Assembly (NCBI GenBank): GCA_002967695.1 | Contig: PUHN01000012.1 | Location: 1-64,000 of the forward strand | Length of the DNA stretch: 64,000 bases | Direction: 5' to 3' | Source of the DNA: Rhodobacteraceae bacterium WD3A24 | GTDB lineage: Bacteria > Pseudomonadota > Alphaproteobacteria > Rhodobacterales > Rhodobacteraceae | Part shown: piece by piece, positions 1 through 64,000 of the stretch | Layout: each line of letters begins with the position of its first letter | Position numbering within the stretch: position 1 is the first letter of the stretch | Notes under the pieces: generated by a model | Told to the model about the DNA's origin: nothing | Database searches by the model: none | The model's input: only the letters and a program-made list of their open reading frames with translations | Position numbers and translations under genes: made by a program

Positions 1-561
1 GGCGGCGCCCCGCGCGCCTGGATCGAGGCGATCGAGACCGCGCTCGGCGCCGGCGGCCGGGGCGAACGGCGCGCGGCGGCGCGGCGGGCGGTGGCGTTGG
101 CGCGGGAGGCGGGCTGGTCGGAGGATCCGCGGCTTGCGTTTTCGCTGTTCGCGCTGGCGCGTCTCGCACAGCCCGGCGAGGGCGCGCAGGGGCTCGCCAT
201 GCTCGCGCAGGCCGGGGCGATCTATCGCGGGCAGCCCGACGCCGCGCTGCACGCCGCGCATGTCGAAATGCATCTGGCCGCGCACGCGCTGGCGCTGGGC
301 CGGCTGGAGACGGCCGGGCGTCTGGCCGCGCGCAATCTCGACATCGCCGCACGCACCGAAAGCGCGGGCCTGCTGGCCTCGCTGATGATGATCCGCGCCG
401 AGGTGCTGGAGCGGACCGGCCGCCCCGCCGAAGCGCGCGCGGTGCGGCTCGACAGTCTGGGCTGGGCGCGCTATGCCCTAGGCTCGGACAGGGCGGCGCG
501 CGAGAGGCTGGCGGAGATCGCCGCCCTCGCCCCGCCCCTGCAGCGCGCGGAGGCTGAATGA
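1..561 (+). CDS. Hypothetical protein, C-terminal part (5' end outside window)
   Basis: The frame is open from the first base of the window to the TGA at 559-561, so only the C-terminal ~186 residues are visible. The protein is almost entirely alpha-helical in composition (Ala, Leu, Arg, Glu) and has repeated A-G-R-L-E/A-A-R-like segments reminiscent of TPR-type helical repeats, but no diagnostic motif is seen. Its stop overlaps the ATG of the next small membrane protein (ATGA), and the vWA gene follows 4 bases later, so the three are probably co-transcribed. Function is not recognised; a scaffold role is only a guess. Confidence 0.6.
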   Translation, partial: GGAPRAWIEAIETALGAGGRGERRAAARRAVALAREAGWSEDPRLAFSLFALARLAQPGEGAQGLAMLAQAGAIYRGQPDAALHAAHVEMHLAAHALALGRLETAGRLAARNLDIAARTESAGLLASLMMIRAEVLERTGRPAEARAVRLDSLGWARYALGSDRAARERLAEIAALAPPLQRAEAE

Positions 562-722
562 TCGTGATCGCGGGCATGGTGCTGGGCGCCCTCTGGGGCG
601 CCTTCAGGGCCGCAAGGCGGGGCGGCAACCGCCTCGACATCGCACAGTATGCCGCCGTGCATGCGATCATTTTCGGCCTTGCCGGGCTGATGGTCACGAT
701 CGCGCTCGCGCGCATGGGGTGA
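558..722 (+). CDS. Small two-helix membrane protein (54 aa)
   Basis: ATG at 558 overlaps the stop of the preceding gene (ATGA). The 54-residue product has a hydrophobic N-terminal segment (residues 2-15), a short basic/polar loop (RAARRGGN, then LDIAQY) and a second hydrophobic helix (residues ~34-52). This matches small proteins commonly found next to the vWA gene in Rhodobacterales, which I recall sometimes being labelled apolipoprotein acyltransferase, a label the length does not support. It is translationally coupled to its neighbour and 4 bases from the vWA start. The function is unknown; the membrane location is inferred from hydrophobicity. Confidence 0.7.
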   Translation: MIVIAGMVLGALWGAFRAARRGGNRLDIAQYAAVHAIIFGLAGLMVTIALARMG

Positions 723-726
723 GGCG

Positions 727-1911
727 ATGTTCGCGCCGTTTTTCGTCAGCCTGCGCGACCACGCGGTGCCGGTTTCGCTGCGCGAATACCTCGCCTTCCT
801 CGCGGGCATACGCGCGGGGCTGGTCACCCATGATGTCGAGGGGTTCTATTATCTGGCCCGCGCGGCGATGGTTAAGGACGAGCGCCACATCGACCGTTTC
901 GACCGCGCCTTTGCCGCCAGTTTCGAGGGGCTCGAAGAACTGTCGGCGCAGGACGTCCTCGAGGCCGTTGATCTGCCGCGTGAGTGGCTCGAGAAGATGG
1001 CCGAAAAGCATCTCAGCGAGGCCGAGAAGGCCGAGATCGAGGCCATGGGCGGCTTCGAGGCCCTGATGGAGACGCTGCGCCGGCGGCTGGAGGAGCAGGA
1101 CAGCCGCCACCAGGGCGGCTCCAAATGGATCGGGACCGCGGGCACCTCGCCCTTCGGCGCCCATGGATACAACCCCGAGGGCGTGCGCATCGGCCAGTCG
1201 GAAAGCCGCCATCAGCGGGCGGTCAAGGTCTGGGACAGGCGCGAGTTCCGCAATCTCGACGACTCGGTCGAGCTGGGCACGCGCAACATCAAGGTGGCCC
1301 TCAAGCGGCTGCGCAAATGGGCGCGCGACGGCGCGCATGAGGAGCTCGACCTCGACGGCACGATCCGGTCGACCGCCGAGCAGGGCTATCTCGACGTCAG
1401 GACGCGCCCGGAGCGGCGCAACGCGGTCAAGGTGCTGCTGTTTCTCGATGTGGGCGGCTCGATGGACCCGCATATCCGCGTGGTCGAGGAGCTGTTCAGC
1501 GCCGCGCGCGCCGAATTCAAGCATCTCGAACACTGGTATTTCCACAACTGCCTCTATGAGGGCGTGTGGCGCGACAACCGCCGCCGGCGGGGGGCGCAGA
1601 CACCCACCCAGGAGCTTCTCAACACCTACGGGGCGGACTGGAAGTGCCTGTTCGTTGGCGACGCCAACATGAGCCCCTACGAGATCGCTTATCCCGGCGG
1701 CGCCAACGAACACTGGAACGAGGAGGCGGGCCATGTCTGGCTGCAGCGCGCCCGCGCGCAATGGCCCGATCACGTCTGGATCAACCCGACGCCGCGGCGC
1801 TACTGGGAGACGTCGCATTCGATCCGGCTTGTCCGCGAGATTTTCGAGGACCGCATGTATCCGATGACGCTGGAAGGCATCAGTGCCGCCGTGCGGGAGC
1901 TGGGCCGCTGA
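727..1911 (+). CDS. CoxE-like vWA-domain protein (COG3825 type)
   Basis: 394 residues. The C-terminal half carries a von Willebrand A-like fold with a degenerate MIDAS motif, DVGGSM near residue 240, followed by conserved stretches such as FHNCLYEGVW and VGDANMSPYEI. This arrangement is typical of the uncharacterised CoxE-like family. The N-terminal half is helical and charged. These proteins generally partner MoxR-type AAA ATPases in metal-centre or complex maturation, but no MoxR gene is in view; it may lie upstream of the window. Start at 727 follows the small membrane gene by 4 bases. Cytoplasmic, no signal peptide. The family call is solid, the client complex unknown. Confidence 0.88.
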   Translation: MFAPFFVSLRDHAVPVSLREYLAFLAGIRAGLVTHDVEGFYYLARAAMVKDERHIDRFDRAFAASFEGLEELSAQDVLEAVDLPREWLEKMAEKHLSEAEKAEIEAMGGFEALMETLRRRLEEQDSRHQGGSKWIGTAGTSPFGAHGYNPEGVRIGQSESRHQRAVKVWDRREFRNLDDSVELGTRNIKVALKRLRKWARDGAHEELDLDGTIRSTAEQGYLDVRTRPERRNAVKVLLFLDVGGSMDPHIRVVEELFSAARAEFKHLEHWYFHNCLYEGVWRDNRRRRGAQTPTQELLNTYGADWKCLFVGDANMSPYEIAYPGGANEHWNEEAGHVWLQRARAQWPDHVWINPTPRRYWETSHSIRLVREIFEDRMYPMTLEGISAAVRELGR

Positions 1912-1945
1912 CCCGCGCGCCCCGCGACACCCACAGGAGACGCAT

Positions 1946-2599
1946 ATGAGACGCCCCGTCCCGCTGGGACCGATGCCCACCGTGCCCAACGCTCCCATGC
2001 TGATCTGGCTGGTGGGGCTGACATGCGTGCCCGAGATCGTCCTGACCCTGAGCGAAAGCGGGCTGATCGGCCTCGACGGGCTGCGCCGGCAGGCCACGCT
2101 GTTCGGCGCATTCTGGACGGGGCTCTTTCGCGGGTGGGAGCCGCTCTTTCCCGGCCAGCATCTGACGATGTTTGTCACCTACGCGCTGCTCCATGGCGGG
2201 CTGATGCACCTGATCGGCAACATGATCGTCACGCTCGCGCTCGGCGGCATCGCGGTGGCCCGGCTGGGGCAGTGGGGCTTTCTGCTGCTCTATGTCCTCT
2301 CGGCCGTCGGCGGCGGGGCGGGGTTCGCGCTGCTCTCGGCTTCGGACACGCCGATGGTCGGTGCCTCGGGGGCGGTCTTCGGCCTGGCGGGGGCCTGGAA
2401 ATACTGGGAATGGCAGGCCCGCCGCGCCGCCCATGCCGACATGATGCCGCTGTGGCGCTCCCTCGCGGGGCTCGCATTGGTCAACGTCTTGTTGTGGCTG
2501 GCGCTGTCGGGCCTGCTGGCCTGGCAGGCGCATCTGGGCGGATTCGTCACGGGCTGGGTCTTTGCGGCAGCCGTGACCCCGCCCCTGCGGCGCCGCTGA
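1946..2599 (+). CDS. Rhomboid-family intramembrane serine protease
   Basis: 217 residues with about six hydrophobic helices. Rhomboid hallmarks are visible: an HGGLMHLIGNM segment near residue 90, the nucleophile motif GASGAVFG (Ser near 140) and the general-base His in AHLGGF near 196. These proteases cleave transmembrane helices inside the bilayer. I chose the ATG at 1946 because it has an AGGAGA ribosome site 6 bases upstream; an in-frame start at 1883 would overlap the vWA gene. The N-terminus is short and cytoplasmic. The substrate is unknown. It lies 34 bases after the vWA gene and may be read through from it. Confidence 0.9.
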   Translation: MRRPVPLGPMPTVPNAPMLIWLVGLTCVPEIVLTLSESGLIGLDGLRRQATLFGAFWTGLFRGWEPLFPGQHLTMFVTYALLHGGLMHLIGNMIVTLALGGIAVARLGQWGFLLLYVLSAVGGGAGFALLSASDTPMVGASGAVFGLAGAWKYWEWQARRAAHADMMPLWRSLAGLALVNVLLWLALSGLLAWQAHLGGFVTGWVFAAAVTPPLRRR

Positions 2600-2625
2600 G
2601 GGGCGGGCGCGCTTCTCTCCTCGGG

Positions 2626-2653
2626 TTGACGTTCCTTAGAACTGTTCTAAACT
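2626..2653 (+). promoter_or_regulatory. Promoter with ICE/Irr-like operator for the ZIP transporter
   Basis: TTGACG (2626-2631) and TAAACT (2648-2653), 16 bases apart, form a plausible sigma-70 promoter. Between them lies a perfect palindrome TTAGAAC-T-GTTCTAA (2636-2650), whose 6-3-6 core TTAGAA-N3-TTCTAA matches my memory of the iron control element bound by Irr in alphaproteobacteria. An operator between -35 and -10 would repress. Confidence 0.6.
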
Positions 2654-2682
2654 GACGGCGTCACAACATTAAGGCTCCGCGC

Positions 2683-3423
2683 ATGCTCGACAGCCCCGTC
2701 ATCCTCGTCTTCTTCGCCGCGCTGCTGACCGCGCTGGCGACCGGCCTCGGTGCGATCCCGCTGATCTGGGCGCGCTCGGTCGGCCGCGTCTGGCTGGGCG
2801 TGGGCAACGCCATCGCCGCGGGGCTGATGCTCGCGGCGTCCTTCAGCCTGGTCGAGGAAGGGTTCGGATACGACCCCGTGCGCACGCTGGCCGGGGTGGC
2901 CGTGGGGCTCGCCGGGATCATGGCCGCCAAGTATTTCCTCGACAGCGGGGGCGGCGAAAACGCCATCGCCGACGTCCAGGGCGCCGACGCGATCAAGATA
3001 TTTCTCATCATCGGCGTGATGACCGTCCATTCCGCGGCCGAGGGCATCGCCGTGGGCGTGGGCTACGGCGGCGGGCGCGAGCTGGGCGATTTCCTGACCG
3101 TGGCGATCGCGCTGCACAACGTGCCCGAGGGGCTGGCGATCTCGCTGGTGATGGTCCCGCGCGGGGCCGGCGTGCTCAAGGCGGCGTGGTGGAGCATCTT
3201 CTCCAGCCTGCCGCAGCCGCTGCTCGCGGTGCCGGCCTTCCTTTTCGTGCTGACTTTCCAGCCCTTTCTGCCCGTTGGCCTCGGCCTCGCGGCCGGCGCG
3301 ATGATCTGGATGATCTTCGCCGAGCTCATGCCCGACGCGACCAGGGACGCCTCGCCCGAGACCGCCGGCGCCGTCGTCACCTTTTCCTTCGCCGTGATGA
3401 TGGGGGTGACGCTGCTGCTCTAG
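2683..3423 (+). CDS. ZIP-family divalent metal transporter
   Basis: 246 residues, about eight hydrophobic helices, the usual size for bacterial ZupT-like ZIP proteins. Two metal-site helices are visible: VHSAAEG near residue 115 and LHNVPEG near residue 144, which together give the His/Asn/Glu binuclear site of the family. ZIP proteins import Zn, Fe or Mn into the cytoplasm. The operator at 2636-2650 sits in its promoter and points to iron- or heme-responsive control, so iron or manganese are reasonable cargoes; this is inference. The gene stands alone, followed by a 169-base gap. Confidence 0.88.
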   Translation: MLDSPVILVFFAALLTALATGLGAIPLIWARSVGRVWLGVGNAIAAGLMLAASFSLVEEGFGYDPVRTLAGVAVGLAGIMAAKYFLDSGGGENAIADVQGADAIKIFLIIGVMTVHSAAEGIAVGVGYGGGRELGDFLTVAIALHNVPEGLAISLVMVPRGAGVLKAAWWSIFSSLPQPLLAVPAFLFVLTFQPFLPVGLGLAAGAMIWMIFAELMPDATRDASPETAGAVVTFSFAVMMGVTLLL

Positions 3424-3592
3424 CCGGCCTGCCCTAGCGGCGCGGGATGCCCGCCCCGACCGCGCCGGCACCCCGCGCAGCCCCCTCGGCAGGCCCGGCC
3501 CGACGCAGCCAGGCCGACCGCCCAAATTCTGCCGAATTCTCCGGGCAGTAATGCGCTGTGGACGAGTCCGTCCCTGGCACCTGGGAGCAGAT

Positions 3593-4018
3593 ATGAGTGG
3601 CGTCTCTTCCTGCTGGCGCGCCGCGTTGTCGCGGATCTCGCACCGACTGAGGCGTGACGACGGCGCCGTGTCCGTCGAGGCCGTGCTTTGGCTGCCGGTC
3701 TTCATCGCCTTTTTCGCCCTTCTTGCGGACGCGACGCTGATCCTGTCGGGGCGCAATCAGGCGCTCAGGCTGATTCAGGATGCCAACCGGGGCCTGTCGG
3801 TGGGATATTTCCAGAGCGAAAGCGAGGCGGAAGCCTTCATTCGCGGCAGGCTGGACTCGCTGAGCCCGAACGCGACGATCGACAGCGTGGTGAACAACAG
3901 GATCATCACGACGAATGTGGTGATGCCGTCCTCGGACCTGATCGCCACCGGGCTGCTGGATGCCTTCGCCACGATCGATGTCCGGGTGGGCGCGCAACAC
4001 TACGCGGAGTTTCCCTGA
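3593..4018 (+). CDS. TadE-like pilus assembly protein
   Basis: 141 residues. A charged N-terminus ending in RRDDGAVSVEAV is followed by a single transmembrane helix (residues ~27-47) and an exported C-terminal domain. This is the TadE-like topology and motif (G-A/S-x-x-V-E-x-A/V). TadE proteins are pseudopilins or minor subunits of the Flp/Tad pilus. I chose ATG 3593 because a GGGAG ribosome site precedes it. The stop overlaps the next start (TGATG), so translation is coupled to the TadG-like gene. No Tad secretion ATPase is nearby, so the pair may serve a Tad apparatus encoded elsewhere. Confidence 0.8.
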   Translation: MSGVSSCWRAALSRISHRLRRDDGAVSVEAVLWLPVFIAFFALLADATLILSGRNQALRLIQDANRGLSVGYFQSESEAEAFIRGRLDSLSPNATIDSVVNNRIITTNVVMPSSDLIATGLLDAFATIDVRVGAQHYAEFP

Positions 4019-5391
4019 TGCCCCGGCAACACGCGCCCCGCACAGCCGCGCGCCGGGCCCGCTTCCGCGAGGCCGACCACGGCGCGATAACCTCGCTCGG
4101 CCTGTTTCTCGCGCTCGCGGTGTTCATGCTCGGCGGGCTCGCGCTCGACGTCGCAAACGTCTATTCGCAAAGGACACAGATTCAGGCCGCCGCCGATACG
4201 GCGGCGCATGCCGCGCTTGTCGCGCGTCACGGTGTCCGACCCGGAGAGTTCTCCTCCGAGTCGGAGGCGCGGAACACGGCGCTGGAGATCACCGCCTCGA
4301 ACCTGCCGACAGCGCGCCACGGCACGTCGCTGACAGCGGAGGATGTCGAATTCGGCCGCTGGAGCCCGGACGGCTCGATCCCGTGGTCCGAACGGTTCAC
4401 GCCCGAGCCGGGCGCCCGACAGGCGGTGCGGGTCCATACCCGCCGGATCGCGCAGCGCGCGAATTCGGTGCCCGCCTATCTCTTCGGCCTCATCGGGCTC
4501 GACCGGTGGAACGTCAACACAGCATCCGTCTTCGAGGTCTACCAGCCAGCCTGCCTGCGGGAGGGCTTCGTCGGCGAGAGCCGCGTCGATGTCGAAAGCA
4601 ACAACGAGTATCTGCGCGGGTTCTGCGTTCACTCGAACGCCTACGTGTCGATCAACCAGAACAACTACTTTGAAGACGGCACCATCGTCTCCATGCCCGA
4701 TCTGGACCGGCTGGAAATTCCCAACAGCGGTTTCGACAAGAACGAGGGGCTGGAAGCCGCCCTTCGCGAGGACACGATGGACATCCGCATCCTTCGCGAG
4801 ACCGGCACCATCACCGAGGCGCTCGAAGCCGGCGACGCGGATTATCTGCCCGACTACATCGACAGCCGCACGCCGGTGGCCCTGACGCTCGACGCCAACA
4901 ACAACGTGCTGACCGCCGACGACCTGGCCCCGGGATACATCTACGACATCGCCTGCTCCCGTTCGGGCGGGAGGATTTCCGTGCCCGGCGGCGAGATTGT
5001 CGAGGGTGTCGTCATCGTCACGGACTGCAATCTCGATCTCGGCTCGAACGCCCGGTTCGAGGACGTGGTCTTTTCGACCCGCAGCACGGATGCCAACTCC
5101 ATCTCGGGCGCCTCGCGCGTGACCTTCGGACGCAATGACGCCTGCGCGCCCGGCGGCGGGGCGCAGATCATCACGCAGGGCGGCATGAGCTTTCCCGCGA
5201 GCTTGGGCCTGTTCGGCGCGCAGCTCATCGCGCAGGGCGATGTGAGCTTTGCCGCCCGCGCCGACGGCATTCAGGGCGCCTCCATCGTGGCAGGCGGCGA
5301 AATCAACGGGACCAGCAATTCCACCATGGCGCGCTGCGGCACCGGCATGGAAGGAAACTTCACCGTCCCCTATTTCCGCATGGCGATGTAG
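4018..5391 (+). CDS. TadG-like protein (Tad/Flp pilus locus type)
   Basis: 457 residues. The N-terminus has the basic stretch and hydrophobic helix (residues ~25-50) followed by DVANVYSQRTQIQAAADTAA, the signature of TadG/TadE-like pilus-associated proteins. The rest is a large extracytoplasmic domain rich in Asn, Gly and beta-type segments with several Cys. The C-terminal part (from ~330) has repeating short strands (for example VSFAARADGIQGASIVAGG) suggestive of a beta-helix. It overlaps the TadE gene by one base and is presumably in the same transcript. Likely anchored in the inner membrane and projecting into the periplasm. Confidence 0.82.
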   Translation: MPRQHAPRTAARRARFREADHGAITSLGLFLALAVFMLGGLALDVANVYSQRTQIQAAADTAAHAALVARHGVRPGEFSSESEARNTALEITASNLPTARHGTSLTAEDVEFGRWSPDGSIPWSERFTPEPGARQAVRVHTRRIAQRANSVPAYLFGLIGLDRWNVNTASVFEVYQPACLREGFVGESRVDVESNNEYLRGFCVHSNAYVSINQNNYFEDGTIVSMPDLDRLEIPNSGFDKNEGLEAALREDTMDIRILRETGTITEALEAGDADYLPDYIDSRTPVALTLDANNNVLTADDLAPGYIYDIACSRSGGRISVPGGEIVEGVVIVTDCNLDLGSNARFEDVVFSTRSTDANSISGASRVTFGRNDACAPGGGAQIITQGGMSFPASLGLFGAQLIAQGDVSFAARADGIQGASIVAGGEINGTSNSTMARCGTGMEGNFTVPYFRMAM

Positions 5392-5483
5392 GCCCGGCCG
5401 GGCCGACTCCGCCTGCCCCATCGCATCCCTGTAGGCGGCGATCTGCCGGGAGTTGAGTATCCGTTTGCCGGTGCCGACACGCC

Positions 5484-5497
5484 TTCGTTACAACGAA
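5484..5497. promoter_or_regulatory. Palindrome TTCGTT-AC-AACGAA, candidate operator
   Basis: A 6-2-6 inverted repeat lies 55 bases upstream of the secreted-protein gene at 5552. It may be an operator. No matching regulator is recognised and no clear -35/-10 pair is visible around it. Confidence 0.3.
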
Positions 5498-5551
5498 CAC
5501 GGGTGGGGCACCCCGCTGCGCAGGCAGCGATAACTCGAAGGGAGAAACTCC

Positions 5552-6298
5552 ATGGGCACCGATATCCGCAGAACGGTGACAGCCGTCGGGCTGTCGCTCG
5601 CGGTCGCGACCGGCACCGCCGCGCTGAGCGTCCCGTTCACCGCGACACAGGCCGTCGCGGGCAATCATGACGATGGCGAGCGCGGCAATGGCGGCGGCCG
5701 CGGCAACGGCAATGGCGGCAGCCGCGGGGCAAGCGACGACAATCGCGGCAACGGCGGAAATCCGAACCCTGACCGGGGACGCCCCGACGACGCCGCCGGT
5801 TCCGCGGCCAATGGCCGGGACAACGGGTCCAACGGCCGGGGTGCGCTGGCGTCGGAGTTGCGCGGGCTCAACGCCGCCCATGCATCGCCGACCGCACTGG
5901 CAAACGCGTCGCCCGACAGCATGCCGGGCAAACTCAATACCTATCGAGAGGCCGCCGAAGAGACGCGTGAGACACAAGACGAACTCTTCGCCGCGATCAA
6001 TGAGTACGAATCCACCTACGGCGCGCCGGCGGAGGACTATGACGGAAAGACCGCCGCGGAACTCGCCACCGAACTCGACGCCTTTACCGACCAGCAGATC
6101 GCGGCCAATCCCGCCGAATACGAGGCGCTTCAGGATCAGTATGAGCAGGCCCTCGCGGCGGAACGGGTCGACGCCCTTTACGAACAGGCCGAGACCCTCG
6201 CGGCGGAAGAGGAAGAAGCCTTCACCGAACTCACCGGCGATCGCGAGCTTTCGGAGGAAGCGCTCGCCGAACTGCACGGCCTGCTCGGAATGAACTGA
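5552..6298 (+). CDS. Secreted Gly/Asn-rich protein of unknown function
   Basis: 248 residues. An N-terminal Sec-type signal peptide (residues 1-~36, ending in a TQAVAG-like cleavage region) is followed by a low-complexity tract rich in Gly, Asn, Arg and Asp (residues ~37-95) and then a helical, strongly acidic C-terminal domain (residues ~100-248) with likely coiled-coil character. A GAAGGGAG ribosome site precedes the ATG. It stands alone between two intergenic gaps. The disordered tract plus helical domain suggests an extracellular or periplasmic structural protein, but no family is recognised. Confidence 0.75.
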   Translation: MGTDIRRTVTAVGLSLAVATGTAALSVPFTATQAVAGNHDDGERGNGGGRGNGNGGSRGASDDNRGNGGNPNPDRGRPDDAAGSAANGRDNGSNGRGALASELRGLNAAHASPTALANASPDSMPGKLNTYREAAEETRETQDELFAAINEYESTYGAPAEDYDGKTAAELATELDAFTDQQIAANPAEYEALQDQYEQALAAERVDALYEQAETLAAEEEEAFTELTGDRELSEEALAELHGLLGMN

Positions 6299-6424
6299 CC
6301 CGACTGCACCGGGGAGGGGCGCGGTCGCGGCAAGGCGCCCGCGTTCGGCGCTCTGCCCCCGTCGCCCTCCTCGGCTACCGGGCAACAGGCACAGGCAGCC
6401 TTTTCAGGGCCGGCCGTGCTGACG

Positions 6425-6455
6425 GGCGATCCGGGCGCACGACGCCCGGATCGCC
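6425..6455 (+). terminator. Strong hairpin, candidate terminator
   Basis: Perfect 13-bp stem GGCGATCCGGGCG / CGCCCGGATCGCC with a 5-base loop, 127 bases after the stop at 6298 and before the ATPase gene. No U-tract follows, so it may be a processing site or a weak terminator. The rest of 6299-6589 shows no gene. Confidence 0.45.
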
Positions 6456-6589
6456 GCATTCACATCCCGCGCCCGCCTGACGCACACCGCCTTTGACGGG
6501 CCGCGCGGAGGTGATGACGAAAATTCAGGGCCGCCAACGGGCTGCGGCCGGGAGCGCGATGGCCTAAAAGGGACGGCGGGAGGAATCGC

Positions 6590-9322
6590 GTGACACAGCC
6601 CCATGCCCGCCGAGTCGAGGAGACGCTCGACACCCTGTCCGTGGACCCCGCGCGCGGGCTGGACGAAGACTCCGCAAGGCGGCGCCTGAAGGTGCACGGC
6701 CACAACCGGCTGCAAGAGGCCGAGGCGGCCGGCTGGTGGACGATCCTGGTCAATCAGTTCAGGAACCTGGTGATCGCTATCCTCGCGGTCGCGGCGGTGT
6801 TGTCGCTGGTCATGGGCGAAATCGTCCAGGCCTTCGCGATCATGGCCGCGATCCTTGTCAACGCGGCCATCGGTTTCGTCACCGAATGGCGGGCCGTACG
6901 CTCGATGGAGGCGCTGCGCAGCCTCGGCAGCGTGCGATCGCGGGTGCGGCGCGGCGGCGAAAGCCGGATGGTGGATGCCGAGGAACTGGTCCCCGGCGAT
7001 ATCGTGCTTCTCGAGGCCGGGGACGTAGTCACCGCCGATCTGCGGCTGATCGAGGCGAACGGCCTGACCTGCGACGAGTCGGCGCTGACCGGCGAATCCG
7101 TGCCCGTCACCAAGACAACCGATCCGGCCGATGCCGACGCGCCTCTCGCCGAGCGCATATCGATGGCCTTCAAGGGCACCGCCGTCACCGGCGGGAGCGG
7201 ACGCGGCGCCGTCGTCGCCACCGGCATGGAGACCGAGCTGGGCGCGGTGGCCCGGATGGCCCATGAGGCCGAGGAGGAAGTCACACCGCTGGAGAAACGG
7301 CTCGACCAGCTGGCGCGGCGGCTGGTTTATCTGACCCTGATCGTGGCCGCCGTCGTCGGCGCGCTCGGATGGCTGGGCGGCAAGGAACTGGTGACCATGC
7401 TCGAGATGGCCGTGGCGCTGGCCGTCGCCGCCGTGCCCGAGGGCCTTCCCATCGTCGCGACCGTCGCGCTGGCCCGCGGCATGTGGCGGATGGCGCGGCG
7501 CAACGCGCTGGTCGAGCGGCTCGCCGCGGTCGAGACCCTCGGCTCGACAAGTGTCATCTTCGCCGACAAGACCGGCACGCTGACCGAAAACCGCATGCAG
7601 GTCGTCCGGCTGGCGCTGCCCGATGACGAGGATGACATCGACTGGCGTGCGGGGGCGCGGCCGGAGGAGCCGCCGGCGCTTGCCCGCCGGCTGCTGGAGG
7701 TCGGTCTGCTGTGCAACAACGCCGAGCTGTCCGAGGAACGCGCCGCGCGGGAGGGTGGCGAGGGCGTCGCCGACAAGGGCACTGCGGGCACCGGCGATCC
7801 GATGGAGGTCGCGCTGCTGGCCGCCGGCGCGGCGACCGGCCTGACGCGCGAGGCTTTGCTGGAAGACCAGCCCGAGACGCGCGAGGTCAGCTTCGACAGC
7901 GAAACCAAGATGATGGCGACGTTTCATCATGCCGATGGCGGCTTCCGGGTCGCGGTCAAGGGGGCGCCGGAGGCCGTTCTGGAGGTGGCGAGCTTCGTTG
8001 CCGCGGGCGACGGCGGGCCCGCGCCGCTTTCCGAGGAGGACAGACAACATTGGGGCGAGCGGGTCACCGCCCTGGCGCAGGACGGCCTGCGCGTTCTGGC
8101 TTTCGCTGAGGGCCGCGTGGATACGGTCGAGGCCGACCCTTACGCGGAGCTGACGCTGCTCGGGCTCGTGGGGCTCGCCGATCCGCCGCGCGACGACGCC
8201 ACCGAGGCGATCGCCCGGTGCGAGACGGCCGGCATCCGGGTCATCATGGTGACCGGAGACCAGCCGGTGACCGCCGCCTCCATCGCCCGGCAGGTCTGGC
8301 TCGCCGATGATCCGCGCCCGGTCGAGGGCCGCGATCTGCCCGATCTGGACGCCAGCAACACCGAGGAGCACGCCGATCTGCGCGACCGCCGAGTCTTCGC
8401 GCGCGTCTCGCCGGGCCAGAAGCTCGACCTGATCCGGCTCTGGCAGGAGACCGGCGCCGTCGTCGCGATGACCGGCGACGGCGTCAATGACGCGCCGGCG
8501 CTGAAGAAGGCCGATGTCGGCATCGCCATGGGCCAGCGCGGCACCGAGGTGGCGCGGGAGGCGGCCGATATCGTGCTCAACGACGATGCCTTCCCCACGA
8601 TCGTCGCCGCGATCGAACAGGGCCGGACGATCTTCGAGAACATCCGCCGGTTCATCGTCTTCCTGCTGTCGGGCAATCTTGGCGAGGTTCTGGCCGTGGC
8701 TTTCTGCGCCTCGGTCGGCGCGCCGCTGCCATTGCTGCCGCTGCAGATCCTGTTCATCAATCTGGTGCTGGATGTCTTTCCCGCGCTGGCATTGGGCGTG
8801 GGCGAGAGCCCCGACGGGATCATGGAGCGGCCGCCGCGAGACCCGAAGGAGCCGATCCTGACGCGCCGGCACTGGACGGGGACGGCGCTGTGGGGCCTGC
8901 TGATCGCGCTGGCCGCGACTTCGGTGTTCTTTGTGGCGCTGGGCCCGCTCGATCTGGGGCAGGACCGGGCCGTGACAGTCGCCTTCCTGACCTTCGCGCT
9001 GGCCCGGCTGTGGCACGTGTTCAACATGCGCGACTCCGGAACCTCGGCTTTCGACAACGAGGTGGTGCGCAACCGCTGGATCTGGTCGGCGATCGCGCTT
9101 TGTCTGGCGCTGGTCGCGACGGCGGCCTGGATGCCCGGCCTCACGACGATCCTCGATGTCGCCCCGCTCACCCCGATCGGCTGGGCGCTGGTCCTCGGCG
9201 GCAGCCTTGTGCCGCTCGTGATCGGCCAGATCGCGCTGAGCCTGCTGCCCCCGGTCGGGCTGCGCGAAACGGCCGGAGGGGCGCAGGGCGGCCGCGACCG
9301 GCGCGCGGATACCAAGAATTGA
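6590..9322 (+). CDS. P2-type cation-transporting ATPase (Ca2+-type likely)
   Basis: 910 residues, normal for P2 ATPases. In order: N-terminal cation ATPase domain, actuator motif LTGES (~residue 167), M4 motif VPEGLP, phosphorylation site DKTGTLT (Asp ~326), nucleotide-binding domain, and hinge motif TGDGVNDAP. M5 carries SGNLGEV and M6 carries NLVLDVFP, so most SERCA-type Ca ligands (Asn/Glu in M5, Asn/Asp in M6) are present, but the usual M6 Thr is Leu. This favours Ca2+ export, with Na+ or mixed specificity possible. GTG start at 6590 with a GGAGGAAT ribosome site. The neighbouring Fnr-type regulators suggest redox-responsive context. Confidence 0.9.
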   Translation: MTQPHARRVEETLDTLSVDPARGLDEDSARRRLKVHGHNRLQEAEAAGWWTILVNQFRNLVIAILAVAAVLSLVMGEIVQAFAIMAAILVNAAIGFVTEWRAVRSMEALRSLGSVRSRVRRGGESRMVDAEELVPGDIVLLEAGDVVTADLRLIEANGLTCDESALTGESVPVTKTTDPADADAPLAERISMAFKGTAVTGGSGRGAVVATGMETELGAVARMAHEAEEEVTPLEKRLDQLARRLVYLTLIVAAVVGALGWLGGKELVTMLEMAVALAVAAVPEGLPIVATVALARGMWRMARRNALVERLAAVETLGSTSVIFADKTGTLTENRMQVVRLALPDDEDDIDWRAGARPEEPPALARRLLEVGLLCNNAELSEERAAREGGEGVADKGTAGTGDPMEVALLAAGAATGLTREALLEDQPETREVSFDSETKMMATFHHADGGFRVAVKGAPEAVLEVASFVAAGDGGPAPLSEEDRQHWGERVTALAQDGLRVLAFAEGRVDTVEADPYAELTLLGLVGLADPPRDDATEAIARCETAGIRVIMVTGDQPVTAASIARQVWLADDPRPVEGRDLPDLDASNTEEHADLRDRRVFARVSPGQKLDLIRLWQETGAVVAMTGDGVNDAPALKKADVGIAMGQRGTEVAREAADIVLNDDAFPTIVAAIEQGRTIFENIRRFIVFLLSGNLGEVLAVAFCASVGAPLPLLPLQILFINLVLDVFPALALGVGESPDGIMERPPRDPKEPILTRRHWTGTALWGLLIALAATSVFFVALGPLDLGQDRAVTVAFLTFALARLWHVFNMRDSGTSAFDNEVVRNRWIWSAIALCLALVATAAWMPGLTTILDVAPLTPIGWALVLGGSLVPLVIGQIALSLLPPVGLRETAGGAQGGRDRRADTKN

Positions 9323-9399
9323 GCCTCGCGGCCGCGCGGGGCGCGCGCCAGGGCCGGCCGGAGTGTCGAGGAGACGCCGCGGTATGCGGTCGATCAGGC

Positions 9400-9420
9400 C
9401 GCCGGGCGGGGCGCCCGGCG
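9400..9420. terminator. Bidirectional hairpin between convergent genes
   Basis: Perfect 9-bp stem CGCCGGGCG / CGCCCGGCG with a GGG loop in the 100-base gap between the ATPase gene and the convergent Crp/Fnr gene. No T-run, so termination strength is uncertain. Confidence 0.45.
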
Positions 9421-9422
9421 CG

Positions 9423-10172
9423 TCAGGCGGGGGGCGGTGCCTCATGGCCCGACCTGGCGATCAGTTCGGGGAAATCGAGCACCTCGAATTGCGACGCCGA
9501 TCGCATGCCGAGAACCCCGTCGCGGACGTGTTGCTGAACGGCGCGGCTGATGCTTTCAACGGTGGTGCCGAGATACTGCGCGAGATCGGCCCGGCTGACC
9601 GGCAGGCGGACCATGGCGTTCCTGCCATCGGCCGAGACGCTGCAGCAGCTCTCCGGCCAGCGGCGGCACAGCAGGAGAAGAAAGCCCGCGAAGCGCTCCG
9701 TCACGCTGTGCCCGCTCACGAGCATCATCCACTCGCGCGCGGCCTCGAATTCGTGCAGCAGCGAGGCGAGCACGTTGTGCTCCAGCCGGGGGATGTCGTC
9801 CAGAAGGGTCCGAAAACGGCGCCGGTCGAAGGTGCGCAGCATCACGTCGGTGGCCGCCTCGGACTCGAAATCGGGCCGCGCACCATAGACCTGTCCGATC
9901 ATCTCGCCGGGCACGAGGAGCCCGACGATCTGGCGACGCCCGTCCAGCCGGGTTTTCTGGAGTTTCACGAAACCGTCCAGAACACTCGCCAGCATGGCGG
10001 GCTCTCCCTCGGCGTCGAGGATCGTCGCCCCCTTCGCGTATCGCTGCACACGCCCGATCGCGCTCAGCCGCGCCTGCTCCTGCTCGGTCAGACCGCTTTC
10101 GAGGGCGATGGCAGGCACGACGCGGCGCCGAGCCGGCCCGTGGGCCGGCACGTCACTCTTTGGCTCTGTCAT
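9423..10172 (-). CDS. Crp/Fnr-family transcriptional regulator without Fe-S cysteines
   Basis: 249 residues from the ATG at 10172 (a longer frame starts at 10202). The N-terminal cyclic-nucleotide-binding-like beta-roll (residues ~35-150) is followed by the dimer helix and a C-terminal helix-turn-helix with VSRADLAQYLGTTVESISR. The recognition helix E-S-I-S-R matches FNR (Glu, Ser, Arg contacts for TTGAT half-sites). The FNR-type N-terminal cysteine cluster is absent, so its signal is probably not a labile 4Fe-4S centre. It is divergent from the FnrL-like gene and shares the intergenic region with its FNR box. Confidence 0.88.
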   Translation of the reverse strand: MTEPKSDVPAHGPARRRVVPAIALESGLTEQEQARLSAIGRVQRYAKGATILDAEGEPAMLASVLDGFVKLQKTRLDGRRQIVGLLVPGEMIGQVYGARPDFESEAATDVMLRTFDRRRFRTLLDDIPRLEHNVLASLLHEFEAAREWMMLVSGHSVTERFAGFLLLLCRRWPESCCSVSADGRNAMVRLPVSRADLAQYLGTTVESISRAVQQHVRDGVLGMRSASQFEVLDFPELIARSGHEAPPPA

Positions 10173-10342
10173 GACGGACTCGCACCCCTTCACCCGCGCC
10201 ACTCATACCGCACGGAACACCCCACTGGCCCGGAAAGCATTTCCCCCGCGCGTAGTCGGTGCCCATTGTCTTTCAAGATCATATCACACAGGGCGCGCGT
10301 TCCAAACGCACCATCTCGGCCGCACGGCCCGATCGCGACACC

Positions 10343-10356
10343 TTGATCGGGATCAA
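10343..10356. promoter_or_regulatory. Perfect FNR box TTGAT-CGGG-ATCAA
   Basis: A perfect consensus FNR site centred at 10349.5. A -10-like TACACT lies at 10379-10384, so a start near 10391 would place the box at -41.5, the class II activating position. It fits positive autoregulation of the FnrL-like gene; it could also affect the divergent regulator. Confidence 0.85.
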
Positions 10357-10447
10357 GGCGCGCTCCAACCTCGGGAGATACACTTCATGGTTGAAGGGTC
10401 GCGCCAGCGGCGCGCCCGATTCGCGCCGGAGCCGGAAGGAGGGCGCC

Positions 10448-11248
10448 TTGCGAGACCCCAGGGACGACCACCATTGCCCCGGATGCGCCCATGACGGCGG
10501 CGCGATCTGCCGGCACGGATTCGGCCGGCCCGGGCGGGGCCAAAGCCTCGCCGCCGGTCAGCCTCTCCGGCAACGGGGCATGCGCCCGGGCCTTTACGGG
10601 GTTCTGCAATCCGGGCTGCTGCGTCTCGACGGCGTCGATCTGTCCGGCCGGCGGCGCATGCTCGGCCTTGTCGTGCCGGGCGAGCCGGTCGGCGACCCCA
10701 CGGGCGGCGCGGCGCCCGAGAGCCGGCTGACGGCCGTGCTGGATGCGCGCATCTGCCGCTTTTCCGCCGAGCCCGCCGGGCGGCTGACCGACTGCGCGCC
10801 CGAGTTCCGCCACGCGGTCCTGCGGGCCTTTTCCGCCCGGCTCGCGCGGTTGCAGACGATGATGTGGATGCAGGCGATGCTGGGCACGACGGATCGCATC
10901 GCGGCGCTGCTGATGATGGCGAGCCGTTTCATGCCGACCCGGCGGCTGGAGGGGGACGGCGTGCGGATTCACTTCGTCATGCCGCGTCAGGACGCGGCGG
11001 ACATGATCGCGACCACCACCGAATCGATCAGCCGCGCGACGCATGAGCTCGAGCGCAACGGCCTGATCGGGATACGCGACCCGGCCACCTTCGATGTCTT
11101 CGACCTCGCCCGACTGGCCGAGCGCGCCTCGCTCGACGCCGCCACACTCGACTCGCTCTTCCCGCACGCTGTCGGCGACGGCGTCGCCGCGGCGCACCAC
11201 CCCGCAGATGCGCCCGAAGCCGCGCCGAGGCCGCGGGCGCGTTCCTGA
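10448..11248 (+). CDS. FnrL-type oxygen-sensing regulator (4Fe-4S), TTG start
   Basis: 266 residues if started at TTG 10448, which has a strong GGAAGGAGG ribosome site and places the conserved N-terminus correctly; a GTG start further upstream (10259) would add unrelated sequence and include the FNR box. The N-terminus has HCPGCAHDGGAIC, a C-x2-C-x7-C cluster as in FnrL/FnrN, with a fourth Cys near residue 103 in ARIC, enough to ligate a 4Fe-4S cluster. The C-terminal helix-turn-helix ends in TTTESISR, with FNR-type recognition residues. Expected to dimerise when anoxic and bind TTGAT-N4-ATCAA. It is the natural candidate to control the boxes at 11752-11808. Confidence 0.85.
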   Translation: MRDPRDDHHCPGCAHDGGAICRHGFGRPGRGQSLAAGQPLRQRGMRPGLYGVLQSGLLRLDGVDLSGRRRMLGLVVPGEPVGDPTGGAAPESRLTAVLDARICRFSAEPAGRLTDCAPEFRHAVLRAFSARLARLQTMMWMQAMLGTTDRIAALLMMASRFMPTRRLEGDGVRIHFVMPRQDAADMIATTTESISRATHELERNGLIGIRDPATFDVFDLARLAERASLDAATLDSLFPHAVGDGVAAAHHPADAPEAAPRPRARS

Positions 11249-11280
11249 AGACGCCGGCGCACCGGCTTCATGGCCCCTTT

Positions 11281-11688
11281 TCACCACCGCCGGCCGGCCC
11301 GCCAGGCCCCGATGGCGGATGCCGCGCGCGGCCGCCGCCGGCAGAGCAAGTCGAGGACGGCCGCCGCGCAAAGCTCGGCCTCGGCGCGGGCCATGCCGGG
11401 AAACACCGCGCTGATGCGTGCGGCGATCAGGTCATCCCGACGGGCGGGGCGGGGCCGCGCCGCGCCGGGGTGCCAGTCCTCGAAATAGAGCCCCCGCAGG
11501 ATCACCGGCAGACCGCGCCCGAGCGCGGCGGCCTCGTCGGGCGGGACGGCATCGCGGATCGCATGCAGCGCCGCGCACAGCATCCGGCACGCCGCCATCC
11601 TGTCGGCCCAGCCGAGTCCGTCGCAGATCGCGTCGACCCACTCCCCCGCGCGTTGGGGGGCGCGATCGAGCGTGTCGATGCCGGTCAT
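11281..11688 (-). CDS. DUF2267 protein
   Basis: 135 residues from ATG 11688 (an ATG at 11694 is equally possible). Family features are clear: a W-x-x-x-I-x-x-x-L-G-W segment near residue 18, LCAALHAIRDAVP, and LRGLYFEDWHP near residue 70. DUF2267 proteins are small helical proteins of unknown function that I recall often accompanying stress, redox or Fnr-linked genes. It is convergent with the FnrL-like gene (33 bases between stops) and divergent from the E1 operon, whose FNR-type boxes lie just upstream of it and could serve both directions. Confidence 0.8.
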   Translation of the reverse strand: MTGIDTLDRAPQRAGEWVDAICDGLGWADRMAACRMLCAALHAIRDAVPPDEAAALGRGLPVILRGLYFEDWHPGAARPRPARRDDLIAARISAVFPGMARAEAELCAAAVLDLLCRRRPRAASAIGAWRAGRRW

Positions 11689-11751
11689 GCCCATGACAAA
11701 GTCCGCGAAGCCGCCTTTGCGCGATACTGCGCCATGGCTCGCCGGCGGGCA

Positions 11752-11765
11752 TTGACAGCTGTCAA
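11752..11765. promoter_or_regulatory. Upstream FNR/DNR-type box TTGAC-AGCT-GTCAA
   Basis: A perfect palindrome with Crp/Fnr-superfamily half-site spacing, centred at 11758.5. It lies 43 bp (about four helical turns) upstream of a second box. Confidence 0.65.
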
Positions 11766-11794
11766 CTGCGCGCGGCGCGTGCGGGCCGCCCCGC

Positions 11795-11808
11795 TTGACG
11801 GCCATCAA
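11795..11808 (+). promoter_or_regulatory. Proximal FNR-type box TTGAC-GGCC-ATCAA
   Basis: Second Crp/Fnr-type site, centred at 11801.5. One half-site is the exact FNR half ATCAA, the other TTGAC. A weak -10 candidate TAGCCT lies at 11831-11836, which would put the box at -41.5 relative to a start near 11843, upstream of the E1 alpha gene. Confidence 0.65.
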
Positions 11809-11879
11809 TGATCGGAGCCGCCCGCGGGCCTAGCCTTCTGATGCGACAGGATACGAATCGCCGGAAGGGAGGAGATACC

Positions 11880-13115
11880 ATGCCAAATTCAAGAGACGAC
11901 TCGACGCCGGAGGTCGAGGCGCTGGACCGCGTCGACACGCCGGAAGGGGCCGGCCCGACCCGGCGAGGCTTTCTCAGGATCGCCGGGCTCGCCGGGGTCG
12001 CGGCCTCGCTGGCGCCGCAAATCGCGCGGGCGAACGGGCGGATCGGCTACCACGCCGCCGATCTGAGCGACGAGAGGCTGACCGACCTCTACAGGATGAT
12101 CCTGCGCATCCGCTGGCACGAGCGCACGATGGCCGACAAGATGCTCAGCGATCCCGACTATCGCGGCTACAATCACTTCTATGCCGGGCAGGAGGCCGTC
12201 GCCACGGGCGTCTGCGCGGCGCTGCGCAACGACGGCCCCTTCGACCAGATCGACGTCGTCTATTCCACGCACCGCCCGTCGGGGCACGCCCTGGCCAAGG
12301 GCGTGGACATGCGGGCGATGTGCGCGGAAAACGATTTCCGCGCCACGGGGCTGAACAACGGCTACGGCGCCGAGATGCACCTGTCCGACCCATCGGTGGG
12401 CTTCATCGGCGCCGACGGCATGGTCGGGCCGGGTCCGGTGCTGGCGCAGGGGTCGGCCTTCTCCTTCCGCGCGCGCGGAAGCGATCAGGTCTCGGTCGTC
12501 TTCGGCGGCGACGGCACCTATGCCACCCCGCATTTCCACAGCACGCTCAACAACGCCAAGCTGCTGGATCTGCCCTTCATCTATGTGCTGGAGAACAACC
12601 TCTATCACCAGTACGCGCATTACTCCTATTCGTCGCCCCACTACGACATCGCCGATGCGGCGCGCGCCTACGGCATCCCCGCCGAGGTCGTGGACGGCCA
12701 GGACGTGATGCAGGTCTACAACGCTGCCTATGAGGCGGTCGAGCGCGCCCGCGCGGGCGAGGGCCCGACCTTCATCGAGGCCAAGACCTACCGCTACTAC
12801 AACCACTGGGGCGCACCGGGCGCCGAGGTCGGGCAGCTGGGGGCCTTCGGCTATGACCCGCTGGCGATCAGCTCTTTCCGCCCCGAGCGCGAGGTTCGCA
12901 ACTGGATGCAGCGCGACCCCGTCGATATCTGCCGGGCGACGCTCGTCGACTGGGGTGTGCTCAACGCCGAGCAGGCCGCCCAGATCGAGGAGGACATCCG
13001 CGCCGAGGTGGACGAGGCCTTTGCCTGGGCGATGGAGCAGCCGCTCTGCAATCCCGAGGACGGGGTCAAGAACGTGTTCGCCACCGGCGAGGTTCCGGCG
13101 CGCCAGTTCGGCTGA
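11880..13115 (+). CDS. Tat-exported thiamine-diphosphate dehydrogenase E1, alpha subunit
   Basis: 411 residues; ATG 11880 follows a GGAGG site. Residues 1-50 form a twin-arginine signal peptide: TRRGFLR (Arg 28-29), a hydrophobic core and an ARA cleavage region. The mature part is a 2-oxoacid/acetoin dehydrogenase E1 alpha: HFYAGQEAVATG, THRPSGHALAKG, GYGAEMHLSD, and the ThDP/Mg site starting FGGDGTY (~210) and ending LENN ~25 residues later. E1 alpha enzymes are normally cytoplasmic and pass acyl groups to a lipoyl E2; a Tat signal implies periplasmic action. The beta subunit and two cytochromes c follow in the same operon, with no E2/E3. The substrate (pyruvate, other 2-oxoacid or acetoin) is not determined. 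Confidence 0.88.
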   Translation: MPNSRDDSTPEVEALDRVDTPEGAGPTRRGFLRIAGLAGVAASLAPQIARANGRIGYHAADLSDERLTDLYRMILRIRWHERTMADKMLSDPDYRGYNHFYAGQEAVATGVCAALRNDGPFDQIDVVYSTHRPSGHALAKGVDMRAMCAENDFRATGLNNGYGAEMHLSDPSVGFIGADGMVGPGPVLAQGSAFSFRARGSDQVSVVFGGDGTYATPHFHSTLNNAKLLDLPFIYVLENNLYHQYAHYSYSSPHYDIADAARAYGIPAEVVDGQDVMQVYNAAYEAVERARAGEGPTFIEAKTYRYYNHWGAPGAEVGQLGAFGYDPLAISSFRPEREVRNWMQRDPVDICRATLVDWGVLNAEQAAQIEEDIRAEVDEAFAWAMEQPLCNPEDGVKNVFATGEVPARQFG

Positions 13116-13142
13116 GCACCGCGCCAACAGGAGGATTTCGAA

Positions 13143-14114
13143 ATGACCGAGAAGAGCTGGATTTACGCGGTGCTCGAAGCCGCGCAGCACGAGATGCGGG
13201 AAGACCCCGCGATGACCTGGATATTCGAGCTGACCCCGCCGGTGGCGTCGAACCCCGACATGCCGGTGATCAACCTCGAGACTGAGTTCGGCCGCCGCCG
13301 CGTGGTCAATACCGGCATCGACGAGAACTGGATGGCCTCGACCGTGATCGGCGCCGGCCTCGCCGGGTCGCGGTCGGTGACCTACATCCCCTATCAGGGC
13401 GCGGCGATGCCCTTCCAGGTGATCCAGAACCACGCCGGCAAGCTGCGTCACATGACCGGCGGCGTCGCCTCGATTCCGGTGGTGTTCATCATCGAACTGA
13501 CCGGGCAGACGCCCGGCTTTGCCGGGCAGCATTCGGACTACGAGCTCGACACCGCCTATGCCCATATCGCGGGCGTGCGCACGGTCGTCCCCTCGACACC
13601 CTATGACGCCAAGGGAATGATGACGGCCGCGATCCGCAGCCCCGACCCGGTTGTGTTCCTCAACCCCGCCGGGCTGCGCACCCTGAGCGGCGAGGTTCCC
13701 GACGAGCCCTACGAGGTGCCGCTCGACAAGGCCGCGGTGCGCGTCGAGGGGAGCGATCTGACCATCGTGAGCTCGGGCCCCGGCATGCCGGTATCGCTGG
13801 AGGCCGCCGAGCGGCTCGCCGAGGAGGGCATCAACGCCGAGGTCATCGATCTGCGCGTGCTCAAGGAGATGGACACCGAGACGCTGGTCACCTCGGTGAG
13901 CAAGACGCGCAAGCTTCTGACGGTGGATCAGTCCTACTACACGCTCTGCCCGGGGGCGGAGGTGATCGCCCGCGTGGCCGAGAATGTCGAGGGCGTGCGG
14001 TACAAGCGGGTGGCCTTCCCCGATGCGCCGCCGCCGGCCTCGCCCGAGATGTTCCTCTGGATGCGGCCGGACGCCGAGAACGTGGCCGAAGCGGCCCGTC
14101 AACTGGTTGGATGA
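13143..14114 (+). CDS. Thiamine-diphosphate dehydrogenase E1, beta subunit
   Basis: 323 residues, the usual E1 beta length; ATG 13143 is preceded by AGGAGG. Family features include PVINLETEFG, GIDENWMASTVIGAGLAGSR (short core), YIPYQGAAMPF, and the catalytic region GFAGQHSDYELD, with the conserved His near residue 130. VVPSTPYDAKGM and the C-terminal transketolase domain (VIDLRVLKEMD, LTVDQS) follow. It has no signal peptide, although its alpha partner carries a Tat signal. If the complex acts in the periplasm, beta must be co-exported folded with alpha (hitchhiker mode), which Tat permits. It starts 27 bases after alpha. Confidence 0.88.
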   Translation: MTEKSWIYAVLEAAQHEMREDPAMTWIFELTPPVASNPDMPVINLETEFGRRRVVNTGIDENWMASTVIGAGLAGSRSVTYIPYQGAAMPFQVIQNHAGKLRHMTGGVASIPVVFIIELTGQTPGFAGQHSDYELDTAYAHIAGVRTVVPSTPYDAKGMMTAAIRSPDPVVFLNPAGLRTLSGEVPDEPYEVPLDKAAVRVEGSDLTIVSSGPGMPVSLEAAERLAEEGINAEVIDLRVLKEMDTETLVTSVSKTRKLLTVDQSYYTLCPGAEVIARVAENVEGVRYKRVAFPDAPPPASPEMFLWMRPDAENVAEAARQLVG

Positions 14115-14171
14115 CCATCACGGATGGCGGGCCCGTGCGCCCGCCCTCCGCTCTTTGGCAAGGAAATGACC

Positions 14172-14504
14172 ATGAGCTACGAGGATACCGCGATGACGCA
14201 ACGCAGCGCGGCGGGCGCCCGCGGCACCGAGGCCGCGCCCGACGACGGCGCCTGTCCGGCCTGCGGCGCGGGCCAGCCGGGCCCCGGCACGATCGCCACC
14301 GTGTTTCGCCATGGCGAAAGCTGGGCGGTGGTGCGCGGCATTCCTGCCGCGATCTGCCCCGCCTGCGGCGAGGAATTCGTCGACGACGCCACGGCGATGC
14401 GCCTCGACATGATGCGCGGCCAGGACTTCGCCGATGAGCGCCCCGCAGAGATGATGGAAGTCCCCGTCTTCGACTACCGCCCGACCGGCGGGAGGGCCTC
14501 ATGA
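14172..14504 (+). CDS. YgiT-type zinc finger protein
   Basis: 110 residues from ATG 14172, chosen because AAGGAA lies ~8 bases upstream (ATG 14166 is too close). Two C-x2-C pairs, CPACGAGQPG near residue 31 and CPACGEEFVDD near residue 68, with the intervening VFRHGESWAVVRGIPA, match the YgiT/MqsA N-terminal zinc-binding domain. There is no C-terminal HTH and no toxin neighbour, so this is not a standard MqsRA pair. It has no signal peptide. It overlaps the first cytochrome gene by 4 bases, so it belongs to the operon. A folding, regulatory or maturation role is inferred from position only. Confidence 0.75.
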   Translation: MSYEDTAMTQRSAAGARGTEAAPDDGACPACGAGQPGPGTIATVFRHGESWAVVRGIPAAICPACGEEFVDDATAMRLDMMRGQDFADERPAEMMEVPVFDYRPTGGRAS

Positions 14505-15088
14505 GCCCGCGGGCGACCCCCGTCGCCGTGCGGCGCCCGCGCATGTGGCTGGTTGCCGGGGCGGCCCTTGCGGCGGCGGGCGCGGCGCTCGCGCAGCAGG
14601 GGATGGAGTTCATCCCCGATGGCGGCCGCACGCTGGCGCTGGAGATCTTCGGCGACGATCCCGAACGACTGGCCGAGCTTGCCGCGCGCGACCTCGAGGC
14701 GGCGGACTGGCGCGAGATGATCGCCGAGGAAGCCGGAGAGGACGAGGAACTCGACGAGACGCGGATTGCCACGCTCGCCAGCTACCTGGCGATCAACTTC
14801 CCGGTGGAGGCCGCCGCCGAGCTTGCCGAGATGGAGGCCGAGGCACTTCCCGACGCCCTGCCGCGCGACGGCAAGGATCTCGCCGTGCGGCACTGCCAGT
14901 CCTGCCACGGGCTGTTCTCGGGATATCTGTCGCATGACCGCGACGCGACGGGCTGGACCCAGACCTTCAGCGCGCCCTTCCATCAGGAGATTCCGATGAG
15001 CGATATCGAGATCGAGACCTTCGCGAACTACTCGGAATTGAACATGCCCCTCTCGATCGAGGACGTGCCGCCCGCGTGGCGCTTCTGA
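14501..15088 (+). CDS. Periplasmic monoheme c-type cytochrome (first of a pair)
   Basis: 195 residues. Signal peptide at residues 1-~32 (hydrophobic core LVAGAALAAAGAALA). The mature N-terminus begins with FIPDGGRTL, also found in the next gene, then a ~70-residue acidic helical domain, then the heme motif CQSCH (residues 132-136). Downstream, FHQEIPMSD offers a His and a Met as candidate distal ligands. ATG 14501 overlaps the zinc finger gene stop. It probably accepts electrons in the periplasm; the E1 complex encoded just upstream is the natural donor. No known cytochrome family is recognised for the N-terminal domain. Confidence 0.85.
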   Translation: MSPRATPVAVRRPRMWLVAGAALAAAGAALAQQGMEFIPDGGRTLALEIFGDDPERLAELAARDLEAADWREMIAEEAGEDEELDETRIATLASYLAINFPVEAAAELAEMEAEALPDALPRDGKDLAVRHCQSCHGLFSGYLSHDRDATGWTQTFSAPFHQEIPMSDIEIETFANYSELNMPLSIEDVPPAWRF

Positions 15089-15120
15089 CCCGGCCTTCTC
15101 GCCAGAAAGGACAGTCTCTC

Positions 15121-15732
15121 ATGCTCGCAAATGCTCTCGCACGCAGACCTGGCCCCGCCGGCCGCCCGCTGGCGGTCGCCGCCGCGCTCGCGCTGGCGCT
15201 GCCGCTCGGCCCCGCGCTGGGCCAGGAAGACGACATCATGAGCTTCGTTCCCTCGGGCGGGCGCACCCTGCTTGCCGAGGTGATCGAGGCCGGCGCGGCG
15301 GAGGGCGCCATCGATTCCATGCTCGCGCAGGATCTCGACGCCGAGGGATGGCGGGAGTGGATCGAGGCCAACCGGGACGCCGTGGCCGGGCTCGACGGGC
15401 TCGACGAGTACGAGACACGCACCCTGGCCAACTATCTCGACACCTATGCCCCCCTCGACCCGGAGGTGCTGAGCGATCCGGCGGATGCGCTGCCGCAGGA
15501 CGGGCGCGACATGGCGATGCGCAACTGCCAGTCCTGCCACATCATCACCGTGACGATCACGCAGGACCGCACCCATGACGCCTGGCTCGGCACGCTGGGC
15601 AACCCCAGCCATGTCGAGATCGAGCTGTCGGAAGAAGAGCGCGATCTGCTGGCCGACTATCTCGTGGTCAATGCCGGCATCCCCATCGAGCAGGTGCCAC
15701 CGGCCCTGCGGGCGGGCGGCGCCTCGTACTGA
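15121..15732 (+). CDS. Periplasmic monoheme c-type cytochrome (second of a pair)
   Basis: 203 residues from ATG 15121 (AGAAAGGA upstream). Signal peptide residues ~1-36. It parallels the previous gene throughout: FVPSGGRTL, then AQDLDAEGWREWI (counterpart of ARDLEAADWREMI), heme motif CQSCH at 136-140, and a C-terminal IPIEQVPPALR (counterpart of LSIEDVPPAWR). There is no Met after the heme motif; the shared His in PSHVEIEL aligns with FHQEIPMS of the first cytochrome and is the likeliest distal ligand. The pair looks like a tandem duplication and probably forms a short electron-transfer chain for the E1 complex. Confidence 0.85.
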   Translation: MLANALARRPGPAGRPLAVAAALALALPLGPALGQEDDIMSFVPSGGRTLLAEVIEAGAAEGAIDSMLAQDLDAEGWREWIEANRDAVAGLDGLDEYETRTLANYLDTYAPLDPEVLSDPADALPQDGRDMAMRNCQSCHIITVTITQDRTHDAWLGTLGNPSHVEIELSEEERDLLADYLVVNAGIPIEQVPPALRAGGASY

Positions 15733-15759
15733 TCCGGCAGCGGGTGAGGGGAGCGGGAG

Positions 15760-17205
15760 ATGGGCTTCACATCCCTCACCTTTTTTCTGTTCGTCCCCGC
15801 GGTGCTCGCCGTCTTCGCGGCGCTGCCCGCGCGCTGGCGGGTGGGCTGGCTGGGGCTGGCCAGCCTCGTCTTCTACGGAAGCTTCGGCTGGGTGAACCTC
15901 GCCTATCTGGCGGCGGTCTTCGCCGTCGTCCAGATCACCGTGCTGGGGCTCGCCCGCGCGCGGGAAGGCCAGCCGCGCCGTGCGGTGCTGACGGCGGCGA
16001 TCGTGGCGCTGATCGGCGGGCTCGCCTTCTCCAAGTTCGGCGATTTCGCGCTGGCCGAGCTGGCCCGCCTCACGGCGCTGCCGCTGGTGCAGACCGGCAT
16101 CGCCTCGCCGGCGGGCTTTTCCTTCTACGTCTTCATGGCCACGGCCTACATCATCGACATCGCGCGCGGCGACGTCACCCCGCGCGGGCCGCTGAACAAT
16201 CTCGCCTTCCTCGCCTGGTTTCCCAAGATCCTCGCCGGGCCGATCGAACGCGCCGGCCCGTTCATGCCGCAGCTTGCCGCGGGGCTGCGCCTGCGCCCCG
16301 ATCTTGCCGTGCTGGGGCTTCAGCTCATCCTCTGGGGGCTGATCAAGAAGGTCGTCATCGCCGAGAGCCTCGCCCCCACGGTGGACGGCGCCTTCGAGAT
16401 CGCCGCCTACGCGCCGCCGATGGAGCTGTTGATCAGCCTCTATTTCTTCGCCTTCCAGCTTTACTGTGATTTCTCGGGCTATACCGACATCGCCATCGGG
16501 CTGTCGCTCCTGTTCGGTCTGACCCTGTCCGAGAACTTCCGCCGCCCCTACCTTTCGCGCAGCGTCTCCGGGTTCTGGGCGGACCGCTGGCACATCTCGC
16601 TGGGCCACTGGTTCCGCGACTACCTCTATCTCCCGCTGGGCGGCAGCCGCGTGGGCGCGCTGCGCCGGCATGCAAACCTGCTGGCCGTCTTCGCGGCGAG
16701 CGGGATCTGGCATGCGGGTCTGGGCTATGGCGTGGGCTGGGCGTTTCTCGTCTGGGGGCTGATGAACGGCGTCTATGTCTCCCTCGGCGTGATGCTGCGC
16801 CCCGTGTGGCGGGCCCTCGGCGCGCGTTTTCCCCGGATCGCGGCGAGCCGGGTGCTGGCCGTGGTGCAGGTGCTCGTCACCTTCCATCTGATCCTCGTCT
16901 CATGGGCCTTCTTCCGCGCCGGGAGCGTCGAGCAGGCGATGCTCGTGCTGCGCCGGATCGGCGGCGCGCTGGACGAGATCGCCGCCATCGCACGAAGCTT
17001 TCCCTATACCGGCATGCACATGCTCGGCGCGGGCCTTATCGTGGCGCTGATCGCGGGCGAGATCCTCTCAGAGCGCCGCCCCATCATCGACCGGCTGCGC
17101 AACTGGCCCACCGCGCCGCGCTGGGCGGTGTGGTATGCGGGGCTGGCCGCGCTCGTGATCCTGGGCCGCTGGCAGGAAACCGGCTTCATCTACATGGCGT
17201 TCTGA
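15760..17205 (+). CDS. MBOAT-family O-acyltransferase (AlgI-like)
   Basis: 481 residues with ~11 hydrophobic helices. AlgI-type signatures: FPKILAGPIERA (~residue 155), DFSGYTDIAIGLSLLFG (~240), RWHISLGHWFRDYLYLPLGG (~280) and the catalytic SGIWHAG (His ~317). The second His often seen in this helix (WGxxHG) is Asn here (LVWGLMNG). AlgI-type proteins move acetyl groups from cytosolic acetyl-CoA across the inner membrane to a periplasmic SGNH partner. Start 15760 with GGGAG site, 27 bases after the second cytochrome; the SGNH-like gene follows after 7 bases. The acceptor (a polysaccharide or lipid) is not identifiable. Confidence 0.88.
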   Translation: MGFTSLTFFLFVPAVLAVFAALPARWRVGWLGLASLVFYGSFGWVNLAYLAAVFAVVQITVLGLARAREGQPRRAVLTAAIVALIGGLAFSKFGDFALAELARLTALPLVQTGIASPAGFSFYVFMATAYIIDIARGDVTPRGPLNNLAFLAWFPKILAGPIERAGPFMPQLAAGLRLRPDLAVLGLQLILWGLIKKVVIAESLAPTVDGAFEIAAYAPPMELLISLYFFAFQLYCDFSGYTDIAIGLSLLFGLTLSENFRRPYLSRSVSGFWADRWHISLGHWFRDYLYLPLGGSRVGALRRHANLLAVFAASGIWHAGLGYGVGWAFLVWGLMNGVYVSLGVMLRPVWRALGARFPRIAASRVLAVVQVLVTFHLILVSWAFFRAGSVEQAMLVLRRIGGALDEIAAIARSFPYTGMHMLGAGLIVALIAGEILSERRPIIDRLRNWPTAPRWAVWYAGLAALVILGRWQETGFIYMAF

Positions 17206-17212
17206 AGGGATC

Positions 17213-18175
17213 ATGACCGAGCGCGCACCCCCCTCCCCGTTTCGGCCGCGCCGCGTCGCGGCCTTTGTCGGGATCGGCCTTGTCCTCTATGCGCTGATCC
17301 TGACGGCGGCGGAAATCCATGTGCGCCGCACCGGCGACATCAATCCGGTCCACCGCATCGTCACCGCCGAGCCGGCGCATCACGACTGGATCATCCTCGG
17401 CGCCTCGCACGCGATGCCGCTCGACTTCGCCGAGTTCGGCGCGCGGATCGAGGCCGAGACGGGCCAGAGCGTGCTCAACCTCGCCGCGCCCGGAACCGGT
17501 CCGCTCTATCACCGCTTCGTCGCGCAGCGCTACTTCGCCGGGAGCGAGGCCGATGCGGTGCTTGTGGTCATCGACAGCTTCGGCTTCTACGCCGAGCGCT
17601 GGAACGAGGGGCGCTTTGCCGACCGCGATCTGCTGGCGCGCACGCCGCTCGATGTCACCACTCTGGGCCTGCTGGCGCGCTTCCTCGCCCTCGGCGTGGA
17701 CCCGCGCGCGCTGCTCGACTACGCCAGCGGCTTTTCCAAGATCAACAACCACGACCGGTTCGAGCCCGACCGATGGGAGGCCGAGGACAATTTCGACCGC
17801 GCCCCGCGCCCCTCGGACTACGCGGACTCCGAGCGCATCGACTATCTTTTCCCCAACGGCCCCGACACGGCGATGCGCAGCCGCTACATGGACGAGCTCA
17901 CCGCCCTGATCGGCGACATCCGCGCGGCCGGCGCGCGCGTCGTGGCGATCAAGCCGCCCATGCCGGACCGCTTCCGCACCCGCCTGCCAGGCGAGGACGC
18001 CTTCGACACCGCCCTGCGCGCGACACTCGACGAGGCGGAGGTGGCCTTTCACGACCTCTCGGAGGCGCTGCCCGAGCCGCGCTACTATTTCGACCCCGAC
18101 CACCTCAACCGCGACGGCGCGCAGCGCTTTCTCGACGAGCATCTCGCCGCCATCCTCGCCGGCGATGGCGCGTGA
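17213..18175 (+). CDS. Membrane-anchored SGNH-hydrolase-like partner of MBOAT
   Basis: 320 residues. An N-terminal signal anchor (residues ~17-35) places the rest in the periplasm. The SGNH/AlgX-like fold is indicated by ILGASHAMPLDF (Ser ~66 in place of the GDS block), VVIDSFGFY, and the C-terminal catalytic pair FDPDHLNRDGAQRF. Such proteins transfer or hydrolyse acetyl groups and commonly follow MBOAT genes. It begins 7 bases after the MBOAT stop, so the two are coupled. It is last in the co-directional run that starts with the E1 alpha gene and is convergent with the MFS gene (115-base gap without a clear terminator). Confidence 0.8.
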   Translation: MTERAPPSPFRPRRVAAFVGIGLVLYALILTAAEIHVRRTGDINPVHRIVTAEPAHHDWIILGASHAMPLDFAEFGARIEAETGQSVLNLAAPGTGPLYHRFVAQRYFAGSEADAVLVVIDSFGFYAERWNEGRFADRDLLARTPLDVTTLGLLARFLALGVDPRALLDYASGFSKINNHDRFEPDRWEAEDNFDRAPRPSDYADSERIDYLFPNGPDTAMRSRYMDELTALIGDIRAAGARVVAIKPPMPDRFRTRLPGEDAFDTALRATLDEAEVAFHDLSEALPEPRYYFDPDHLNRDGAQRFLDEHLAAILAGDGA

Positions 18176-18290
18176 TCCCGCCGGGGCCGTCCGGCTCAGG
18201 TGAAAATGCGCGCGCCCCGCGCCCCAGCCGCGGCTGACAGCCCATCCGGACGGGCCGCCTGCTTCGCCCGCCCCTTCCTGCGCCCTGGCC

Positions 18291-19610
18291 TCAGAGCCTC
18301 GACGCCCAGCGGGGATGATTGTCGTCCACGACAAAGGGATGGGCGTGCCGGCGTTCGCCATTCAGATGCGGATGGTCGAGGGGCAGGTTGTCATGGGTGT
18401 GCTCAAGGCTCTCGGGGTCGTCATCGGGCCACAGCCGCAGGGCGACCAGCACCCCTGCCCCGGCCAGCGCGGCCAGAAGGCCAAGCGCGGTGACCGCCCC
18501 GAACCGCGTCATCAGCCAGCCCGATGCCGGATAGGTCACAAGCCAGCAGGCATGGCTCAGCGCAAACTGCGCGGCGAAGACCGCGGGTCGATCCTGCGCA
18601 TGCGCCGAGCGGCGCAGGAGCCGCCCCGAAGGCGTCAGCACCGCCGAATAGCCCAGCCCCACCAGCAGCCACGCCCCGAGCAGGACGGGCCAACTCAACC
18701 CCAGCGCGGCGATCTCGGCTGCCAGCCCCAGGAGAGTCATCACCATCAGTACGGCACCGCCGACCATCACCGGCCGGTCCGCCGCCCGATCCAGCACCCG
18801 CGGCAGCGCCAGAGCCGCCAGCATCGAGCCGACCCCGAAGGCGAACATCGTCCAGGCCAGCGCGGACTCGCTCAGCCCCAGCATGCCGCGCACCAGCACC
18901 ACGGAGTTGACCAGCACCATCGCCCCGGCCGACGCGGCGGCGAGGTTGAGCGCCAGAAGCCCGCGCAGCCGCGGCGTGGCGAGGTAGATGCGGATGCCGC
19001 GCGTGGTGCGGTCATAGATGCCGCGCGGCTCCGACGGCTTGGGGCTCGGCAGCAGGACCGAGACGACCAGCAGCGCCGAGGCCGCGAACCCCGCCACCGT
19101 GCCGAGAAACAGCGCGTTGTAGCTCATCACCGCCAGAAGCAGCGCGGCGAGCGTCGGGCTGACGATATTCTCCAGATCATAGGCGAGCCGCGACAGCGAC
19201 AGCGCGCGGGTGTAGCGCGCCTCCTGCGGCAGGACGTCGGGGATCGTCGCCTGAAAGGTGGGCGTGAAGGCGGCCGAGGCCGATTGCAGAAGGAAGATCA
19301 GCACATAGACCTGCCAGACCTCCGTGACGAAAGGCAGGCACAGCGCCGCGCCCGCACGCACGATATCCAGCGCCACGAGGAACGCGCGCCGGTTCACCCT
19401 GTCGGCAAAGGCGCCGGCGACAGGCGCGATGCCGACATAGGCCACCATCTTGATGGTGAAGACCGTGCCCAGCACGAGGCCCGCCTCCTCACCCGCCAGA
19501 TCATAGGCCAGCAGCCCGAGCGCGACCGTGGCGAGCCCCGTGCCCAGCAGCGCCACAACCTGCGCGGCGAAAAGATGGCGATAGGTGCGCGCGGCAAGGA
19601 TTTCCAGCAT
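18291..19610 (-). CDS. MFS transporter with His-rich C-terminal tail
   Basis: 439 residues from ATG 19610 (MLEILAARTYRHLF; a longer frame exists but lacks conserved sequence). Twelve hydrophobic helices; MFS loop motif GAFADRVNRRAFLV near residue 65. The last ~35 residues are cytoplasmic, with many His and acidic residues in short motifs (LEHTHDNLPLDHPHL, RHAHPF). Such a tail could bind metal ions. Related Rhodobacterales MFS proteins often carry the same tail, but I know of no assigned substrate. It stands alone, divergent from the ECF sigma gene. Confidence 0.82.
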   Translation of the reverse strand: MLEILAARTYRHLFAAQVVALLGTGLATVALGLLAYDLAGEEAGLVLGTVFTIKMVAYVGIAPVAGAFADRVNRRAFLVALDIVRAGAALCLPFVTEVWQVYVLIFLLQSASAAFTPTFQATIPDVLPQEARYTRALSLSRLAYDLENIVSPTLAALLLAVMSYNALFLGTVAGFAASALLVVSVLLPSPKPSEPRGIYDRTTRGIRIYLATPRLRGLLALNLAAASAGAMVLVNSVVLVRGMLGLSESALAWTMFAFGVGSMLAALALPRVLDRAADRPVMVGGAVLMVMTLLGLAAEIAALGLSWPVLLGAWLLVGLGYSAVLTPSGRLLRRSAHAQDRPAVFAAQFALSHACWLVTYPASGWLMTRFGAVTALGLLAALAGAGVLVALRLWPDDDPESLEHTHDNLPLDHPHLNGERRHAHPFVVDDNHPRWASRL

Positions 19611-19841
19611 GACGAATCTCGTTTGTCGCGGGCGGCGGGCTTGGGTCGGGCGCGCCATGCCGTGAACGCCCTTGGCGGCCCCCACCCTGCCCTGCCCCGT
19701 GTTTGGGAGCAACTCCCGCCCGTTCGCCTCCTTGCGCGATCGCATGGACCCTGGCCGCGCCCGGGCGCTGTCCGTTCGCTCACCCGCTCACGCGGGCGCC
19801 CCATGCACCGATATGTTCGAGGAAACATTTTGCGCGGCGGT

Positions 19842-19859
19842 CAGGGCTTGCTAGCCCTG
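19842..19859. promoter_or_regulatory. Inverted repeat CAGGGCT-TGCT-AGCCCTG upstream of the ECF sigma gene
   Basis: A perfect 7-bp inverted repeat with a 4-base loop, 27 bases before the GTG start of the sigma factor. It could be an operator or an mRNA leader hairpin. A GGAAAC element (19821-19826) lies just upstream and resembles an ECF -35, but no matching -10 is evident. Confidence 0.3.
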
Positions 19860-19885
19860 TGGGGAGATCATCGGGAGGGAGGGAC

Positions 19886-20422
19886 GTGTTCGACCGCGAT
19901 CATCACGAGCACCTCGGGCAGATCAAGAGCCGTCTTTTCGGCTATGCCTACGCGCTGACGCGCGACGCCGAGCAGGCCGCCGACCTTGTGCAGGACTGCA
20001 TGGTGCGCGGCATGTCGAGCCGCAACGTCCCGCGCGAAGCGCGCGCCTTTCGTGCCTGGATGTTCACGATCCTGCGCAATCTGTGGATCGACCAGATGCG
20101 CTCGTCCCGACGCGAGCGCGAAACCTGCGCCGAGATCGAGCACAGCCAGGCCGACCCGCCGGCGACCCCGCCCGAGGAGGTGGTGGTCAACCGTCTCGCC
20201 GTGCGCCAGGCCTTCCTGCGGCTGAGCAAGGACCACCGCGACGTTCTGGCACTGGTCGATATCGCCGGTTTCAGCTATGAGGAAGCCGCCGAAATCCTCC
20301 AGGTTCCCAAGGGGACGATCATGAGCCGGGTGAGCCGGGCACGTTCGATGCTGTCGCAGATACTGGGCGAGATGCAGGTCATCCCGCTGTCGCGCGCCCG
20401 CCAAGGGATGCGCAATGGCTGA
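19886..20422 (+). CDS. ECF-type RNA polymerase sigma factor
   Basis: 178 residues from GTG 19886, which has GGGAGGGAGGG upstream. Region 2 is visible as HLGQIKSRLFGYAYALTRD, DLVQDCMVRG and AFRAWMFTILRNLWID; region 4 as FLRLSKDHRDVLALVDIAGFSYEEAAEILQVPKGTIMSRVSRAR (in short motifs). It overlaps the downstream anti-sigma gene by 8 bases, the usual arrangement for a sequestered ECF pair. The sulfite dehydrogenase and its cytochrome follow. In Sinorhizobium meliloti ECF factors RpoE1/RpoE4 respond to sulfite and drive sorT, so a sulfite-responsive role is a reasonable inference here. Confidence 0.9.
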   Translation: MFDRDHHEHLGQIKSRLFGYAYALTRDAEQAADLVQDCMVRGMSSRNVPREARAFRAWMFTILRNLWIDQMRSSRRERETCAEIEHSQADPPATPPEEVVVNRLAVRQAFLRLSKDHRDVLALVDIAGFSYEEAAEILQVPKGTIMSRVSRARSMLSQILGEMQVIPLSRARQGMRNG

Positions 20423-21206
20423 GGACGATCTGCCCTTCGAGACGCTGAGCGCCTATGTCGATGGCGAGCTCCCGGCCGACGAGGCGGCGCGGGTGGCCCA
20501 GCTTGCGGCCGCGGAGCCGCGCACGGCGCGGCGGCTCGCCGCGCTTCAGCAGCTGCGCGCCGGCGTGGCGAGCGTGCCGCCGGAGATGACGGAGCTTCCC
20601 CGGCCGCCAGCCCCCCCGCGCCAGCGCGGCCGGATGCCCCTGTTCGGCGCCGCGGCCGCGGCGGTGCTAGCCCTTGCCCTCGGGCTGGGCTGGTGGACGA
20701 TGACGGGAACCGGACAACAGCAGACCGGCCCGACAAGCTTCGCCGCGATGCTCGCCAGCCACGACGCCTGGCAGGAGGCCCGCAGCGCCGCCGTCCCCGC
20801 GCAATGGCCGGTGTCGGCGGGGCTTTCGCCCGCGCGCACGAGCGAACTGATGGCGGCCACTGGGCTGGAGCTGGTGCACTCGGAAATCGTCACCCTGCCC
20901 GGCGGGACGCGGGCGCGGCACTCGGGCTATCTCGGATCGCGCGGCTGCCGGCTCAGCCTGTTCGAAATCCCGCGCGACGGCGAAACCCCGGATCTGCCGC
21001 CGACACCGTTCTCGCAAAGCGACGACGTGCTGCAGGCGAGTTGGCACACCGACGCGATGCGCTATGTCATGATCGCGCGCGACATGAACAGCGTGCGGTT
21101 TGCCACCATCGCCGACTCGATGCGCGCCGCCGCTCAAGCCTCGGCGCGCCAGGAGCGCGAGCTTCTCGCATCGCTTGAGAACGCCCGGCAGCGCTGCCTC
21201 GTCTGA
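20415..21206 (+). CDS. Membrane anti-sigma factor
   Basis: 263 residues. The N-terminus LSAYVDGELPADEAARV is the anti-sigma (zf-HC2-like/RskA-like) region but lacks the zinc His-x3-Cys-x2-Cys set. A single transmembrane helix lies at residues ~75-95 (FGAAAAAVLALALGLGWW), followed by a ~165-residue periplasmic sensory domain. It should hold the ECF sigma factor at the membrane until a periplasmic signal is sensed. It overlaps the sigma gene. In context the signal may be sulfite or related oxidised sulfur species. Confidence 0.85.
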   Translation: MAEDDLPFETLSAYVDGELPADEAARVAQLAAAEPRTARRLAALQQLRAGVASVPPEMTELPRPPAPPRQRGRMPLFGAAAAAVLALALGLGWWTMTGTGQQQTGPTSFAAMLASHDAWQEARSAAVPAQWPVSAGLSPARTSELMAATGLELVHSEIVTLPGGTRARHSGYLGSRGCRLSLFEIPRDGETPDLPPTPFSQSDDVLQASWHTDAMRYVMIARDMNSVRFATIADSMRAAAQASARQERELLASLENARQRCLV

Positions 21207-21413
21207 TCGCGCGGCAGCGTTCCGCCCCGCGCCGGCGCCGAGATATTTTTTTCTCCCCGGACGGAATTTCGCGACACCTCCGTTCGTCTTTACCTGTGCC
21301 GGCGCGATGATGTGCCGGACCATGGGCGGTGGCGCACGGAATGATAGGCAAGGCGCCCCCGGCGGTCAGTCTCCGTCGCGCCCCGGTCGGTCAGACAAGG
21401 GAGGAAATGCGCA

Positions 21414-22718
21414 ATGCACAAGGAAGAACGCGGCATTGGCGAACTTTACAGCGAAGACCCGGAACGCGCGGACGAGCTGCTCTGGGGGCGCAAGACGGGC
21501 CCCAGCCGGCGCGGTTTCCTGCGCGGGGCGGGGCTGGCCTCGATGGGCGCGGCGCTCGGCGCGACCATCCCGTTCCACGCGAACATGCCCGCCGGGCTTA
21601 TCCCGGCCGCCTTCGCACAAGGGATCGACTTTCAGCTCGAGGGCAAGGATCCGGGCCTGACGGTGCTCAACGACCGGCCCGTCAACATCGAGACCCCGCC
21701 GCATCTTCTCGATGACGACGTCACGCCGGCCAGCCGGCATTTCGTGCGCAACAACGGCACCCTGCCCGACCCGATGCCGCTGTCGGACTGGCGCCTGACC
21801 ATCGACGGCGAGGTCGAGACGCCGATGGAGCTCAGCTATGACGACCTGATGAACGATTTCGATCACGTCACGCTGCGCCTTCAGATCGAGTGCGGCGGCA
21901 ACGGCCGCGCCGCCTACGACCCGCCGGCGCGCGGCAACCAGTGGACCACGGGCGCCATCGCCAACTCCGAATGGACCGGCGTGCGCCTGCGCGACATCCT
22001 GCACGCCGCGGGCCTCAAGCAGAGCGGGACGCATACGGGTCACTTCAGCTATGACGAGCACCTTTCAGGCAACCCCGATCTCGACCCGATCTCGCGCGGC
22101 GGGCCAATCAACAAGATGATGGATCCGCACACCATCATCGCGCTGAAGATGAACGGCGAGGACATCCCCGCCGCCCACGGCAACCCGTGCCGGGTCATCG
22201 CGCCGGGCTGGCCGGGCTCGTTCAGCCAGAAGTGGCTGACCCGCATCTGGGTGCGCAACCAGGTCCATGACGGCACCAAGATGACCGGCCAGTCCTACCG
22301 CGTGCCGCGCTACCCCGTGGCGCCGGGGACCGACGTGCCCGAAGAGGACATGATGTTCATCGAGAGCATGCCGGTGAAATCGCTGGTGACCTTCCCCGAA
22401 GCGGGAACCGAGGTCGCCGCCGGCATGCCCTTCGAGGTGCGCGGCCAGGCCTGGGCCGGCGACAACGAGGTCGCCGCGGTCGATGTCTCCTTTGATTTCG
22501 GCGCGACCTGGCAGCGGGCCGATCTTTCGCCCCCGCCGAACCGCTACAGCTGGCAGCGCTGGCGCGCCAATCTGCGCCTGCCCATGGCCGGCTACTACGA
22601 GATCTGGGCGCGCGCGACCGACGACGAGGGCGTCAGCCAGCCGATGGTCGTGCCGGGCTGGAACCCGCGCGGTTATCTCAACAATCAGTGTCACCGCATC
22701 CACATGATGGCGGTGTGA
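21414..22718 (+). CDS. Periplasmic sulfite dehydrogenase, molybdenum subunit (SorT/SorA-like)
   Basis: 434 residues. Tat signal with SRRGFLRGAGLASMG (Arg ~31-32), needed because the Mo cofactor is inserted before export. The sulfite oxidase fold is clear: the molybdopterin-ligating Cys in IECGGNGR (~159), NSEWTGVRLRDIL, GNPCRVIAPGWPG, and a C-terminal dimerisation domain with VDVSFDFGATW and NPRGYLNNQCHRI. It oxidises sulfite to sulfate and passes electrons to cytochrome c. A c-type cytochrome gene follows after 26 bases. The 207-base upstream gap should hold its promoter, probably read by the ECF sigma factor. Confidence 0.92.
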   Translation: MHKEERGIGELYSEDPERADELLWGRKTGPSRRGFLRGAGLASMGAALGATIPFHANMPAGLIPAAFAQGIDFQLEGKDPGLTVLNDRPVNIETPPHLLDDDVTPASRHFVRNNGTLPDPMPLSDWRLTIDGEVETPMELSYDDLMNDFDHVTLRLQIECGGNGRAAYDPPARGNQWTTGAIANSEWTGVRLRDILHAAGLKQSGTHTGHFSYDEHLSGNPDLDPISRGGPINKMMDPHTIIALKMNGEDIPAAHGNPCRVIAPGWPGSFSQKWLTRIWVRNQVHDGTKMTGQSYRVPRYPVAPGTDVPEEDMMFIESMPVKSLVTFPEAGTEVAAGMPFEVRGQAWAGDNEVAAVDVSFDFGATWQRADLSPPPNRYSWQRWRANLRLPMAGYYEIWARATDDEGVSQPMVVPGWNPRGYLNNQCHRIHMMAV

Positions 22719-22744
22719 GCGACAGGACGGGAAACGGAGTGGAA

Positions 22745-23062
22745 ATGAAGCGATTTTCCCTTGGAAGCGGGGCGGCCTTGGCCGCCCTGCTCGCGCTGGC
22801 CGCCCCCGCGGTGGCCCAGGACAACGGTGAGGCGTACGAGTTCGCGCCCCTGCCGCCGGGCGAGGGCGCGGAAGAGGTATATTACAACTGCCGGGCGTGC
22901 CATTCCCTGCGCATCGTCGTCCAGCAGGGGCTTTCGCGCGATGTCTGGGACGAGGTTCTCACCTGGATGGTCGAAAAGCAGGGCATGTATGAAATGCCCG
23001 CCGAGACGCGCGAGACGGTTCTCGACTACCTGGCGGAAAACATCGGCGCTGACGACCGATAG
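22745..23062 (+). CDS. Cytochrome c subunit/acceptor of sulfite dehydrogenase (SorU/SorB-like)
   Basis: 105 residues. Sec signal peptide (residues 1-~24, LAALLALAAPAVAQ), heme motif CRACH near residue 49, and a Met-containing GMYEMPAE that supplies the distal ligand. ATG 22745 chosen because the frame upstream is unrelated. It is the expected electron acceptor of the adjacent sulfite dehydrogenase, sending electrons towards cytochrome oxidase. The rho-independent terminator 27 bases after its stop ends the unit. Confidence 0.9.
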   Translation: MKRFSLGSGAALAALLALAAPAVAQDNGEAYEFAPLPPGEGAEEVYYNCRACHSLRIVVQQGLSRDVWDEVLTWMVEKQGMYEMPAETRETVLDYLAENIGADDR

Positions 23063-23088
23063 GCGATCTGTCAGACTCGCACCTGCAA

Positions 23089-23117
23089 GGGAGGGCCGCG
23101 CGCCCTCCTCTTTTTTT
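23089..23117 (+). terminator. Rho-independent terminator after the sulfite oxidation genes
   Basis: Stem GGAGGGC / GCCCTCC with a 5-base GC loop, followed by T-C-TTTTTTT. Confidence 0.88.
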
Positions 23118-23173
23118 ATGGCGCGCACGCCCCCGGCAACCGCCCCGCGCGCGCGCCCCGCAGGATGGATCGC

Positions 23174-24820
23174 TCACGCGGACATGCCCGATGCCTGCTC
23201 GCGCAGCGCGAACTTCTGGATCTTGCCCGTCGAGGTCTTGGGCAACTCGGCGAACACGATGCGCGCAGGGCATTTGTATCCGGCGATCAGCGAGCGGCAA
23301 TGCTCCAGAAGCTCCGCCTCGGTCACATCGCTGCCCGGAACGACCTCGGTGAACGCGACGGGGCGCTCGCCCCATTTCTCGTCGGGCATCGCCACGACGC
23401 CGCAGAGCGCGACCGCGGGGTGCTTGTAAAGCGCCTCCTCCACCTCGATCGACGATATGTTCTCGCCGCCCGATATGATGATGTCCTTCGAGCGGTCCTT
23501 CAGCTGGATGTATCCATCGGGATGCATCACGCCCAGATCGCCGGAGTGGAACCAGCCGCCGGCCAGGGCCTTCTCCGTCGCCTCGGGATTCTTGAGATAG
23601 CCCTTCATCACGACGTTGCCGCGAAACATCACCTCACCCATGGTCTCGCCATCGGGCGGAACCGGCGCCATCGTCTCGGGGTCGAGGATGGCGAGGTCGG
23701 ACAGCGAAAGATAGCGCACGCCCTGCCGCGCCTTGCGCACGGCCTGCTCGGCGGGGTGCAGCGCGTTCCAGTCGGTGTTCCATTCATTGACCACGGCGGG
23801 GCCGTAGGTCTCGGTCAGGCCGTAGAGGTGGTTCACCTCGAAGCCCGCCTCGGCCATCGCCCGCAAGACCGATTCCGGCGGCGGCGCGGCGGCGGTGTTG
23901 AATGCCACGGTATGCGCGAAGCTGCGCTTCTCGCTCTTCGGGGCGTTCAGCAGTGTCGACATCACGATCGGCGCCCCGCACAGATGCGTCACCTCGTGTT
24001 CGGCGATGGCGTCGAAGATCGCCGGGGCGCGGACCCAGCGCAGGCAGACATGGGTGCCGGCCTGCACGACCACCGTCCATGGAAAGCACCATCCGTTGCA
24101 GTGAAACATCGGCAGGGTCCACAGATAGACCGGATGCTTGCCCATGCCGGAATGGATGGTGTTGTCGAGCGCCATCAGCGCCGCGCCGCGGTGGTGGCAC
24201 ACAACCCCCTTGGGATTGCCGGTCGTGCCCGAGGTGTAGTTGAGCGAGATCGCGTCCCACTCATCGGCGGGCATCGCGCCGGCAAAGGCCGGATCGCCCG
24301 CGGCGACGAAGTCCGCATAGTCCCGCGTCCCGATGGGATCGCCCTTGGGATGGGGGGCGTCGTCGGGGTAGTCCGGGTCGTCGTAGTCGATGACGAGCGG
24401 GCGCACCGTCACCTGGTCGAGCGCCTCGCGCATCACGGTCGAGAATTCGCGATCAACGATCACGATCCGGCTCTCGGCGTGGTCCAGCTGAAAGGCGATG
24501 GTGGCAGGATCGGAGCGCGTGTTCAGCGAATGCAGCACGGCCCCGTCCGCCATGGGCACGCCGAAATGCGCCTCGAGCATCGGGGGCGTGTTCGACAGCA
24601 TCACCGTCACGGTGTCACCGCGCCCGACGCCCTCGGAGACCAGCGCCGAGGCCAGCCTGCAGCAATTGCGCCAGAAGTCCGAATAGCTCAGGCGGCTGTT
24701 GCCGTGGATGACGGCGGGCCGGTCGGGATAGACGCGCGCGGCGCGGGCCAGATAGGACAGCGGCGTGAGAGGCTGATGATTGGCTTCCCGGCGCTCCAGC
24801 CCGAGATCGAACTTGTTCAT
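23174..24820 (-). CDS. Acyl-CoA synthetase (AMP-forming ligase)
   Basis: 548 residues, typical for the ANL superfamily. Motifs in order: LTPLSYLARAARVYPDRPA at the N-terminus, the P-loop YTSGTTGNPKG (~residue 195), YGLTETYGP, the GWFHSGD motif, KDRSKDIIISGGENIS hinge, and the C-terminal catalytic Lys in KTSTGKIQK. It activates a carboxylic acid to acyl-AMP and then acyl-CoA in the cytoplasm. The N-terminus resembles the medium/short or aromatic acyl-CoA ligase (AAE) subgroup; the exact acid is unknown. It follows the rhodanese gene by 48 bases, probably last in the GntR-headed cluster. Confidence 0.88.
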   Translation of the reverse strand: MNKFDLGLERREANHQPLTPLSYLARAARVYPDRPAVIHGNSRLSYSDFWRNCCRLASALVSEGVGRGDTVTVMLSNTPPMLEAHFGVPMADGAVLHSLNTRSDPATIAFQLDHAESRIVIVDREFSTVMREALDQVTVRPLVIDYDDPDYPDDAPHPKGDPIGTRDYADFVAAGDPAFAGAMPADEWDAISLNYTSGTTGNPKGVVCHHRGAALMALDNTIHSGMGKHPVYLWTLPMFHCNGWCFPWTVVVQAGTHVCLRWVRAPAIFDAIAEHEVTHLCGAPIVMSTLLNAPKSEKRSFAHTVAFNTAAAPPPESVLRAMAEAGFEVNHLYGLTETYGPAVVNEWNTDWNALHPAEQAVRKARQGVRYLSLSDLAILDPETMAPVPPDGETMGEVMFRGNVVMKGYLKNPEATEKALAGGWFHSGDLGVMHPDGYIQLKDRSKDIIISGGENISSIEVEEALYKHPAVALCGVVAMPDEKWGERPVAFTEVVPGSDVTEAELLEHCRSLIAGYKCPARIVFAELPKTSTGKIQKFALREQASGMSA

Positions 24821-24868
24821 GCCTGTCGGGCTCCTTCGGTCCGGCTGCTTCGGGGCTTGGCCTCGGGC

Positions 24869-25264
24869 CTATGTGTCGCGCCTGGGCCAGTCCGCGACCG
24901 GCTGGCCGGCCTTCTTCCATTCGCTGAAGCCGCCGCGCAGGCTGCGCGCGTCAAGCCCCATTTCCTGCGCGACCCGCGCCGCCAGAAGCGAGCGCCAGCC
25001 CGACGCGCAGTAGAATACGAATGTCTTGTCTTCGGCGAATTTCGATTTGTGGTAGGGGCTTTCCGGGTCGATCCAGAACTCCAGCATGCCGCGCGGCGCG
25101 CGAAAGGCATCCGGCACCATGCCCTCGCGCTCCAGCTCGCGCGGATCGCGGACATCGACCATGACGGTATCGGGCGCATCGAACCGTGGCGCGATCTCGT
25201 CAACCGTCACCGACCGGACCACGGCATCGGCCTCGGCCAGCATGTCCTTGTAGCTCTTCGCCAT
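24869..25264 (-). CDS. Rhodanese-domain sulfurtransferase-like protein
   Basis: 131 residues, single rhodanese domain, no signal peptide. Motifs: VMVDVRDPRELEREG near residue 34, the active-site loop FYCASGWRS with the catalytic Cys (~89), and LRGGFSEWKKAG near the end. Such domains carry a persulfide on the Cys and transfer sulfur. It lies just upstream of the acyl-CoA ligase and downstream of a GST gene, all on the same strand, which hints at handling of a sulfur-containing substrate; this is inference. Confidence 0.87.
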   Translation of the reverse strand: MAKSYKDMLAEADAVVRSVTVDEIAPRFDAPDTVMVDVRDPRELEREGMVPDAFRAPRGMLEFWIDPESPYHKSKFAEDKTFVFYCASGWRSLLAARVAQEMGLDARSLRGGFSEWKKAGQPVADWPRRDT

Positions 25265-25485
25265 GTAGGGGCTCTCCCTGTGCCAGATGTGGACGCGCGC
25301 GGGCGCTGCGTCGGGGGCCGGCACAGGATGCGCGGATGCCGGACAGTGCCGGCGAAACGCCCCCATGCCGACGCCACGCAACGATGATCGACAGCATGTT
25401 GGGGACGGGTGGAGATGTCAATCTCCCCCCCCGACGGCATGGGAGGTGATGCCCGATGACGCCGCCCTCGCACCGGCGGCCGCCC

Positions 25486-26073
25486 TCACGGAACCGTTGC
25501 CGCCATCGAGGAGCGCGCCGCGAAGCCCTCATACCAGCCCCGCAGGGCGGGACATGGGCCGAGCCAGTCCCGATCGGGATGGCGAAAGCCGATCCAGAAG
25601 ATCGCACAGCCGAAGGCGATCGTCGCGAGATCGGCGTGGGAGCCGAGCGTGTCGGCCTCTCTCTCCAGCCTATCGAAGCCGCGTGCGGCGATGGCAAGCT
25701 GCTTGGCGATCCAGTCGGGTGACTGTTCGTGTTCCGGCCGCATCCCTTCGAGCCGCGCCAGCATCGCCGCATCCATCATCCCGTCCGCATGTGCGACGAG
25801 CGTGCGGATGCGCCAGCGGGACGCCTCGGGCAAAAGCGCGCCGCCCCCCAGCTCGTTGATGTATTCACAGATCACCGGGGAGTCGTAGATCATCTCGCCG
25901 GTGGACAGCTCCAGCGCGGGTATCTTGGCCAGCGGGTTGCGCTCCCACAAGCCAGTGGTCGGATCGCGGGGATTGGTGTCGACCAGTTCGAGACGATCCT
26001 CCAGACCCAGCTCGATGGCACAGACCCGCGCCTTGCGCGCATAGGGCGAGTTCCTGTTCCAGTACAGTTTCAT
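25486..26073 (-). CDS. Glutathione S-transferase family protein
   Basis: 195 residues from ATG 26073. The N-terminal thioredoxin-like domain shows KLYWNRNSPYARKARV (Ser as likely GSH-activating residue), NPLAKIPALEL, and the DSPVICEYI motif that binds the gamma-glutamyl part of GSH. The C-terminal helical domain follows. It is 158 bases after the ABC permease gene, same strand, and ~220 bases before the rhodanese gene; that gap contains an inverted repeat GGAGAT-GTCA-ATCTCC (25411-25426) and no gene. A detoxifying or C-S/C-O bond-cleaving role in the cluster is possible. Confidence 0.87.
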   Translation of the reverse strand: MKLYWNRNSPYARKARVCAIELGLEDRLELVDTNPRDPTTGLWERNPLAKIPALELSTGEMIYDSPVICEYINELGGGALLPEASRWRIRTLVAHADGMMDAAMLARLEGMRPEHEQSPDWIAKQLAIAARGFDRLEREADTLGSHADLATIAFGCAIFWIGFRHPDRDWLGPCPALRGWYEGFAARSSMAATVP

Positions 26074-26231
26074 CAATGCCTGTCCTTCCCTCTCCGCCCC
26101 TGCCCCGGCATCGGCGCGGATCGTCCTGTCGTGGTGCGGCCCGCGCGCCACACTGCCACGGCCCCGCAGGGAAAACGAGCCACCGGATCGCATTCCTGTC
26201 GGGCCATCCCTCGACGCGGCGCGCCGATGGC

Positions 26232-26984
26232 TCAGCTGCGCGCGCCGGCATAGTATTCCACGCGCTGCTCCAGCCGGCCCACAAGCTCGGCAAGACCCAG
26301 CGCGAAGGCGAACAGGATCAGGATCAGCGCCCAGAAATGGCCCATCAGGAAATTCTGGCTGTAGAGCGAGAACAGCGCCCCCACCCCGATGATCGACACC
26401 AGAAGCTGCCCGATGACCACGCCCTTGACGCCGCGGATCACGCCCAGCCGTATGCCCGCCAGAATCTCGGGCAGGGCCGATAGCAGGATGATCTTGAGAA
26501 GCTGCCAGCGCGACGCGCCGAAGGAGCGCGCCATCTCCTTGAGCGAGGACGAGGTGTGCTGAACCCCCGCACGCGTGTCCAGCGCGATGATCCACACCGC
26601 GAACATGAACACCGTGACGATCACCGTCGGCGTGCCCATCCCGAAAAGGATCATGATGACCGGCACCAGCGCCGAAAGCGGCGCCGAGAGAAAGATGTTG
26701 ATCCACATGTTGAGCAACTTGTCCGCCGGCGGGACGAGCCCCATCAGCAGCCCCAGCGCGACGCCGAATCCGACCGCCAGCGCCAGCCCCATCAGATAGC
26801 TGTAGGCGGTGATCCGCGCGGCTTCGAGGAAGCTGGGGGTGGTGACGACCTCGGTCAGCGCCACCATCACCTCGGAAAAGGGCGGGAACAGCAGCAAGAG
26901 CTCGAACTGGCCGATGAACTCCCAGATCAGGACGTAGATCGGCAGCGCGGCGATCTTGGGGATGTCGTATCCGTAAATCCGCAT
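26232..26984 (-). CDS. ABC transporter permease, NitT/TauT type
   Basis: 250 residues, about six hydrophobic helices. The EAA-like loop appears near residue 145 (LKEMARSFGASRWQLLKIILLSALPEILAGI, seen as short motifs). It is one of two permeases in this importer, which takes up small anionic compounds such as sulfonates, nitrate, taurine or pyrimidine precursors. Start 26984 lies 4 bases after the ATPase stop, so translation is coupled. Confidence 0.87.
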   Translation of the reverse strand: MRIYGYDIPKIAALPIYVLIWEFIGQFELLLLFPPFSEVMVALTEVVTTPSFLEAARITAYSYLMGLALAVGFGVALGLLMGLVPPADKLLNMWINIFLSAPLSALVPVIMILFGMGTPTVIVTVFMFAVWIIALDTRAGVQHTSSSLKEMARSFGASRWQLLKIILLSALPEILAGIRLGVIRGVKGVVIGQLLVSIIGVGALFSLYSQNFLMGHFWALILILFAFALGLAELVGRLEQRVEYYAGARS

Positions 26985-26988
26985 CGGC

Positions 26989-27798
26989 TCACTCCACGTA
27001 TTCGCGCAGGCCGCGCCAGATTTCGTCGGTCAGGTCGAGATACTCCTGCGTGCGGCGGATCGCGTCGGGGTCGCCCTCTCGATTGATCTCGGGGTCGAGA
27101 ACCTGCGCCACGCGGCCCGGTCGCGGAGAGAGCAGCACGATCCGGTCTGACAGATAGACCGCTTCCTCGATGGAATGGGTGACAAGGATGAAGGTCTTCT
27201 TCTCGATCTCGCGCAGCCGGATCAGATCCTCCTGAAACTTGCGGCGGGTCTGTTCGTCGACGGCCGAGAAGGGCTCGTCCATGAGCAGCACGTCGGCCTC
27301 GACGCACAGCGCCCGCGCCAGGCCGACACGCTGGCGCATGCCGCCCGACAATTCGTGGGGATACTTGTCCTCGAACCCCGTCAGCCCGACCTCGTTGAGG
27401 TAGTGGCGCGCGCGCTCCTCGCGGCGGGCCTTGGCGACGCCCTGAAGCTCCAGCCCGAAGGCGGCGTTGCGCAGCGTGCTGGCCCAGGGCATCAGCGCGA
27501 AGTCCTGAAAGACGAAGGCGCGTTCGGGCCCGGGCTTCGTGACGACGCGGCCATCGACCTCGACCGTGCCGTCGGTCGGCTGCAGCAGCCCCGCGATGAT
27601 CTTGAGAAGCGTGGTCTTGCCGCAGCCCGAAGGCCCCAGCAGGCTCGACAACTCGCCGCGCCGGAACTCCAGGTTGATGTCCTTGAGCGCATGGACATTG
27701 CCGTCATAAATCTTCTCGATGCCCTGCGTGCGGACGATCGCTTCCCCGGTCCGGGCCAAGGGGCCTTGTTGTGCGGTCTGCGGTGCGGCGTTCATCAA
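26989..27798 (-). CDS. ABC transporter ATP-binding protein, NitT/TauT type
   Basis: 269 residues. Walker A GPSGCGKTT (~residue 57), signature LSGGMRQR, Walker B VLLMDEPFSAVD and the switch His in VTHSIEEA are all intact. The subtype (TauB/SsuB/NrtD-like) is set by the D-E-P-F-S-A-V/L-D form. It energises the two permeases on either side. The start overlaps the stop of the upstream permease by 4 bases. Confidence 0.9.
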   Translation of the reverse strand: MMNAAPQTAQQGPLARTGEAIVRTQGIEKIYDGNVHALKDINLEFRRGELSSLLGPSGCGKTTLLKIIAGLLQPTDGTVEVDGRVVTKPGPERAFVFQDFALMPWASTLRNAAFGLELQGVAKARREERARHYLNEVGLTGFEDKYPHELSGGMRQRVGLARALCVEADVLLMDEPFSAVDEQTRRKFQEDLIRLREIEKKTFILVTHSIEEAVYLSDRIVLLSPRPGRVAQVLDPEINREGDPDAIRRTQEYLDLTDEIWRGLREYVE

Positions 27799-28613
27799 AG
27801 ACCTCTCTTTTCGGGCCGGAACAGGCTGATCTCGAGCCGGTAGAGCAACGAGACGGTTATGACGGCGAAAGCCACGATCGAGACGATCGTCGCGTACATG
27901 TGGCCGAAATTCGCCACGGAGCGATGGAAGGTGATCAGATCGCCGATCCCGGTGGGCGTGATCAGAAGCTCGGCCAGAACGACGCCCGAGAACCCTTCCG
28001 CCACGCCCAGCCGGATGCCCGCGAACATCATCGGGCTCGCCGCGGGCAGGATGATCCGGGTGATCTGCTGCCAGCGCGTGCCCATGAAGGCGCGCGACAT
28101 GTCGATCAGCGAGGCCGGCACGTTGCGCACCGCCTTGTAGCTGTTGATGGTGATGACCGGCATCGCCAGCATGCAGACCGCCAGCACCTTGGATGCCAGG
28201 CCGATGCCGTAGACGAAGGTGATCAGCGGGATGAGCGCCGCCATCGGCGCGGCCTGCGCCGTGATGAAGAGCGGCAGCGTCAGGAACTCGACATCCTTGC
28301 GCAGCCCCATCGCCACGCCGGCGGCAACCCCGACGCCCAGCGAAATCGCCAGCCCGATGATCAGCGGCTCGATCGTGCGCAGATAGGCCGCGCCGAGCGA
28401 GCCGTCGAGAAGCATCTCCATGAAGGCCGCGAAGGTTTCGAGAAAGGACGGGAACGCCCAGTTGAAATTGCTACGCCCGGCGATCTCCCAGGCGAGAAAG
28501 ACCAGCGCGAGCGACAGCATGCGCCAGAGCACGGGCATCGAGGAGAAGCGCGCGATCGCGGCGCCGGCCGGCCCGCCGCTCGGCAGTGCGGGTGCGGTCT
28601 GGGTCCTGTTCAT
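27795..28613 (-). CDS. ABC transporter permease, NitT/TauT type
   Basis: 272 residues with six hydrophobic helices and a typical EAA loop (IDMSRAFMGTRWQQITRIILPAA, seen as short motifs near residue 175). It precedes the ATPase gene with a 4-base overlap and follows the binding-protein gene after 65 bases that hold a hairpin. The second permease (26232-26984) is a distinct sequence, so the importer is probably a heterodimer. Confidence 0.87.
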   Translation of the reverse strand: MNRTQTAPALPSGGPAGAAIARFSSMPVLWRMLSLALVFLAWEIAGRSNFNWAFPSFLETFAAFMEMLLDGSLGAAYLRTIEPLIIGLAISLGVGVAAGVAMGLRKDVEFLTLPLFITAQAAPMAALIPLITFVYGIGLASKVLAVCMLAMPVITINSYKAVRNVPASLIDMSRAFMGTRWQQITRIILPAASPMMFAGIRLGVAEGFSGVVLAELLITPTGIGDLITFHRSVANFGHMYATIVSIVAFAVITVSLLYRLEISLFRPEKRGL

Positions 28614-28638
28614 GGAACCTCTGTGTCAGCTTGCAGGG

Positions 28639-28672
28639 CGCCCGCCCCGGAAAGACGCCGGGACGGGCGGGC
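28639..28672 (-). terminator. Hairpin directly after the binding-protein stop
   Basis: An interrupted GC-rich stem (GCCCGCC...CCGG pairing with CCGG...GGGCGGGC) 6 bases after the substrate-binding gene. Such structures commonly protect the binding-protein mRNA or attenuate readthrough into permease genes. No T-run is present. Confidence 0.5.
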
Positions 28673-28678
28673 TGGTTT

Positions 28679-29662
28679 TCACTGGGCCGCGCGCGCGGCT
28701 TCCAGCGGACCGAAATCCCAGTAGCGGGAGATGTCGATTTCCTCGGGATCGCCCGACACCTGTCCGGCCGCCGCCAGGAAGGCGATGTCGTCACGCACAT
28801 CTTCCGGCGACCCGCCATCGGTCGGGTAGACACCGCTCTCCACCGCGCTGCTGTAATAGGGCACGGCCTCGCCCGCGGCATCTTCGGGCAGATCGGGCAG
28901 CAGGTTGTACTCCTCACGCAGCTCGCCGACGATCGACGGATCCTCGGCGATGTCCTGCCAGGTGCCCAGCAGTTCCTCGACGAACACCTCAATGTCGTCG
29001 GCGCGCGCCTCGAGCACCTCGGTATTGGCGTAAAGCGCCTCGTCGGTGGCGTTCACGCCCTCGAGCGGCAGGCGCATGAAGCGGTCGCCGCCTTCCTCCT
29101 GCAGCAGGCGGAAATTGGCCGCGTCAACGATGCTGGCGTTGATCGTGCCCTGAAGCATCGCGCCGGCGCGCACTTCCGAGCCCGGGACATACGAGATGTT
29201 GGAGTACTCGATATCGTGGATCTGCTCCATCAGCCGCATCAGCGCCTCGGTGCCCGAGCCGCGCGAATGCACGGTGACCTCCTCGCCGTCCAGGTCCTCC
29301 CAGCCGGAATAGACCTCGGAATTGACGACCGGGAAGAACAGCAGCGTGCTCATGCGGTAGAACATCCGGATCGGCGCGTCGGAGTTCTGGATGAACGCGT
29401 AGGGCGCGCCCACGCCGATATCGGCCTGCCCGGACAGCACCGCCTGTGTCGCCACGTCCTCGGAGTTGAAGAAGGTCAACTCCATCGGCACGCCGCGCTC
29501 CTCCGCGCGCTCCATGGCGATAAGCAGGTTGAGGCTCTCGAGGCTGGCGATGTCGCCCATCGCGACCTGCAGCGTATCGTCCTGCGCCCATGTCGGACCG
29601 GCGGCCGCGACGGCCGCGGCGACGGCCGCACCCTTCATCAGGTTCCGTCTATCGATAGTCAT
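28679..29662 (-). CDS. ABC transporter substrate-binding protein, NitT/TauT type
   Basis: 327 residues. N-terminal export signal with DRRNLMKGAAVAAAVAAAG (Tat-like RR at residues 4-5) ending near TWA-Q. The body is a NMT1/TauA-like periplasmic binding fold: LNLLIAMERAEERG near residue 43, FFNSEDVATQAVLSGQADIGVG, and a domain hinge. It captures the ligand for the importer. It is the first structural gene after the GntR regulator (84-base gap). The ligand is unknown; sulfur compound uptake is suggested only by the rhodanese and GST neighbours and by sulfite oxidation genes nearby. Confidence 0.88.
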   Translation of the reverse strand: MTIDRRNLMKGAAVAAAVAAAGPTWAQDDTLQVAMGDIASLESLNLLIAMERAEERGVPMELTFFNSEDVATQAVLSGQADIGVGAPYAFIQNSDAPIRMFYRMSTLLFFPVVNSEVYSGWEDLDGEEVTVHSRGSGTEALMRLMEQIHDIEYSNISYVPGSEVRAGAMLQGTINASIVDAANFRLLQEEGGDRFMRLPLEGVNATDEALYANTEVLEARADDIEVFVEELLGTWQDIAEDPSIVGELREEYNLLPDLPEDAAGEAVPYYSSAVESGVYPTDGGSPEDVRDDIAFLAAAGQVSGDPEEIDISRYWDFGPLEAARAAQ

Positions 29663-29746
29663 TTCTATCCTCCCTTGCAGTTTTCCCCGCGGCTCACCGC
29701 CGCCGGATGCGGCGGCGCGGCGCGGGTTTTCCCGAGGGCCGTCCCG

Positions 29747-30433
29747 TCACGGGAACAACCGCTCGGAAACCGATCTGAGGTGGTCGCGCATGGCGGACCA
29801 CGCTCTGTCGGGGTCGCGGTCGGCGATAGCCGCCGCGATGATCTCGTGCTCGGCGAAGCTCGAATGGTCGCTCGGTGGCCGCGTGCTGCGCCGCTCGACA
29901 TTGCCCCAGGCCACGGTGCGCCGCACCCGGTTGAGCTGATCGAACAGCGACAGCAGCAAGACATTGTCCGATGCCCGCGCCACCATGTGGTGGAAGGCGT
30001 CGTCCTGCGCCTCGTACTCGGCCCAGCTTGCAGCGGCGCGGGCGCGCTGCTGCGCCAGCCTGAAGGCGGATATCGCCTCGCCCGAGGCATGGATCGCCGC
30101 CTCGCGCGCCAGCGCGGGCTCCAGACACAGGCGCGCCTGCATCACCCGCAAGGGGCTGATCCGCCGGCCCAGCTCGGCCACGGCGTCCTCATGGGCCATC
30201 GCGCAGGACTGGCCGTCACCTATGAAGGTGCCGCGGCCGACATGCCGCCAGATGGTGCCGCTGCGCTCCAGCGTCTCCAGCGCCCGGCGCAGATTGGCGC
30301 GCGTCGTGCCCAACCGATCGACCAATTCGCGTTCGGGTGGCAGGCGGTCGCCGCTGGCGAAGCGGCCCTCGCGGATATAGTCGCGCAACCGCGACAGCGT
30401 GTCGTCGGTCCGATTGTCGATACTCTGCAGCAT
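29747..30433 (-). CDS. GntR-family regulator (FadR/FCD subfamily)
   Basis: 228 residues from ATG 30433. N-terminal winged helix: DYIREGRFASGDRLPPEREL and LGTTRANLRRALETLERSG; C-terminal FCD ligand-binding domain with the metal-type residues of this group in FHHMVARAS and AEHEIIAAA. FCD regulators bind organic acids. Being first on the strand, it probably controls the ABC importer, GST, rhodanese and ligase genes downstream, and its own promoter. Confidence 0.88.
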   Translation of the reverse strand: MLQSIDNRTDDTLSRLRDYIREGRFASGDRLPPERELVDRLGTTRANLRRALETLERSGTIWRHVGRGTFIGDGQSCAMAHEDAVAELGRRISPLRVMQARLCLEPALAREAAIHASGEAISAFRLAQQRARAAASWAEYEAQDDAFHHMVARASDNVLLLSLFDQLNRVRRTVAWGNVERRSTRPPSDHSSFAEHEIIAAAIADRDPDRAWSAMRDHLRSVSERLFP

Positions 30434-30531
30434 TTGCGTGATTCGCTTTCTCCCCTGATTTCCAGTCTCGCACCGTGCGGCGCTCCGGCCAAGAAAAGGT
30501 TTGTCAATCCGCCGGGCCGGCGTCTCGCGCC

Positions 30532-30549
30532 GAATTGATATGAATTGAT
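30532..30549. repeat. Direct repeat GAATTGAT x2, 10-bp period
   Basis: GAATTGAT at 30532-30539 and 30542-30549, one helical turn apart, ~100 bases upstream of the GntR start. It could be an operator half-site pair. The remaining gap 30434-30629 shows no gene. Confidence 0.3.
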
Positions 30550-30629
30550 CGCGCCGTGAGCGCGCGGCGCGGGCCGCCAGCCCGGCTGGGCGGGGGCTCG
30601 CCCGAACAGCCCTGGGCAGTGAACCGGGC

Positions 30630-30857
30630 CTACAAGCCGTGCTGGTGCAGTTCGGCGGCGATGCGCCCGCGCGATGCGGTGTCGCGCGTCGGGAAGGCCG
30701 CGAAATAGTCCGCCGCGGTGGCATCGGGCTTGCGCCGGCGCAGCTCCCGCCGCCAGCGGGCCGCCTGATCGCGGCGGCCGGCCAACCCGTTTGCCGCAAG
30801 CGCGATCATGGCGATCAGATAATCCGCGCGCAGATGCTGTTGCAGTAGGGCGACCAT
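30630..30857 (-). pseudogene. 3' remnant of a TPR/winged-helix or cyclase-type regulator
   Basis: About 75 residues (from MVALLQQHLRADYLIAMIALA) resemble the extreme C-terminus of transcriptional regulators or adenylate cyclases with TPR tails: ANGLAGRRDQAARW, then FPTRDTASRGRIAAELHQHGL. The upstream part is missing: the frame runs straight into the IS481 element. I infer that the element, or the island behind it, removed the 5' part of this gene. The ATG at its edge is probably fortuitous. Confidence 0.5.
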
Positions 30858-31842
30858 CAGGCCGCGGCGTAGGTGTTCAGTCCCGGCATCTGGTGGATCG
30901 GATCGAGGATGAGTCGATCGGGCTCTGACGTCCCACCCTTGCAGATGTATTCCCATGGCATGAGGCCGCCCAGGGTCTTGAGCCGACGGGCGAAGTTGTA
31001 GGCTGCCATGAAGTCCGCGAGATGCGTGCGCAGCTGGTCGTGGCTGTCATGGTGGAAGCGCTTCACGGTGGCCTCCTTGATCGTGCGGTTCATCCTCTCG
31101 ACCTGGCCGCTGGTCCATGGATGGTTGGGCTTGGTCAGCCGGTGCTCGATGCCGTTCGCCTCACAGGTCATGTCGAAGCGCATCGGCCGGGAGATGATCG
31201 TGTTCCGGTTCCGCGGCTGCTCGGGAACCGGGTGCCGTTGTCGGTGAGAACCGTGTGAACCTGGTAGGGCACGGCCTCGAGCATGTACTGCAGGAACTCC
31301 CACGCGGTGCGTCTGTCGGCCTTCTCGACGAGCCGGGTCACCGCGAACTTGCTCGTTCGGTCGGTGCCGACAAGGAGATAGAGCTTGCCCTCGACGGTGT
31401 TCAGCTCCGCGATATCGATTTGGAAGAAGCCGATCGGGTCGCGCTTGAATTTCTGTCGCTTCGGCTTGTCACCTCCGACGTCCGGCAGGCGAGAGATACC
31501 ATGTCGCTGCAGGCAGCGATGCAAGGAAGAGCGCGTAAGATGCGGGATCGAGGGCTGCAGGGCACAAAGACAGTCGTCCGGCGCCAGCAGCGCGTGACGT
31601 CGGAACGCGACAATCATGGCTTCCTCTTCTTAGCTGAGAACGGTTGAGCGCGGCTCCCTAGGGCCGGTCTTCCGATCCTCGACCGTCGCCCGCTTCCGCC
31701 ACTTCGCAACCGTCTTGGGGGTGATCCCCAACTCCCGACCCAGCTCCGCGGGCGAAGCCTGCGATCGCTGTATTGCAGTTCTGACGGCGTGCGTGGTCGT
31801 GGCGCTGCCATGACGAACCTGTCCCACAGTGCTTCCTTCCAT
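30857..31842 (-). pseudogene. IS481-family transposase, nonsense plus frameshift
   Basis: Three consecutive pieces rebuild one transposase. Piece 1 (31842-31630): HTH-type N-terminus ending STVLS, then an in-frame TAA at 31630-31632 and reading continues as EEEAMIVAFRRH. Piece 2 (31617-~31228): HLTRSSLHRCLQRHGISRLP, FFQIDIAEL, VGTDRTSKFAVTRLV, VLTDNGTRF. One base is missing near 31228, where TTC-GCC-GAG-like sequence has become TTCCCGAG. Piece 3 (to 30857): EQPRNRNTII, HRLTKPNHPWTSGQVERMNRT, the rve integrase core end. The DDE residues span pieces 2 and 3. The copy should be inactive. Confidence 0.85.
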
Positions 31843-31887
31843 TCCTGCGAAGGGATCACACCATCAAACCGTGGGATCAAACACCTA
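30870..31887 (-). mobile_element. IS481-family insertion sequence, decayed copy
   Basis: About 1.02 kb. The ends form an imperfect inverted repeat: TAGGTGTTCAGTCCC at the left, and TAGGTGTTTGATCCC when the right end is read on the minus strand. The element contains one transposase gene broken in two places. No target duplication is evident. Exact ends are uncertain by ~4 bases (TGTT or TAGGTGTT). Confidence 0.75.
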
Positions 31888-32808
31888 GGCCGTGGGTTGC
31901 TCAATCCCCGGCATCGAAAAACCACGCTCCTCGAGCATATCAACGAAGCTCTTTCGCGTATCCGCGTCGAGTGGTGTCAGGGGAGGTCTGACGAGACGCC
32001 AGCTTTCGATTCCGGTTGCCCAGGAAACGGCTGCTTTCAGTGCCGGGATCATTGGGAAGCGGGAGACCGCTTCGCGGAATTCACTGATTTTCCGCTGACG
32101 CTCCTTGGCGTCATTGGATGTCCAATTCGCATACACGTCATGGATCGCGGCCGGGTTGATATTGGCCGTGGCGCTGATGCAGCCGGCTCCACCTCCGCGC
32201 ATGGTATCGAGAAGAAACGTCTCGGATCCCGCGAAGACATCGAAATTCTCGAACCGCTCGAGCATTGCCTTGGTGTTGGACCAGTCGCCGGAACTGTCCT
32301 TGATCCCGGCGACGACCCCCGGATAAGCGGCCAAGAGCCGTTCGATAAGGTCGAGGCTGATGGGAACCTGGGATACTTGTGGGATGTGGTAGAGATAAAC
32401 TCGAAGCCGATCGTCGCCCACCTCCTGAATGACACGTTCAAAGAATGCGAAAAGCCCGTCGTCCGAAACTCCCTTGTAGTAGAACGGTGGAAGCATCAGG
32501 ATGCCGGCGCATCCATGTTCCACAGCGCGTCGGGTCATTGTCACCGCATCAGGTATGGCACAGGCACCTGTCCCCGGCATCATCCTGCTTGGGTCGAGAC
32601 CTGATTCGATGCCCGCATCGAGAAGGCCTAGGCGTTCGTCGAGTGAAAACGAATTTGCCTCGCTATTGGTGCCGAAGACCGCGAGCCCGCAATTCTGGGA
32701 CAGAAGCCAGCGGCAATGTGCGATCCAGCGCCCCACATCAGGTTTCATCTCTTCGTCCACGGGCGTCACGACGGGCGACAGAACACCCTTCAGTCCAGTT
32801 TGGGGCAT
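31885..32808 (-). CDS. Dihydrodipicolinate synthase/N-acetylneuraminate lyase family protein
   Basis: 307 residues, the usual family length. The (beta/alpha)8 aldolase shows GTNSEANSFSLDE, YLYHIPQVS (catalytic Tyr ~140) and GIKDSSGDW with the Schiff-base Lys (~170). The first phosphate/carboxylate loop is GTNSEA rather than the DapA GTTGES, so this is not lysine biosynthesis; aldol or dehydratase chemistry on a 2-oxo acid is likely. It is the last gene of the minus-strand operon. Its final codons and stop (PTA-TAG) run into the inverted repeat of the IS481 element, so the original C-terminus may have been altered. Confidence 0.87.
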   Translation of the reverse strand: MPQTGLKGVLSPVVTPVDEEMKPDVGRWIAHCRWLLSQNCGLAVFGTNSEANSFSLDERLGLLDAGIESGLDPSRMMPGTGACAIPDAVTMTRRAVEHGCAGILMLPPFYYKGVSDDGLFAFFERVIQEVGDDRLRVYLYHIPQVSQVPISLDLIERLLAAYPGVVAGIKDSSGDWSNTKAMLERFENFDVFAGSETFLLDTMRGGGAGCISATANINPAAIHDVYANWTSNDAKERQRKISEFREAVSRFPMIPALKAAVSWATGIESWRLVRPPLTPLDADTRKSFVDMLEERGFSMPGIEQPTA

Positions 32809-32868
32809 GTTTGATCTTTCTTTCGTGTTACGTCTCGGTCAGGCGTTGGATCGCTTCTCGAAAAGCGG

Positions 32869-33804
32869 TCAGTCTTTGGGGACAAGGCGGTTTTCCCAAG
32901 GGCCGCCTTCCCGGAAAGCCTTCAGGTTGTGGCTGAATATCTTTCCCCAGCGCTCACCGTAGTAAGGGCTTGCGCCGGCATAGTGGGCGGTCAGCACAAC
33001 TTTCGGCGATGACCAAAGCGGCGAGTCCGCCGGCAACGGCTCGGGTGTCGTGACGTCCAGACCGGCCCCGCGGAGCTCCCCCTCGATGACGGCAGAACAC
33101 AATGCATCACCGTCGACGAGCGTGCCGCGTCCGACATTCACGAGCCAGCCCGCGCCGAGCAACTCCAACTCCTTGGCCCCGACAAGGGGGGAACCGTCTT
33201 CGTTTGCAGGGGCGGCGATTACCAGAATATCCGCCCAGGCGCAGAGGTCCTGAAGTTCAGCGGGGCCATGAACGTTTTCGAGACAGCCCGTGTAATTCTC
33301 GGGGCGTCGTTTCACACCGGCCACTTCGATATCCCAGGCCAGCGCGCGTCGGGCAATTTCCTCCCCGATCCGTCCCAGTCCGACTATGGCCATCTTCTTT
33401 CCGGAGATCTCGTCGGCCAGCATCGGCACCCAAGTCGGCTCGGCCATATGACGAACCGCCTCGCCTATCCGCCTGGTCATGGCAAGCACGAGTGCGAATG
33501 CATGCTCGGCAACTGTGATCGAGTGCACGCCTACCGCGGTCGTCAGTGTCACACCGCACTTTTCGAAAAGCTCGTGCGGGTACTGCTCAGCCCCGGCCCC
33601 GGTTCCCGCGACCCAGCGCAGCGACGGCGTAAGGAACTCGTCGCGCCACGTGAAGGTCACGAGCACCTCGGCGCCGTCCCTTAGGGCCGATGCGACCCCC
33701 TCGTTGTCTTCCGGACACTCCAGATTAATACCGGGCATCGCCATGAGGGCCTTGTCCACACCATGGGGATGGAGGGGATGAAGCACGACGCGCGGTGGTT
33801 GCAT
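32869..33804 (-). CDS. D-2-hydroxyacid dehydrogenase (NAD(P)-dependent)
   Basis: 311 residues. Rossmann motif VGLGRIGEEIARR (~residue 140), catalytic Arg in VNVGRGTLVD (~224), Glu in TTPEPLP (~255) and His in LTAHYAGASP (~275) are all present. It interconverts a 2-oxo acid and its D-hydroxy acid in the cytoplasm. It sits between the ABC permease gene (46 bases) and the DHDPS-like gene (60 bases), so it is part of the catabolic operon. The substrate is unknown. Confidence 0.9.
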   Translation of the reverse strand: MQPPRVVLHPLHPHGVDKALMAMPGINLECPEDNEGVASALRDGAEVLVTFTWRDEFLTPSLRWVAGTGAGAEQYPHELFEKCGVTLTTAVGVHSITVAEHAFALVLAMTRRIGEAVRHMAEPTWVPMLADEISGKKMAIVGLGRIGEEIARRALAWDIEVAGVKRRPENYTGCLENVHGPAELQDLCAWADILVIAAPANEDGSPLVGAKELELLGAGWLVNVGRGTLVDGDALCSAVIEGELRGAGLDVTTPEPLPADSPLWSSPKVVLTAHYAGASPYYGERWGKIFSHNLKAFREGGPWENRLVPKD

Positions 33805-33850
33805 TGGTCACCTCATTTGAAGATGGCGGGGATCAGAGCGTTTCGGAAGG

Positions 33851-34747
33851 TCACGCGGAACCGGGCTGCCGGGGGTCGAGCACGTCGCGAATGGCATCCC
33901 CCAACACGTTGAAGGCAAGCATGAGTAAAACAAGCGCGATTGCAGGTCCGAGCGCCAGCCACGGCGCAACAGTAATGAAATCACGAGCCTTCGAAAGCAT
34001 GTTGCCCCAGTCGGCCTGCGGCGGACTCACACCAAGGCCGAGAAAGCTCAGCGACGCATAGGCGAGTTGCGCTGTCGACATGCTCAGAGCCGCGAGGACA
34101 ATCACTGGCGGCAGAACGTTGGGCAGCATGTGCCTTACGAGGATAACGGGCGTTCTGACACCGGCGAGGCGTGCAGCGTCAAAATACTCATGGCTCTTGA
34201 CACTAAGTGCGGTGGCACGCGCCATTCGCGCAAATCGGGGCGAATAGACGACGGCAATCGCAAGAGATGCGTTGATCAGCCCCGGGCCGAGGACCGCCAC
34301 CATGATAATGGCCAGCAACAGCGTCGGGAACGCAAAGATGATATCCTGGCTGCGATTGAGGATCGAGTCGACGATACCGCCGAAGTAGCCCGCGATTATC
34401 CCGATCACGACGCCGGCAGCCATTCCGAGCGAAACGGAAATGAACGCGACGCCGATTGCTACTCGTGATCCGTCGATGACTCGGCTGAACGTGTCACGGC
34501 CGAGAAAATCCGTTCCGAACCAATGCGCAGCGGAAGGCGACGACAGGATAACTGACATGTCGCTCGCGTTCGGGTCATAGGGCGCAATCCACCGTCCGAA
34601 AATGGCAAATAACGTGAACACCCCCAGGATGAACAGGCCGAAGGCCCCACCCTTGTGCCGCAGCAGCTCCTCGAGGAAAGCCGACCGGGGAAAGCGAAAG
34701 CGAACTTTGGCGACACCTTCTGTGCCAATTTGAGGTTCCATGCTCAT
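33851..34747 (-). CDS. ABC transporter permease, dipeptide/opine type (DppC-like)
   Basis: 298 residues from ATG 34747, which overlaps the stop of the upstream permease gene. Features of DppC/OppC: a cytoplasmic N-terminus, then GWIAPYDPN-type segment (RWIAPYDPNASD), HWFGTDFLGRDTFSRVIDGSR, the EAA loop SHEYFDAARLAGVRTP, and C-terminal LTYASLSFLGLG-type motif (LAYASLSFLGLGV). Six hydrophobic helices. Imports peptides, opines or nickel-type ligands with the neighbouring components. Confidence 0.9.
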   Translation of the reverse strand: MSMEPQIGTEGVAKVRFRFPRSAFLEELLRHKGGAFGLFILGVFTLFAIFGRWIAPYDPNASDMSVILSSPSAAHWFGTDFLGRDTFSRVIDGSRVAIGVAFISVSLGMAAGVVIGIIAGYFGGIVDSILNRSQDIIFAFPTLLLAIIMVAVLGPGLINASLAIAVVYSPRFARMARATALSVKSHEYFDAARLAGVRTPVILVRHMLPNVLPPVIVLAALSMSTAQLAYASLSFLGLGVSPPQADWGNMLSKARDFITVAPWLALGPAIALVLLMLAFNVLGDAIRDVLDPRQPGSA

Positions 34748-34748
34748 C

Positions 34749-35690
34749 TCAACGCTGCCTCGGATCAAGAAGTGGGTAAAGCAGATCGACGATCACGTTT
34801 ATTGCAACGAAGGCAAAGGCAAACACGAGCGCTGTTGCCGTCACCATCGGGTAGTCCCGCGTGTTGATCGCCTCGAGCATGCCACGGCCCAAACCCGGCA
34901 GGCTGAAGATCTGTTCGACGACGATCAGCCCACCCAGAAGAATGCCGAACTGAAACCCGATGAATGTCACGATGGGCGGCAGGGCGCTCCGAAGTGCATG
35001 GAGGTACTCAATCCGGCGCTCGCGAACGCCGCCGGCCCGCGCCGTCGTGATGAACGGCTCATGTAGAACTTCCAGCACCGCGCTGCGAACCATCTGCATT
35101 GTCATCGCTGTGATTGGAAAGCCGATCGTGAGAAGCGGCAGAAGCATGGACCGCATGTGCAGGACAGCGTCTTCTGACCACGGCACATATGAGACCTGGA
35201 ACAGACCCGGAAACCAGCGCGATCCGACCAGAAGAAGCAAGACGCCAATCACGAAAATTGGTACCGAGAAGGTAAAGAGCAGGATGCTCCGTACCACGAC
35301 GTCGACACGACGATTGGCATGCACGGCGGCCAGAATCCCTGCGGGAAGGCCGAGAACGGTCGAGAAGACCAGTGTGAGTGTCGCAAGCTCCAAGGACACT
35401 GGAATCTGCTGGGCCAGATCCGAAGCGACCTCGCGTCCAGTGATTGGCGAGGTACCGAAATCGCCGGTAAGCGCATTTCCAAGCCACGACAGGTAACGAA
35501 CCGGAAGCGGCCGGTCGAGGCCCAGCCGTCTGCGCACTTCCTCGAACTGCTCGTCCGTCGCCCCTTCCTGCCCCACGATAACGCTGGTCAGATCCCCGGG
35601 GATGAAGCTCCCCATTGCGAATACCAGCGCCGAGACGGCCAGGAGGACGAAAACAGCGCCGGCAATACGCCTGAAAACGAGGTTGAGCAT
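34749..35690 (-). CDS. ABC transporter permease, dipeptide/opine type (DppB-like)
   Basis: 313 residues from ATG 35690 (the frame extends upstream without conserved sequence). DppB/OppB features: FVLLAVSALVFAM at the N-terminus, LGLDRPLPVRYLSWLGNAL, GDFGTS, the EAA loop TARAGGVRERRIEYLHALRSAL (short motifs) and FSLPGLGRGMLEAINTRDYP. The ATG shares its first base with the stop of the upstream ATPase gene, indicating translational coupling. Confidence 0.9.
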   Translation of the reverse strand: MLNLVFRRIAGAVFVLLAVSALVFAMGSFIPGDLTSVIVGQEGATDEQFEEVRRRLGLDRPLPVRYLSWLGNALTGDFGTSPITGREVASDLAQQIPVSLELATLTLVFSTVLGLPAGILAAVHANRRVDVVVRSILLFTFSVPIFVIGVLLLLVGSRWFPGLFQVSYVPWSEDAVLHMRSMLLPLLTIGFPITAMTMQMVRSAVLEVLHEPFITTARAGGVRERRIEYLHALRSALPPIVTFIGFQFGILLGGLIVVEQIFSLPGLGRGMLEAINTRDYPMVTATALVFAFAFVAINVIVDLLYPLLDPRQR

Positions 35691-36721
35691 CAGATGACCT
35701 CTCTTGCGGTTTCCGTCGAACGCGAGGCGCCGGCACCTCCTTCGGTTATCGTTGGCGTCTTTTCCGGATAGTGGCAGGCGACGTGATGTTCTTCGGCAAT
35801 CTTGCTCAGCCGGGGTTTCTCGGCCTTGCACAGATCGGTTGCCAATGGGCAGCGCGGGTGGAAACGACACCCCGATGGCGGGGCAAGGGGACTCGGGACA
35901 TCGCCCTTCAAGAGAACATGCGGCTTGTTTCTCTCGCGCTCCGGATCCGGGAACAAGGTGGCCGCGCGAAGAGACAGGGAATAGGGGTGCAAGGGCTGGC
36001 GCGCGAATTCGCCGGCGCTCGTCGCTTCCACGACCTCGCCCAGATACATCACCACGATTCGGTGACTGATTATCTGAACAGCTGCCAGATCGTGACTTAT
36101 GAAGACATAAGACATGCCCAGCTCCTGCTGCAGATCAAGCAGGAGGTTCAGGATCTGCGCCTGCAACGAAATATCGAGCGAGGCAATGGCCTCGTCGTGT
36201 ACGACCAGCCGCGGGTCCGAAATCAGGGCCCGGGCAATGGACGCACGTTGTTGCTGACCGCCGGAGAGTTGGTGAGGGCGCCGTGACGCGAAGTCGGGGT
36301 TCAGGCCCACACGGGCCAGCACCTTGGCCACCTCCTCTCGGCAGTTGCGGACCCCTCTCGCCTGAAGGGGCTCGGCTACGCTCGCTCCGATGGAACGCCG
36401 GGGATTCATCGAACCCGACGGATTTTGAAATACCATCTGGACATTTGCACGATAGGCGCGACCGGCCCTTCCGGGTGTAGAGATGTCTCCACCTTCCATC
36501 AGGATCTTGCCGTCCGTGGGTTTCTCAAGCCCGACGATCATCCGCGCCAGCGTGGATTTTCCGCAGCCGGACTCTCCGACGACGCCAAGTGTCTCCCCGC
36601 TGTTCAACGAAAGGGAGACGCCATCGACAGCGCGCAACACGGCCTTTGCTCCATGAGACTTGACGTCAAAATGCTTCTTGACGTCGTGAACCTCGAGCAG
36701 TGGCTGTCCTTCAGACGACAT
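35690..36721 (-). CDS. ABC transporter ATP-binding protein (DppF-like)
   Basis: 343 residues from ATG 36721, overlapping the DppD-like gene by 11 bases. Walker A GESGCGKST (~50), signature LSGGQQQR, C-terminal oligopeptide transporter domain with GCRFHPRCPLATDLC (the Cys-rich segment of this family). The Walker B region reads RLVVHDEAIASLDIS where DEP-T/V-SALD is usual: the catalytic Glu is kept but Pro is Ala. It should still hydrolyse ATP with its DppD partner. Confidence 0.9.
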   Translation of the reverse strand: MSSEGQPLLEVHDVKKHFDVKSHGAKAVLRAVDGVSLSLNSGETLGVVGESGCGKSTLARMIVGLEKPTDGKILMEGGDISTPGRAGRAYRANVQMVFQNPSGSMNPRRSIGASVAEPLQARGVRNCREEVAKVLARVGLNPDFASRRPHQLSGGQQQRASIARALISDPRLVVHDEAIASLDISLQAQILNLLLDLQQELGMSYVFISHDLAAVQIISHRIVVMYLGEVVEATSAGEFARQPLHPYSLSLRAATLFPDPERERNKPHVLLKGDVPSPLAPPSGCRFHPRCPLATDLCKAEKPRLSKIAEEHHVACHYPEKTPTITEGGAGASRSTETAREVI

Positions 36722-37724
36722 TATCCGCCTCGCTATCCGGCTGCGGGCCGAATTCCTCGCCGGCCTGAGCCACCCAGCAGCGGGACCTGTGGCCGGGCCG
36801 GATCTCCAGCAAGTCCGGATGAGCCGAACAGCGATGGTCGGCAAACTCACACCGGGCGCGGAAGCGACAGCCATCGAATGGACGGCTCATATCAGGTGGT
36901 TCGCCCGGAAGGGTCGGCATTTTTTGCAAGGGCCGCGCGCCATCGGGGACCGAGCGCAACAGGCCGCGAGTATAGGGATGCCGCGCATTCGAGAATATCT
37001 CGTCGACCGGGGCTTCTTCCACCACCTCGCCCGCGTACATGACCGCCACGCGGTCGCACATGCGCGCTATGACCCCCATGTTATGCGTAATCATTAGCAG
37101 CGCGGCTCCCTTCTCGCTGGTAAGCTTCTTCATCAGATCGAGCACCTGGGCCTGAATGGTCACATCGAGCGCAGTCGTCGGCTCGTCCGCGATGAGAAGC
37201 TGCGGTTCGTTGATGAGGCCAAGCGCGATCACGACCCGCTGGCGCATTCCACCCGACATCTGATGCGGGAAAGAGTTTGCCTGCCGTTGCGGGTCCGGCA
37301 TCCCCACTCCAGCCAGGGAGCCTTCAATGATCTGGCTACTGTTTCTTTCTCGACCGTGCGCGCGCAGGGCTTCACCCATTTGCCAGCCGATGGAAAAGAC
37401 TGGGTTGAGCGCCGTCATGGGATTTTGAAACACCATGCCGCACTCGGTGCCCCGGCGCTTGCGGATCTCGTCTTCCGAAAGCGGCAAAAGGTCGACGCCA
37501 TTGAGTTCCACTCGACCGCCATCGATCCTTCCCGGCCGCGGCACCAGCCGCAGGATGGACATGGCCGTGACACTCTTTCCAGAGCCGGACTCGCCGACAA
37601 TGCCGAGCGTTTCGCCCCGTCCGACCGAGAAGGAAACGTGGTCGACCGCAGTCACCCCCTGCCCCGGGCCACCACCAAAGCGGGTGATCAGCTCTTCAAC
37701 CTTTAGTACGGGCACGTCCGACAA
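36711..37724 (-). CDS. ABC transporter ATP-binding protein (DppD-like)
   Basis: 337 residues. Walker [10 protein letters not shown] (~42), signature MSGGMRQR, Walker [13 protein letters not shown] and switch ITHNMGV are canonical. The C-terminal extension has [15 protein letters not shown], the Cys-rich element of oligopeptide transporter ATPases. It follows the binding-protein gene after 78 bases containing a strong hairpin. Confidence 0.92.
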
Positions 37725-37764
37725 TTCATCAGCTCCAGAAAAACGTTGCGTCGTGCAAGCGAAT

Positions 37765-37794
37765 GGCGGCTCGCCGGTGCGCCGGCGAGCCGCC
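37765..37794 (-). terminator. Strong hairpin after the binding-protein gene
   Basis: Perfect 13-bp stem GGCGGCTCGCCGG / CCGGCGAGCCGCC with a 4-base loop, 8 bases past the substrate-binding stop (minus strand). No T-run follows. It likely stabilises the binding-protein message or reduces readthrough to the ATPase genes. Confidence 0.65.
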
Positions 37795-37802
37795 AGTCTG
37801 GA

Positions 37803-39320
37803 CTATTTCAGCGCCACATCGGCGAAGAATGTCCGTGCAAGGATGCCGCTCGGCTCGACAGTATCGGGATCGATACGGTCGGCGAATGCAACCCAGGCAT
37901 TTCGCGACGCGACCGTGATGTCCGGAAACACCAGATCATCCTGCATGCGCTCCAGCTCTGCAAGTCTCGCGGTGTACTCCTCGGCGGGGCCGGTCTGGGC
38001 TTCCTCGATGAGCGCCTGCATTTCCGGCGGGTTCGGCCCTTGGCGCCCCGGACGCGGCATCAGGTAGAACAGCGGATCGGCCTGGTAGGCATACTCATTC
38101 GTCATGATGTCGTAATTCGCGTTGTTCTGCTTATCGAGCCAGACGGCTGTCTGATTGGCTTCGATCGTGACGCGTATCCCGACTTCGGCCATGTTCTGCT
38201 CGATGATATTCGCGAAGCGGTCGAGGTAGCTGGCATAGCCGGCCAGGTGGTTCAGGGTAATATCGACGCCGTCCGGGTAGCCTGCCTGCACCAGAAGTTC
38301 CCTGGCCCGGTCGATATCCTGGTGCTGGTATTCGAGGTCGGAAGGAGCCGAGCCCCAAGCATAGGCCGGCGGGACAGGAGCGCTCGGCGTCGCTTCGCCC
38401 AGGAATGCCCCGGCAACAACATCCTCACGGCTCAACGCCAGAGACATCGCACGACGGAAATCGACATTGCTGAAGGGCTCGATGTTCGTGTTGATGTTGA
38501 TCCGAACGGTGTTTGTGGACGCCACCGCCATGGATTCGATGTTGTCCATCTGCCTGATCTGCAACATGCTCTCCGCGCTGGGGAACATCAGGTCGATCTG
38601 GCCCGAAACCATCCCGGCGATCTGTGCGGACTGCTCGGGCATGTAACGAATGGTCAGGTTTTCGATTTCGGGTGCCGCGTCTTCGTCCCAGTAGTTCGTA
38701 TTCCGGCGCAGGACGAGTTCCTGGTTCGGAACATAGGAGACCATCTCGTATGGGCCGGTTCCCATCATTGCCGTCCTGGCATCGTTGTCTTCGAGCCAGT
38801 CTTCGCTCATGATGGCCGACCCGACGACAAACGGGTTGCCGAGATTCAATAAGAACCCGGCGTCGGGAGCCGACAGGATGAAACGGACGTGGCCTTCATC
38901 CACCGCCTCGACCGTTTCCAGGGATTCGAAGCGATCCTGCGCATAGGGCAAGCCGTCCGCCTTGAGGCGTTCGAACGAAGCCACGACGTCTTCGGCGGTA
39001 ACAGGCGTGCCGTCCGAGAATGTCGCGCCGTCCCTCAGGGTGAAATCATAGGTCAGACCATCGTCGCTCGCCGTCCATTCGGTCGCCAGAACAGGCACGA
39101 GGGTGCCGTCAAGCTCGGCTCGGAGAAGCCCCTCGTAAACGAGTTGCCACATGTACCAGGTGCGGATCTGCGAGGACTGGATCGGATCGAAGGTCTGCGG
39201 CGGGACATCTTCCGCAACGACGAAAGTGTTCGCGTCTTGCGACCACGCGGCCGATGATCCGGCCAGACAGAGGGCTCCGGCGAAGACGCCCCCCATGATT
39301 TGACGATAACGATGTTTCAT
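37803..39320 (-). CDS. ABC transporter substrate-binding protein (DppA/SBP family 5)
   Basis: 505 residues from ATG 39320. Sec signal peptide ending near SAAWSQ (residue ~28). SBP family 5 features: FDPIQSSQIRTWYMWQLVYEGLL, EWTASDDGLTYDFTLRDGATFSDGTPVTAEDV (short motifs), FSNVDFRRAMSLALSRE, and ARELLVQAGYPDG. It binds peptides, opines or modified amino acids in the periplasm for the Dpp-type importer. No Cys at the cleavage site, so it is soluble rather than a lipoprotein. Confidence 0.92.
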   Translation of the reverse strand: MKHRYRQIMGGVFAGALCLAGSSAAWSQDANTFVVAEDVPPQTFDPIQSSQIRTWYMWQLVYEGLLRAELDGTLVPVLATEWTASDDGLTYDFTLRDGATFSDGTPVTAEDVVASFERLKADGLPYAQDRFESLETVEAVDEGHVRFILSAPDAGFLLNLGNPFVVGSAIMSEDWLEDNDARTAMMGTGPYEMVSYVPNQELVLRRNTNYWDEDAAPEIENLTIRYMPEQSAQIAGMVSGQIDLMFPSAESMLQIRQMDNIESMAVASTNTVRININTNIEPFSNVDFRRAMSLALSREDVVAGAFLGEATPSAPVPPAYAWGSAPSDLEYQHQDIDRARELLVQAGYPDGVDITLNHLAGYASYLDRFANIIEQNMAEVGIRVTIEANQTAVWLDKQNNANYDIMTNEYAYQADPLFYLMPRPGRQGPNPPEMQALIEEAQTGPAEEYTARLAELERMQDDLVFPDITVASRNAWVAFADRIDPDTVEPSGILARTFFADVALK

Positions 39321-39610
39321 TGTCTTGACTCCCTGTTTCACTTCTTCTGCTTTGCAAGTCCGGCCTTGGCACCGCCAGCGCCGGGTGACTGCCTGCAACG
39401 GCATGGTGCAACCGCATGCCGGACGGTTGGTCGTTTCCTGTTTTTGCCTGCTCGAACCCCGTGCGGGGTTATGCCGGTGCGGTCTGCCGCCATTTTGGCA
39501 ACTCCGGCTGCCAGCCTCTCCGGGCTTTCCGTGGCGAATGGTGTCCGGCAATACCTCCACGGGGCTGTCAGCGACCTTGCCCGTGGAAAGGTCTGCCAGC
39601 CGCGCCGACA

Positions 39611-41071
39611 TCATTCGAATCTCTCGAGTGGCAACGTCACCGTGGCGATTTCGGTCATCGCCTCCATTGTGTGGCGCCCGCCTATGCGCCCGACACCGCT
39701 TTGGGTACGGCTCCCTCCCCCAAAGGGGATATGGAGCTCCCAGTAGTTGCTGCGCTCGTTGATGTTGACGATTCCGGCCCTCAGCTGTGTCGCCATCGCC
39801 ATGGCCTTTCCGAGATCTTCCGAGAAAATTCCCATGCTGAGCCCGTAGTCGCTGTCCTGCGCTGTTTCCATGAGTTCGCCATCGCCCTCCAGTGCAAGGA
39901 TCGGCACGACCGGACCGAAAGTCTCGTAGCGGGCAACATCCATACCCGGATCAACATCGAGAAGAACCGTCGGCTCGAAGAAAAGCTCGCTGCCGAGATC
40001 GGAGCGACTCCGGCCTCCCGTGATGCAACTGGCCCCGGCGCGAATCGCACCTTCCACATGAGCTCGAGTCTTCTCGAGAACATCCTGGTTGTTCAGCGGA
40101 CCCATCGTCGTACCCTGATGAAGAGGGTCACCGAGGACATGCGCGCGCGCGTGTTCGCTGATCAGTTCTCCCAGTTGCGCCGCGATGCGCTTGTCGGCCA
40201 AAACCCTACCGGTTGCAGCGCAAATCTGACCGGCGTTTGAAAAGGCGCCGAGAGCGGCAGCTTCGGCAGCCTTTGCAAGATCGGCATCCGCCCTGACGAT
40301 GAGCGGACCATTCCCACCCAACTCGAGGAGAAGGGGCTTGCCCGCCGCGCGTTCGGCAATTCGGCGCCCGGTCGCGGCACTCCCGGTGAACCCGACGGCA
40401 GCGGTGCCCGGGTTGGACACTATCTCATCCCCAACGACGGGGCCTTCCCCGAGAACGAGATTGACGACGCCGGCAGGCAGGCCCGCCTTTTCCAGCACGG
40501 CCATGAATTCGACCGCGACAAGCGACGTGGACGGAGCCGGAACCCAGACCACGGAATTGCCAGTAGCGATGGCCGGCGCCAGATACTCGACCGGGATATT
40601 GACAGGAAAATTCCACGGCGTGATCACGGCGTAAACGCCCCGCGGGCGACGCACCGTCATGACCAGGCGTCCCGGTGTTTCCGTAGGGATTGTTTCGCCC
40701 GTCAGATACTTCCCCAGATCAGCGGCCAGACGCAGGCCGTCGGCTGCTTTGGAAACCTCGCCCTCGGCCTGCTGACGCGGCTTTCCTTGATCCAGCGATA
40801 TGACGCGGCCAAGATGCTGAGCCGCTGCGTCCACCGCATCGGCCAGGCGCCTGCAAAGATCGGCCCGCTCCCACGCTGTCGTCTTTTCCCAAGACCGTTG
40901 CGCTTGCGACGCGACGGCGATTGCGCGTTGCGCCGTGTGACGCGAACTTTTCGGCAGGTGCGCAAGGATCTCTCCGTTGGCAGGATTAATGGACTCCATC
41001 CATTCCGAGGCCTCGCATTCCCACGTGCCACCAATAAAATTTCCCGGTGTGCGGCTGGAAACTTCCATCAT
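39611..41071 (-). CDS. NAD(P)-dependent aldehyde dehydrogenase
   Basis: 486 residues from ATG 41071 (ATG 41083 also possible). ALDH superfamily motifs: VITPWNFPVNIP, GFTGSAATGRRIAERAAGK, the general base Glu in LLELGGNGP (~255), nucleophile Cys in NAGQICAATGRV (~290) and YETFGPVVPI. It oxidises an aldehyde to the acid in the cytoplasm. It heads the minus-strand operon. The 290-base gap to the binding-protein gene (39321-39610) shows no convincing gene. The aldehyde is unknown, though an aldolase product (acetaldehyde or glyoxal-like) would fit the neighbouring PLP enzyme. Confidence 0.9.
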   Translation of the reverse strand: MMEVSSRTPGNFIGGTWECEASEWMESINPANGEILAHLPKSSRHTAQRAIAVASQAQRSWEKTTAWERADLCRRLADAVDAAAQHLGRVISLDQGKPRQQAEGEVSKAADGLRLAADLGKYLTGETIPTETPGRLVMTVRRPRGVYAVITPWNFPVNIPVEYLAPAIATGNSVVWVPAPSTSLVAVEFMAVLEKAGLPAGVVNLVLGEGPVVGDEIVSNPGTAAVGFTGSAATGRRIAERAAGKPLLLELGGNGPLIVRADADLAKAAEAAALGAFSNAGQICAATGRVLADKRIAAQLGELISEHARAHVLGDPLHQGTTMGPLNNQDVLEKTRAHVEGAIRAGASCITGGRSRSDLGSELFFEPTVLLDVDPGMDVARYETFGPVVPILALEGDGELMETAQDSDYGLSMGIFSEDLGKAMAMATQLRAGIVNINERSNYWELHIPFGGGSRTQSGVGRIGGRHTMEAMTEIATVTLPLERFE

Positions 41072-41363
41072 CGAACGGTCCATCCTGCTTGGCAGCGCGA
41101 CGCGGCATGATGCCGGCAACCGCGCGCCTTCCTTACAAAAAATCGAGACCGGAATGACCAACCACGGGTCGATGGTCTATCTTAAGAGTGCTCCGCCTGA
41201 GCCCCTGATCCGACGCCGGGGCAGGCAAGGCGATTCCGACCCGGTGAGGTGACGCTAGCACCTCCCGTGAGTAGGGTCAAAAATATTTTTTAACTTTTGA
41301 GTCATCCAACGCGCAAATCACGGGTATTGATCGCGAAGTTTTATCTGCTCCAGGCGCAATGGC

Positions 41364-42305
41364 CTAGTCGCACAAGGGCCGGGTCGCGTCCTCGTCAAAG
41401 TGCGAGACGAATTGCTGCTTGAGGCGCCGCAGCTTCTCCATCGCGTGTGGGCGCGACCGTATGGCCGCTCCGAATGCGAGGAGGTCGATGACCGCGAGAT
41501 AGGCATACCGCATCGTAGTCGGTCCCAGCACATCGCCGTCATTGCGTAGCACAGCAATGTGAAGCGCCAGGTCCACCTCAGCCGCCAATGGGCTGCCGTT
41601 CTGGGTAAGGGCGAGCGTTGTGGCGCCATAATTGCCTGCGATCCGCGCGGCAGTGACAAGGTCGTCATTCGCGCCACCCAGCGAGCAGCAGAGAACGACA
41701 TCGCCGCGCTCGACCGAGGCGGCCAGCATTGCCTGCATGACTCCATCTCGGCATGGCACGACACGGACCCCGAGACGGAAGAAACGATTCTGAATCTCCT
41801 CGACCAACCAACTCGAAACACCACCGCTGCCGAACGCGTAGAGCGTGCCGCCCCTCAGGATCGCATCGATTGCCCGCTCCACCTTGTCATCGGGAATGCC
41901 CAACGCCTCGACGATCGCGCTCTGCGCACGCATCGAGACCTGCTCGCGGACATCTTCAAGTGTGCTCGGAGGGTCGGAAGGTTCCAGATATCGGGGGCCA
42001 ACCCGCATTGCCCCCATGACCTGCAACTTGAGGTCGCGCAGACCACTGCACCCGACAGCCTTCGAGAAGCGAATAATCGTCGGCGCCGACACGCCGATCC
42101 AATCGCAAAGATCGCGGATGGGCTTTTCCACGAAGAGTCTCGGATAGCCGAGCAGGGCCTGTGCAATCCTGTGCTGCGAACGCGACAGTTCCGGCTCCAG
42201 ATCGCGGATTCGGCCGAGTATGTCGCGGGCGCCCACATGCTCCTGTGCCGCGCTGGCATCGGATTGAACACTCAGGCTTCTTGGCGCCACAGGAACCTCC
42301 TCCAC
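41364..42305 (-). CDS. RpiR-family regulator with SIS domain
   Basis: 313 residues. N-terminal HTH_6: LSRSQHRIAQALLGYPRLF, then IGVSAPTIIRFSKAVGCSGLRDLKLQ. C-terminal SIS domain (~residues 125-270) with GSGGVSSWLVEEIQNRFFRLG and CCSLGGANDDLV, which senses a phosphosugar-like or other small ligand. It sits between the ABC/ALDH operon (same strand) and the divergent enzyme genes, and probably controls both. The gap 41072-41363 contains an AT-rich tract (around 41280-41300) that may hold the ALDH promoter. Confidence 0.9.
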   Translation of the reverse strand: MEEVPVAPRSLSVQSDASAAQEHVGARDILGRIRDLEPELSRSQHRIAQALLGYPRLFVEKPIRDLCDWIGVSAPTIIRFSKAVGCSGLRDLKLQVMGAMRVGPRYLEPSDPPSTLEDVREQVSMRAQSAIVEALGIPDDKVERAIDAILRGGTLYAFGSGGVSSWLVEEIQNRFFRLGVRVVPCRDGVMQAMLAASVERGDVVLCCSLGGANDDLVTAARIAGNYGATTLALTQNGSPLAAEVDLALHIAVLRNDGDVLGPTTMRYAYLAVIDLLAFGAAIRSRPHAMEKLRRLKQQFVSHFDEDATRPLCD

Positions 42306-42324
42306 GTGTCGAGGGTTTCATTAC

Positions 42325-42360
42325 CAAATCATGTTTGATACAGAAGTTAAAGTCAAACTT
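42325..42360. promoter_or_regulatory. Candidate RpiR operator region
   Basis: Two short inverted repeats lie in the 375-base gap between the divergent RpiR and TIM-barrel-like genes: CAAA-N5-TTTG (42325-42337) and AAGTT-N7-AACTT (42344-42360). The area is AT-rich compared with its surroundings. No other gene is visible from 42306 to 42680. Confidence 0.3.
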
Positions 42361-42680
42361 GGCCGATTCGCAGATAGTGTACGGGTCCGACCGGACGTGA
42401 GCCACCGAGATGAGCGGCGCCCAAGCCCCATCACCTGCGAAGCGCCGGAAAAACCAGGATATTTCGCTGTGTGTCGAGGAACACTGTTTTTCAAGCGCCC
42501 GGCACAAAGCAGCCAGAGGACGCGACGCAGGCAACCGGCCGAGAGAACGCTGTCACCTGTTTCTCCTCCTATGCCTGATACAACAGCCAGCCGCATCAGA
42601 CGTCCGTGCCTCTCGGCGGCCACCATCACGCCCCACTTTCAAGCAGCATTGCACGAGCCTGCTGCATCCGCGCGCGGCAA

Positions 42681-43826
42681 ATGATGAAGAGGCGAATGTT
42701 CATATATCCTTGGGATGTCGAGGATGAAGGGCCGCGTCTCATCGGCCAACGCCTTCGCGCGGCGGGTATTTCGGCGATCGCTGTCGCCACCAGCTATCAC
42801 GCCGGCAAATTCCTGCGCCCCCATGCCGAGGGCGCGAAAGTCTATTACCCGGAGGATGGCACCATCTACTTCCGGCATTCGCCGAAGCTCTATGGCCGGC
42901 TGAAACCGAAACGGGCCCGGATCGCCGAGGGTTACGACGCACTCTCGGATCTGGCGCATCATGCCCCCGATCTCGAACAGTCGGCATGGACAGTGGCCCT
43001 CCACAACAGTCGTCTGGGTCGGGCCCACCCCGATCTCGTCTGTCGCAACGCCTATGGCGATCCGATCTGGTCTGCCCTGTGTCCCGCACAGCCCGATGTT
43101 CAGGACTACCTTCTGGCCCTGTGCCTCGATCAGGCGACGAACCCTTCGGTGACAGACATCCTGATCGAGGCGCCCGGCTTCCAGGCCTACCGGCACAATG
43201 ATCATCACGAGTTCGAACTCATCGAACTGACACGGCGTGCGGCGTCGCTGCTGGGGCTTTGCTTTTGCAGTGCCTGCGCCGCAAGGGCCAAGGACAAGGG
43301 AATAGACGTGGACGGGTTCGCCGCCCGGGCACGGCGGGAGCTGGACCGGTTCTTTTCATCGGGCGAAGAGGAACCCAACGATCTGATCGATGACCCCGCG
43401 TGGCAACAATTCATCGGCTGGCGAATGGAGCTAATCGCCAACATGGTCAGCCATGTGCGCACGCAGTTGCCCGCCCGCGTATCCCTGTCCGTCATTCCGA
43501 CTGTCCGCACCCCCCTTCATACATGCTGGAGAGAAGGGGCCGATCTTTCCCGGCTCGCGGCAGCGGCCGACAGGCTTGCCATCCCGATTTACAGCAAGGG
43601 GCCGACGGCCACGGCAGCCGAAATCTCCCAGGCGCGCGCCCTCGCCGGCCCTAATGCACGTTTGAGTTTTATTCTGAGACCGAGCTGGCCAACGCTTGAA
43701 GGGCCCAAGGCGCTTGCCACGGCAATGGAAGCGGCCGGACATGCCGATGCGGAGGCCGTCGACTTTTACAACTACGGGCACCTTCGCCTGTCATCACTCG
43801 ACTGGATCGGGATGCAGGTGCTGTAA
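42681..43826 (+). CDS. TIM-barrel/glycosidase-like protein of unknown function
   Basis: 381 residues from ATG 42681; ATG 42696 (MFIYPWDVEDEG) may be the real start. No signal peptide. The N-terminus WDVEDEGPRLIGQRLRAAGI and VATSYHAGKF, then DILIEAPGF, CFCSAC near residue ~200 and PIYSKGPTA look like a (beta/alpha)8 barrel of the kind seen in uncharacterised glycosidase-like or family-10-like proteins. Two Cys-x2-Cys positions may hold a metal. It is the first gene on the plus side of the divergent RpiR region, 99 bases before the amidohydrolase. I cannot assign a reaction. Confidence 0.65.
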   Translation: MMKRRMFIYPWDVEDEGPRLIGQRLRAAGISAIAVATSYHAGKFLRPHAEGAKVYYPEDGTIYFRHSPKLYGRLKPKRARIAEGYDALSDLAHHAPDLEQSAWTVALHNSRLGRAHPDLVCRNAYGDPIWSALCPAQPDVQDYLLALCLDQATNPSVTDILIEAPGFQAYRHNDHHEFELIELTRRAASLLGLCFCSACAARAKDKGIDVDGFAARARRELDRFFSSGEEEPNDLIDDPAWQQFIGWRMELIANMVSHVRTQLPARVSLSVIPTVRTPLHTCWREGADLSRLAAAADRLAIPIYSKGPTATAAEISQARALAGPNARLSFILRPSWPTLEGPKALATAMEAAGHADAEAVDFYNYGHLRLSSLDWIGMQVL

Positions 43827-43925
43827 ACCGATCCGTAATTGATACCAACTGGCTGCAATCCCTGGAACGGCATCGAATGTGTGGCCAGGACTCATGTCAG
43901 CCCAAGATACAACTAGGAGACCAAA

Positions 43926-45071
43926 GTGTATGATCTTGTACTGAAGAGCGGTCGGGTTATTGATCCGGCTCAGGGATTGGACGCCAGGCTTGATGTGGCC
44001 TTCGCCGATGGAAGGGTGGCCGAGGTCGCTGCGGACATCCCCGCCAGCCGCGCGACCGCGGCACAAGATGTCAGCGGCAAGATAGTCACACCTGGCCTCA
44101 TCGATCTTCACACCCATGTCTATTGGGGCGGCACGTCGCTTGGTGTGGATGCAGAACGGATTGCACGGCGAAGCGGAACGACGACATTCATCGATGCGGG
44201 CAGCGCCGGCGCAGGGAATTTCGCCGGATTCCGCAAACATGTCATCGAGGCGTCCGTCCCGCGTATCCTGGCCTATATCAACGTCTCGTTTGCCGGGATC
44301 TTTGGATTCAGCAAGCATGTAATGGTCGGGGAATGCGGCGACATGCGGCTTGTCCACCCGCATGAATGCCTCCGCGTGGCAAATGAAAACCTTGACGTCC
44401 TGGTCGGCGTCAAAGCCCGGATCGGGGCGAAGGCCGGTGGCAACTCGGGAATGGCGCCACTTCATCTGGCGATCGAGGTCGCCGATCAGCTTGGCCTGCC
44501 GGTAATGGCGCATATCGACATGCCACCGCCAACCCAGCGGGAAGTGCTTGATGTCCTACGCCCTGGCGACGTCTTCACGCATTGCTTCCGCCCGTTTCCG
44601 GTGGCTCCGATCCACGCGGATCGCTCGGTCCGCGAGGAGGTTCTGGCAGCACGTGAGCGCGGCGTGATCTTCGACATCGGCCATGGCCAGGGAGGTTTTT
44701 CCTTTAATTCCTGCCGCGCGATGATGGAGCAGGGAATCATGGCCGACGCAATAAGCAGCGACGTTCATGCCCTTTGCGTGGATGGCCCCGCACATGACCT
44801 CCTTTCGGTCATGTCGAAGTTTCTTGCGCTCGGAATGCCCCTCACCGATGTGATCCGCGCCAGCACGCAGAACGTGGCAAAGACCATCCGGCGCGAAGAA
44901 CTGGGGACGCTGAAGGTGGGGGCAGCCGGCGACGCGACCGTGCTGGAAATGCGCAGCGAACGCGTGACGCATGTCGACGTCGTCGGAGAGATCCTTCACT
45001 CCGACGAACAGATCGGCAGCCCCGGCATGGTGATCGCGGGAAAATGGCTGCCCGAGTCCGCCAGCAGATGA
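43926..45071 (+). CDS. Amidohydrolase/deacetylase-family metallohydrolase
   Basis: 381 residues from GTG 43926 (AGGAG upstream). Amidohydrolase barrel ligands are visible: HTHVYWG (~63), VGVKAR with the carboxylatable Lys (~162), AHIDMPPP (His ~198), THCFRP (His ~220) and ISSDVHALC with the catalytic Asp (~279). This subgroup hydrolyses N-acyl or cyclic amide bonds. It precedes a D-threonine-aldolase-like gene by 51 bases, suggesting removal of an N-acyl group from an amino acid or amino-sugar-derived compound brought in by the ABC importer. Confidence 0.87.
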   Translation: MYDLVLKSGRVIDPAQGLDARLDVAFADGRVAEVAADIPASRATAAQDVSGKIVTPGLIDLHTHVYWGGTSLGVDAERIARRSGTTTFIDAGSAGAGNFAGFRKHVIEASVPRILAYINVSFAGIFGFSKHVMVGECGDMRLVHPHECLRVANENLDVLVGVKARIGAKAGGNSGMAPLHLAIEVADQLGLPVMAHIDMPPPTQREVLDVLRPGDVFTHCFRPFPVAPIHADRSVREEVLAARERGVIFDIGHGQGGFSFNSCRAMMEQGIMADAISSDVHALCVDGPAHDLLSVMSKFLALGMPLTDVIRASTQNVAKTIRREELGTLKVGAAGDATVLEMRSERVTHVDVVGEILHSDEQIGSPGMVIAGKWLPESASR

Positions 45072-45122
45072 TCTGAGCTGGCAACCGCTCGAGAAACGGC
45101 CCAGAACAGGGATGAGCACATG

Positions 45123-46220
45123 ATGCGCGACAATGAACCTATCCAGACCGCTTCGCACCGAGCGAGTCGCCGGGACATTCCGGCGGATCCCGTCGAGACG
45201 CCGGCATTTGTCGTCCATGAGGACGCCGTGTTGCGCAATCTTGAGAAGACGATCAAGGTTTCGGGCGGCCCCGCGCGCCTGATGCCGCATGTCAAGACAC
45301 ATCGCGCTCCCTGGGTGGTGGCCGCCCTTCGCAATAAGGGCGTCGAGGCCTTCAAGGCCGCAACGCTTGCCGAGCTTGAAATGGTGGCGCGGGGCGGTGC
45401 GCGAACGGCGACGCTCGCGTTTACAACAGTCAACCCTGCCAACATCGCCCGCTTCGTTCGATGTGCCCAAGCGCATCCCGAAACGAACTTTGTCGGAATT
45501 CTCGACTCGCAATACGGGCTGGAGGCCTGGCGGGCTCACCTCAGGAATGGACAGGACAACATTCGCATGCGCGTCGATCTCGACCCGGGTTTTGGCCGGA
45601 CCGGCGCACCCATGACCGACGCGGCGGTGGATTTGGCGGCCGGCCTTCATGAACTGAACCGGTTCGCAGGCTGGCACCTCTATGATGGCCACATCCACGG
45701 CCCCGTGGAGGAACGGCGCGTCAGGGTCGAAGCAGAAGCCGAGGCTGTCCGCAAGCTGAACGAGCGCCTCGCCCGGAAAGGGATTTCCGGCGATCTCGTG
45801 GCCGGCGGTAGCTATACCTTCGACCTCTGGCCAACAGACGTTGCACAATTCGTTTCTCCCGGAAGTTGGACCTATTCGAGCGCGTCACATGATCGCGACC
45901 TCCCGAACCTGAACTGGGAGCCCGCCGCGTTCGTGCTTGCGACGGTGGTTTCGGAACACGATGGAACGGTCACCCTCGATGCCGGCGCGAAGGCCATTGC
46001 CCCCGACAAGCCCCTAAAGGAACGCTTCCGGATCAACGGCGAGATCATGCTCATCGCCGAGGAGCACGCGGTCGTGCGGACAGAGGGCTTGGCGCTTGGT
46101 GACCGCATTCTGCTCGTTCCGGAACATGCATGCACGACAGCCTATCTTTATGATCGCGCATGGGTGAGAACCACCAGCGGAGGCTGGGAACGTCGCGACC
46201 AGCTTGGAAGCACCCGCTGA
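45123..46220 (+). CDS. D-threonine aldolase/DSD1-like PLP enzyme
   Basis: 365-366 residues (ATG at 45120 or 45123). The alanine-racemase-type barrel begins with VETPAFVVHEDAVLRNL, and the PLP Lys is in MPHVKTHRAP (~60). DPGFGRTG and HLYDGHIHG follow; the C-terminal metal site PEHACTTAYL supplies His and Cys as in D-threonine aldolase and D-serine dehydratase. It would cleave or dehydrate a D-beta-hydroxy amino acid to glycine plus aldehyde, or to an imine. The adjacent RidA would deaminate enamine/imine products, and the ALDH could oxidise the aldehyde. Confidence 0.87.
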   Translation: MRDNEPIQTASHRASRRDIPADPVETPAFVVHEDAVLRNLEKTIKVSGGPARLMPHVKTHRAPWVVAALRNKGVEAFKAATLAELEMVARGGARTATLAFTTVNPANIARFVRCAQAHPETNFVGILDSQYGLEAWRAHLRNGQDNIRMRVDLDPGFGRTGAPMTDAAVDLAAGLHELNRFAGWHLYDGHIHGPVEERRVRVEAEAEAVRKLNERLARKGISGDLVAGGSYTFDLWPTDVAQFVSPGSWTYSSASHDRDLPNLNWEPAAFVLATVVSEHDGTVTLDAGAKAIAPDKPLKERFRINGEIMLIAEEHAVVRTEGLALGDRILLVPEHACTTAYLYDRAWVRTTSGGWERRDQLGSTR

Positions 46221-46274
46221 CGGCTTCCGGCCGGAAGTTCACAAAACGGCATGGAGAGAACGGAAGGAAATCCA

Positions 46275-46751
46275 GTGACCGCCGACAGGACAAGCGAACA
46301 AAGGTTGATCGATCTCGGCATTGACCTGCCAACCCTGCTACCGCCCGGGGGAAATTACCTCCCCGTCCGCCGCGACGGAAACACCCTTTACATCGCCGGA
46401 CAGGGCCCCCGCCGCCCGGATGGCTCACGCTACACCGGAAGGGTCGGAGGCGATGTCTCCGCGGAGGACGCCTACGCCCATGCGAGGCTCGCCGGCCTGT
46501 CTATTCTGGCGCTCGCACGCGCGGAGACGGGCAGTCTCGACGGTATCCGTGCGCTGAAAGTATTCGGGATGGTCAACGCGGTGCCGGGGTTCGCCGAGCA
46601 CGCGAAGGTCATAAACGGCTGTTCGGATATTTTCGTCGAGATTCTTGGCGAGGACGGCAAACACGCGCGTTCTGCCGTCGGGATGGGCTCTCTTCCCGGC
46701 AATATGACCGTCGAAATAGAGGCGGTTTTCCGTATCACGAGCCGAGACTGA
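46275..46751 (+). CDS. RidA-family protein (enamine/imine deaminase-like)
   Basis: 158 residues from GTG 46275, favoured by AAGGAAA 6-9 bases upstream; an ATG at 46251 would add 8 residues. RidA/YjgF features: GNYLPVRRDGNTLYIAGQGP, VSAEDAYAHARLAGLSIL, VKVFGMVNAVPGF-like segment, and the C-terminal RSAVGMGSLPGNMTVEIEAVF with the usual R-(S/A)-x-x-x-x-x-L-P-x-x-x-x-V-E/I-E pattern. These trimeric proteins hydrolyse reactive enamines and imines produced by PLP enzymes, which suits its place after the aldolase/dehydratase gene. It is the last gene of the plus-strand unit and of the island. Confidence 0.87.
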   Translation: MTADRTSEQRLIDLGIDLPTLLPPGGNYLPVRRDGNTLYIAGQGPRRPDGSRYTGRVGGDVSAEDAYAHARLAGLSILALARAETGSLDGIRALKVFGMVNAVPGFAEHAKVINGCSDIFVEILGEDGKHARSAVGMGSLPGNMTVEIEAVFRITSRD

Positions 46752-46798
46752 ACGGCTGTCGGTCTCGTTGGAAAGAGCAGCAGTGTACCCTGATCCCA

Positions 46799-47205
46799 CC
46801 TTATTCATCCAAATCGGGGGGAAATGGCTGGCGTGCCCACGAAAGCTCTGTAGAATCAAGCTGCTAAACGAAACCCGACAGCAGCCCCCGGAGCACGCCA
46901 TGGGTGAAACGCTACAGCCCTTCGCCACCCGCTTCAACAAGTCCCTTCGCGTCGAGAGACGCACGGAGCGGCTGACCGGCGATGCCGGCGTCGTGCCGCT
47001 GCGCGAGATCATGGAGCGCAGCGGCATCGTCGCGTGGATGATCCCGCAGCTGACCGATCCGCGGCGCCAGGAGGATGTCGTCCATGACCTCGCCTCCCTC
47101 ATCCGGACAAGCGTGCTTCTCGCCGCCCAGGGCTGGCGCGACCATGATGACGCCGATGCTCTTCGAGACGATCCCGCCTTCCGGCTGGTGGTCTGTTCGG
47201 TCTCC
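46799..47205 (+). mobile_element. IS1380-family element, 5' fragment
   Basis: A left end near 46799 (CCTTATTCATCCAAATC) resembles IS1380-type inverted repeats. ATG 46900 begins a transposase N-terminus: MGETLQPFATRFNKSLRV, ERLTGDAGVVPLREI, LRTS-like LIRTSVLLAAQGWRDHDDAD, DDPAFRL. Similarity stops near 47205; the catalytic DDE part and the right end are missing. The following 47206-47440 bases contain only an unassigned scrap (a plus frame ending VNSEETGRVQWAVEARGASG). Confidence 0.75.
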
Positions 47206-47442
47206 GGTTCGGGCCGTCCATGCCATCAACAGAGTCCTCCTGCGGGGTGCAACATGTTGGCCATTTCCGAACAGGACTATGCGCGCGCGATGCGGCGGGA
47301 TGTTCGGTGTGCCCGACTCGCACCGGCTCTTCGTCAGCGTGAATTCGGAAGAAACCGGCCGGGTGCAGTGGGCTGTCGAGGCGCGCGGTGCTTCCGGCTG
47401 ATCCTCTGGCCGGCCTTCTTCCGCAGGGATTGGTGCTGAGAC

Positions 47443-47693
47443 CTATCAAATGCGCGCCCGCGCCTGCTCCCGCATCACCGCATAATCCGCCAGCCACCCG
47501 ACGATCACCGCCCTCTCCGGCAGCGCTGCCACTTCTCCGCTGCGCGCACCTGCACCTTCGGGCTGTACTCGACGATCGGCGGGCAAGCGCTGGGCGGGCT
47601 TTCAGAACCCGCCCCCGCGCAGGCGGTCAAGAAGGTCGTCGCGGCTGCGAGGGCGGCGTGCGGCCGCCTCCAGCATCTGGCGGTGAACGGCAT
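47443..47693 (-). pseudogene. Rz1-like o-spanin lipoprotein embedded in the i-spanin gene, frameshifted
   Basis: ATG 47693 lies inside the 47602-47859 gene in another frame. The product starts MPFTARCWRRPHAALAAATT and has a lipobox FLTAC, giving a short outer-membrane lipoprotein, then PPIVEYSPKVQVRAAEKWQ. The frame then breaks near 47527; the continuation LPERAVIVGWLADYAVMREQ is in a different frame to ~47443. One base appears missing (CAG-CGC where CAG-GCG-C is expected). Confidence 0.6.
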
Positions 47694-47859
47694 TGCTGCG
47701 CTCCAATGTCTCGAGCCGCTCGGCGGCGCGTCCGGCGCGCTCGCCGGCACGGCGCAGGTTGAGCAGAAAGAGAGTATCGGTCAGCGCGACCAGGGCGATC
47801 GAGGCCACCCGCCGCGCCCAAGGACGAGCCAGCACCCCGGCCACCATACCCCACATCAC
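47602..47859 (-). CDS. Rz-like i-spanin (phage lysis)
   Basis: 85 residues: one N-terminal transmembrane helix (~16-34), then a charged coiled-coil (LRRAGERAGRAAERLETLERS) and a basic tail. This is the topology of an inner-membrane spanin, which joins the o-spanin to fuse the two membranes in the last step of phage lysis. It overlaps the endolysin stop by 4 bases and contains the o-spanin frame, a classic Rz/Rz1 layout. Confidence 0.6.
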   Translation of the reverse strand: MMWGMVAGVLARPWARRVASIALVALTDTLFLLNLRRAGERAGRAAERLETLERSNAVHRQMLEAAARRPRSRDDLLDRLRGGGF

Positions 47860-48530
47860 CGCCGCCCCCTCTTCCAGTCATCGAGACGGGCGTAGACCGC
47901 CAACACGACGCCACCGAGCGCGAGCGCGATGAGCACCCAGCGCAGGCTGTCGAGATAGGGGACGAGCGCCTGCAGCTGTCCCTGCGCCTCGGAGATGGAC
48001 TCCTGGGCAACCTCGACCGCTCCGGTGCCCAAGGTGGCCGCACCGGCGGCCCCTGCCCCGCGCATGGTGCGGCTCTCGGCGAGGCGCTCGCGCGCGGGCG
48101 GGCGCTCGGTCGAGAAGGGCGCGCTGTCCGCGGCCGGCCACGGCGCGCCCCAGGACCGCTCCGGCCCGAGGTCGATATGCATGAAGTTCGAGCGGGGATA
48201 AGTGCCGAAGCCCTTGAAGCCCACGGCGCGCGCCTCTCGCTCGAAGGTGTGCGGCTCTTGGTTCGTCATCGAGATATCGAACGCGGTGCCTTCCATGTGC
48301 TTCGAGCGTGTCGCCCCGCCCACCGCGCGGTTGTGCTCCGGGCTGCGGTAGCCGCTGGTCACGATCAGGGGCTTGCCGAGCCGGTCGCGGAGTGCCTGCA
48401 GGGTGTCGAGGGCCTCCTCGTGGACGAGCAGCTTGCCGGTCCCGCAGCAGGCGATCTCGGCCGGCGAGAAGTCCTGCCACCACCAGTCCGCGTCGGGAAC
48501 CTCGCTGTAGTGCTCATAAAGGCGGGTCAT
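47856..48530 (-). CDS. Phage endolysin, M15-type peptidase with C-terminal membrane helix
   Basis: 224 residues. M15_3 carboxypeptidase domain: VTSGYRSPEHN, then SKHMEGTAFDI and NFMHIDLG supply the zinc His/Asp/His set (around 84-140). The N-terminal tryptophan-rich WWWQDFSP may aid binding. The C-terminus has a transmembrane helix (WVLIALALGGVVLAVYA). It would cleave peptidoglycan cross-links during lysis. It is followed by the spanins, and it lies after the holin-like gene with a terminator between them. Confidence 0.82.
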   Translation of the reverse strand: MTRLYEHYSEVPDADWWWQDFSPAEIACCGTGKLLVHEEALDTLQALRDRLGKPLIVTSGYRSPEHNRAVGGATRSKHMEGTAFDISMTNQEPHTFEREARAVGFKGFGTYPRSNFMHIDLGPERSWGAPWPAADSAPFSTERPPARERLAESRTMRGAGAAGAATLGTGAVEVAQESISEAQGQLQALVPYLDSLRWVLIALALGGVVLAVYARLDDWKRGRR

Positions 48531-48548
48531 CAGGGCCTCCTGAAACTG

Positions 48549-48570
48549 AAAAAACCCGCCTGGGGCGGGC
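48549..48570 (-). terminator. Rho-independent terminator (minus strand)
   Basis: Stem CCCGCC / GGCGGG with a short loop, followed on the minus strand by TTTTTT, between the holin-like gene and the endolysin gene. Confidence 0.85.
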
Positions 48571-48597
48571 CGAGAGGGATGGGTTGTGCGCCGGCCG

Positions 48598-48924
48598 TCA
48601 GTCTTGCGGCGGCGGGTGCTGGAATGCGGCGAAGAGGAGCTCGCGCATCTGGTGGATATCGCGCTCGACGCGCTTGCGATGCTCCTGCTCGGACTTCATG
48701 TCCTCGGCCCGCTGGGCCTCGGGGCGATCGCGTTCCTCGATCCGCACCTTCTCTGCACGCTTTCGCTCCTCGCGGAGTTCCTGCTCGAGGCGGCGGACGA
48801 GGGCCTCGCTGGTAAACGCCTTGCGCGTGACCGCGCCGGCCACCGCGAACAGGAAGGTCAGCGCCGCGCCGATCGCCGCGGTCAGCCCTTTCTCGCGGAA
48901 GGCGGTGGTGATTTGCTCGATCAT
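48598..48924 (-). CDS. Holin-like small membrane protein
   Basis: 108 residues from ATG 48924 (an ATG at 48942 is also in frame). One hydrophobic helix (TAAIGAALTFLFAVAGAV) followed by a long charged coiled-coil (EQELREERKRAEKV). Membrane protein beside the endolysin and spanins, so a holin or lysis accessory is likely by position; no family motif is recognised. Confidence 0.5.
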   Translation of the reverse strand: MIEQITTAFREKGLTAAIGAALTFLFAVAGAVTRKAFTSEALVRRLEQELREERKRAEKVRIEERDRPEAQRAEDMKSEQEHRKRVERDIHQMRELLFAAFQHPPPQD

Positions 48925-48938
48925 GGTTGTTCGGTCCG

Positions 48939-49919
48939 TCATGATGCGCTCAGGAGGCCGATTTCATCGGGGAGGTCGGCGTCGGTCCAGGCCGCGCTCG
49001 TGTCGGGGTTTTGCGCCCATGAGAAGAACGCGGTCTCTGGCATGGCGCTTCCGAGAGCAACGCTTGCCGCGTCGTAGTCGCTCGCGTTGAGACGAAGCGA
49101 CCCGGCGAGGTTGCCCGGCCCGCTGGTGCCCGCCTGCGCGATGGCCTTGAGGTGGACGCCCGCGATGGTGGGGCCGGCCAGGGTGGCGTTCTGGCGCTGC
49201 CCGGCGGTGTCGCTGGTCATCCGGGTGAGCACGCTGCCGTCGCCCAGCGAGGCGAGCGATCCGGCCCACTGGTCGTAGTTGCCCACGGTGTCCGGTGTCC
49301 GCCGCGCGAAGCGCCGTCCGATGGTCGAGACGCCATCGAGAACCGCGAGGTGGGCGATATGCCAGGAAGCGGTGCCCGAGTGCCAGGTCTGCGACGGGTT
49401 GTCGAACTTGATATGCACCGGCTTGCCCTTGCCGCCGGTGTTCGCCGCCGTGGCGCTGCTTACCAGCACGCCGCCCACGTAGAACTCGATGGTGATGTCC
49501 GCGCCGACCGCGACCTTGATATCCATCCAGTAGGTGTTGCCTTGCCCGATGGTGAAGGTCGTTGTCCCGACAACCTGGCTGTCCCCCTCGGCCACGGCCT
49601 CGATGGTCTCGTCGGAGTGGCCGCGCAGCCGGGCGACGAGGGCACCGTTGGCGTCGTAGAAGGACACGAACGGGGTGTCGTTGCTGTCGATACCGAACTC
49701 TGCATCGTCCGCAGTCAACGTGCGGAACTGGAACCACAGGTCGCCTATCGGGGTGTCGAAATCGAGGTAGAAGGGCTGCCTGCTGTCCTCGTTGCCTTCG
49801 AACCGGAGGCTGTTCACATCCAGATCGGGATCGAATGTCCCGGCATCCGTGCTCAGATGGTTGCTGGTGACAGCCCCAAGATCGGCGGGCTGGTGGCAGA
49901 GGTGAAGCACATGGCTCAT
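48939..49919 (-). CDS. Phage virion protein (lectin-like beta-sandwich)
   Basis: 326 residues of beta-rich sequence with LamG/concanavalin-like character: FYLDFDTPIGDLWFQFRT, NTYWMDIKVAVGADITIEFYVGG (short motifs) and KPVHIKFDN. No signal peptide. Located among tail-end genes before the lysis cassette, it is probably a tail fibre or capsid decoration protein. The stop overlaps its 5' neighbour's downstream start region. Confidence 0.6.
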   Translation of the reverse strand: MSHVLHLCHQPADLGAVTSNHLSTDAGTFDPDLDVNSLRFEGNEDSRQPFYLDFDTPIGDLWFQFRTLTADDAEFGIDSNDTPFVSFYDANGALVARLRGHSDETIEAVAEGDSQVVGTTTFTIGQGNTYWMDIKVAVGADITIEFYVGGVLVSSATAANTGGKGKPVHIKFDNPSQTWHSGTASWHIAHLAVLDGVSTIGRRFARRTPDTVGNYDQWAGSLASLGDGSVLTRMTSDTAGQRQNATLAGPTIAGVHLKAIAQAGTSGPGNLAGSLRLNASDYDAASVALGSAMPETAFFSWAQNPDTSAAWTDADLPDEIGLLSAS

Positions 49920-50707
49920 GACGTATCCTTCTCGATCCAGAGTTCATTCACGGCGGCGCTGAGGGCTTGCCCGCCGCCGATCTCTATCCACTGCTCCGCC
50001 GTGAACGAGGCCACGCCGTCCTCGATCCCGAGACCTTCCCCGAGAGCTATGAAGCCGCTGGGCACCGTGTAGGAGAATTGACTGGTGAGCGTCCGCAGCG
50101 TGCCGCCCTCGTCGGTCTCGCGCCCCTGACCAACGACCCAGAAATCGTTGGCAGCGGCGGTGCTGACTTCCACGGGGCCGAGGGTCGCGGGGTCGTTCTC
50201 CCACGTGCCATTGAGGCCGATCCAAAGGCTTCCGGTGGCCGGGTCGAACGGCATCATCACGATGTCGCCCGCGCCGTAGGCGGTATAGCTGCCGATGTTG
50301 GAGCCGTCATTGCCCCAGATATCGCCGCTGCCCCGGTAGGCGAGGGAGCCCTCGCAGATCGGATTTTCTCCGCTGTCATAGGTCGTGGACGGGTCGTCCA
50401 GTGCCGCCTGCGAGACGACCGCATGGTAGCCGTTGAACTCCGCTGGCCCGGCGGGGTTCGCCTCGAACTCCCAATGGACAGGCGCTGGATAGAGACCGGG
50501 GACGCGAGAAAGCGTAGGCACCCAGCGGCGATAGTCGGACCCGCCGCTGGTGTTGATGAGCGTCCGGTCATCATTGGAGAGGGTGTGGCCGGCGCCCGCC
50601 TTGGCCGCGTCGAACTGCACGCCAATGGTGTCACCACCGCCATCACCGCCGTCCCCTCCGGCGGTGGAGCCCATCAGCAGGGCGAAGCGCGAGAGAAAGA
50701 GGCCCAT
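49916..50707 (-). CDS. Phage virion protein (SPRY-like)
   Basis: 263 residues from ATG 50707, which overlaps the preceding stop (ATGA). The region with GDIVMMPFDPATGSLWIGLNGTW resembles a SPRY-type beta-sandwich, and the N-terminus MGLFLSRFALLMGST is short and hydrophobic. It overlaps the next gene by 4 bases. A tail fibre or host-recognition role is plausible. Confidence 0.6.
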   Translation of the reverse strand: MGLFLSRFALLMGSTAGGDGGDGGGDTIGVQFDAAKAGAGHTLSNDDRTLINTSGGSDYRRWVPTLSRVPGLYPAPVHWEFEANPAGPAEFNGYHAVVSQAALDDPSTTYDSGENPICEGSLAYRGSGDIWGNDGSNIGSYTAYGAGDIVMMPFDPATGSLWIGLNGTWENDPATLGPVEVSTAAANDFWVVGQGRETDEGGTLRTLTSQFSYTVPSGFIALGEGLGIEDGVASFTAEQWIEIGGGQALSAAVNELWIEKDTS

Positions 50708-50945
50708 CACGTCACCTCCGAGACCGCGCCCTGCACGACCCACGCGTCCGCCGCGCGCTTGTAGAGGCCCGCGCCGCCCCATTGGGCGTAAATGGTGCAG
50801 GAGCCCGCCAAGACGCCGTTGAGCGTCACGCCGGTATCGCCCGCGATGGTCGTGGTGCCCGCGCCGACCTGGCTGATGTTGACGAGCGCGCCCACGGGGA
50901 AGTTGACGCTCGCCTCGGCGGGGAGGGGCACGAGCAGCCCGCGGG
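50707..50945 (-). pseudogene. 5'-truncated phage tail-type protein
   Basis: The last ~80 codons (LLVPLPAEASVNFPVGA, then GVTLNGVLAGSCTIYAQW, DAWVVQGAVSEVT) look like the C-terminus of a phage tail protein. Upstream of ~50945 the sequence is terminase DNA on the opposite strand, so the 5' part is lost. Confidence 0.6.
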
Positions 50946-51264
50946 CACTGTGCATCTGCCGGAATGGATCGAGACCGAGTGGCTCAAGCAGCTCGTCGCC
51001 GAGCAGCTGGTGACGGTGCGCAACCGGCGCGGCTTCGCCCGGCTCGAATGGCAGAAGCTGAGCGAGCGCAACGAGGCGCTCGACACCCGCGTCTATGCCC
51101 GCGCCGCCGCCTGGATCGCCGGCGGCGATCGCTGGTCGAACGAAAAGTGGAAGGAGCTCGAGGACACCACGCGCGCCTCGAAGGACGAACAGACCGCCGA
51201 GGCCGCCCCGACGAAGCGGGCGAACAACTGGGTCGGCGGTCACAAGACGAAGGGCTGGCTCTGA
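50946..51264 (+). pseudogene. Phage terminase large subunit, C-terminal fragment
   Basis: About 105 codons on the plus strand, against the surrounding phage genes: EWIETEWLKQLVAEQLVTVR, RGFARLEWQKLSERNEALDT, YARAAAWIAGGDRW and a tail ending NNWVGG(H)KTKGWL, as in GpA-type terminases. The 5' part is missing; it meets the truncated tail gene head to head at ~50946. It overlaps the gpW gene start (51264). Confidence 0.7.
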
Positions 51265-51476
51265 TGGCAGGTTTCACACAGGCGGACCTCGACGCGCTCA
51301 AGCGCGCCTATGCGAGCGGCGTGCGCAGCGTCACTTACGCGGACGGCAAGGCCGTCACCTATGCCAGCACCGAGGAAATGTGGCGCACGATCCGGCGGAT
51401 CGAGGACGATCTGGCGCGCGCCTCATCGACCGGCAAGCGTCCGGTCGCCGGCTTCGCCACGACGCGGAGGGATTGA
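51264..51476 (+). CDS. gpW-family head-tail joining protein
   Basis: 70 residues: FTQADLDALKRAYASGVRSV, VTYADGKAVTYASTEEMW and RTIRRIEDDL, as in lambda gpW-type proteins that sit between terminase and portal genes. It follows the terminase with a 1-base overlap. Intact, but stranded in an inverted fragment without the rest of the head genes. Confidence 0.8.
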   Translation: MAGFTQADLDALKRAYASGVRSVTYADGKAVTYASTEEMWRTIRRIEDDLARASSTGKRPVAGFATTRRD

Positions 51477-51479
51477 TCC

Positions 51480-51545
51480 ATGATCGCGAAGATGAACCTG
51501 ATCGACCGCGCCGTGGCGTCCTTTGCCCCCGCACTGCTGCCCGGC
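51480..51545 (+). pseudogene. Phage portal protein, N-terminal stub
   Basis: ATG 51480 or 51492 starts MNLIDRAVASFAPALL, like the first residues of lambda-type portal proteins, and follows gpW as expected. Phage sequence ends near 51545, where the antisense GntR gene fragment begins. Confidence 0.55.
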
Positions 51546-51888
51546 ACATGGCGGCGCGCGCGGCCATCGCGGGTTCGACGGTGAGCCGCGTCAGGGCGAG
51601 CTGGTCGACCTGATCACAGGTCAAGTGCGGCACCATGATCCGGCGGTTCTCGCCGAACGCCAGCGCCCCCTCGGCGGTGAGCCGGCGCAGGGATTCGCGC
51701 ACCGGGGTCAGGCCGGCCCCCAGCCCTTCGGCAATTCCGTGCAGTGTCACCGGCTGGCCGGGGCGGAGTTCGCCGTACAGTATCATCCGGCGCAACTCGG
51801 TGTGCACACGCTCATGCGCGGGCACCTTCCGCCGTACCGGAACCATCCCCTCGTCCGGGGCGCGCAGTCGTGTATCGTGATCCTGCAT
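51545..51888 (-). pseudogene. GntR-family regulator, 3'-truncated
   Basis: About 115 codons from ATG 51888 encode a full GntR winged helix (RRKVPAHERVHTELRRMILY, LTPVRESLRRLTAEGALAF) and the first helix of an FCD domain (LALTRLTVEPAMAARAA). The frame then runs into phage portal/gpW DNA read backwards. The ligand domain is lost, so it is unlikely to regulate normally. It probably belonged to the styrene-monooxygenase-like cluster that follows. Confidence 0.75.
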
Positions 51889-51936
51889 ATGTGTAACAAT
51901 ACCCGCCAACGCGCGACTCCGTCAGAGGATTCGCCG

Positions 51937-52947
51937 CTACTCGGCGAAGGCGTCGTTCAGACCGTTCTGCAGCGTCTCGCGCGGGGTGCAGCCGAACAGG
52001 CGGCGGTAGCTTTCCGCAAAGCGGCCGAAATGCGCGAACCCCCAGCGCATGGCGACGTCGGTCACCCGCGTGCCCGGGGCGGCGTGCTGCAGATCCAGAT
52101 GCGCCCGCCGCAGCCTCGTGTCGCGCAGGAAGGCCATGGGCGTCGTCCCCCGGAAACGGCGGAAGGCATATTGCAGCGACCGCGCGCTGACCCCGGCCGC
52201 GGCGGCCACGTCCTCGAGCGTGAGCGGCTGATCCAGCGCGGCCAGCATGTATTCCTCGGCCAGCTTCACGTGGCGCGGGGCGACGGTGCTACGCGGCGCG
52301 TTGTGGAAGAACCCGGCGTAGTTGTGGCGATGTGCCTCCAGCAGGCCGGTCAGGATCGCGCCCTCGATCTGCCGGGCCAGCAGCCCGCCGGGCGCCAGCG
52401 CCGGACGTCCCCGGTCGGCCTCGGCCACCAGATGCATGATCAGGCCGCGCAGCGCCGCACCCTGCGCGCCGGTCAGGTCCAGCGCCCCCTCGAAGGTCAG
52501 CGGCCGGTCCGCGGCGCTGCCAAGCTGGCCGGCGAGATGCTCGTGCATCGCGCGCCGGTCGATCTGGACCAGAACCTGCCGGCAGCCTTCGTTCCAGATC
52601 ATCGAGGTCGGATGGTGGGGGTTGAGGACCGCCGCCGCACCGGGATGCGAGTAATAGCGCGACGGCCCGTTGGCGATCGCCGCGCCGCCGTCGAGCGGCA
52701 GCTGGAAAAGGTAGAAGTCGCGCAGCTCGCCCGGGCTGATGAGCGTCTTGGCGCCGTACTCGATGAAGTTCAGCGACAGCCGCTCGCCCGGAAGGTGGTG
52801 ATGGCGCGCCTGCAGCGGGGCGCGGCCGATGGTGTCCAGCGTGTGCGGGCAGAAGACCGCCGCCACCCGTTCGCGCGCCTCGTCAAGGTCGCGCGTGTGA
52901 AACAGGGCGAAATCGGCCAGCGGGGGCCGGTGCGTCACCTCGGGCAT
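51937..52947 (-). CDS. AraC-family regulator
   Basis: 336 residues from ATG 52947 (a GTG at 52980 is possible). N-terminal AraC_binding_2 type domain (residues ~15-190) and C-terminal double HTH: LTLEDVAAAAGVSARSLQYAFRRF, FLRDTRLRRAHLDLQ, VTDVAMRWGFAHFGRFAESYRRLFGCTP (short motifs). It is divergent from the SDR-monooxygenase genes, 186 bases apart, and is the likely activator of that cluster in response to its aromatic substrate. Confidence 0.88.
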   Translation of the reverse strand: MPEVTHRPPLADFALFHTRDLDEARERVAAVFCPHTLDTIGRAPLQARHHHLPGERLSLNFIEYGAKTLISPGELRDFYLFQLPLDGGAAIANGPSRYYSHPGAAAVLNPHHPTSMIWNEGCRQVLVQIDRRAMHEHLAGQLGSAADRPLTFEGALDLTGAQGAALRGLIMHLVAEADRGRPALAPGGLLARQIEGAILTGLLEAHRHNYAGFFHNAPRSTVAPRHVKLAEEYMLAALDQPLTLEDVAAAAGVSARSLQYAFRRFRGTTPMAFLRDTRLRRAHLDLQHAAPGTRVTDVAMRWGFAHFGRFAESYRRLFGCTPRETLQNGLNDAFAE

Positions 52948-53133
52948 TCTCCTGGTGCCTCTGCCGCGGTTGGCGGGCACTCTAGCACATCATGCGGCGT
53001 GTTTCACATTGCCCGCGCACGGGCGCGCTCATTTTTTCGTTTTCCGGATAGTCGCGTCGGCCGCCGGATAGCCCGCGCGGCGTTGTCGGTGCACATCCCC
53101 CGAAAGCCGCAATGCGTCAAGGGGAGGACAACG

Positions 53134-53910
53134 ATGCGTGGACTGGACGGCAAGGTGGCGATCATTCCCGGCGGCGCCACCAAGATCGGCGCCGCCATCG
53201 TCGCCGCGTTCCGCGAGGCCGGCACGCGGGTCATGGTCGCCGACATCAACGAGGAGGCGGGCCGCGCGCTCGAGGCCGACGGCGTGGCCTTCCAGCCCAC
53301 CAACCTGCGCGACGACGACGACATCACCGCGCTGGTCAAGGCCGCGAAGGACCGCTTCGGCCGGATCGACTTCCTCGTCAATGTCGCGTGTTCCTACCTT
53401 GACAACGGCGTCGAGTCGACGCGGGCCGAATGGCTGGAAAGCCTTGACGTGAACGTCGTCGGCTCGGTCATGCTGATGCAGGCCGCACGCGAGGAACTGG
53501 CGAAAAACAAGGGTGCGATCGTCAATTTCGGCTCGATCTCGTCGCGGGTCGCGCAGACGGGGCGCTGGCTCTACCCGGTCTCGAAGGCCGCGATCCTGCA
53601 ACTGACGCGCAACCAGGCGATGGACCTTGCCCCCGAGGGCATCCGCGTCAACGCCGTCAGCCCCGGCTGGACCTGGTCGAACATCATGGATGAACTCACC
53701 GGCGGCGACCGCGCCAAGACCGACGGCGTCGCCGCGCCGTTTCACCTGCTGGGCCGGACGGGCAACCCCGAAGAGGTGGCCAGCGCCGTCCTGTTCCTGT
53801 GCTCGGACGAGGCGAGCTTCATCACCGGCACCGATATCCGCGTGGACGGCGGCTACACCGCGATGGGCCCCGAGCAGGCGGTGCCGGCAATACCGAAACT
53901 CATGGAATGA
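53134..53910 (+). CDS. Short-chain dehydrogenase/reductase (SDR)
   Basis: 258 residues from ATG 53134, with GGGGAGGA upstream. Nucleotide-binding GGATKIGAAI at residue ~12, NVACSYLDNG in the NNAG position, catalytic Ser in FGSISSR and YPVSK (~150), and C-terminal ASFITGTDIRVDGG. It oxidises or reduces an alcohol/carbonyl with NAD(P). It precedes the monooxygenase by 25 bases, so it likely acts on the monooxygenase product or a linked alcohol. Confidence 0.9.
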   Translation: MRGLDGKVAIIPGGATKIGAAIVAAFREAGTRVMVADINEEAGRALEADGVAFQPTNLRDDDDITALVKAAKDRFGRIDFLVNVACSYLDNGVESTRAEWLESLDVNVVGSVMLMQAAREELAKNKGAIVNFGSISSRVAQTGRWLYPVSKAAILQLTRNQAMDLAPEGIRVNAVSPGWTWSNIMDELTGGDRAKTDGVAAPFHLLGRTGNPEEVASAVLFLCSDEASFITGTDIRVDGGYTAMGPEQAVPAIPKLME

Positions 53911-53935
53911 CAACGACATCACGGGAGGAAACGCG

Positions 53936-55165
53936 ATGAAACGCATAACGATCATCGGCGGCGGCCAGTCCGGGCTGCAACTGGGCCTCGGCCTGCTCAA
54001 GAACGGCTACGAGGTACGCGTGGTGCAGAACCGTACCGCCGAGGACATCCGCGGGGGCCGCGTTATGTCCAGCCAGTGCATGTTCTCGAACGCCGTCCAG
54101 CACGAGCGTGACCTGGGCATCGACTTCTGGTCGGACGAGTGCCCGCCGGTCGAGGGCATCAACTTCATGGTCCCCGCCCCGGACGGCAACGGCAGGGTGA
54201 TCGACTGGACCGGCCGGCTGGACCGCAACGCCTATTCGGTTGACCAGCGCGTGAAGATCCCGCGCTGGATGACCGAGTTCGAGCGTCTCGGCGGCCAGAT
54301 GGTCATCAAGGACGCCGGCATCAGCGACATCGAGCTCTATGCCCGCGAGGACGACCTGGTCGTCGTCGCCTCGGGCAAGGGCGAGGTCGGCCGGCTGTTC
54401 GAGCGCGACGCCTCCAAGTCGCCCTACGACAAGCCCCAGCGCGCGCTCGCGCTGACCTACGTGACCGGCATGACCCCGCGGCCCGAGCATTCGGCGGTGT
54501 GTTTCAACCTGATCCCCGGCGTGGGCGAGTATTTCGTGTTTCCGGCGCTCACGACGACCGGCCCCTGCGAGATCATGGTCTTCGAGGGCGTGCCCGGCGG
54601 GCCGATGGATTGCTGGGGCGAGGTGAAAAGCCCCGAGCAGCACCTGGCCAAGTCGAAGGAGATCCTCGACACCTACCTGCCGTGGGAGGCCGAGCGCTGC
54701 CGCAACATCGAGTTGACCGACGACAACGGCATCCTCTCGGGCCGGTTCCCGCCGACGGTGCGCCACCCCGTGGCGACGCTGCCCTCGGGCGCGAAGGTGC
54801 TGGGGCTGGGCGACGCGGTCTGCCTGAACGACCCGATCACGGGGCAGGGCTCCAACAACGCCGCCAAGGCCGCCGCGGTGTATCTGGACCGGATTCTCGC
54901 CCGCGGCGAGGGGGAGTTCGACGCCGAGTGGATGCAGGGCACTTTCGACGCCTATTGGGACTACGCCCAGTGGGTGGTGCAGTGGACCAACATGATGCTG
55001 GCGCCGCCGCCCGACTTCGTGCTGGACCTCATGGGCACCGCCTCCGCAGAGCCCCGCCTCGCGCACCGCATGGCAAACGGCTTCGACGATCCGCGCGATT
55101 TCTTCCCGTGGTTCGCCGACCCCAAGGCGGCGCAGGACTACATGGCCGAACTGGAGGCCGCGTGA
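53936..55165 (+). CDS. Styrene monooxygenase-like FAD-dependent oxygenase (StyA type)
   Basis: 409 residues. Dinucleotide-binding IIGGGQSGLQLGLGLLKNGY at the N-terminus, NRTAEDIRGGRVMSSQCMF near residue 30 as in StyA/SMOA proteins, a central substrate domain, and LGLGDAVCLNDPITGQGSNNA near 285, the FAD-ribityl DG-type motif. No NAD(P)H-binding domain: it depends on reduced FAD from a partner. The flavin reductase gene follows 3 bases later, the standard two-component layout. Expected to epoxidise alkenyl aromatics or to oxidise related aromatics or sulfides; the true substrate is unknown. Confidence 0.88.
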   Translation: MKRITIIGGGQSGLQLGLGLLKNGYEVRVVQNRTAEDIRGGRVMSSQCMFSNAVQHERDLGIDFWSDECPPVEGINFMVPAPDGNGRVIDWTGRLDRNAYSVDQRVKIPRWMTEFERLGGQMVIKDAGISDIELYAREDDLVVVASGKGEVGRLFERDASKSPYDKPQRALALTYVTGMTPRPEHSAVCFNLIPGVGEYFVFPALTTTGPCEIMVFEGVPGGPMDCWGEVKSPEQHLAKSKEILDTYLPWEAERCRNIELTDDNGILSGRFPPTVRHPVATLPSGAKVLGLGDAVCLNDPITGQGSNNAAKAAAVYLDRILARGEGEFDAEWMQGTFDAYWDYAQWVVQWTNMMLAPPPDFVLDLMGTASAEPRLAHRMANGFDDPRDFFPWFADPKAAQDYMAELEAA

Positions 55166-55168
55166 GCC

Positions 55169-55663
55169 ATGGGCATGCCTGTTGATCCCCAGGAATTTCG
55201 CACCGCCATGGCGCGCTTTCCCGGCGCGGTGACCATCATCACCGCCCGAGTGCCCGAAGAGCGCCGCGGCATCACCGCCACGGCCGTCTGCTCGGTCAGC
55301 GCCGAGCCGCCGAGCCTGCTGGTCTGCGTCAACCGCGGCACCGGCACCGGCGCCGCGATCCACGAGACGGGGCGCTTCAACGTCAACCTGCTGGCCGACC
55401 CGGCCGACGAGCTGGCGCTGCGCTTCGCCGGGGCCCGCGGCGTGACCGGCGAGGAGAAGTTCGCCGCCGGTGACTGGGGCGAGGACGATCGCGGCCTGCC
55501 GGTCCTGCGCGGGGCGCTTCTGTCGCTGTCATGCGATGTCACCGACACCCTGGAGGCGGGCAGCCACACCGTTTTCGTCGGCTGCATCACGCAGATTCAC
55601 CAGGGCGAGGGCGCGCCGTTGATGTATGAGCGCTCGCGCTTTCACCGGCTCCAGCCGATCTGA
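55169..55663 (+). CDS. Flavin reductase (StyB/HpaC-like)
   Basis: 164 residues. Family features: FRTAMARFPGAVTIITA, GITATAVCSVSAEPPSLLVC, FNVNLLAD and the C-terminal SHTVFVGCITQI. It uses NAD(P)H to reduce FAD, which diffuses to the oxygenase encoded 3 bases upstream. It is the last gene of the inserted cluster; a GC-rich hairpin (CCCGCCG-GGCTTG-CGGCGGG, 55676-55695) follows and may terminate it. Confidence 0.9.
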   Translation: MGMPVDPQEFRTAMARFPGAVTIITARVPEERRGITATAVCSVSAEPPSLLVCVNRGTGTGAAIHETGRFNVNLLADPADELALRFAGARGVTGEEKFAAGDWGEDDRGLPVLRGALLSLSCDVTDTLEAGSHTVFVGCITQIHQGEGAPLMYERSRFHRLQPI

Positions 55664-55746
55664 CGTCTGCGCGTCCCGCCGGGCTTGCGGCGGGGCGCGC
55701 CCGCGGCACCATTGCCGCAACTGGTCTCGGGCTCCTATTCGCGCCT

Positions 55747-56106
55747 GTGCGTCGCGGCGACGCGGGCGACTTCCTCGTATATCCCGCACAGCAGGTTCAG
55801 GGTGCGCGTCGCCTCCGACAAACGCGCGCGCAGCGCGGGATCTACCTCGTCTTCGATGAAAGCGATCGCCGTGCCTATGTCGGCTCCGCCTATGGTCGAG
55901 ACAACATACTCGGTCGGTGGCAAGTCTACGCCCGCGATGGTCATGGTGGAAACCGCGAGCTGCGCGGTCGCGACCCTCGCAATTATCGCTTCAGCATTCT
56001 CGAACGCCTCGCGCCCGACCTGCCGGCGGAAGATGTCATCGCTCGCGAGAACGGCTGGAAACAGCGGCTCCCCACCAGGCAGCCGTACGGGCTCAACGCC
56101 AACTGA
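55747..56106 (+). CDS. GIY-YIG nuclease-domain protein, N-terminus unclear
   Basis: The last ~90 codons encode a GIY-YIG domain: GIYLVFDE, RRAYVGSAYG, LGRWQVYARDGHGGNREL, YRFSILERLAPDLP and ARENGWKQRL with the catalytic Glu. Codons before the GIY motif match nothing, and the usual N-terminal region is missing. It lies immediately beside the inserted monooxygenase cluster, so it may be 5'-truncated or be a mobile-element nuclease. A minus-strand frame here is treated as a shadow. Confidence 0.6.
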   Translation: MRRGDAGDFLVYPAQQVQGARRLRQTRAQRGIYLVFDESDRRAYVGSAYGRDNILGRWQVYARDGHGGNRELRGRDPRNYRFSILERLAPDLPAEDVIARENGWKQRLPTRQPYGLNAN

Positions 56107-56107
56107 T

Positions 56108-56551
56108 TCACCCGCCGAGAGGGTCGTGGGTGGCGTAGTGCAGGACGACCGGGACAACGACCGCCTTGAGCGGCGTGCCGCCCTCGACGGGGATTTCCTC
56201 GGTCTGCGGGGCCTGAGCCTCCGACCAATCGCACTCCCCGCCGAGCGTCCGGTCGGGCGCGATCGCGGCGGTGATCGCCTGCTTGAGCGCGTCGAAACGC
56301 GCGTCGCGGGTCGCCGCGGTCTTGCCGGCGACCACCACGTCGATCTCGGCGCGGTGCTGGTAGAAGTAGGCGAGCGGCGAGAGCAGCACCTTGGGATCGC
56401 CAGGGTCGCCGTCGCGCTGGATCAGCGCGCCAGCCGTGGGCACCCGCGTCGGCAGCGCCGTGTTGCGCTCCACGAGGGCGCCCGACGGCGCCGCGGCCGC
56501 GAGGGCGGTATGCAGCGCCTTGAGCACCGTCTCGGATTTGCTCTCAGACAT
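56108..56551 (-). CDS. Phage tail-terminator-like/minor tail protein (GTA-like)
   Basis: 147 residues: KALHTALAAAAPSGALVERNT, GALIQRDGDPG, and a beta-rich end with IDVVVAGKTAATRDARFDAL. It resembles the proteins sometimes labelled acyl-CoA transferase in GTA-like prophages. It follows the DUF6441-like gene by 1 base, so it is in the head-tail connector operon. Confidence 0.6.
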   Translation of the reverse strand: MSESKSETVLKALHTALAAAAPSGALVERNTALPTRVPTAGALIQRDGDPGDPKVLLSPLAYFYQHRAEIDVVVAGKTAATRDARFDALKQAITAAIAPDRTLGGECDWSEAQAPQTEEIPVEGGTPLKAVVVPVVLHYATHDPLGG

Positions 56552-56552
56552 G

Positions 56553-57188
56553 TCAGTCTCCCACGCGGTCGCTCACCCAGGGATCCACGATGCGGCCGGG
56601 CATCTCATTCTGCACCTGCTCGGCCGCGCGATCGAGGTCGAGCCGCTTTTTCAGCTTCACTTGCGGGACGAGGATGAAGATCGGGACGGTCGCCTTGCCG
56701 CGCCCCGTCCTGGAGCGCGACCGCACCGCCCGGCCCTTGCTCGACAGCCGCCCCTCGGCGACCAAAAGGCTGGGTGCGTTCTTGCGGTAGATGAAGCGCA
56801 GCGGCATCCCGCGGCGCTGCTCCCATTCGCCCGGCGTCAGCCGCGCACCGCGCAGCCCGCGCCCCGCGGCCTCTGTCGGGATCGCCAGGAAGAAGCCGGC
56901 ATCCGATTTGATCGTCGCGCCCTTGTCGTGGGAGTTCACGACCTCGGGCGCGTTCGACCAGACATAGGCGGCGGCATTCAGGCTGTTCTGGCCCTTGGGA
57001 TAGGCTTGCTCGCGGATGGAGTTCGCCAGACGCCGGCCGAGCCCGGCGCCGGTGATCTGCCGGCGCCAGGCGGTTTTCAGGTCGCGCCCGGCGCCGATCG
57101 CCGCGCGCTTGACCGCCTTTTCCCCGGCGGCGACCTCGCGCGCCATGACAACCGCGAGGTCGGGGCTCACATCGAGTTTCACCCTCAT
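56553..57188 (-). CDS. Phage head-tail/connector protein (HK97 gp10-like)
   Basis: 211 residues, basic and soluble: KRAAIGAGRDLKTAWRRQIT, NSLNAAAYVWSNAP and GRAVRSRSRTGRGKATV. It fits the gp10-like/DUF6441 proteins found between head-tail joining and tail-terminator genes. Overlaps the stop of the truncated upstream gene by 4 bases. Confidence 0.6.
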   Translation of the reverse strand: MRVKLDVSPDLAVVMAREVAAGEKAVKRAAIGAGRDLKTAWRRQITGAGLGRRLANSIREQAYPKGQNSLNAAAYVWSNAPEVVNSHDKGATIKSDAGFFLAIPTEAAGRGLRGARLTPGEWEQRRGMPLRFIYRKNAPSLLVAEGRLSSKGRAVRSRSRTGRGKATVPIFILVPQVKLKKRLDLDRAAEQVQNEMPGRIVDPWVSDRVGD

Positions 57189-57310
57189 TGCGGGCGCGCC
57201 TCCACGGTCCAGACAAGCCGGTCGCTGTCCTGCATGGGCTCGCCGATGACCTCGAAGGTCTTCGCGCGAGATGCTACCGCCTGGCCGCGCTTGTTGATGC
57301 GGGCGCGATC
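57185..57310 (-). pseudogene. 5'-truncated phage head-tail joining protein
   Basis: The last ~40 codons (VASRAKTFEVIGEPMQDSDR, LVWTVEARPQ) look like the end of a phage head-tail joining protein. Upstream sequence from ~57330 belongs to a recombination-module gene, so a deletion joins the two modules here. Confidence 0.55.
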
Positions 57311-57465
57311 AGTGACGAGCAGGCTCGGACCGAGGCCATGGCCTCGAGATCGGACCGCCCGAGACTTGCGATGGGCCGATCCAGTCTTTCGCGGGCCTCG
57401 AGCCATGTTCCGATCTCCCGTGCTGCCACGCGCGTCACATGCGCCTGCCACTCGTCCGGCGTCAT
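57274..57465 (-). pseudogene. 3'-truncated phage early gene
   Basis: 63 codons; the first ~45 (MTPDEWQAHVTRVAAREIGT, then RLDRPIASLGRSDLEAMAS) look like the N-terminus of a small phage replication/recombination protein. The frame then runs into the head-tail fragment. Confidence 0.5.
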
Positions 57466-57469
57466 GGGC

Positions 57470-58189
57470 TCAGCTGTTCAGCCAGGCCGGTGCGCCGCCG
57501 GGTGTGGCGGGGGCCGCGGGGGCTACGCTGCCCTGGGCCGGCGCGGCCGGCGCCTGGGGCGTGTTGGACCAGCCGCCTTGCCCCGGTGCCTGCGCGTTCC
57601 AGGCGGGCGGCGTTTGCGCGGGCGCCTTGCGCGGTGCGGCATTGACCGGATCCGGCGTGACCTGCTCGCCGCGCATGATCGCCGCATAGGCGGGTTCATT
57701 GGGCAGCACGACATTGGCCAGCTTGTTGCTGTCGCGGTAGTTCGGGTTGTCCGAGCTCTCCACCATGATCCGTGCGGCGAAGGTAATCCCGTCGAGCTGC
57801 TTGAGCCCGCCGATCACCCGCTTTTCCTTGGCAGCCTGGCTGACATCCTGCGGGTCGAGCCCGAGCGCGCTGTCCACCATCGCCCGGAACGCGCTTTTGG
57901 AGATGTTCCAGCCCTTGGACTGGCCTTTCTCGTCGAGCTTGCCGCCCGCCACGGTGAAATTCTGCCAGAACTTGCGCCGCGCGAACGGCCCCTCGGTCAC
58001 GGTGAATACGCAGTCGAGCATCTTCGCATCGCTCTGCGAGGAACTTTTCAGCAGCCCCGCATCCATCTCGGTCGCGCCGTTCGTGCCGCCGGGGCGCAGC
58101 TTCATCGTCACCTTGGCGAAGGTGCCGTCCGGGATCAGCTCTCCCATCGGGGCCATTTGCGGAGCGGCGTCGTTCAGATCGTAACTCAT
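57470..58189 (-). CDS. Phage single-strand-DNA-binding-like protein
   Basis: 239 residues. The N-terminal ~170 residues form a compact domain (PDGTFAKVTMKLRPGG, RKFWQNFTVAGGK, KSAFRAMVDSALGLDPQDVS); the C-terminal ~60 are Pro/Ala/Gln-rich and disordered, as in SSB-like proteins. It is downstream of the RecA-like AAA gene in a recombination module. DUF669-like identity is tentative. Confidence 0.6.
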   Translation of the reverse strand: MSYDLNDAAPQMAPMGELIPDGTFAKVTMKLRPGGTNGATEMDAGLLKSSSQSDAKMLDCVFTVTEGPFARRKFWQNFTVAGGKLDEKGQSKGWNISKSAFRAMVDSALGLDPQDVSQAAKEKRVIGGLKQLDGITFAARIMVESSDNPNYRDSNKLANVVLPNEPAYAAIMRGEQVTPDPVNAAPRKAPAQTPPAWNAQAPGQGGWSNTPQAPAAPAQGSVAPAAPATPGGAPAWLNS

Positions 58190-58210
58190 GGGTCGGGTCC
58201 TTTAATGGGA

Positions 58211-58423
58211 TCAGTTGGATTGAGGAATGGAAGCGGGGAGCGAGCGGCCGTCGATCTTGGCCAGAAGCGCGGCGAGGTCCGGCGGCTCGGTCGCCTCGAG
58301 CCGGCCCGAGCGGTCTTTCGCGGGCAGCCCCCATGGGTTGCCGGATGTGCACACGAGGCGGCGCGTGGTGGACGCCTCATCGAGGGCCCATGCGCCCTCT
58401 GCGTCCTTGCCGAAGAGCTGCAT
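58211..58423 (-). CDS. Small phage protein of unknown function
   Basis: 70 residues (MQLFGKDAEGAWALDEAST, CTSGNPWGLPAK). Placed tightly between the RecA-like gene (9 bases) and the SSB-like gene (21 bases), so it is part of the module. No motif recognised. Confidence 0.5.
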   Translation of the reverse strand: MQLFGKDAEGAWALDEASTTRRLVCTSGNPWGLPAKDRSGRLEATEPPDLAALLAKIDGRSLPASIPQSN

Positions 58424-58432
58424 CGAGATGAC

Positions 58433-59071
58433 CTAGTCGACGATGCCGGGCAGCTCGCGGCCCGCCTTCGAGCCTTCCATCTGCGGAACCCAGCTCGATG
58501 TGCCGAACTCGTCGGTCACCTTCTCCAGAACGCCCACGAAGACCACCGTCTTGCCGCGCGCATGCTGGAGGTGTTTCAGCGCCTGGATGACCTCGCGCCC
58601 GAGCAGCCCGTAGGCCCCGCGCACATCCGGCTTTCCGGTGCGCTCCGAGAACGCCTCCGGCTGCTGCTTGGCATAGGCCATGGCCTGGCGCGTCAGATCG
58701 TTGATGGAGTCGACGAAGATGATCGAGCGGTCCCTGAGGAATTCCTCCAGCCCGCTCTCGGCGTACTGCGCCTGGACATGGGCGTGATAACGCGGTCCGT
58801 AATAGCTGTCGGGGTGCTGCGCCGGGTCCGGGCCACCGATCAGGATCACCAGATCGCGGAAATCGGCGAAGCTGCGGATCGGAATGCTGGGGCCGCGCCA
58901 GTCCTGGACGGATTTCATGCCGGCTTCGAGGTCGAAGCACACCGTCCTGTCCTCGGGCATCGATGTGATCAGCGTGGTCTTGCCCACGCCGGGCGGGCCG
59001 AAAATGGCCAGCGATGTCTTGTTCTCGGCCGCCGACAATCGCTCGTCGGCGGTGATGATGCGCACTGTCAT
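58433..59071 (-). CDS. Phage RecA/Sak4-like AAA ATPase
   Basis: 212 residues from ATG 59071. Walker A FGPPGVGKTTL (~24), Walker B-type SIIFVDSIND (~115), and HARGKTVVFVGVLEKV. Single-domain size fits Sak4-type single-strand annealing ATPases that work with SSB-like partners. The start overlaps the upstream stop by 4 bases. Confidence 0.75.
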   Translation of the reverse strand: MTVRIITADERLSAAENKTSLAIFGPPGVGKTTLITSMPEDRTVCFDLEAGMKSVQDWRGPSIPIRSFADFRDLVILIGGPDPAQHPDSYYGPRYHAHVQAQYAESGLEEFLRDRSIIFVDSINDLTRQAMAYAKQQPEAFSERTGKPDVRGAYGLLGREVIQALKHLQHARGKTVVFVGVLEKVTDEFGTSSWVPQMEGSKAGRELPGIVD

Positions 59072-59703
59072 GGGGCTCTCCTTGAAAGGGGTCGAAACGG
59101 ACAACAGCGACGGGGAGTGACCGGGCGCCGAAGGGGAGCCTGCCCAGCCATGCGGTCAGGGCCTCCCCGCCGCTGTTGTTCGGGGGTTCCAGTGGGCTCG
59201 AGCCGAAAGCCGGGTTTGCCGCTGCCGACCGTGCGCGCGGTCTCGAAGCCGGCCCTGATCGCCTCGGGCCAGGCCGCGTATTTGCGCTCCGGCACCCTGA
59301 TCGCGATGTCGACGTACTGGGCCGGATCGTTGCCCGCGGCGCGGATGCGCTCGACCATGTCCGCGAGCTGGCGCTGATCCCACTCGACGCGCTTGGGCAG
59401 GTCGGCAACCACGGTGAAATCGCCGTCATCAAACCGGACGGTGCCGGTGTCCTTGCCGTGGGCGTACCGTTCCTCAGCGGCGCGGTCGGCATAGCGGATT
59501 TCCAGTGCGCCATCGAGACGGGCCTTCGCGGCCTTGTCGCGCTTGAGCCGCTCATCGATCTCGCGCTGGAGGATGGCGAGAAGTTCGACCGGCAGCTGGG
59601 CGATCTCGCCCGGCGCCATGGCAGTGAGGTCATCGCTCCGTGGAGCGTTCTCCGGGTAGGGCATGAAGGGGTCTCCGTGATCGGGAAAGAAGGATTGGGT
59701 CAT
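59068..59703 (-). CDS. Phage recombination-module protein of unknown function
   Basis: 211 residues. Acidic, helical, with LPVELLAILQREIDERLKRD and RKYAAWPEAIRAGFETA. Overlaps both neighbours by a few bases, so it is translationally coupled. The last ~30 residues are Arg/Pro-rich and may be a tail or a change of frame. No function assigned. Confidence 0.6.
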   Translation of the reverse strand: MTQSFFPDHGDPFMPYPENAPRSDDLTAMAPGEIAQLPVELLAILQREIDERLKRDKAAKARLDGALEIRYADRAAEERYAHGKDTGTVRFDDGDFTVVADLPKRVEWDQRQLADMVERIRAAGNDPAQYVDIAIRVPERKYAAWPEAIRAGFETARTVGSGKPGFRLEPTGTPEQQRRGGPDRMAGQAPLRRPVTPRRCCPFRPLSRRAP

Positions 59704-60059
59704 CAGGCGGCCTCCGGCTCGGCGAGCAGCAGCTCGGACAGCGAGGCGGCGGCGGCCTTCGGTGTGGGGCGGGCGATGGCGATGTAGGCGAACCGGTCGG
59801 GGCCCGCGCGCTCCTGGACGAGATGGACGAGGCCCATCTCGCAGGCGCCGAACGCGGCCCGTCCGAGAGCCGCCAGCTGGCAGCGCTCCGCCTCAGGCAG
59901 AAGCGAGATCACCGGGGTGATATCGATCCCGAGAAAGCCACGATGGTATTCCAGCCGAGTGCCGGCCTCGGCCTGCGCGATCCAGGCACAGAGGTCGATG
60001 TCGGTCAGGCGCGGCGTGACCTCCCGCCGTTTGCCATGATCCGCGGCCACCATCAGCAT
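59703..60059 (-). CDS. Small phage protein of unknown function
   Basis: 118 residues from ATG 60059 (MLMVAADHGKRREVTPRLTD). It has LEYHRGFLGIDITPVISLLP and a helical C-terminus (AAAASLSELLLAEPEA). ATG overlaps the stop of the excisionase-like gene. Coupled, function unknown. Confidence 0.55.
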   Translation of the reverse strand: MLMVAADHGKRREVTPRLTDIDLCAWIAQAEAGTRLEYHRGFLGIDITPVISLLPEAERCQLAALGRAAFGACEMGLVHLVQERAGPDRFAYIAIARPTPKAAAASLSELLLAEPEAA

Positions 60060-60349
60060 GCCCGCTGCGCTCGCTGGAACGCGTTGGCATGGCGGGTGGC
60101 GCGCGCCGGATCGGCCGTCAACCGCCGCGGCGATTGCCCGGCCCGGGCGACCGCATCGCTGATCGTCATGGCGCGCCGAAGCTGGCTCTGCTCGAATGCT
60201 TCCACGTCCGCCAGCCGGTAGAGCACGCGCCCGCCGAGCTTGAGAAACGCGGGACCCTGGCCGGTGTAGCGCCAGCGCTCCAGCGTCCTGTGAGAAATTC
60301 CCCAGCGCCGGGCGAGCTCCTTCTGGTTCAGGCAATGCCTCGGTAACAT
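60053..60349 (-). CDS. Excisionase/MerR-like DNA-binding protein
   Basis: 98 residues. N-terminal helix-turn-helix-wing: LNQKELARRWGISHRTLERW, GPAFLKLGGRVLYRLADVEAF. This is the HTH_17 pattern of phage excisionases and small DNA-binding proteins. No integrase is in the window to pair it with. It is the first gene of the coupled replication module. Confidence 0.7.
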   Translation of the reverse strand: MLPRHCLNQKELARRWGISHRTLERWRYTGQGPAFLKLGGRVLYRLADVEAFEQSQLRRAMTISDAVARAGQSPRRLTADPARATRHANAFQRAQRAC

Positions 60350-60428
60350 CGGTGTCTCCTCTCATGCCTCAATGACGAGAAGATGCCCGATGGCGATGTG
60401 GGATGTCGTCAGGACCGGCGGGGGATGC

Positions 60429-60529
60429 GGAGGGGGATCGAAAAGCGCTTGCAGGACAAGGGTCGGGGCGCCGATGCAGCGGACGCATCCCCCTCCATCC
60501 CCAACCCATCCCCTTCGCGATCCCCCTCC
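60429..60529. repeat. 12-bp inverted repeat in a phage intergenic gap
   Basis: GGAGGGGGATCG at 60429-60440 and its exact complement CGATCCCCCTCC at 60518-60529, ~77 bases apart; further CATCCCC repeats lie between them. The gap 60366-60550 carries no gene. It could be an origin or regulatory region, or chance in GC-rich DNA. Confidence 0.3.
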
Positions 60530-60550
60530 GGAGATCGCGCCGGGAGCGAC

Positions 60551-61235
60551 TCAGTCGAGGTTGAGCCGGTAGCCGCCGCGACGATCCGACCGGATGAGTC
60601 GCCGCCAGTTCACCTGGGACTTGAAGACATCGGCCATGCGCAGGCTTTTCGAGCCGGCCCCGCGCAGGATCGCCTTGCCGTTCTGCCAAGGCTCGCCGGC
60701 CAGCGCGGCCGCGTGCAACGCCCGGACCACCTCCGCCTGGATCGGCCCCAGCTTGTAGCGGTCGCCGTTGCAGCGGACCTCCTGGTAGTCTGCCGAGTGG
60801 ATGAAGGTGGGCGCCTCGGCCTGCGCCCCGCCCGCGGTAAAGCCGGTCGCGATCTCGAAACGGTCGCGTTCCTGGCGTGTTAGAAGCAGGTCGCCGATCA
60901 GCACGAGGACCGGCTCGGCATCGCCGAAGGTGGTGGCATAGTCCGCGCGCGGCGTGCGGAACGCGTGCAGATGAATCTCGCCGCAGCGGAACATCTGGAA
61001 GACGTGACAAGCATGCAGATCCAGCAGCCCGCTGTAGCGGGTCTGCTCCCACGGCACCTGAAAGAGCTCCCCCTCGGGCGTCTCCTCGACGTCACCGAAC
61101 TCGATCGGCACCCCGAAAACGCGCACAGACAGACGCAGCCGGTCGTTCTCGGCAAGGTAGATCAGGTCGGCCTCGGATATCCGCCACCGTTCGAGGATCT
61201 CGGGAAGCGTGAAATACGATTTTGTCGATGTGCAT
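60551..61235 (-). pseudogene. Phage protein with an apparent A-run frameshift
   Basis: A long domain (VRVFGVPIEFGDVEETPEGE, DLHACHVFQMFRCGEIHLHAF, then YKLGPIQAEVVRALH with a helical C-terminus) is open from a GTG at 61126, but conserved-looking sequence continues upstream in the same frame (YFTLPEILERWRISEADLIY) without a start. The ATG at 61235, with an ideal GGGAGGG ribosome site, reads MHIDK and then leaves the frame at a run of four A (61220-61223). Three A would restore one open frame of about 228 residues. It is either a frameshift mutation, a sequencing error or slippage. Function unknown. Confidence 0.55.
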
Positions 61236-61350
61236 TCACTGCCCTCCCGCCGAGTCCCCTGAATAATGTTTATCTTATGTTCCTATCCGCTTGACGCCGT
61301 CCGATCAATCCGGTTTTATCCTGTTTAATCCACAGCCCATTGGGGAAAAC

Positions 61351-62028
61351 ATGGCCGAGCATCACACCCTTGCCGACCGTCTGAGGGCCCGGGCGCAGCA
61401 GCTCGGCCTCAGCCCGGCCCATGTCGCCGAGATCGCCGGCGTCAACCGCTCCTTCGTCTACGACATCCTTCGCGGCCGCTCGACGCGCCCCGGCATGGCG
61501 AAGCTGGGCGAGGTCGCTCGGGTGCTCAAGGTCGACCGCGACTGGCTTATCCACGGGATCGGCGATGTCGAGGGGACATCACCGTTCATCGAGAACCCCG
61601 ACGAGGCCTTCGTCTCGATCGCGCAGGCCACGCCACGGCCCGCAATGGGAGGTGGTGCCGTGGTCGAGGATCACGCCGATGCGGCCGACCGCGCCTATCA
61701 CTTCCGGCGGTCCTGGATCCGGCACAGCCTGAAGGCCAGCCCGTCCCAGCTGCGGATCATGCATGTCGAGGGCGACAGCATGGCGCCCACGCTGCTCGAC
61801 GGCGACACGGTGCTGGTGGACATGGCCCGCCGCGCCCCCAACCCGCCGGGCATCTTCGTGCTCGATGACGGCATGGGGCTGGTGGCCAAGCGACTCGAAC
61901 ACATCCCCAACAGCGATCCGCCGGCGGTGCGGGTGATTTCCGACAACGGCTTCTATAGTCCATACGAACGCACGGCCGACGAGATTCACATCGTCGGCCG
62001 TATCCGCTGGTTTGCAAGGGAGATATAG
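61351..62028 (+). CDS. Phage CI/LexA-like repressor with S24 peptidase domain
   Basis: 225 residues from ATG 61351. N-terminal XRE helix-turn-helix: LADRLRARAQQLGLSPAHVAEI, then NRSFVYDILRG. C-terminal S24/LexA-type peptidase: HVEGDSMAPTLLDGDTVLVD (catalytic Ser ~150) and GLVAKRLEHIP (catalytic Lys ~180). Self-cleavage on SOS or binding-induced control of lysogeny is expected. It is divergent from the truncated early gene; the promoter region lies at 61236-61350 and is AT-rich for this phage. Confidence 0.88.
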   Translation: MAEHHTLADRLRARAQQLGLSPAHVAEIAGVNRSFVYDILRGRSTRPGMAKLGEVARVLKVDRDWLIHGIGDVEGTSPFIENPDEAFVSIAQATPRPAMGGGAVVEDHADAADRAYHFRRSWIRHSLKASPSQLRIMHVEGDSMAPTLLDGDTVLVDMARRAPNPPGIFVLDDGMGLVAKRLEHIPNSDPPAVRVISDNGFYSPYERTADEIHIVGRIRWFAREI

Positions 62029-62030
62029 CA

Positions 62031-62276
62031 TTGGCTCATGTCATCATTCGCGGGAACAACGGCCGCCGCCACGAGGTCGATTTCGACGAGGCCGACATCA
62101 CGGTGAAGTTGCACGCGAGCAGCGATCACGTGGAGCTGGTGATCGAGTCGCTTCATGATTTGGCACCATCGAACAAGAAGCGCTTCGCTCTGGCCAACAT
62201 CCCGTGGCATCTATTCAGTAAGGCCATGGCCGATCTTGCGCGGCAGGACCCCAGCCTGAAGCCCAAGCCGGAATGA
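62031..62276 (+). CDS. Small phage-region protein
   Basis: 81 residues from TTG 62031 (GGGAG upstream). Compact alpha/beta pattern (VIIRGNNGRRHEVDFDEADIT, HLFSKAMADLARQ). It follows the repressor by 2 bases and overlaps the next gene by 4 bases. No family recognised. Confidence 0.55.
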   Translation: MAHVIIRGNNGRRHEVDFDEADITVKLHASSDHVELVIESLHDLAPSNKKRFALANIPWHLFSKAMADLARQDPSLKPKPE

Positions 62277-63004
62277 TCGCGCTGCGCAAACTCGACGACG
62301 CCGACCCCGCGCTTGCGCATTCGCCGATCGTTCGGGGGCTGGAGAAGACCTTCGCCTGGATCCAGGACAATGGCGGAATCCCCCTGACGCCGTCGAAGGC
62401 CTTCAAGCGGGTCTTCGTGCATTGGGCCGCGGCCGAGTTCGACTGGCCCGGCCACACCGAGGCCGACCTCTTTGCCGTCAACAAGGTTCTGAACGAGCCG
62501 GACTTCATGCCGCTCATGATGCTGCACGACCTGATGATCGCGACGAAACTCGGCCGGCACTACAAGGGCGAGTTCAGGCTGACGAAGGCCGGCCAGGCGT
62601 TGGTTGGCCATCCCGGCCGGATCTTCGACACCGTCGTCCCGGTTTTCCTGTTCCGCGTCGACCACGCCAGCTTTTCGCGGTTTAATGACGAGCCCCTCCT
62701 CGGCAACTGGGACGTCTTCCTGAACGTGCTTAACGTGGAGGCCGAGGACGGCGCCACTGGCGCGCAACTCCGCAGGGTGCTCTATGGGGAGCCCGAGACA
62801 GGGCCGTTTCCGCAATATGACCGGGTCATGGGCGATCTCTACATCCAGGTGCTGCGGCCGCTCTGCTGGGCTGGGCTGCTACACCAGCCGCAAGGCGCGG
62901 ACAGCTATCGCACGGAGGACGCGCTGTTCATGAAGACTCCGCTGTGGCGCGCGGCGTTGCAGCTGGAGACCGATCGCAAAATACAAGGCGCGACGCGGCA
63001 TTGA
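62273..63004 (+). CDS. Phage-region protein of unknown function
   Basis: 243 residues, soluble and mixed alpha/beta: RGLEKTFAWIQDNGGIPLTP, VHWAAAEFDWPGHTEAD, MMLHDLMIATKLG, then VFLFRVDHASFSRF. It is coupled to the preceding small gene and is the last recognisable prophage gene. The 146 bases that follow show no gene, integrase or attachment site. Confidence 0.55.
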   Translation: MIALRKLDDADPALAHSPIVRGLEKTFAWIQDNGGIPLTPSKAFKRVFVHWAAAEFDWPGHTEADLFAVNKVLNEPDFMPLMMLHDLMIATKLGRHYKGEFRLTKAGQALVGHPGRIFDTVVPVFLFRVDHASFSRFNDEPLLGNWDVFLNVLNVEAEDGATGAQLRRVLYGEPETGPFPQYDRVMGDLYIQVLRPLCWAGLLHQPQGADSYRTEDALFMKTPLWRAALQLETDRKIQGATRH

Positions 63005-63150
63005 CCGCCTCGCCTGGCCGTGCCGTAGGCCGATGCTGTCGAACCCACAGCATGATCTGTTGCGGCAAAACCGGCCCTTGCCGGACCTTCACAACGACCG
63101 CAGAGAACGTTCGGAGGCAGCCCAAAGCGGGCGAGACGCACTGTTCGATC

Positions 63151-63381
63151 TTATCTCTGGATATCGCCGCCAAACTTTGCCCTCGGCACCAAAGGTGATT
63201 GCCTCCGCGTCGAGGGCCGAAAGCGTAGTGCGCTGAGCATTCGGCTCACAGGCGCGATCAGCATCTTCAAGGCGGCACGCTGATCGTGGGCGCGCCGGCG
63301 GCGGGCGATGCGGTCATAATGCTCGAAGTCGATGGATCCGTCGGGGCGGCGGTGAATGAGCGGGTCGGCATGAGTGGACAT
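63151..63381 (-). CDS. Small conserved-looking protein
   Basis: 76 residues from ATG 63381 (AAGGA upstream). N-terminus DGSIDFEHYDRIARRRRAHDQRAAL is typical of small Rhodobacterales hypothetical proteins; the rest is basic. Function unknown. The gap 63382-63546 holds nothing recognisable. Confidence 0.55.
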   Translation of the reverse strand: MSTHADPLIHRRPDGSIDFEHYDRIARRRRAHDQRAALKMLIAPVSRMLSALRFRPSTRRQSPLVPRAKFGGDIQR

Positions 63382-63546
63382 GGTGGGTATCCTTGATCGG
63401 CTGACACCTCTTTCGCACCCTGACCGGCGCGGCGCTTGCAGGCTGCCTGACCAAGAGCTTCAGAAACCCTTGCGGTTTGCCTGATTTCGCACCGGCTGCG
63501 CCGCCCTGCGCTTTGTCGGCACACGCCGCGATGGTATTCTTCGCCC

Positions 63547-64000
63547 ATGCGGTACCATTTCGGCGAATGCCAACTCTGCACCGAAACCTTCACGCTCACG
63601 GTCGCGGGCGTCCCCCGGCCGGTCGAGCCTCAGGTCTTCGACCTTTTGCACCTGCTCGTGAAGCGCGCCGGTACCGTGGTCACGCATGACGATCTGATCG
63701 CCACGATCTGGAACGGCCGCATCGTCTCGGATGCCGCGATCAGTTCCCGCATCAGTTCCGCACGCGCCGCCATTGACGACAATGGCGCGCGGCAGGACTG
63801 GATCCGTACAATCCCGCGCCGGGGATTTCGCTTTGTCGGCGCGGTCCGGACCGAAGGTGAAACCTCACCGCCAGCGAAGCCGTCGGAGCATCAGACGATC
63901 GGCTTCTGCCACTCGGACGATGGAACGCGCATCGCCTGGGCCCGCAGTGGCAGCGGCCCGCCGCTGGTGCGCGCCGGGCACTGGCTCACACATCTGGAAC
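63547..64000 (+). CDS. Winged-helix regulator, incomplete at window end
   Basis: The first 151 residues. Trans_reg_C (OmpR-type) winged helix at residues ~10-98: VEPQVFDLLHLLVKRAGTVV, THDDLIATIWNGRIVSDAAI, then WIRTIPRRGFRFVGAV. After a linker the sequence IGFCHSDDGTRIAWARSGSG looks like the start of an alpha/beta hydrolase domain, a known architecture of this regulator group. The 3' end is outside the window. Confidence 0.8.
   Translation, partial: MRYHFGECQLCTETFTLTVAGVPRPVEPQVFDLLHLLVKRAGTVVTHDDLIATIWNGRIVSDAAISSRISSARAAIDDNGARQDWIRTIPRRGFRFVGAVRTEGETSPPAKPSEHQTIGFCHSDDGTRIAWARSGSGPPLVRAGHWLTHLE

Follow-up and report, generated by a model that had tools for sequence, protein, structure and literature searches.

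Two predicted FNR-type promoters arranged back to back between an exported-E1/cytochrome operon and a divergent DUF2267 gene

A seven-gene operon for an exported E1 enzyme and cytochromes c

The stretch of DNA analysed here (64,000 nt, hereafter the window) carries a seven-gene operon on its forward strand. The first gene (11880..13115, +) encodes an E1 alpha subunit (PF00676) with a twin-arginine export signal, the arginine pair of which was invariant in 14/14 aligned E1 alpha orthologues. The second (13143..14114, +) encodes the E1 beta subunit (Transket_pyr, Transketolase_C), in which no export signal was seen. It is followed by a gene for a small CxxC protein (14124..14504, +), whose zinc-ribbon matches were weak and below the cut-off and whose position is conserved in orthologues. 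Two genes for putative monohaem cytochromes c come next (14501..15088 and 15076..15732, both +). Each was recognized in the sequence by a CQSCH motif and each is conserved; the first gave a weak Cytochrome_CBB3 match, below the cut-off, and the second gave no Pfam match. The operon ends with genes for a DltB-like acyltransferase of the MBOAT family (15760..17205, +; PF03062) and an SGNH/GDSL-like protein (17213..18175, +; weak matches below the cut-off), both of which occupy conserved positions.

This gene order (11880-18175) was kept in nearly all loci uncut by a contig end, and the operon spans Alpha- and Betaproteobacteria. Nothing relevant to an exported E1/MBOAT operon was found in the literature searched, subscription journals being mostly outside that search, and the operon appears to be undescribed there. 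Genes resembling acyl-CoA/acetate-CoA ligases were found near several copies of the operon; acetate as a product would fit such neighbours. Further downstream in the window, at 19703-23062, a gene for an ECF sigma factor and an anti-sigma-like gene are followed by genes for a Tat-exported molybdopterin oxidoreductase (sulfite-dehydrogenase-like) and a monohaem cytochrome c.

The proximal box and the E1-operon promoter

Two FNR-type boxes precede the operon. The proximal box, TTGACGGCCATCAA (11795..11808, +), is an exact match, and the distal box, TTGACAGCTGTCAA (11752..11765, -), is a perfect palindrome. Their centres, at 11801.5 and 11758.5, are 43 bp apart; the earlier note had described two FNR-superfamily boxes at this spacing, and both proved to be exact palindromes at 11752-11808. 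The pattern TTGAY-N4-RTCAA occurred three times in the window, as compared with 0.10 expected from shuffles, and 31 times in the whole genome (3.36 Mb), as compared with once for a reversed control pattern, an excess of about 30-fold. The genome regulon was read from individual stretches of the genome sequence. Sites in it separate a ccoN-type oxidase gene from a divergent Usp-like gene (names from sequence) and a hemN-like gene (from sequence) from fnrL (by model), which is the pattern expected for an FNR regulon. FNR-type activators are usually oxygen-sensing. Some TTGACAGCYGTCAA sites apparently lie within or overlap coding frames (C40, C48, C51 and C56) and may be chance occurrences. A box identical to TTGACGGCCATCAA was present at L028 (contig C47:21476-21489). 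It is flanked by a multihaem cytochrome c-like gene and a phosphoribosyl-pyrophosphate-synthetase-like gene, and TATGGT lies at a distance of 21 nt on its cytochrome side.

A -10-like hexamer, TAGCCT (11831..11836, +), starts exactly 22 nt past the proximal box, and from its position the transcription start of the E1 operon would be near 11843. The -10 hexamers of the window are weak matches (3/6 here), and such hexamers were individually weak throughout. The usual position of a -10 element is -12 to -7, so that a hexamer at 22 nt implies a box centred at -41.5, and one at 21 nt a box centred at -40.5. Judged in this way, the proximal box, an exact TTGA-N6-TCAA palindrome, would be centred at -41.5 of the E1-operon promoter, in agreement with the earlier proposal that it sits at that distance from a plausible start.

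Conservation was assessed in E1-operon orthologues, 13 from the family sample and about 50 from named records of Rhodobacteraceae, Hyphomicrobiales and Betaproteobacteria. A box with a score of at least 8 was present in 46/51 upstream regions from Alpha- and Betaproteobacteria, as compared with 3.2 in dinucleotide shuffles. A score of at least 12 was reached in 28/51, as compared with 0.05 in shuffles, and the unshuffled DNA of these loci gave such scores at a rate of 0.0086 per 81-nt window. An xAxxxT hexamer lay exactly 22 nt past the box in 28/46 orthologues and 21 nt past it in 14/46, while no other offset accounted for more than 8. We conclude that the E1-operon promoter is, as far as can be predicted from its sequence, a conserved class II FNR-type promoter, ordinary in kind. 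FNR-type control of the operon had been put forward in the earlier note, with non-conservation of the boxes upstream of homologous E1 operons named as a point that would tell against it; the conserved box and its fixed -10 spacing uphold the prediction.

In Escherichia coli, 19 of the 23 mapped promoters activated by FNR have their box within 4 nt of -41.5 (PMC3688515). The promoter described here resembles those class II promoters in having a single palindromic box at about -41.5 and a -10 element at fixed spacing, although transcription start and activation were measured in E. coli and both are deduced from sequence in WD3A24 (PMC3688515). The boxes also share their form with sites bound in vivo by FnrL of Rhodobacter sphaeroides, a member of the same bacterial family, which include TTGAC-N4-ATCAA and TTGAC-N4-GTCAA (PMC2908626). 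No E1 operon was seen in the passages of that study considered here (PMC2908626).

Palindromes of this kind might arise by chance in GC-rich DNA, and the sites within coding frames indicate that single boxes can be accidental. Such an origin is nevertheless extremely improbable in view of the conservation in 46/51 upstream regions with fixed -10 spacing and of the controls with shuffled and real DNA; for the proximal box, conservation refutes it. Both boxes are real and conserved, and are predicted docking sites for FNR-type activators.

The distal box and the divergent DUF2267 gene

On the other side of the boxes, a divergent gene (~11281..11694, -) encodes a DUF2267 protein (PF10025, E 1e-15) and is without a strong Shine-Dalgarno sequence in the window. 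This gene, whose promoter fits the distal box, had been overlooked earlier, as had a further box at 10343-10356. A -10-like hexamer, CAGTAT (11724..11729, -), is directed outward and lies exactly 22 nt from the distal box, with an inferred transcription start near 11717. The distal box is therefore most readily assigned to the DUF2267 gene, as its -41.5 box.

A second box with a score of at least 10 within 120 bp was found in 8/46 orthologues, as compared with 0.46 expected, and its spacing to the proximal box at these loci was 40, 43, 43, 44, 62, 72, 99 and 104 bp. An outward xAxxxT hexamer lay exactly 22 nt from the distal box in 6/8 loci and at 23 nt in one more, while an inward one at 22 nt was found in 0/8. 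Given a background hexamer rate of 2.9%, the outward bias has P ~2e-8 if the loci are independent, a value that overstates their independence because the orthologues are related by descent. The outward genes at the seven distal-box loci where the gene was read were of five kinds: DUF2267 in the window, Usp (L050 and L083), cytochrome c (L104), APH/AAA kinase (L100), and acetate-CoA ligase, which was assigned by model in L113 and from similarity to L113 in L093. Elsewhere in the genome, two boxes occur in each of two further divergent intergenic regions, at a spacing of 35 bp in L038 (C57:7850-7898) and of 57 bp in L027 (C41:22402-22472); in both, as in the window, an outward hexamer lies 22 nt from the left box.

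A second sample consisted of 30 DUF2267 genes of the family, mostly away from any E1 operon. A box lay within ~160 nt of 18/30, and 12 of these also had a hexamer at 21-22 nt. In several of the nearest DUF2267 homologues the box centre was 61 to 74 nt ahead of the start, the distance in the window being 64. The genome's second DUF2267 gene, L188 (C37:40985-41332), likewise has an FNR-type box, GTGACGTGCGTCAA, with CAGACT at 22 nt. The outward hexamer and the boxes at unlinked DUF2267 genes thus explain the distal box by a DUF2267 promoter.

The earlier note had taken both boxes as a pair acting on the E1 operon, and this part of it was not supported. In such a tandem operator, the E1 promoter would be served by both boxes, and the distal one, at -84.5, would enhance or limit the action of the proximal one, possibly through two different regulators. 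The spacing of 43 bp, about four helical turns, would suit this arrangement, as would the distal boxes 40-44 bp away in three relatives and the presence of two adjacent Fnr-type regulators. The second box of a tandem operator is expected to be conserved, helically phased and without a promoter of its own, but 38/46 orthologues have no distal box, the spacing ranges from 40 to 104 bp, the -10 hexamers point outward (6/8) rather than inward (0/8), and DUF2267 genes elsewhere have the same box. The orientation of the distal box, its conservation pattern and the DUF2267 genes elsewhere rule out a tandem operator as the main reading, and we regard one as unlikely; the distal box may also affect E1 from -84.5. 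We conclude that 11694-11880 most probably contains two back-to-back class II FNR-type promoters, predicted with one box each, for the E1 operon and the DUF2267 gene.

A related arrangement is found in Dinoroseobacter shibae, in which FnrL and Dnr form a cascade and single bidirectional Fnr/Dnr sites lie between divergent operons (PMC5398030). WD3A24 is similar in having several Crp/Fnr regulators in one bacterium, one of which is predicted to control another, and divergent operons under predicted Fnr-type control (PMC5398030). In D. shibae one shared site serves both directions, whereas in WD3A24 each direction has its own box (PMC5398030).

Regulators and the predicted circuit

Two Crp/Fnr genes lie beyond the DUF2267 gene. 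regA (9423..10202, -; HTH_Crp_2, cNMP_binding) encodes an FnrL/FixK-like regulator, and regB (10448..11248, +; HTH_Crp_2) an Fnr-type regulator with cysteines, its TTG start being accompanied by an AAGGAGG Shine-Dalgarno sequence. Both genes are real and an ESISR recognition helix is present in each, as expected from the earlier description of two adjacent Fnr-type regulators with FNR-like helices. Four HTH_Crp_2 genes of the genome exceeded the cut-off: regA, regB, a genuine fnrL (C108, 457 bits against a cut-off of 300) and ftrB (C52, 337 bits against a cut-off of 211). With the FnrL model, regA scored 146.6 bits and regB 59.5 bits, both under the curated cut-off of 300. The cysteine cluster of an FNR-type iron-sulphur sensor was absent from regA, both in its sequence and in the alignment. 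regB has an N-terminal C-x2-C-x7-C (CPGCAHDGGAIC) and a later, fourth cysteine (ICRF) in its sensor domain, a putative iron-sulphur sensor motif.

A third FNR-type box, TTGATCGGGATCAA (10343..10356, +), lies ahead of regB, with the hexamer TACACT (10379-10384) exactly 22 nt downstream. This suggests a regulatory cascade. Boxes were also found near regA/regB homologues in several other loci; L097 (CACCCT) was the only one of them with a clear hexamer at 22 nt, and gene starts in these loci are uncertain, so that we place less confidence in the regB promoter than in that of the E1 operon.

The local regulators might control the E1 operon alone, in response to redox or to some other signal rather than to oxygen by way of FnrL. 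In several Rhodobacteraceae the operon is adjoined by regA or regB homologues, and the box centre is N-GCC in 8/10 loci counted with a linked Crp/Fnr gene as compared with 7/36 others. However, most orthologous E1 operons have the box with no regA/regB homologues nearby, and the bias in the N-GCC centre is confounded by kinship. The N4 centre, considered as a signature of the local regulators, was moreover a feature picked post hoc and gives a hint only. Exclusive control by regA and regB is accordingly possible but doubtful. The occurrence of the box mostly away from these genes makes FnrL or its counterpart the likeliest general activator, and regA and regB would form a lineage-specific layer.

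Under the arrangement of two back-to-back promoters, the exported-E1/cytochrome operon would be activated by an FNR-family dimer bound at -41.5 to the proximal box, and the DUF2267 gene by a second dimer on the distal box, at -41.5 of the oppositely directed promoter. Activity of an FNR-type activator, most likely at low oxygen, would switch on the operon and the gene together, and FnrL (or regB itself) would raise regB through the third box. We infer binding, activation, the oxygen signal and the acting regulator at these boxes.

More tentatively, and with rather less confidence than in the promoters themselves, we propose that the Tat-exported, thiamine-diphosphate-dependent E1 acts outside the cytoplasm, where it oxidises a 2-oxo acid and hands the electrons to the operon's own cytochromes c. 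In Alpha- and Betaproteobacteria it would constitute an uncharacterised respiratory module, induced at low oxygen through the conserved class II FNR-type promoter and, in some lineages, accompanied by a regB cascade below FnrL. Reading the -10 spacing in both directions across homologues separates a tandem operator from back-to-back promoters. The finding would give low oxygen, or some other FNR-type signal, as a condition for the expression of a seven-gene operon that is widely conserved and of unknown function, and would tie that operon to genes for DUF2267, Usp and acetate-CoA ligase, which are seemingly under shared control.

Follow-up and report, generated by a model that had tools for sequence, protein, structure and literature searches.

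Reversed packaging genes beside a bacterial monooxygenase-type operon in a defective prophage of a probable Rhodobacteraceae genome

How did packaging genes on the plus strand come to lie among the minus-strand tail genes of a prophage? This question is raised by a locus within the window, i.e., the whole stretch of 64,000 nucleotides that was analysed, for which a preliminary description had proposed that an inversion plus a deletion broke the prophage. The locus is most likely a decaying prophage that was broken by illegitimate recombination, whereby tail genes were replaced, a bacterial operon was captured and head genes were lost in a separate deletion. With it, a family of closely related prophages in one probable Rhodobacteraceae genome counts three members or more. 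The copy derives from a tailed phage with a gpA-type terminase, and its defective state is reflected by a phage gene order with relatives elsewhere, together with the loss of genes essential for the particle. This is ordinary prophage decay of an already described kind. A study on Helicobacter pylori prophage remnants presents inversions, fragmentation and merging with other regions as a route of decay (PMC11321410); as described there, it is a survey of 298 prophage-bearing genomes concerning another host and other phages, whereas a single locus is followed here at base resolution. The general picture of prophage decay remains unchanged, and the locus offers a near base level view of prophage dismantling in a genome crowded with siblings.

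Anatomy of the prophage and its siblings

The genome containing the window is a draft of 129 contigs (99.76% complete). Two of its other contigs, C52 and C95, carry the tail half of related prophages (lysis and tail genes), and two more, C45 and C51, the early, terminase and portal half, C51 being 97% identical to C45 across the first 3.9 kb. All four terminate within prophage genes; presumably, C52 or C95 pairs with C45 or C51 as one prophage, the contigs being unlinked. Comparison with these siblings established the anatomy of the locus, the orientation of its parts, the positions of its joins and the blocks that are missing. Its phage features and joins are as follows:

47,846–50,924, minus strand: lysis/tail-tip part up to the truncated minor tail gene, collinear with C52 (82%)
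50,707–50,924, minus strand: remnant of the truncated minor tail gene (phrog_8780, E 3.8e-12; the ORF in C52 comprises 223 aa)
50,923–50,926: left join, tail gene to terminase, ~2 bp in common (base-level comparison with L018 and L020, by eye)
50,925–51,264, plus strand: 3' end of the large terminase gene, last ~113 codons (Pfam GpA_nuclease, E 4.9e-21)
51,264–51,476, plus strand: gpW-like head-tail joining gene, complete, 70 aa (phrog_2545 head-tail adaptor, E 2.3e-18)
51,480–51,566, plus strand: stub of the portal gene with a disrupted frame (recognized by identity to the portal of C45)
51,552–51,566: right join, portal to GntR gene, in a GC-rich stretch
55,829–55,836: junction between bacterial segment and phage GIY-YIG gene, few bp in common (by eye)
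55,831–56,106, plus strand: phage GIY-YIG gene, C-terminal third (phrog_26160, positions 183–278 of 278)
56,108–57,264, minus strand: natively oriented block of tail terminator, DUF6441 gene and head-tail attachment gene, the last one truncated
57,256–57,270: join of the second deletion, between attachment gene and early genes
58,433–59,104, minus strand: Sak4-like single-strand-annealing protein (phrog_124, E 7.9e-27; AAA_24, E 6.8e-39)

The lysis/tail-tip part, featuring matches to phrog_8780 (minor tail), phrog_6368 and Peptidase_M15_3, corresponds to L018 3158-6314 of C52 (window 47,846–50,927, 82%) and to C95 (48,555–50,932, 79%). On the far side of the inserted stretch, window 56,118–57,264 is 94.3% identical to C52 and 93.5% to C95, with matches to phrog_4204, phrog_6367, phrog_7787 and DUF6441 (E 1.2e-45). 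Both blocks keep the strand and order of C52, which holds 10.2 kb of tail genes between them; in the window, this tail block is absent between 50,924 and 56,108. When the own draft genome was searched with C52:27,999-44,103, only matches of ~60–120 bases were obtained beyond C52, C95 and the window blocks, and the lost tail block did not turn up in it a third time. The siblings resemble the window copy in gene order, with shared blocks at 79–95% DNA identity. The tail block persists in C52 and a 659-aa terminase ORF in C45, both of which the window copy has lost while carrying a bacterial operon.

A deletion junction near 57.3 kb had been proposed previously, and it coincides with the point at which the C52 homology ends (57,264), inside the head-tail attachment gene. 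The loss of tail genes sits apart from it, at the captured segment, and had not been recognized before.

At the lysis end, the prophage is bordered by a truncated transposase (window 46,768–47,439; DDE_Tnp_1_4, profile 2–91 of 435, E 1.1e-16). To the right of the prophage lies an open frame which we take to resemble a serine recombinase (L022 4440-5936; C24 ~66.4–67.9 kb). Phage_integrase gave 12 matches in the genome, none of them on C24, with one each on C45 and C51.

The reversed packaging fragment

The plus-strand packaging piece extends from 50,924 to 51,552–51,566 and comprises the terminase end, the gpW-like gene and the portal stub. It had been described before as a terminase, gpW and portal fragment opposing a cut tail gene on the minus strand, and profile matches as well as identity to C45 bear this out. 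Over 648 bp, the fragment is 94.9% identical to C45 and 94.3% to C51, which is beyond chance; C45 and C51 contain unbroken copies of the stretch, there inside longer terminase and portal genes. The head-to-head join of tail gene and terminase also holds, its coordinate shifting from ~50,946 to ~50,923–50,924 by comparison with the siblings, and the portal stub exists, its join lying within 51,552–51,566 instead of at ~51,545.

The terminase piece also matched phrog_15 (terminase, E 3.4e-25) and differs from the full-length reference, the 659-aa C45 ORF, in 14 codons, six of them synonymous and eight non-synonymous. It shares 50% amino acid identity over the terminase C-terminus with Rhodobacter capsulatus phages such as RcKemmy (MW677517.1); these are free phage genomes with a complete annotated terminase, whereas the window terminase is truncated, as is its portal gene. 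The C45 portal gene was assigned to phrog_21 (E 5.2e-73), and relative to both C45 and C51, the stub shows a 1-base deletion near 51,526. The gpW-like gene, for which the Pfam search gave no match, encodes a protein identical to that of C45. It is still readable, although, judged from the gene content, a function in particles would not be expected without terminase, portal and tail.

Compared with C45, the gpW-like gene (51,264–51,476) shows 12 synonymous and no non-synonymous codon changes, next to 8/14 non-synonymous ones in the adjoining terminase piece. Ongoing selection on gpW is not claimed from these values, since the changes are undatable relative to the truncation. In viral loci picked by terminase similarity (78 loci, 27 of them with both matches), mean identity amounted to 44% for gpW and 67% for terminase.

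To place the orientation of the fragment, 204 viral loci found with four window proteins, some of them on the same contig, were considered, the own genome's four loci being excluded. Terminase and portal lie on one strand in all 86 loci holding both, and the same applies to terminase and attachment gene (50 of 50, with a median distance of 6.5 kb between the two). DUF6441 was found downstream of the terminase on the same strand in 48/48 loci containing both, which, in line with the earlier placement of the packaging genes near 57.3 kb, supports a native position upstream of the block there. In the window, the strand of the terminase fragment opposes that of DUF6441; given the uniform arrangement in the 48 loci, this orientation is abnormal. 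The early gene at 57,470–58,189 occurred together with a terminase in none of the 204 viral loci.

The fragment (94.9/94.3%) and the block at 56,118–57,264 (94.3/93.5%) diverge alike from the siblings, and therefore one prophage is a possible source of both. Judged by these identities, the two may stem from one prophage, or the fragment may alternatively derive from a sibling. Own-genome searches revealed neither join of the fragment a second time.

Two further contigs contain related pieces. In a remnant on C46 (L225 8135-8957), terminase sequence is joined straight to lysis-end sequence across a short common stretch, and C47 (L233 6932-7086) carries a 156-bp terminase piece of the same family.

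The captured bacterial segment

Between the portal stub and the cut phage GIY-YIG gene (~55,830), the window contains 4.3 kb of non-phage DNA, which had gone unmentioned in the preliminary description. By its gene content, the stretch ~51,560–55,830 is identified as a captured bacterial segment consisting of one half of a GntR gene together with an operon of the styrene-monooxygenase type:

51,552–51,909, minus strand: GntR-family regulator, N-terminal half, cut by the join (Pfam GntR, E 5.4e-12)
51,937–52,980, minus strand: AraC-family regulator (AraC_binding_2, E 9.8e-44), adjoining SDR-SMO-FR in relatives
53,134–53,910, plus strand: short-chain dehydrogenase, SDR (PF13561, E 2.1e-59)
53,936–55,165, plus strand: styrene monooxygenase-type flavoprotein, SMO (Smoa_sbd, E 1.5e-47)
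55,169–55,663, plus strand: flavin reductase, FR (Flavin_Reduct, E 1.6e-40)
55,700–55,830, minus strand: 3' part of a bacterial gene in convergent position (tblastn: one weak match among 80 loci, E 5e-4)

Among the best 80 named genome loci, SDR and SMO were each present in 80/80, FR in 77/80 and AraC in 68/80. AraC, SMO and FR were clustered in all eight family genomes fetched, a ninth match lying at a contig end; the SDR query, in spite of its wrong frame, matched the expected place in the same proportion (8/8). These co-occurrences show AraC/SDR/SMO/FR to be a bacterial unit. The 3' end of the convergent gene seems, by eye, to occupy the same place downstream of FR in Gemmobacter lanyuensis (L259 ORF 11761-12384). 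A plasmid of Alloyangia pacifica (NZ_CP022192.1) carries the same four annotated functions, 58% of the query aligning at 71.3% DNA identity; there, the unit is plasmid-borne, whereas in the window it is lodged within a prophage, next to a GntR gene of which one half remains. With a metabolic operon of bacteria located between phage genes, automatic annotation might call it phage cargo. A literature search for styrene monooxygenase, prophage and Rhodobacteraceae yielded no paper.

The monooxygenase was detected in 10 out of 295 family genomes including the own one (E <= 1e-60), the nine others being 74–83% identical, and was not found in G001, the sole congener among the 295. Four congeners gave short partial DNA matches only. 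Within the own genome, there is no second copy of the monooxygenase (one match at E <= 1e-60); copying from a resident locus is therefore unsupported, unless the source was lost or external. The G+C content of the segment (0.67–0.71) does not distinguish it from the phage flanks.

The GntR gene is cut after ~119 codons and shares 71% amino acid identity with a full-length paralog in C79. At E <= 1e-38, the own genome alone matched among 394 family genomes. That GntR regularly belongs to the operon was rejected, as a weak match was obtained in 2/80 loci, where AraC lay ~1.7 kb and 6.8 kb away.

The GIY-YIG gene beyond the segment was likewise considered as bacterial and rejected, because it accompanies the phage tail terminator. 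Its Pfam match (E 5e-4, 20.8 bits) falls below the curated cut-off of 22.6, and its full length is ~296 aa in L318. Homology of the piece begins at 55,833 in 10/10 viral loci, and in nine of them it goes on to take in the end of the tail terminator. Since the gene lies opposite to, i.e., convergent with, the tail terminator in all nine loci containing both, its strand in the window is normal and only the truncation is abnormal.

Joins and possible routes to the present structure

Overall, the sequence in common at the joins amounts to between ~2 bp and a maximum of ~13 bp, and all ends of the inserted stretch lie within genes. Simulated random joins reached at least 2 bp in 19–21% and at least 6 bp in 0.3% of cases; as ~2 bp are attained by 21% of random joins, no microhomology is shown at the left join. 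At the right join, the portal gene and the C79 GntR paralog agree in 12/13 bases (a run of six, a mismatch and a run of six), a value measured against a 71%-identical paralog. For comparison, RecET is reported to recombine 5–13 bp sequences at a low rate of 1e-8 (PMC2327257). No repeat pair with its arms at two joins was present between 50,600 and 56,400 among the pairs listed (25 of the 27 inverted pairs), and a profile search recognized no recombinase gene in the inserted stretch. A 20-nt direct repeat (95%) occurs in the tail gene (window 50,838–50,857) and in the GIY-YIG gene (55,929–55,948); the joins lie outside the repeat, whose copies are found 67 bp beyond the left join and ~95 bp beyond the right outer one.

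Under the explanation by illegitimate recombination, 10–11 kb of tail genes, from the minor tail gene to GIY-YIG, gave way to two directly abutting pieces, the extent of the loss being estimated from C52 plus the missing part of GIY-YIG. The first piece is the 0.64-kb reversed packaging fragment, presumably originating from the prophage's own head module or that of a sibling, and the second the 4.3-kb bacterial segment with its styrene-monooxygenase-type operon, cut within a gene at both ends. A likely route would be a chromosome break that was repaired through template switching, or through end joining at microhomologies, with fragments captured in the process, and the Sak4-like annealing protein of the prophage perhaps helped in this repair. 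A separate deletion at 57,264 took the remaining head genes.

Of the earlier proposal of an inversion plus deletion, the wrong orientation and the large deletions stand. The simple inversion does not: the block at 56,118–57,264 has the same strand and order as in C52, and because the flanking phage blocks retain their orientation, one simple inversion cannot give the structure. In this proposal, a single inversion between tail gene and terminase would be followed by the loss of most of what had been inverted; it would suit the orientation of the fragment at the left breakpoint (50,924) and the similar divergence of fragment and flanking block from the siblings. It is nonetheless improbable, as the tail-terminator/DUF6441/attachment block between the breakpoints is not inverted relative to the tail and a bacterial operon adjoins the portal stub; extra inversions or a capture would be required. 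Some likelihood, albeit a rather low one, is given to a first rearrangement that brought a prophage remnant, its portal adjoining the GntR gene, beside the operon, the composite subsequently moving into the tail genes as a single unit of ~4.9 kb. The GntR–portal join would then predate the outer joins, and stray terminase pieces do exist in C46 and C47, but own-genome searches gave no other GntR–portal join.

An assembly chimera has to be considered for a draft of 129 contigs with several close prophages, where C52, C95, C45 and C51 end inside prophage genes. Yet this is hardly probable, given that the ~2 to 13 bp at the joins are far below usual assembly overlaps, the fragment is 5–6% different from both siblings, the window is without N and one join partner is bacterial DNA. 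Least of all would the locus be accounted for by an invertible segment under regulation, or by an insertion that was site-specific or carried by a transposon. The likeness of a reversed fragment and an inserted operon to such systems is superficial, even with the 20-nt direct repeat near the outer joins, and is outweighed by intragenic ends, the lack of a listed repeat pair at two joins and an inserted stretch without recognized recombinase.

Rhodobacter gene transfer agents carry ~4 kb of DNA. With a slight probability, the 4.3-kb segment would represent a single linear DNA molecule that a gene transfer agent or transducing particle had delivered from another cell and that was captured at the prophage break, a reading that draws on the segment being cut within genes at both ends and being without a second copy in the genome. 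If true, it would be a rare trace of transferred DNA fixed without homologous recombination, by short-homology joining with a packaging fragment.

In the own genome, GTA_TIM produced two matches, a nearly full-length one on C115 (L446) and a partial one on C42 (L447).
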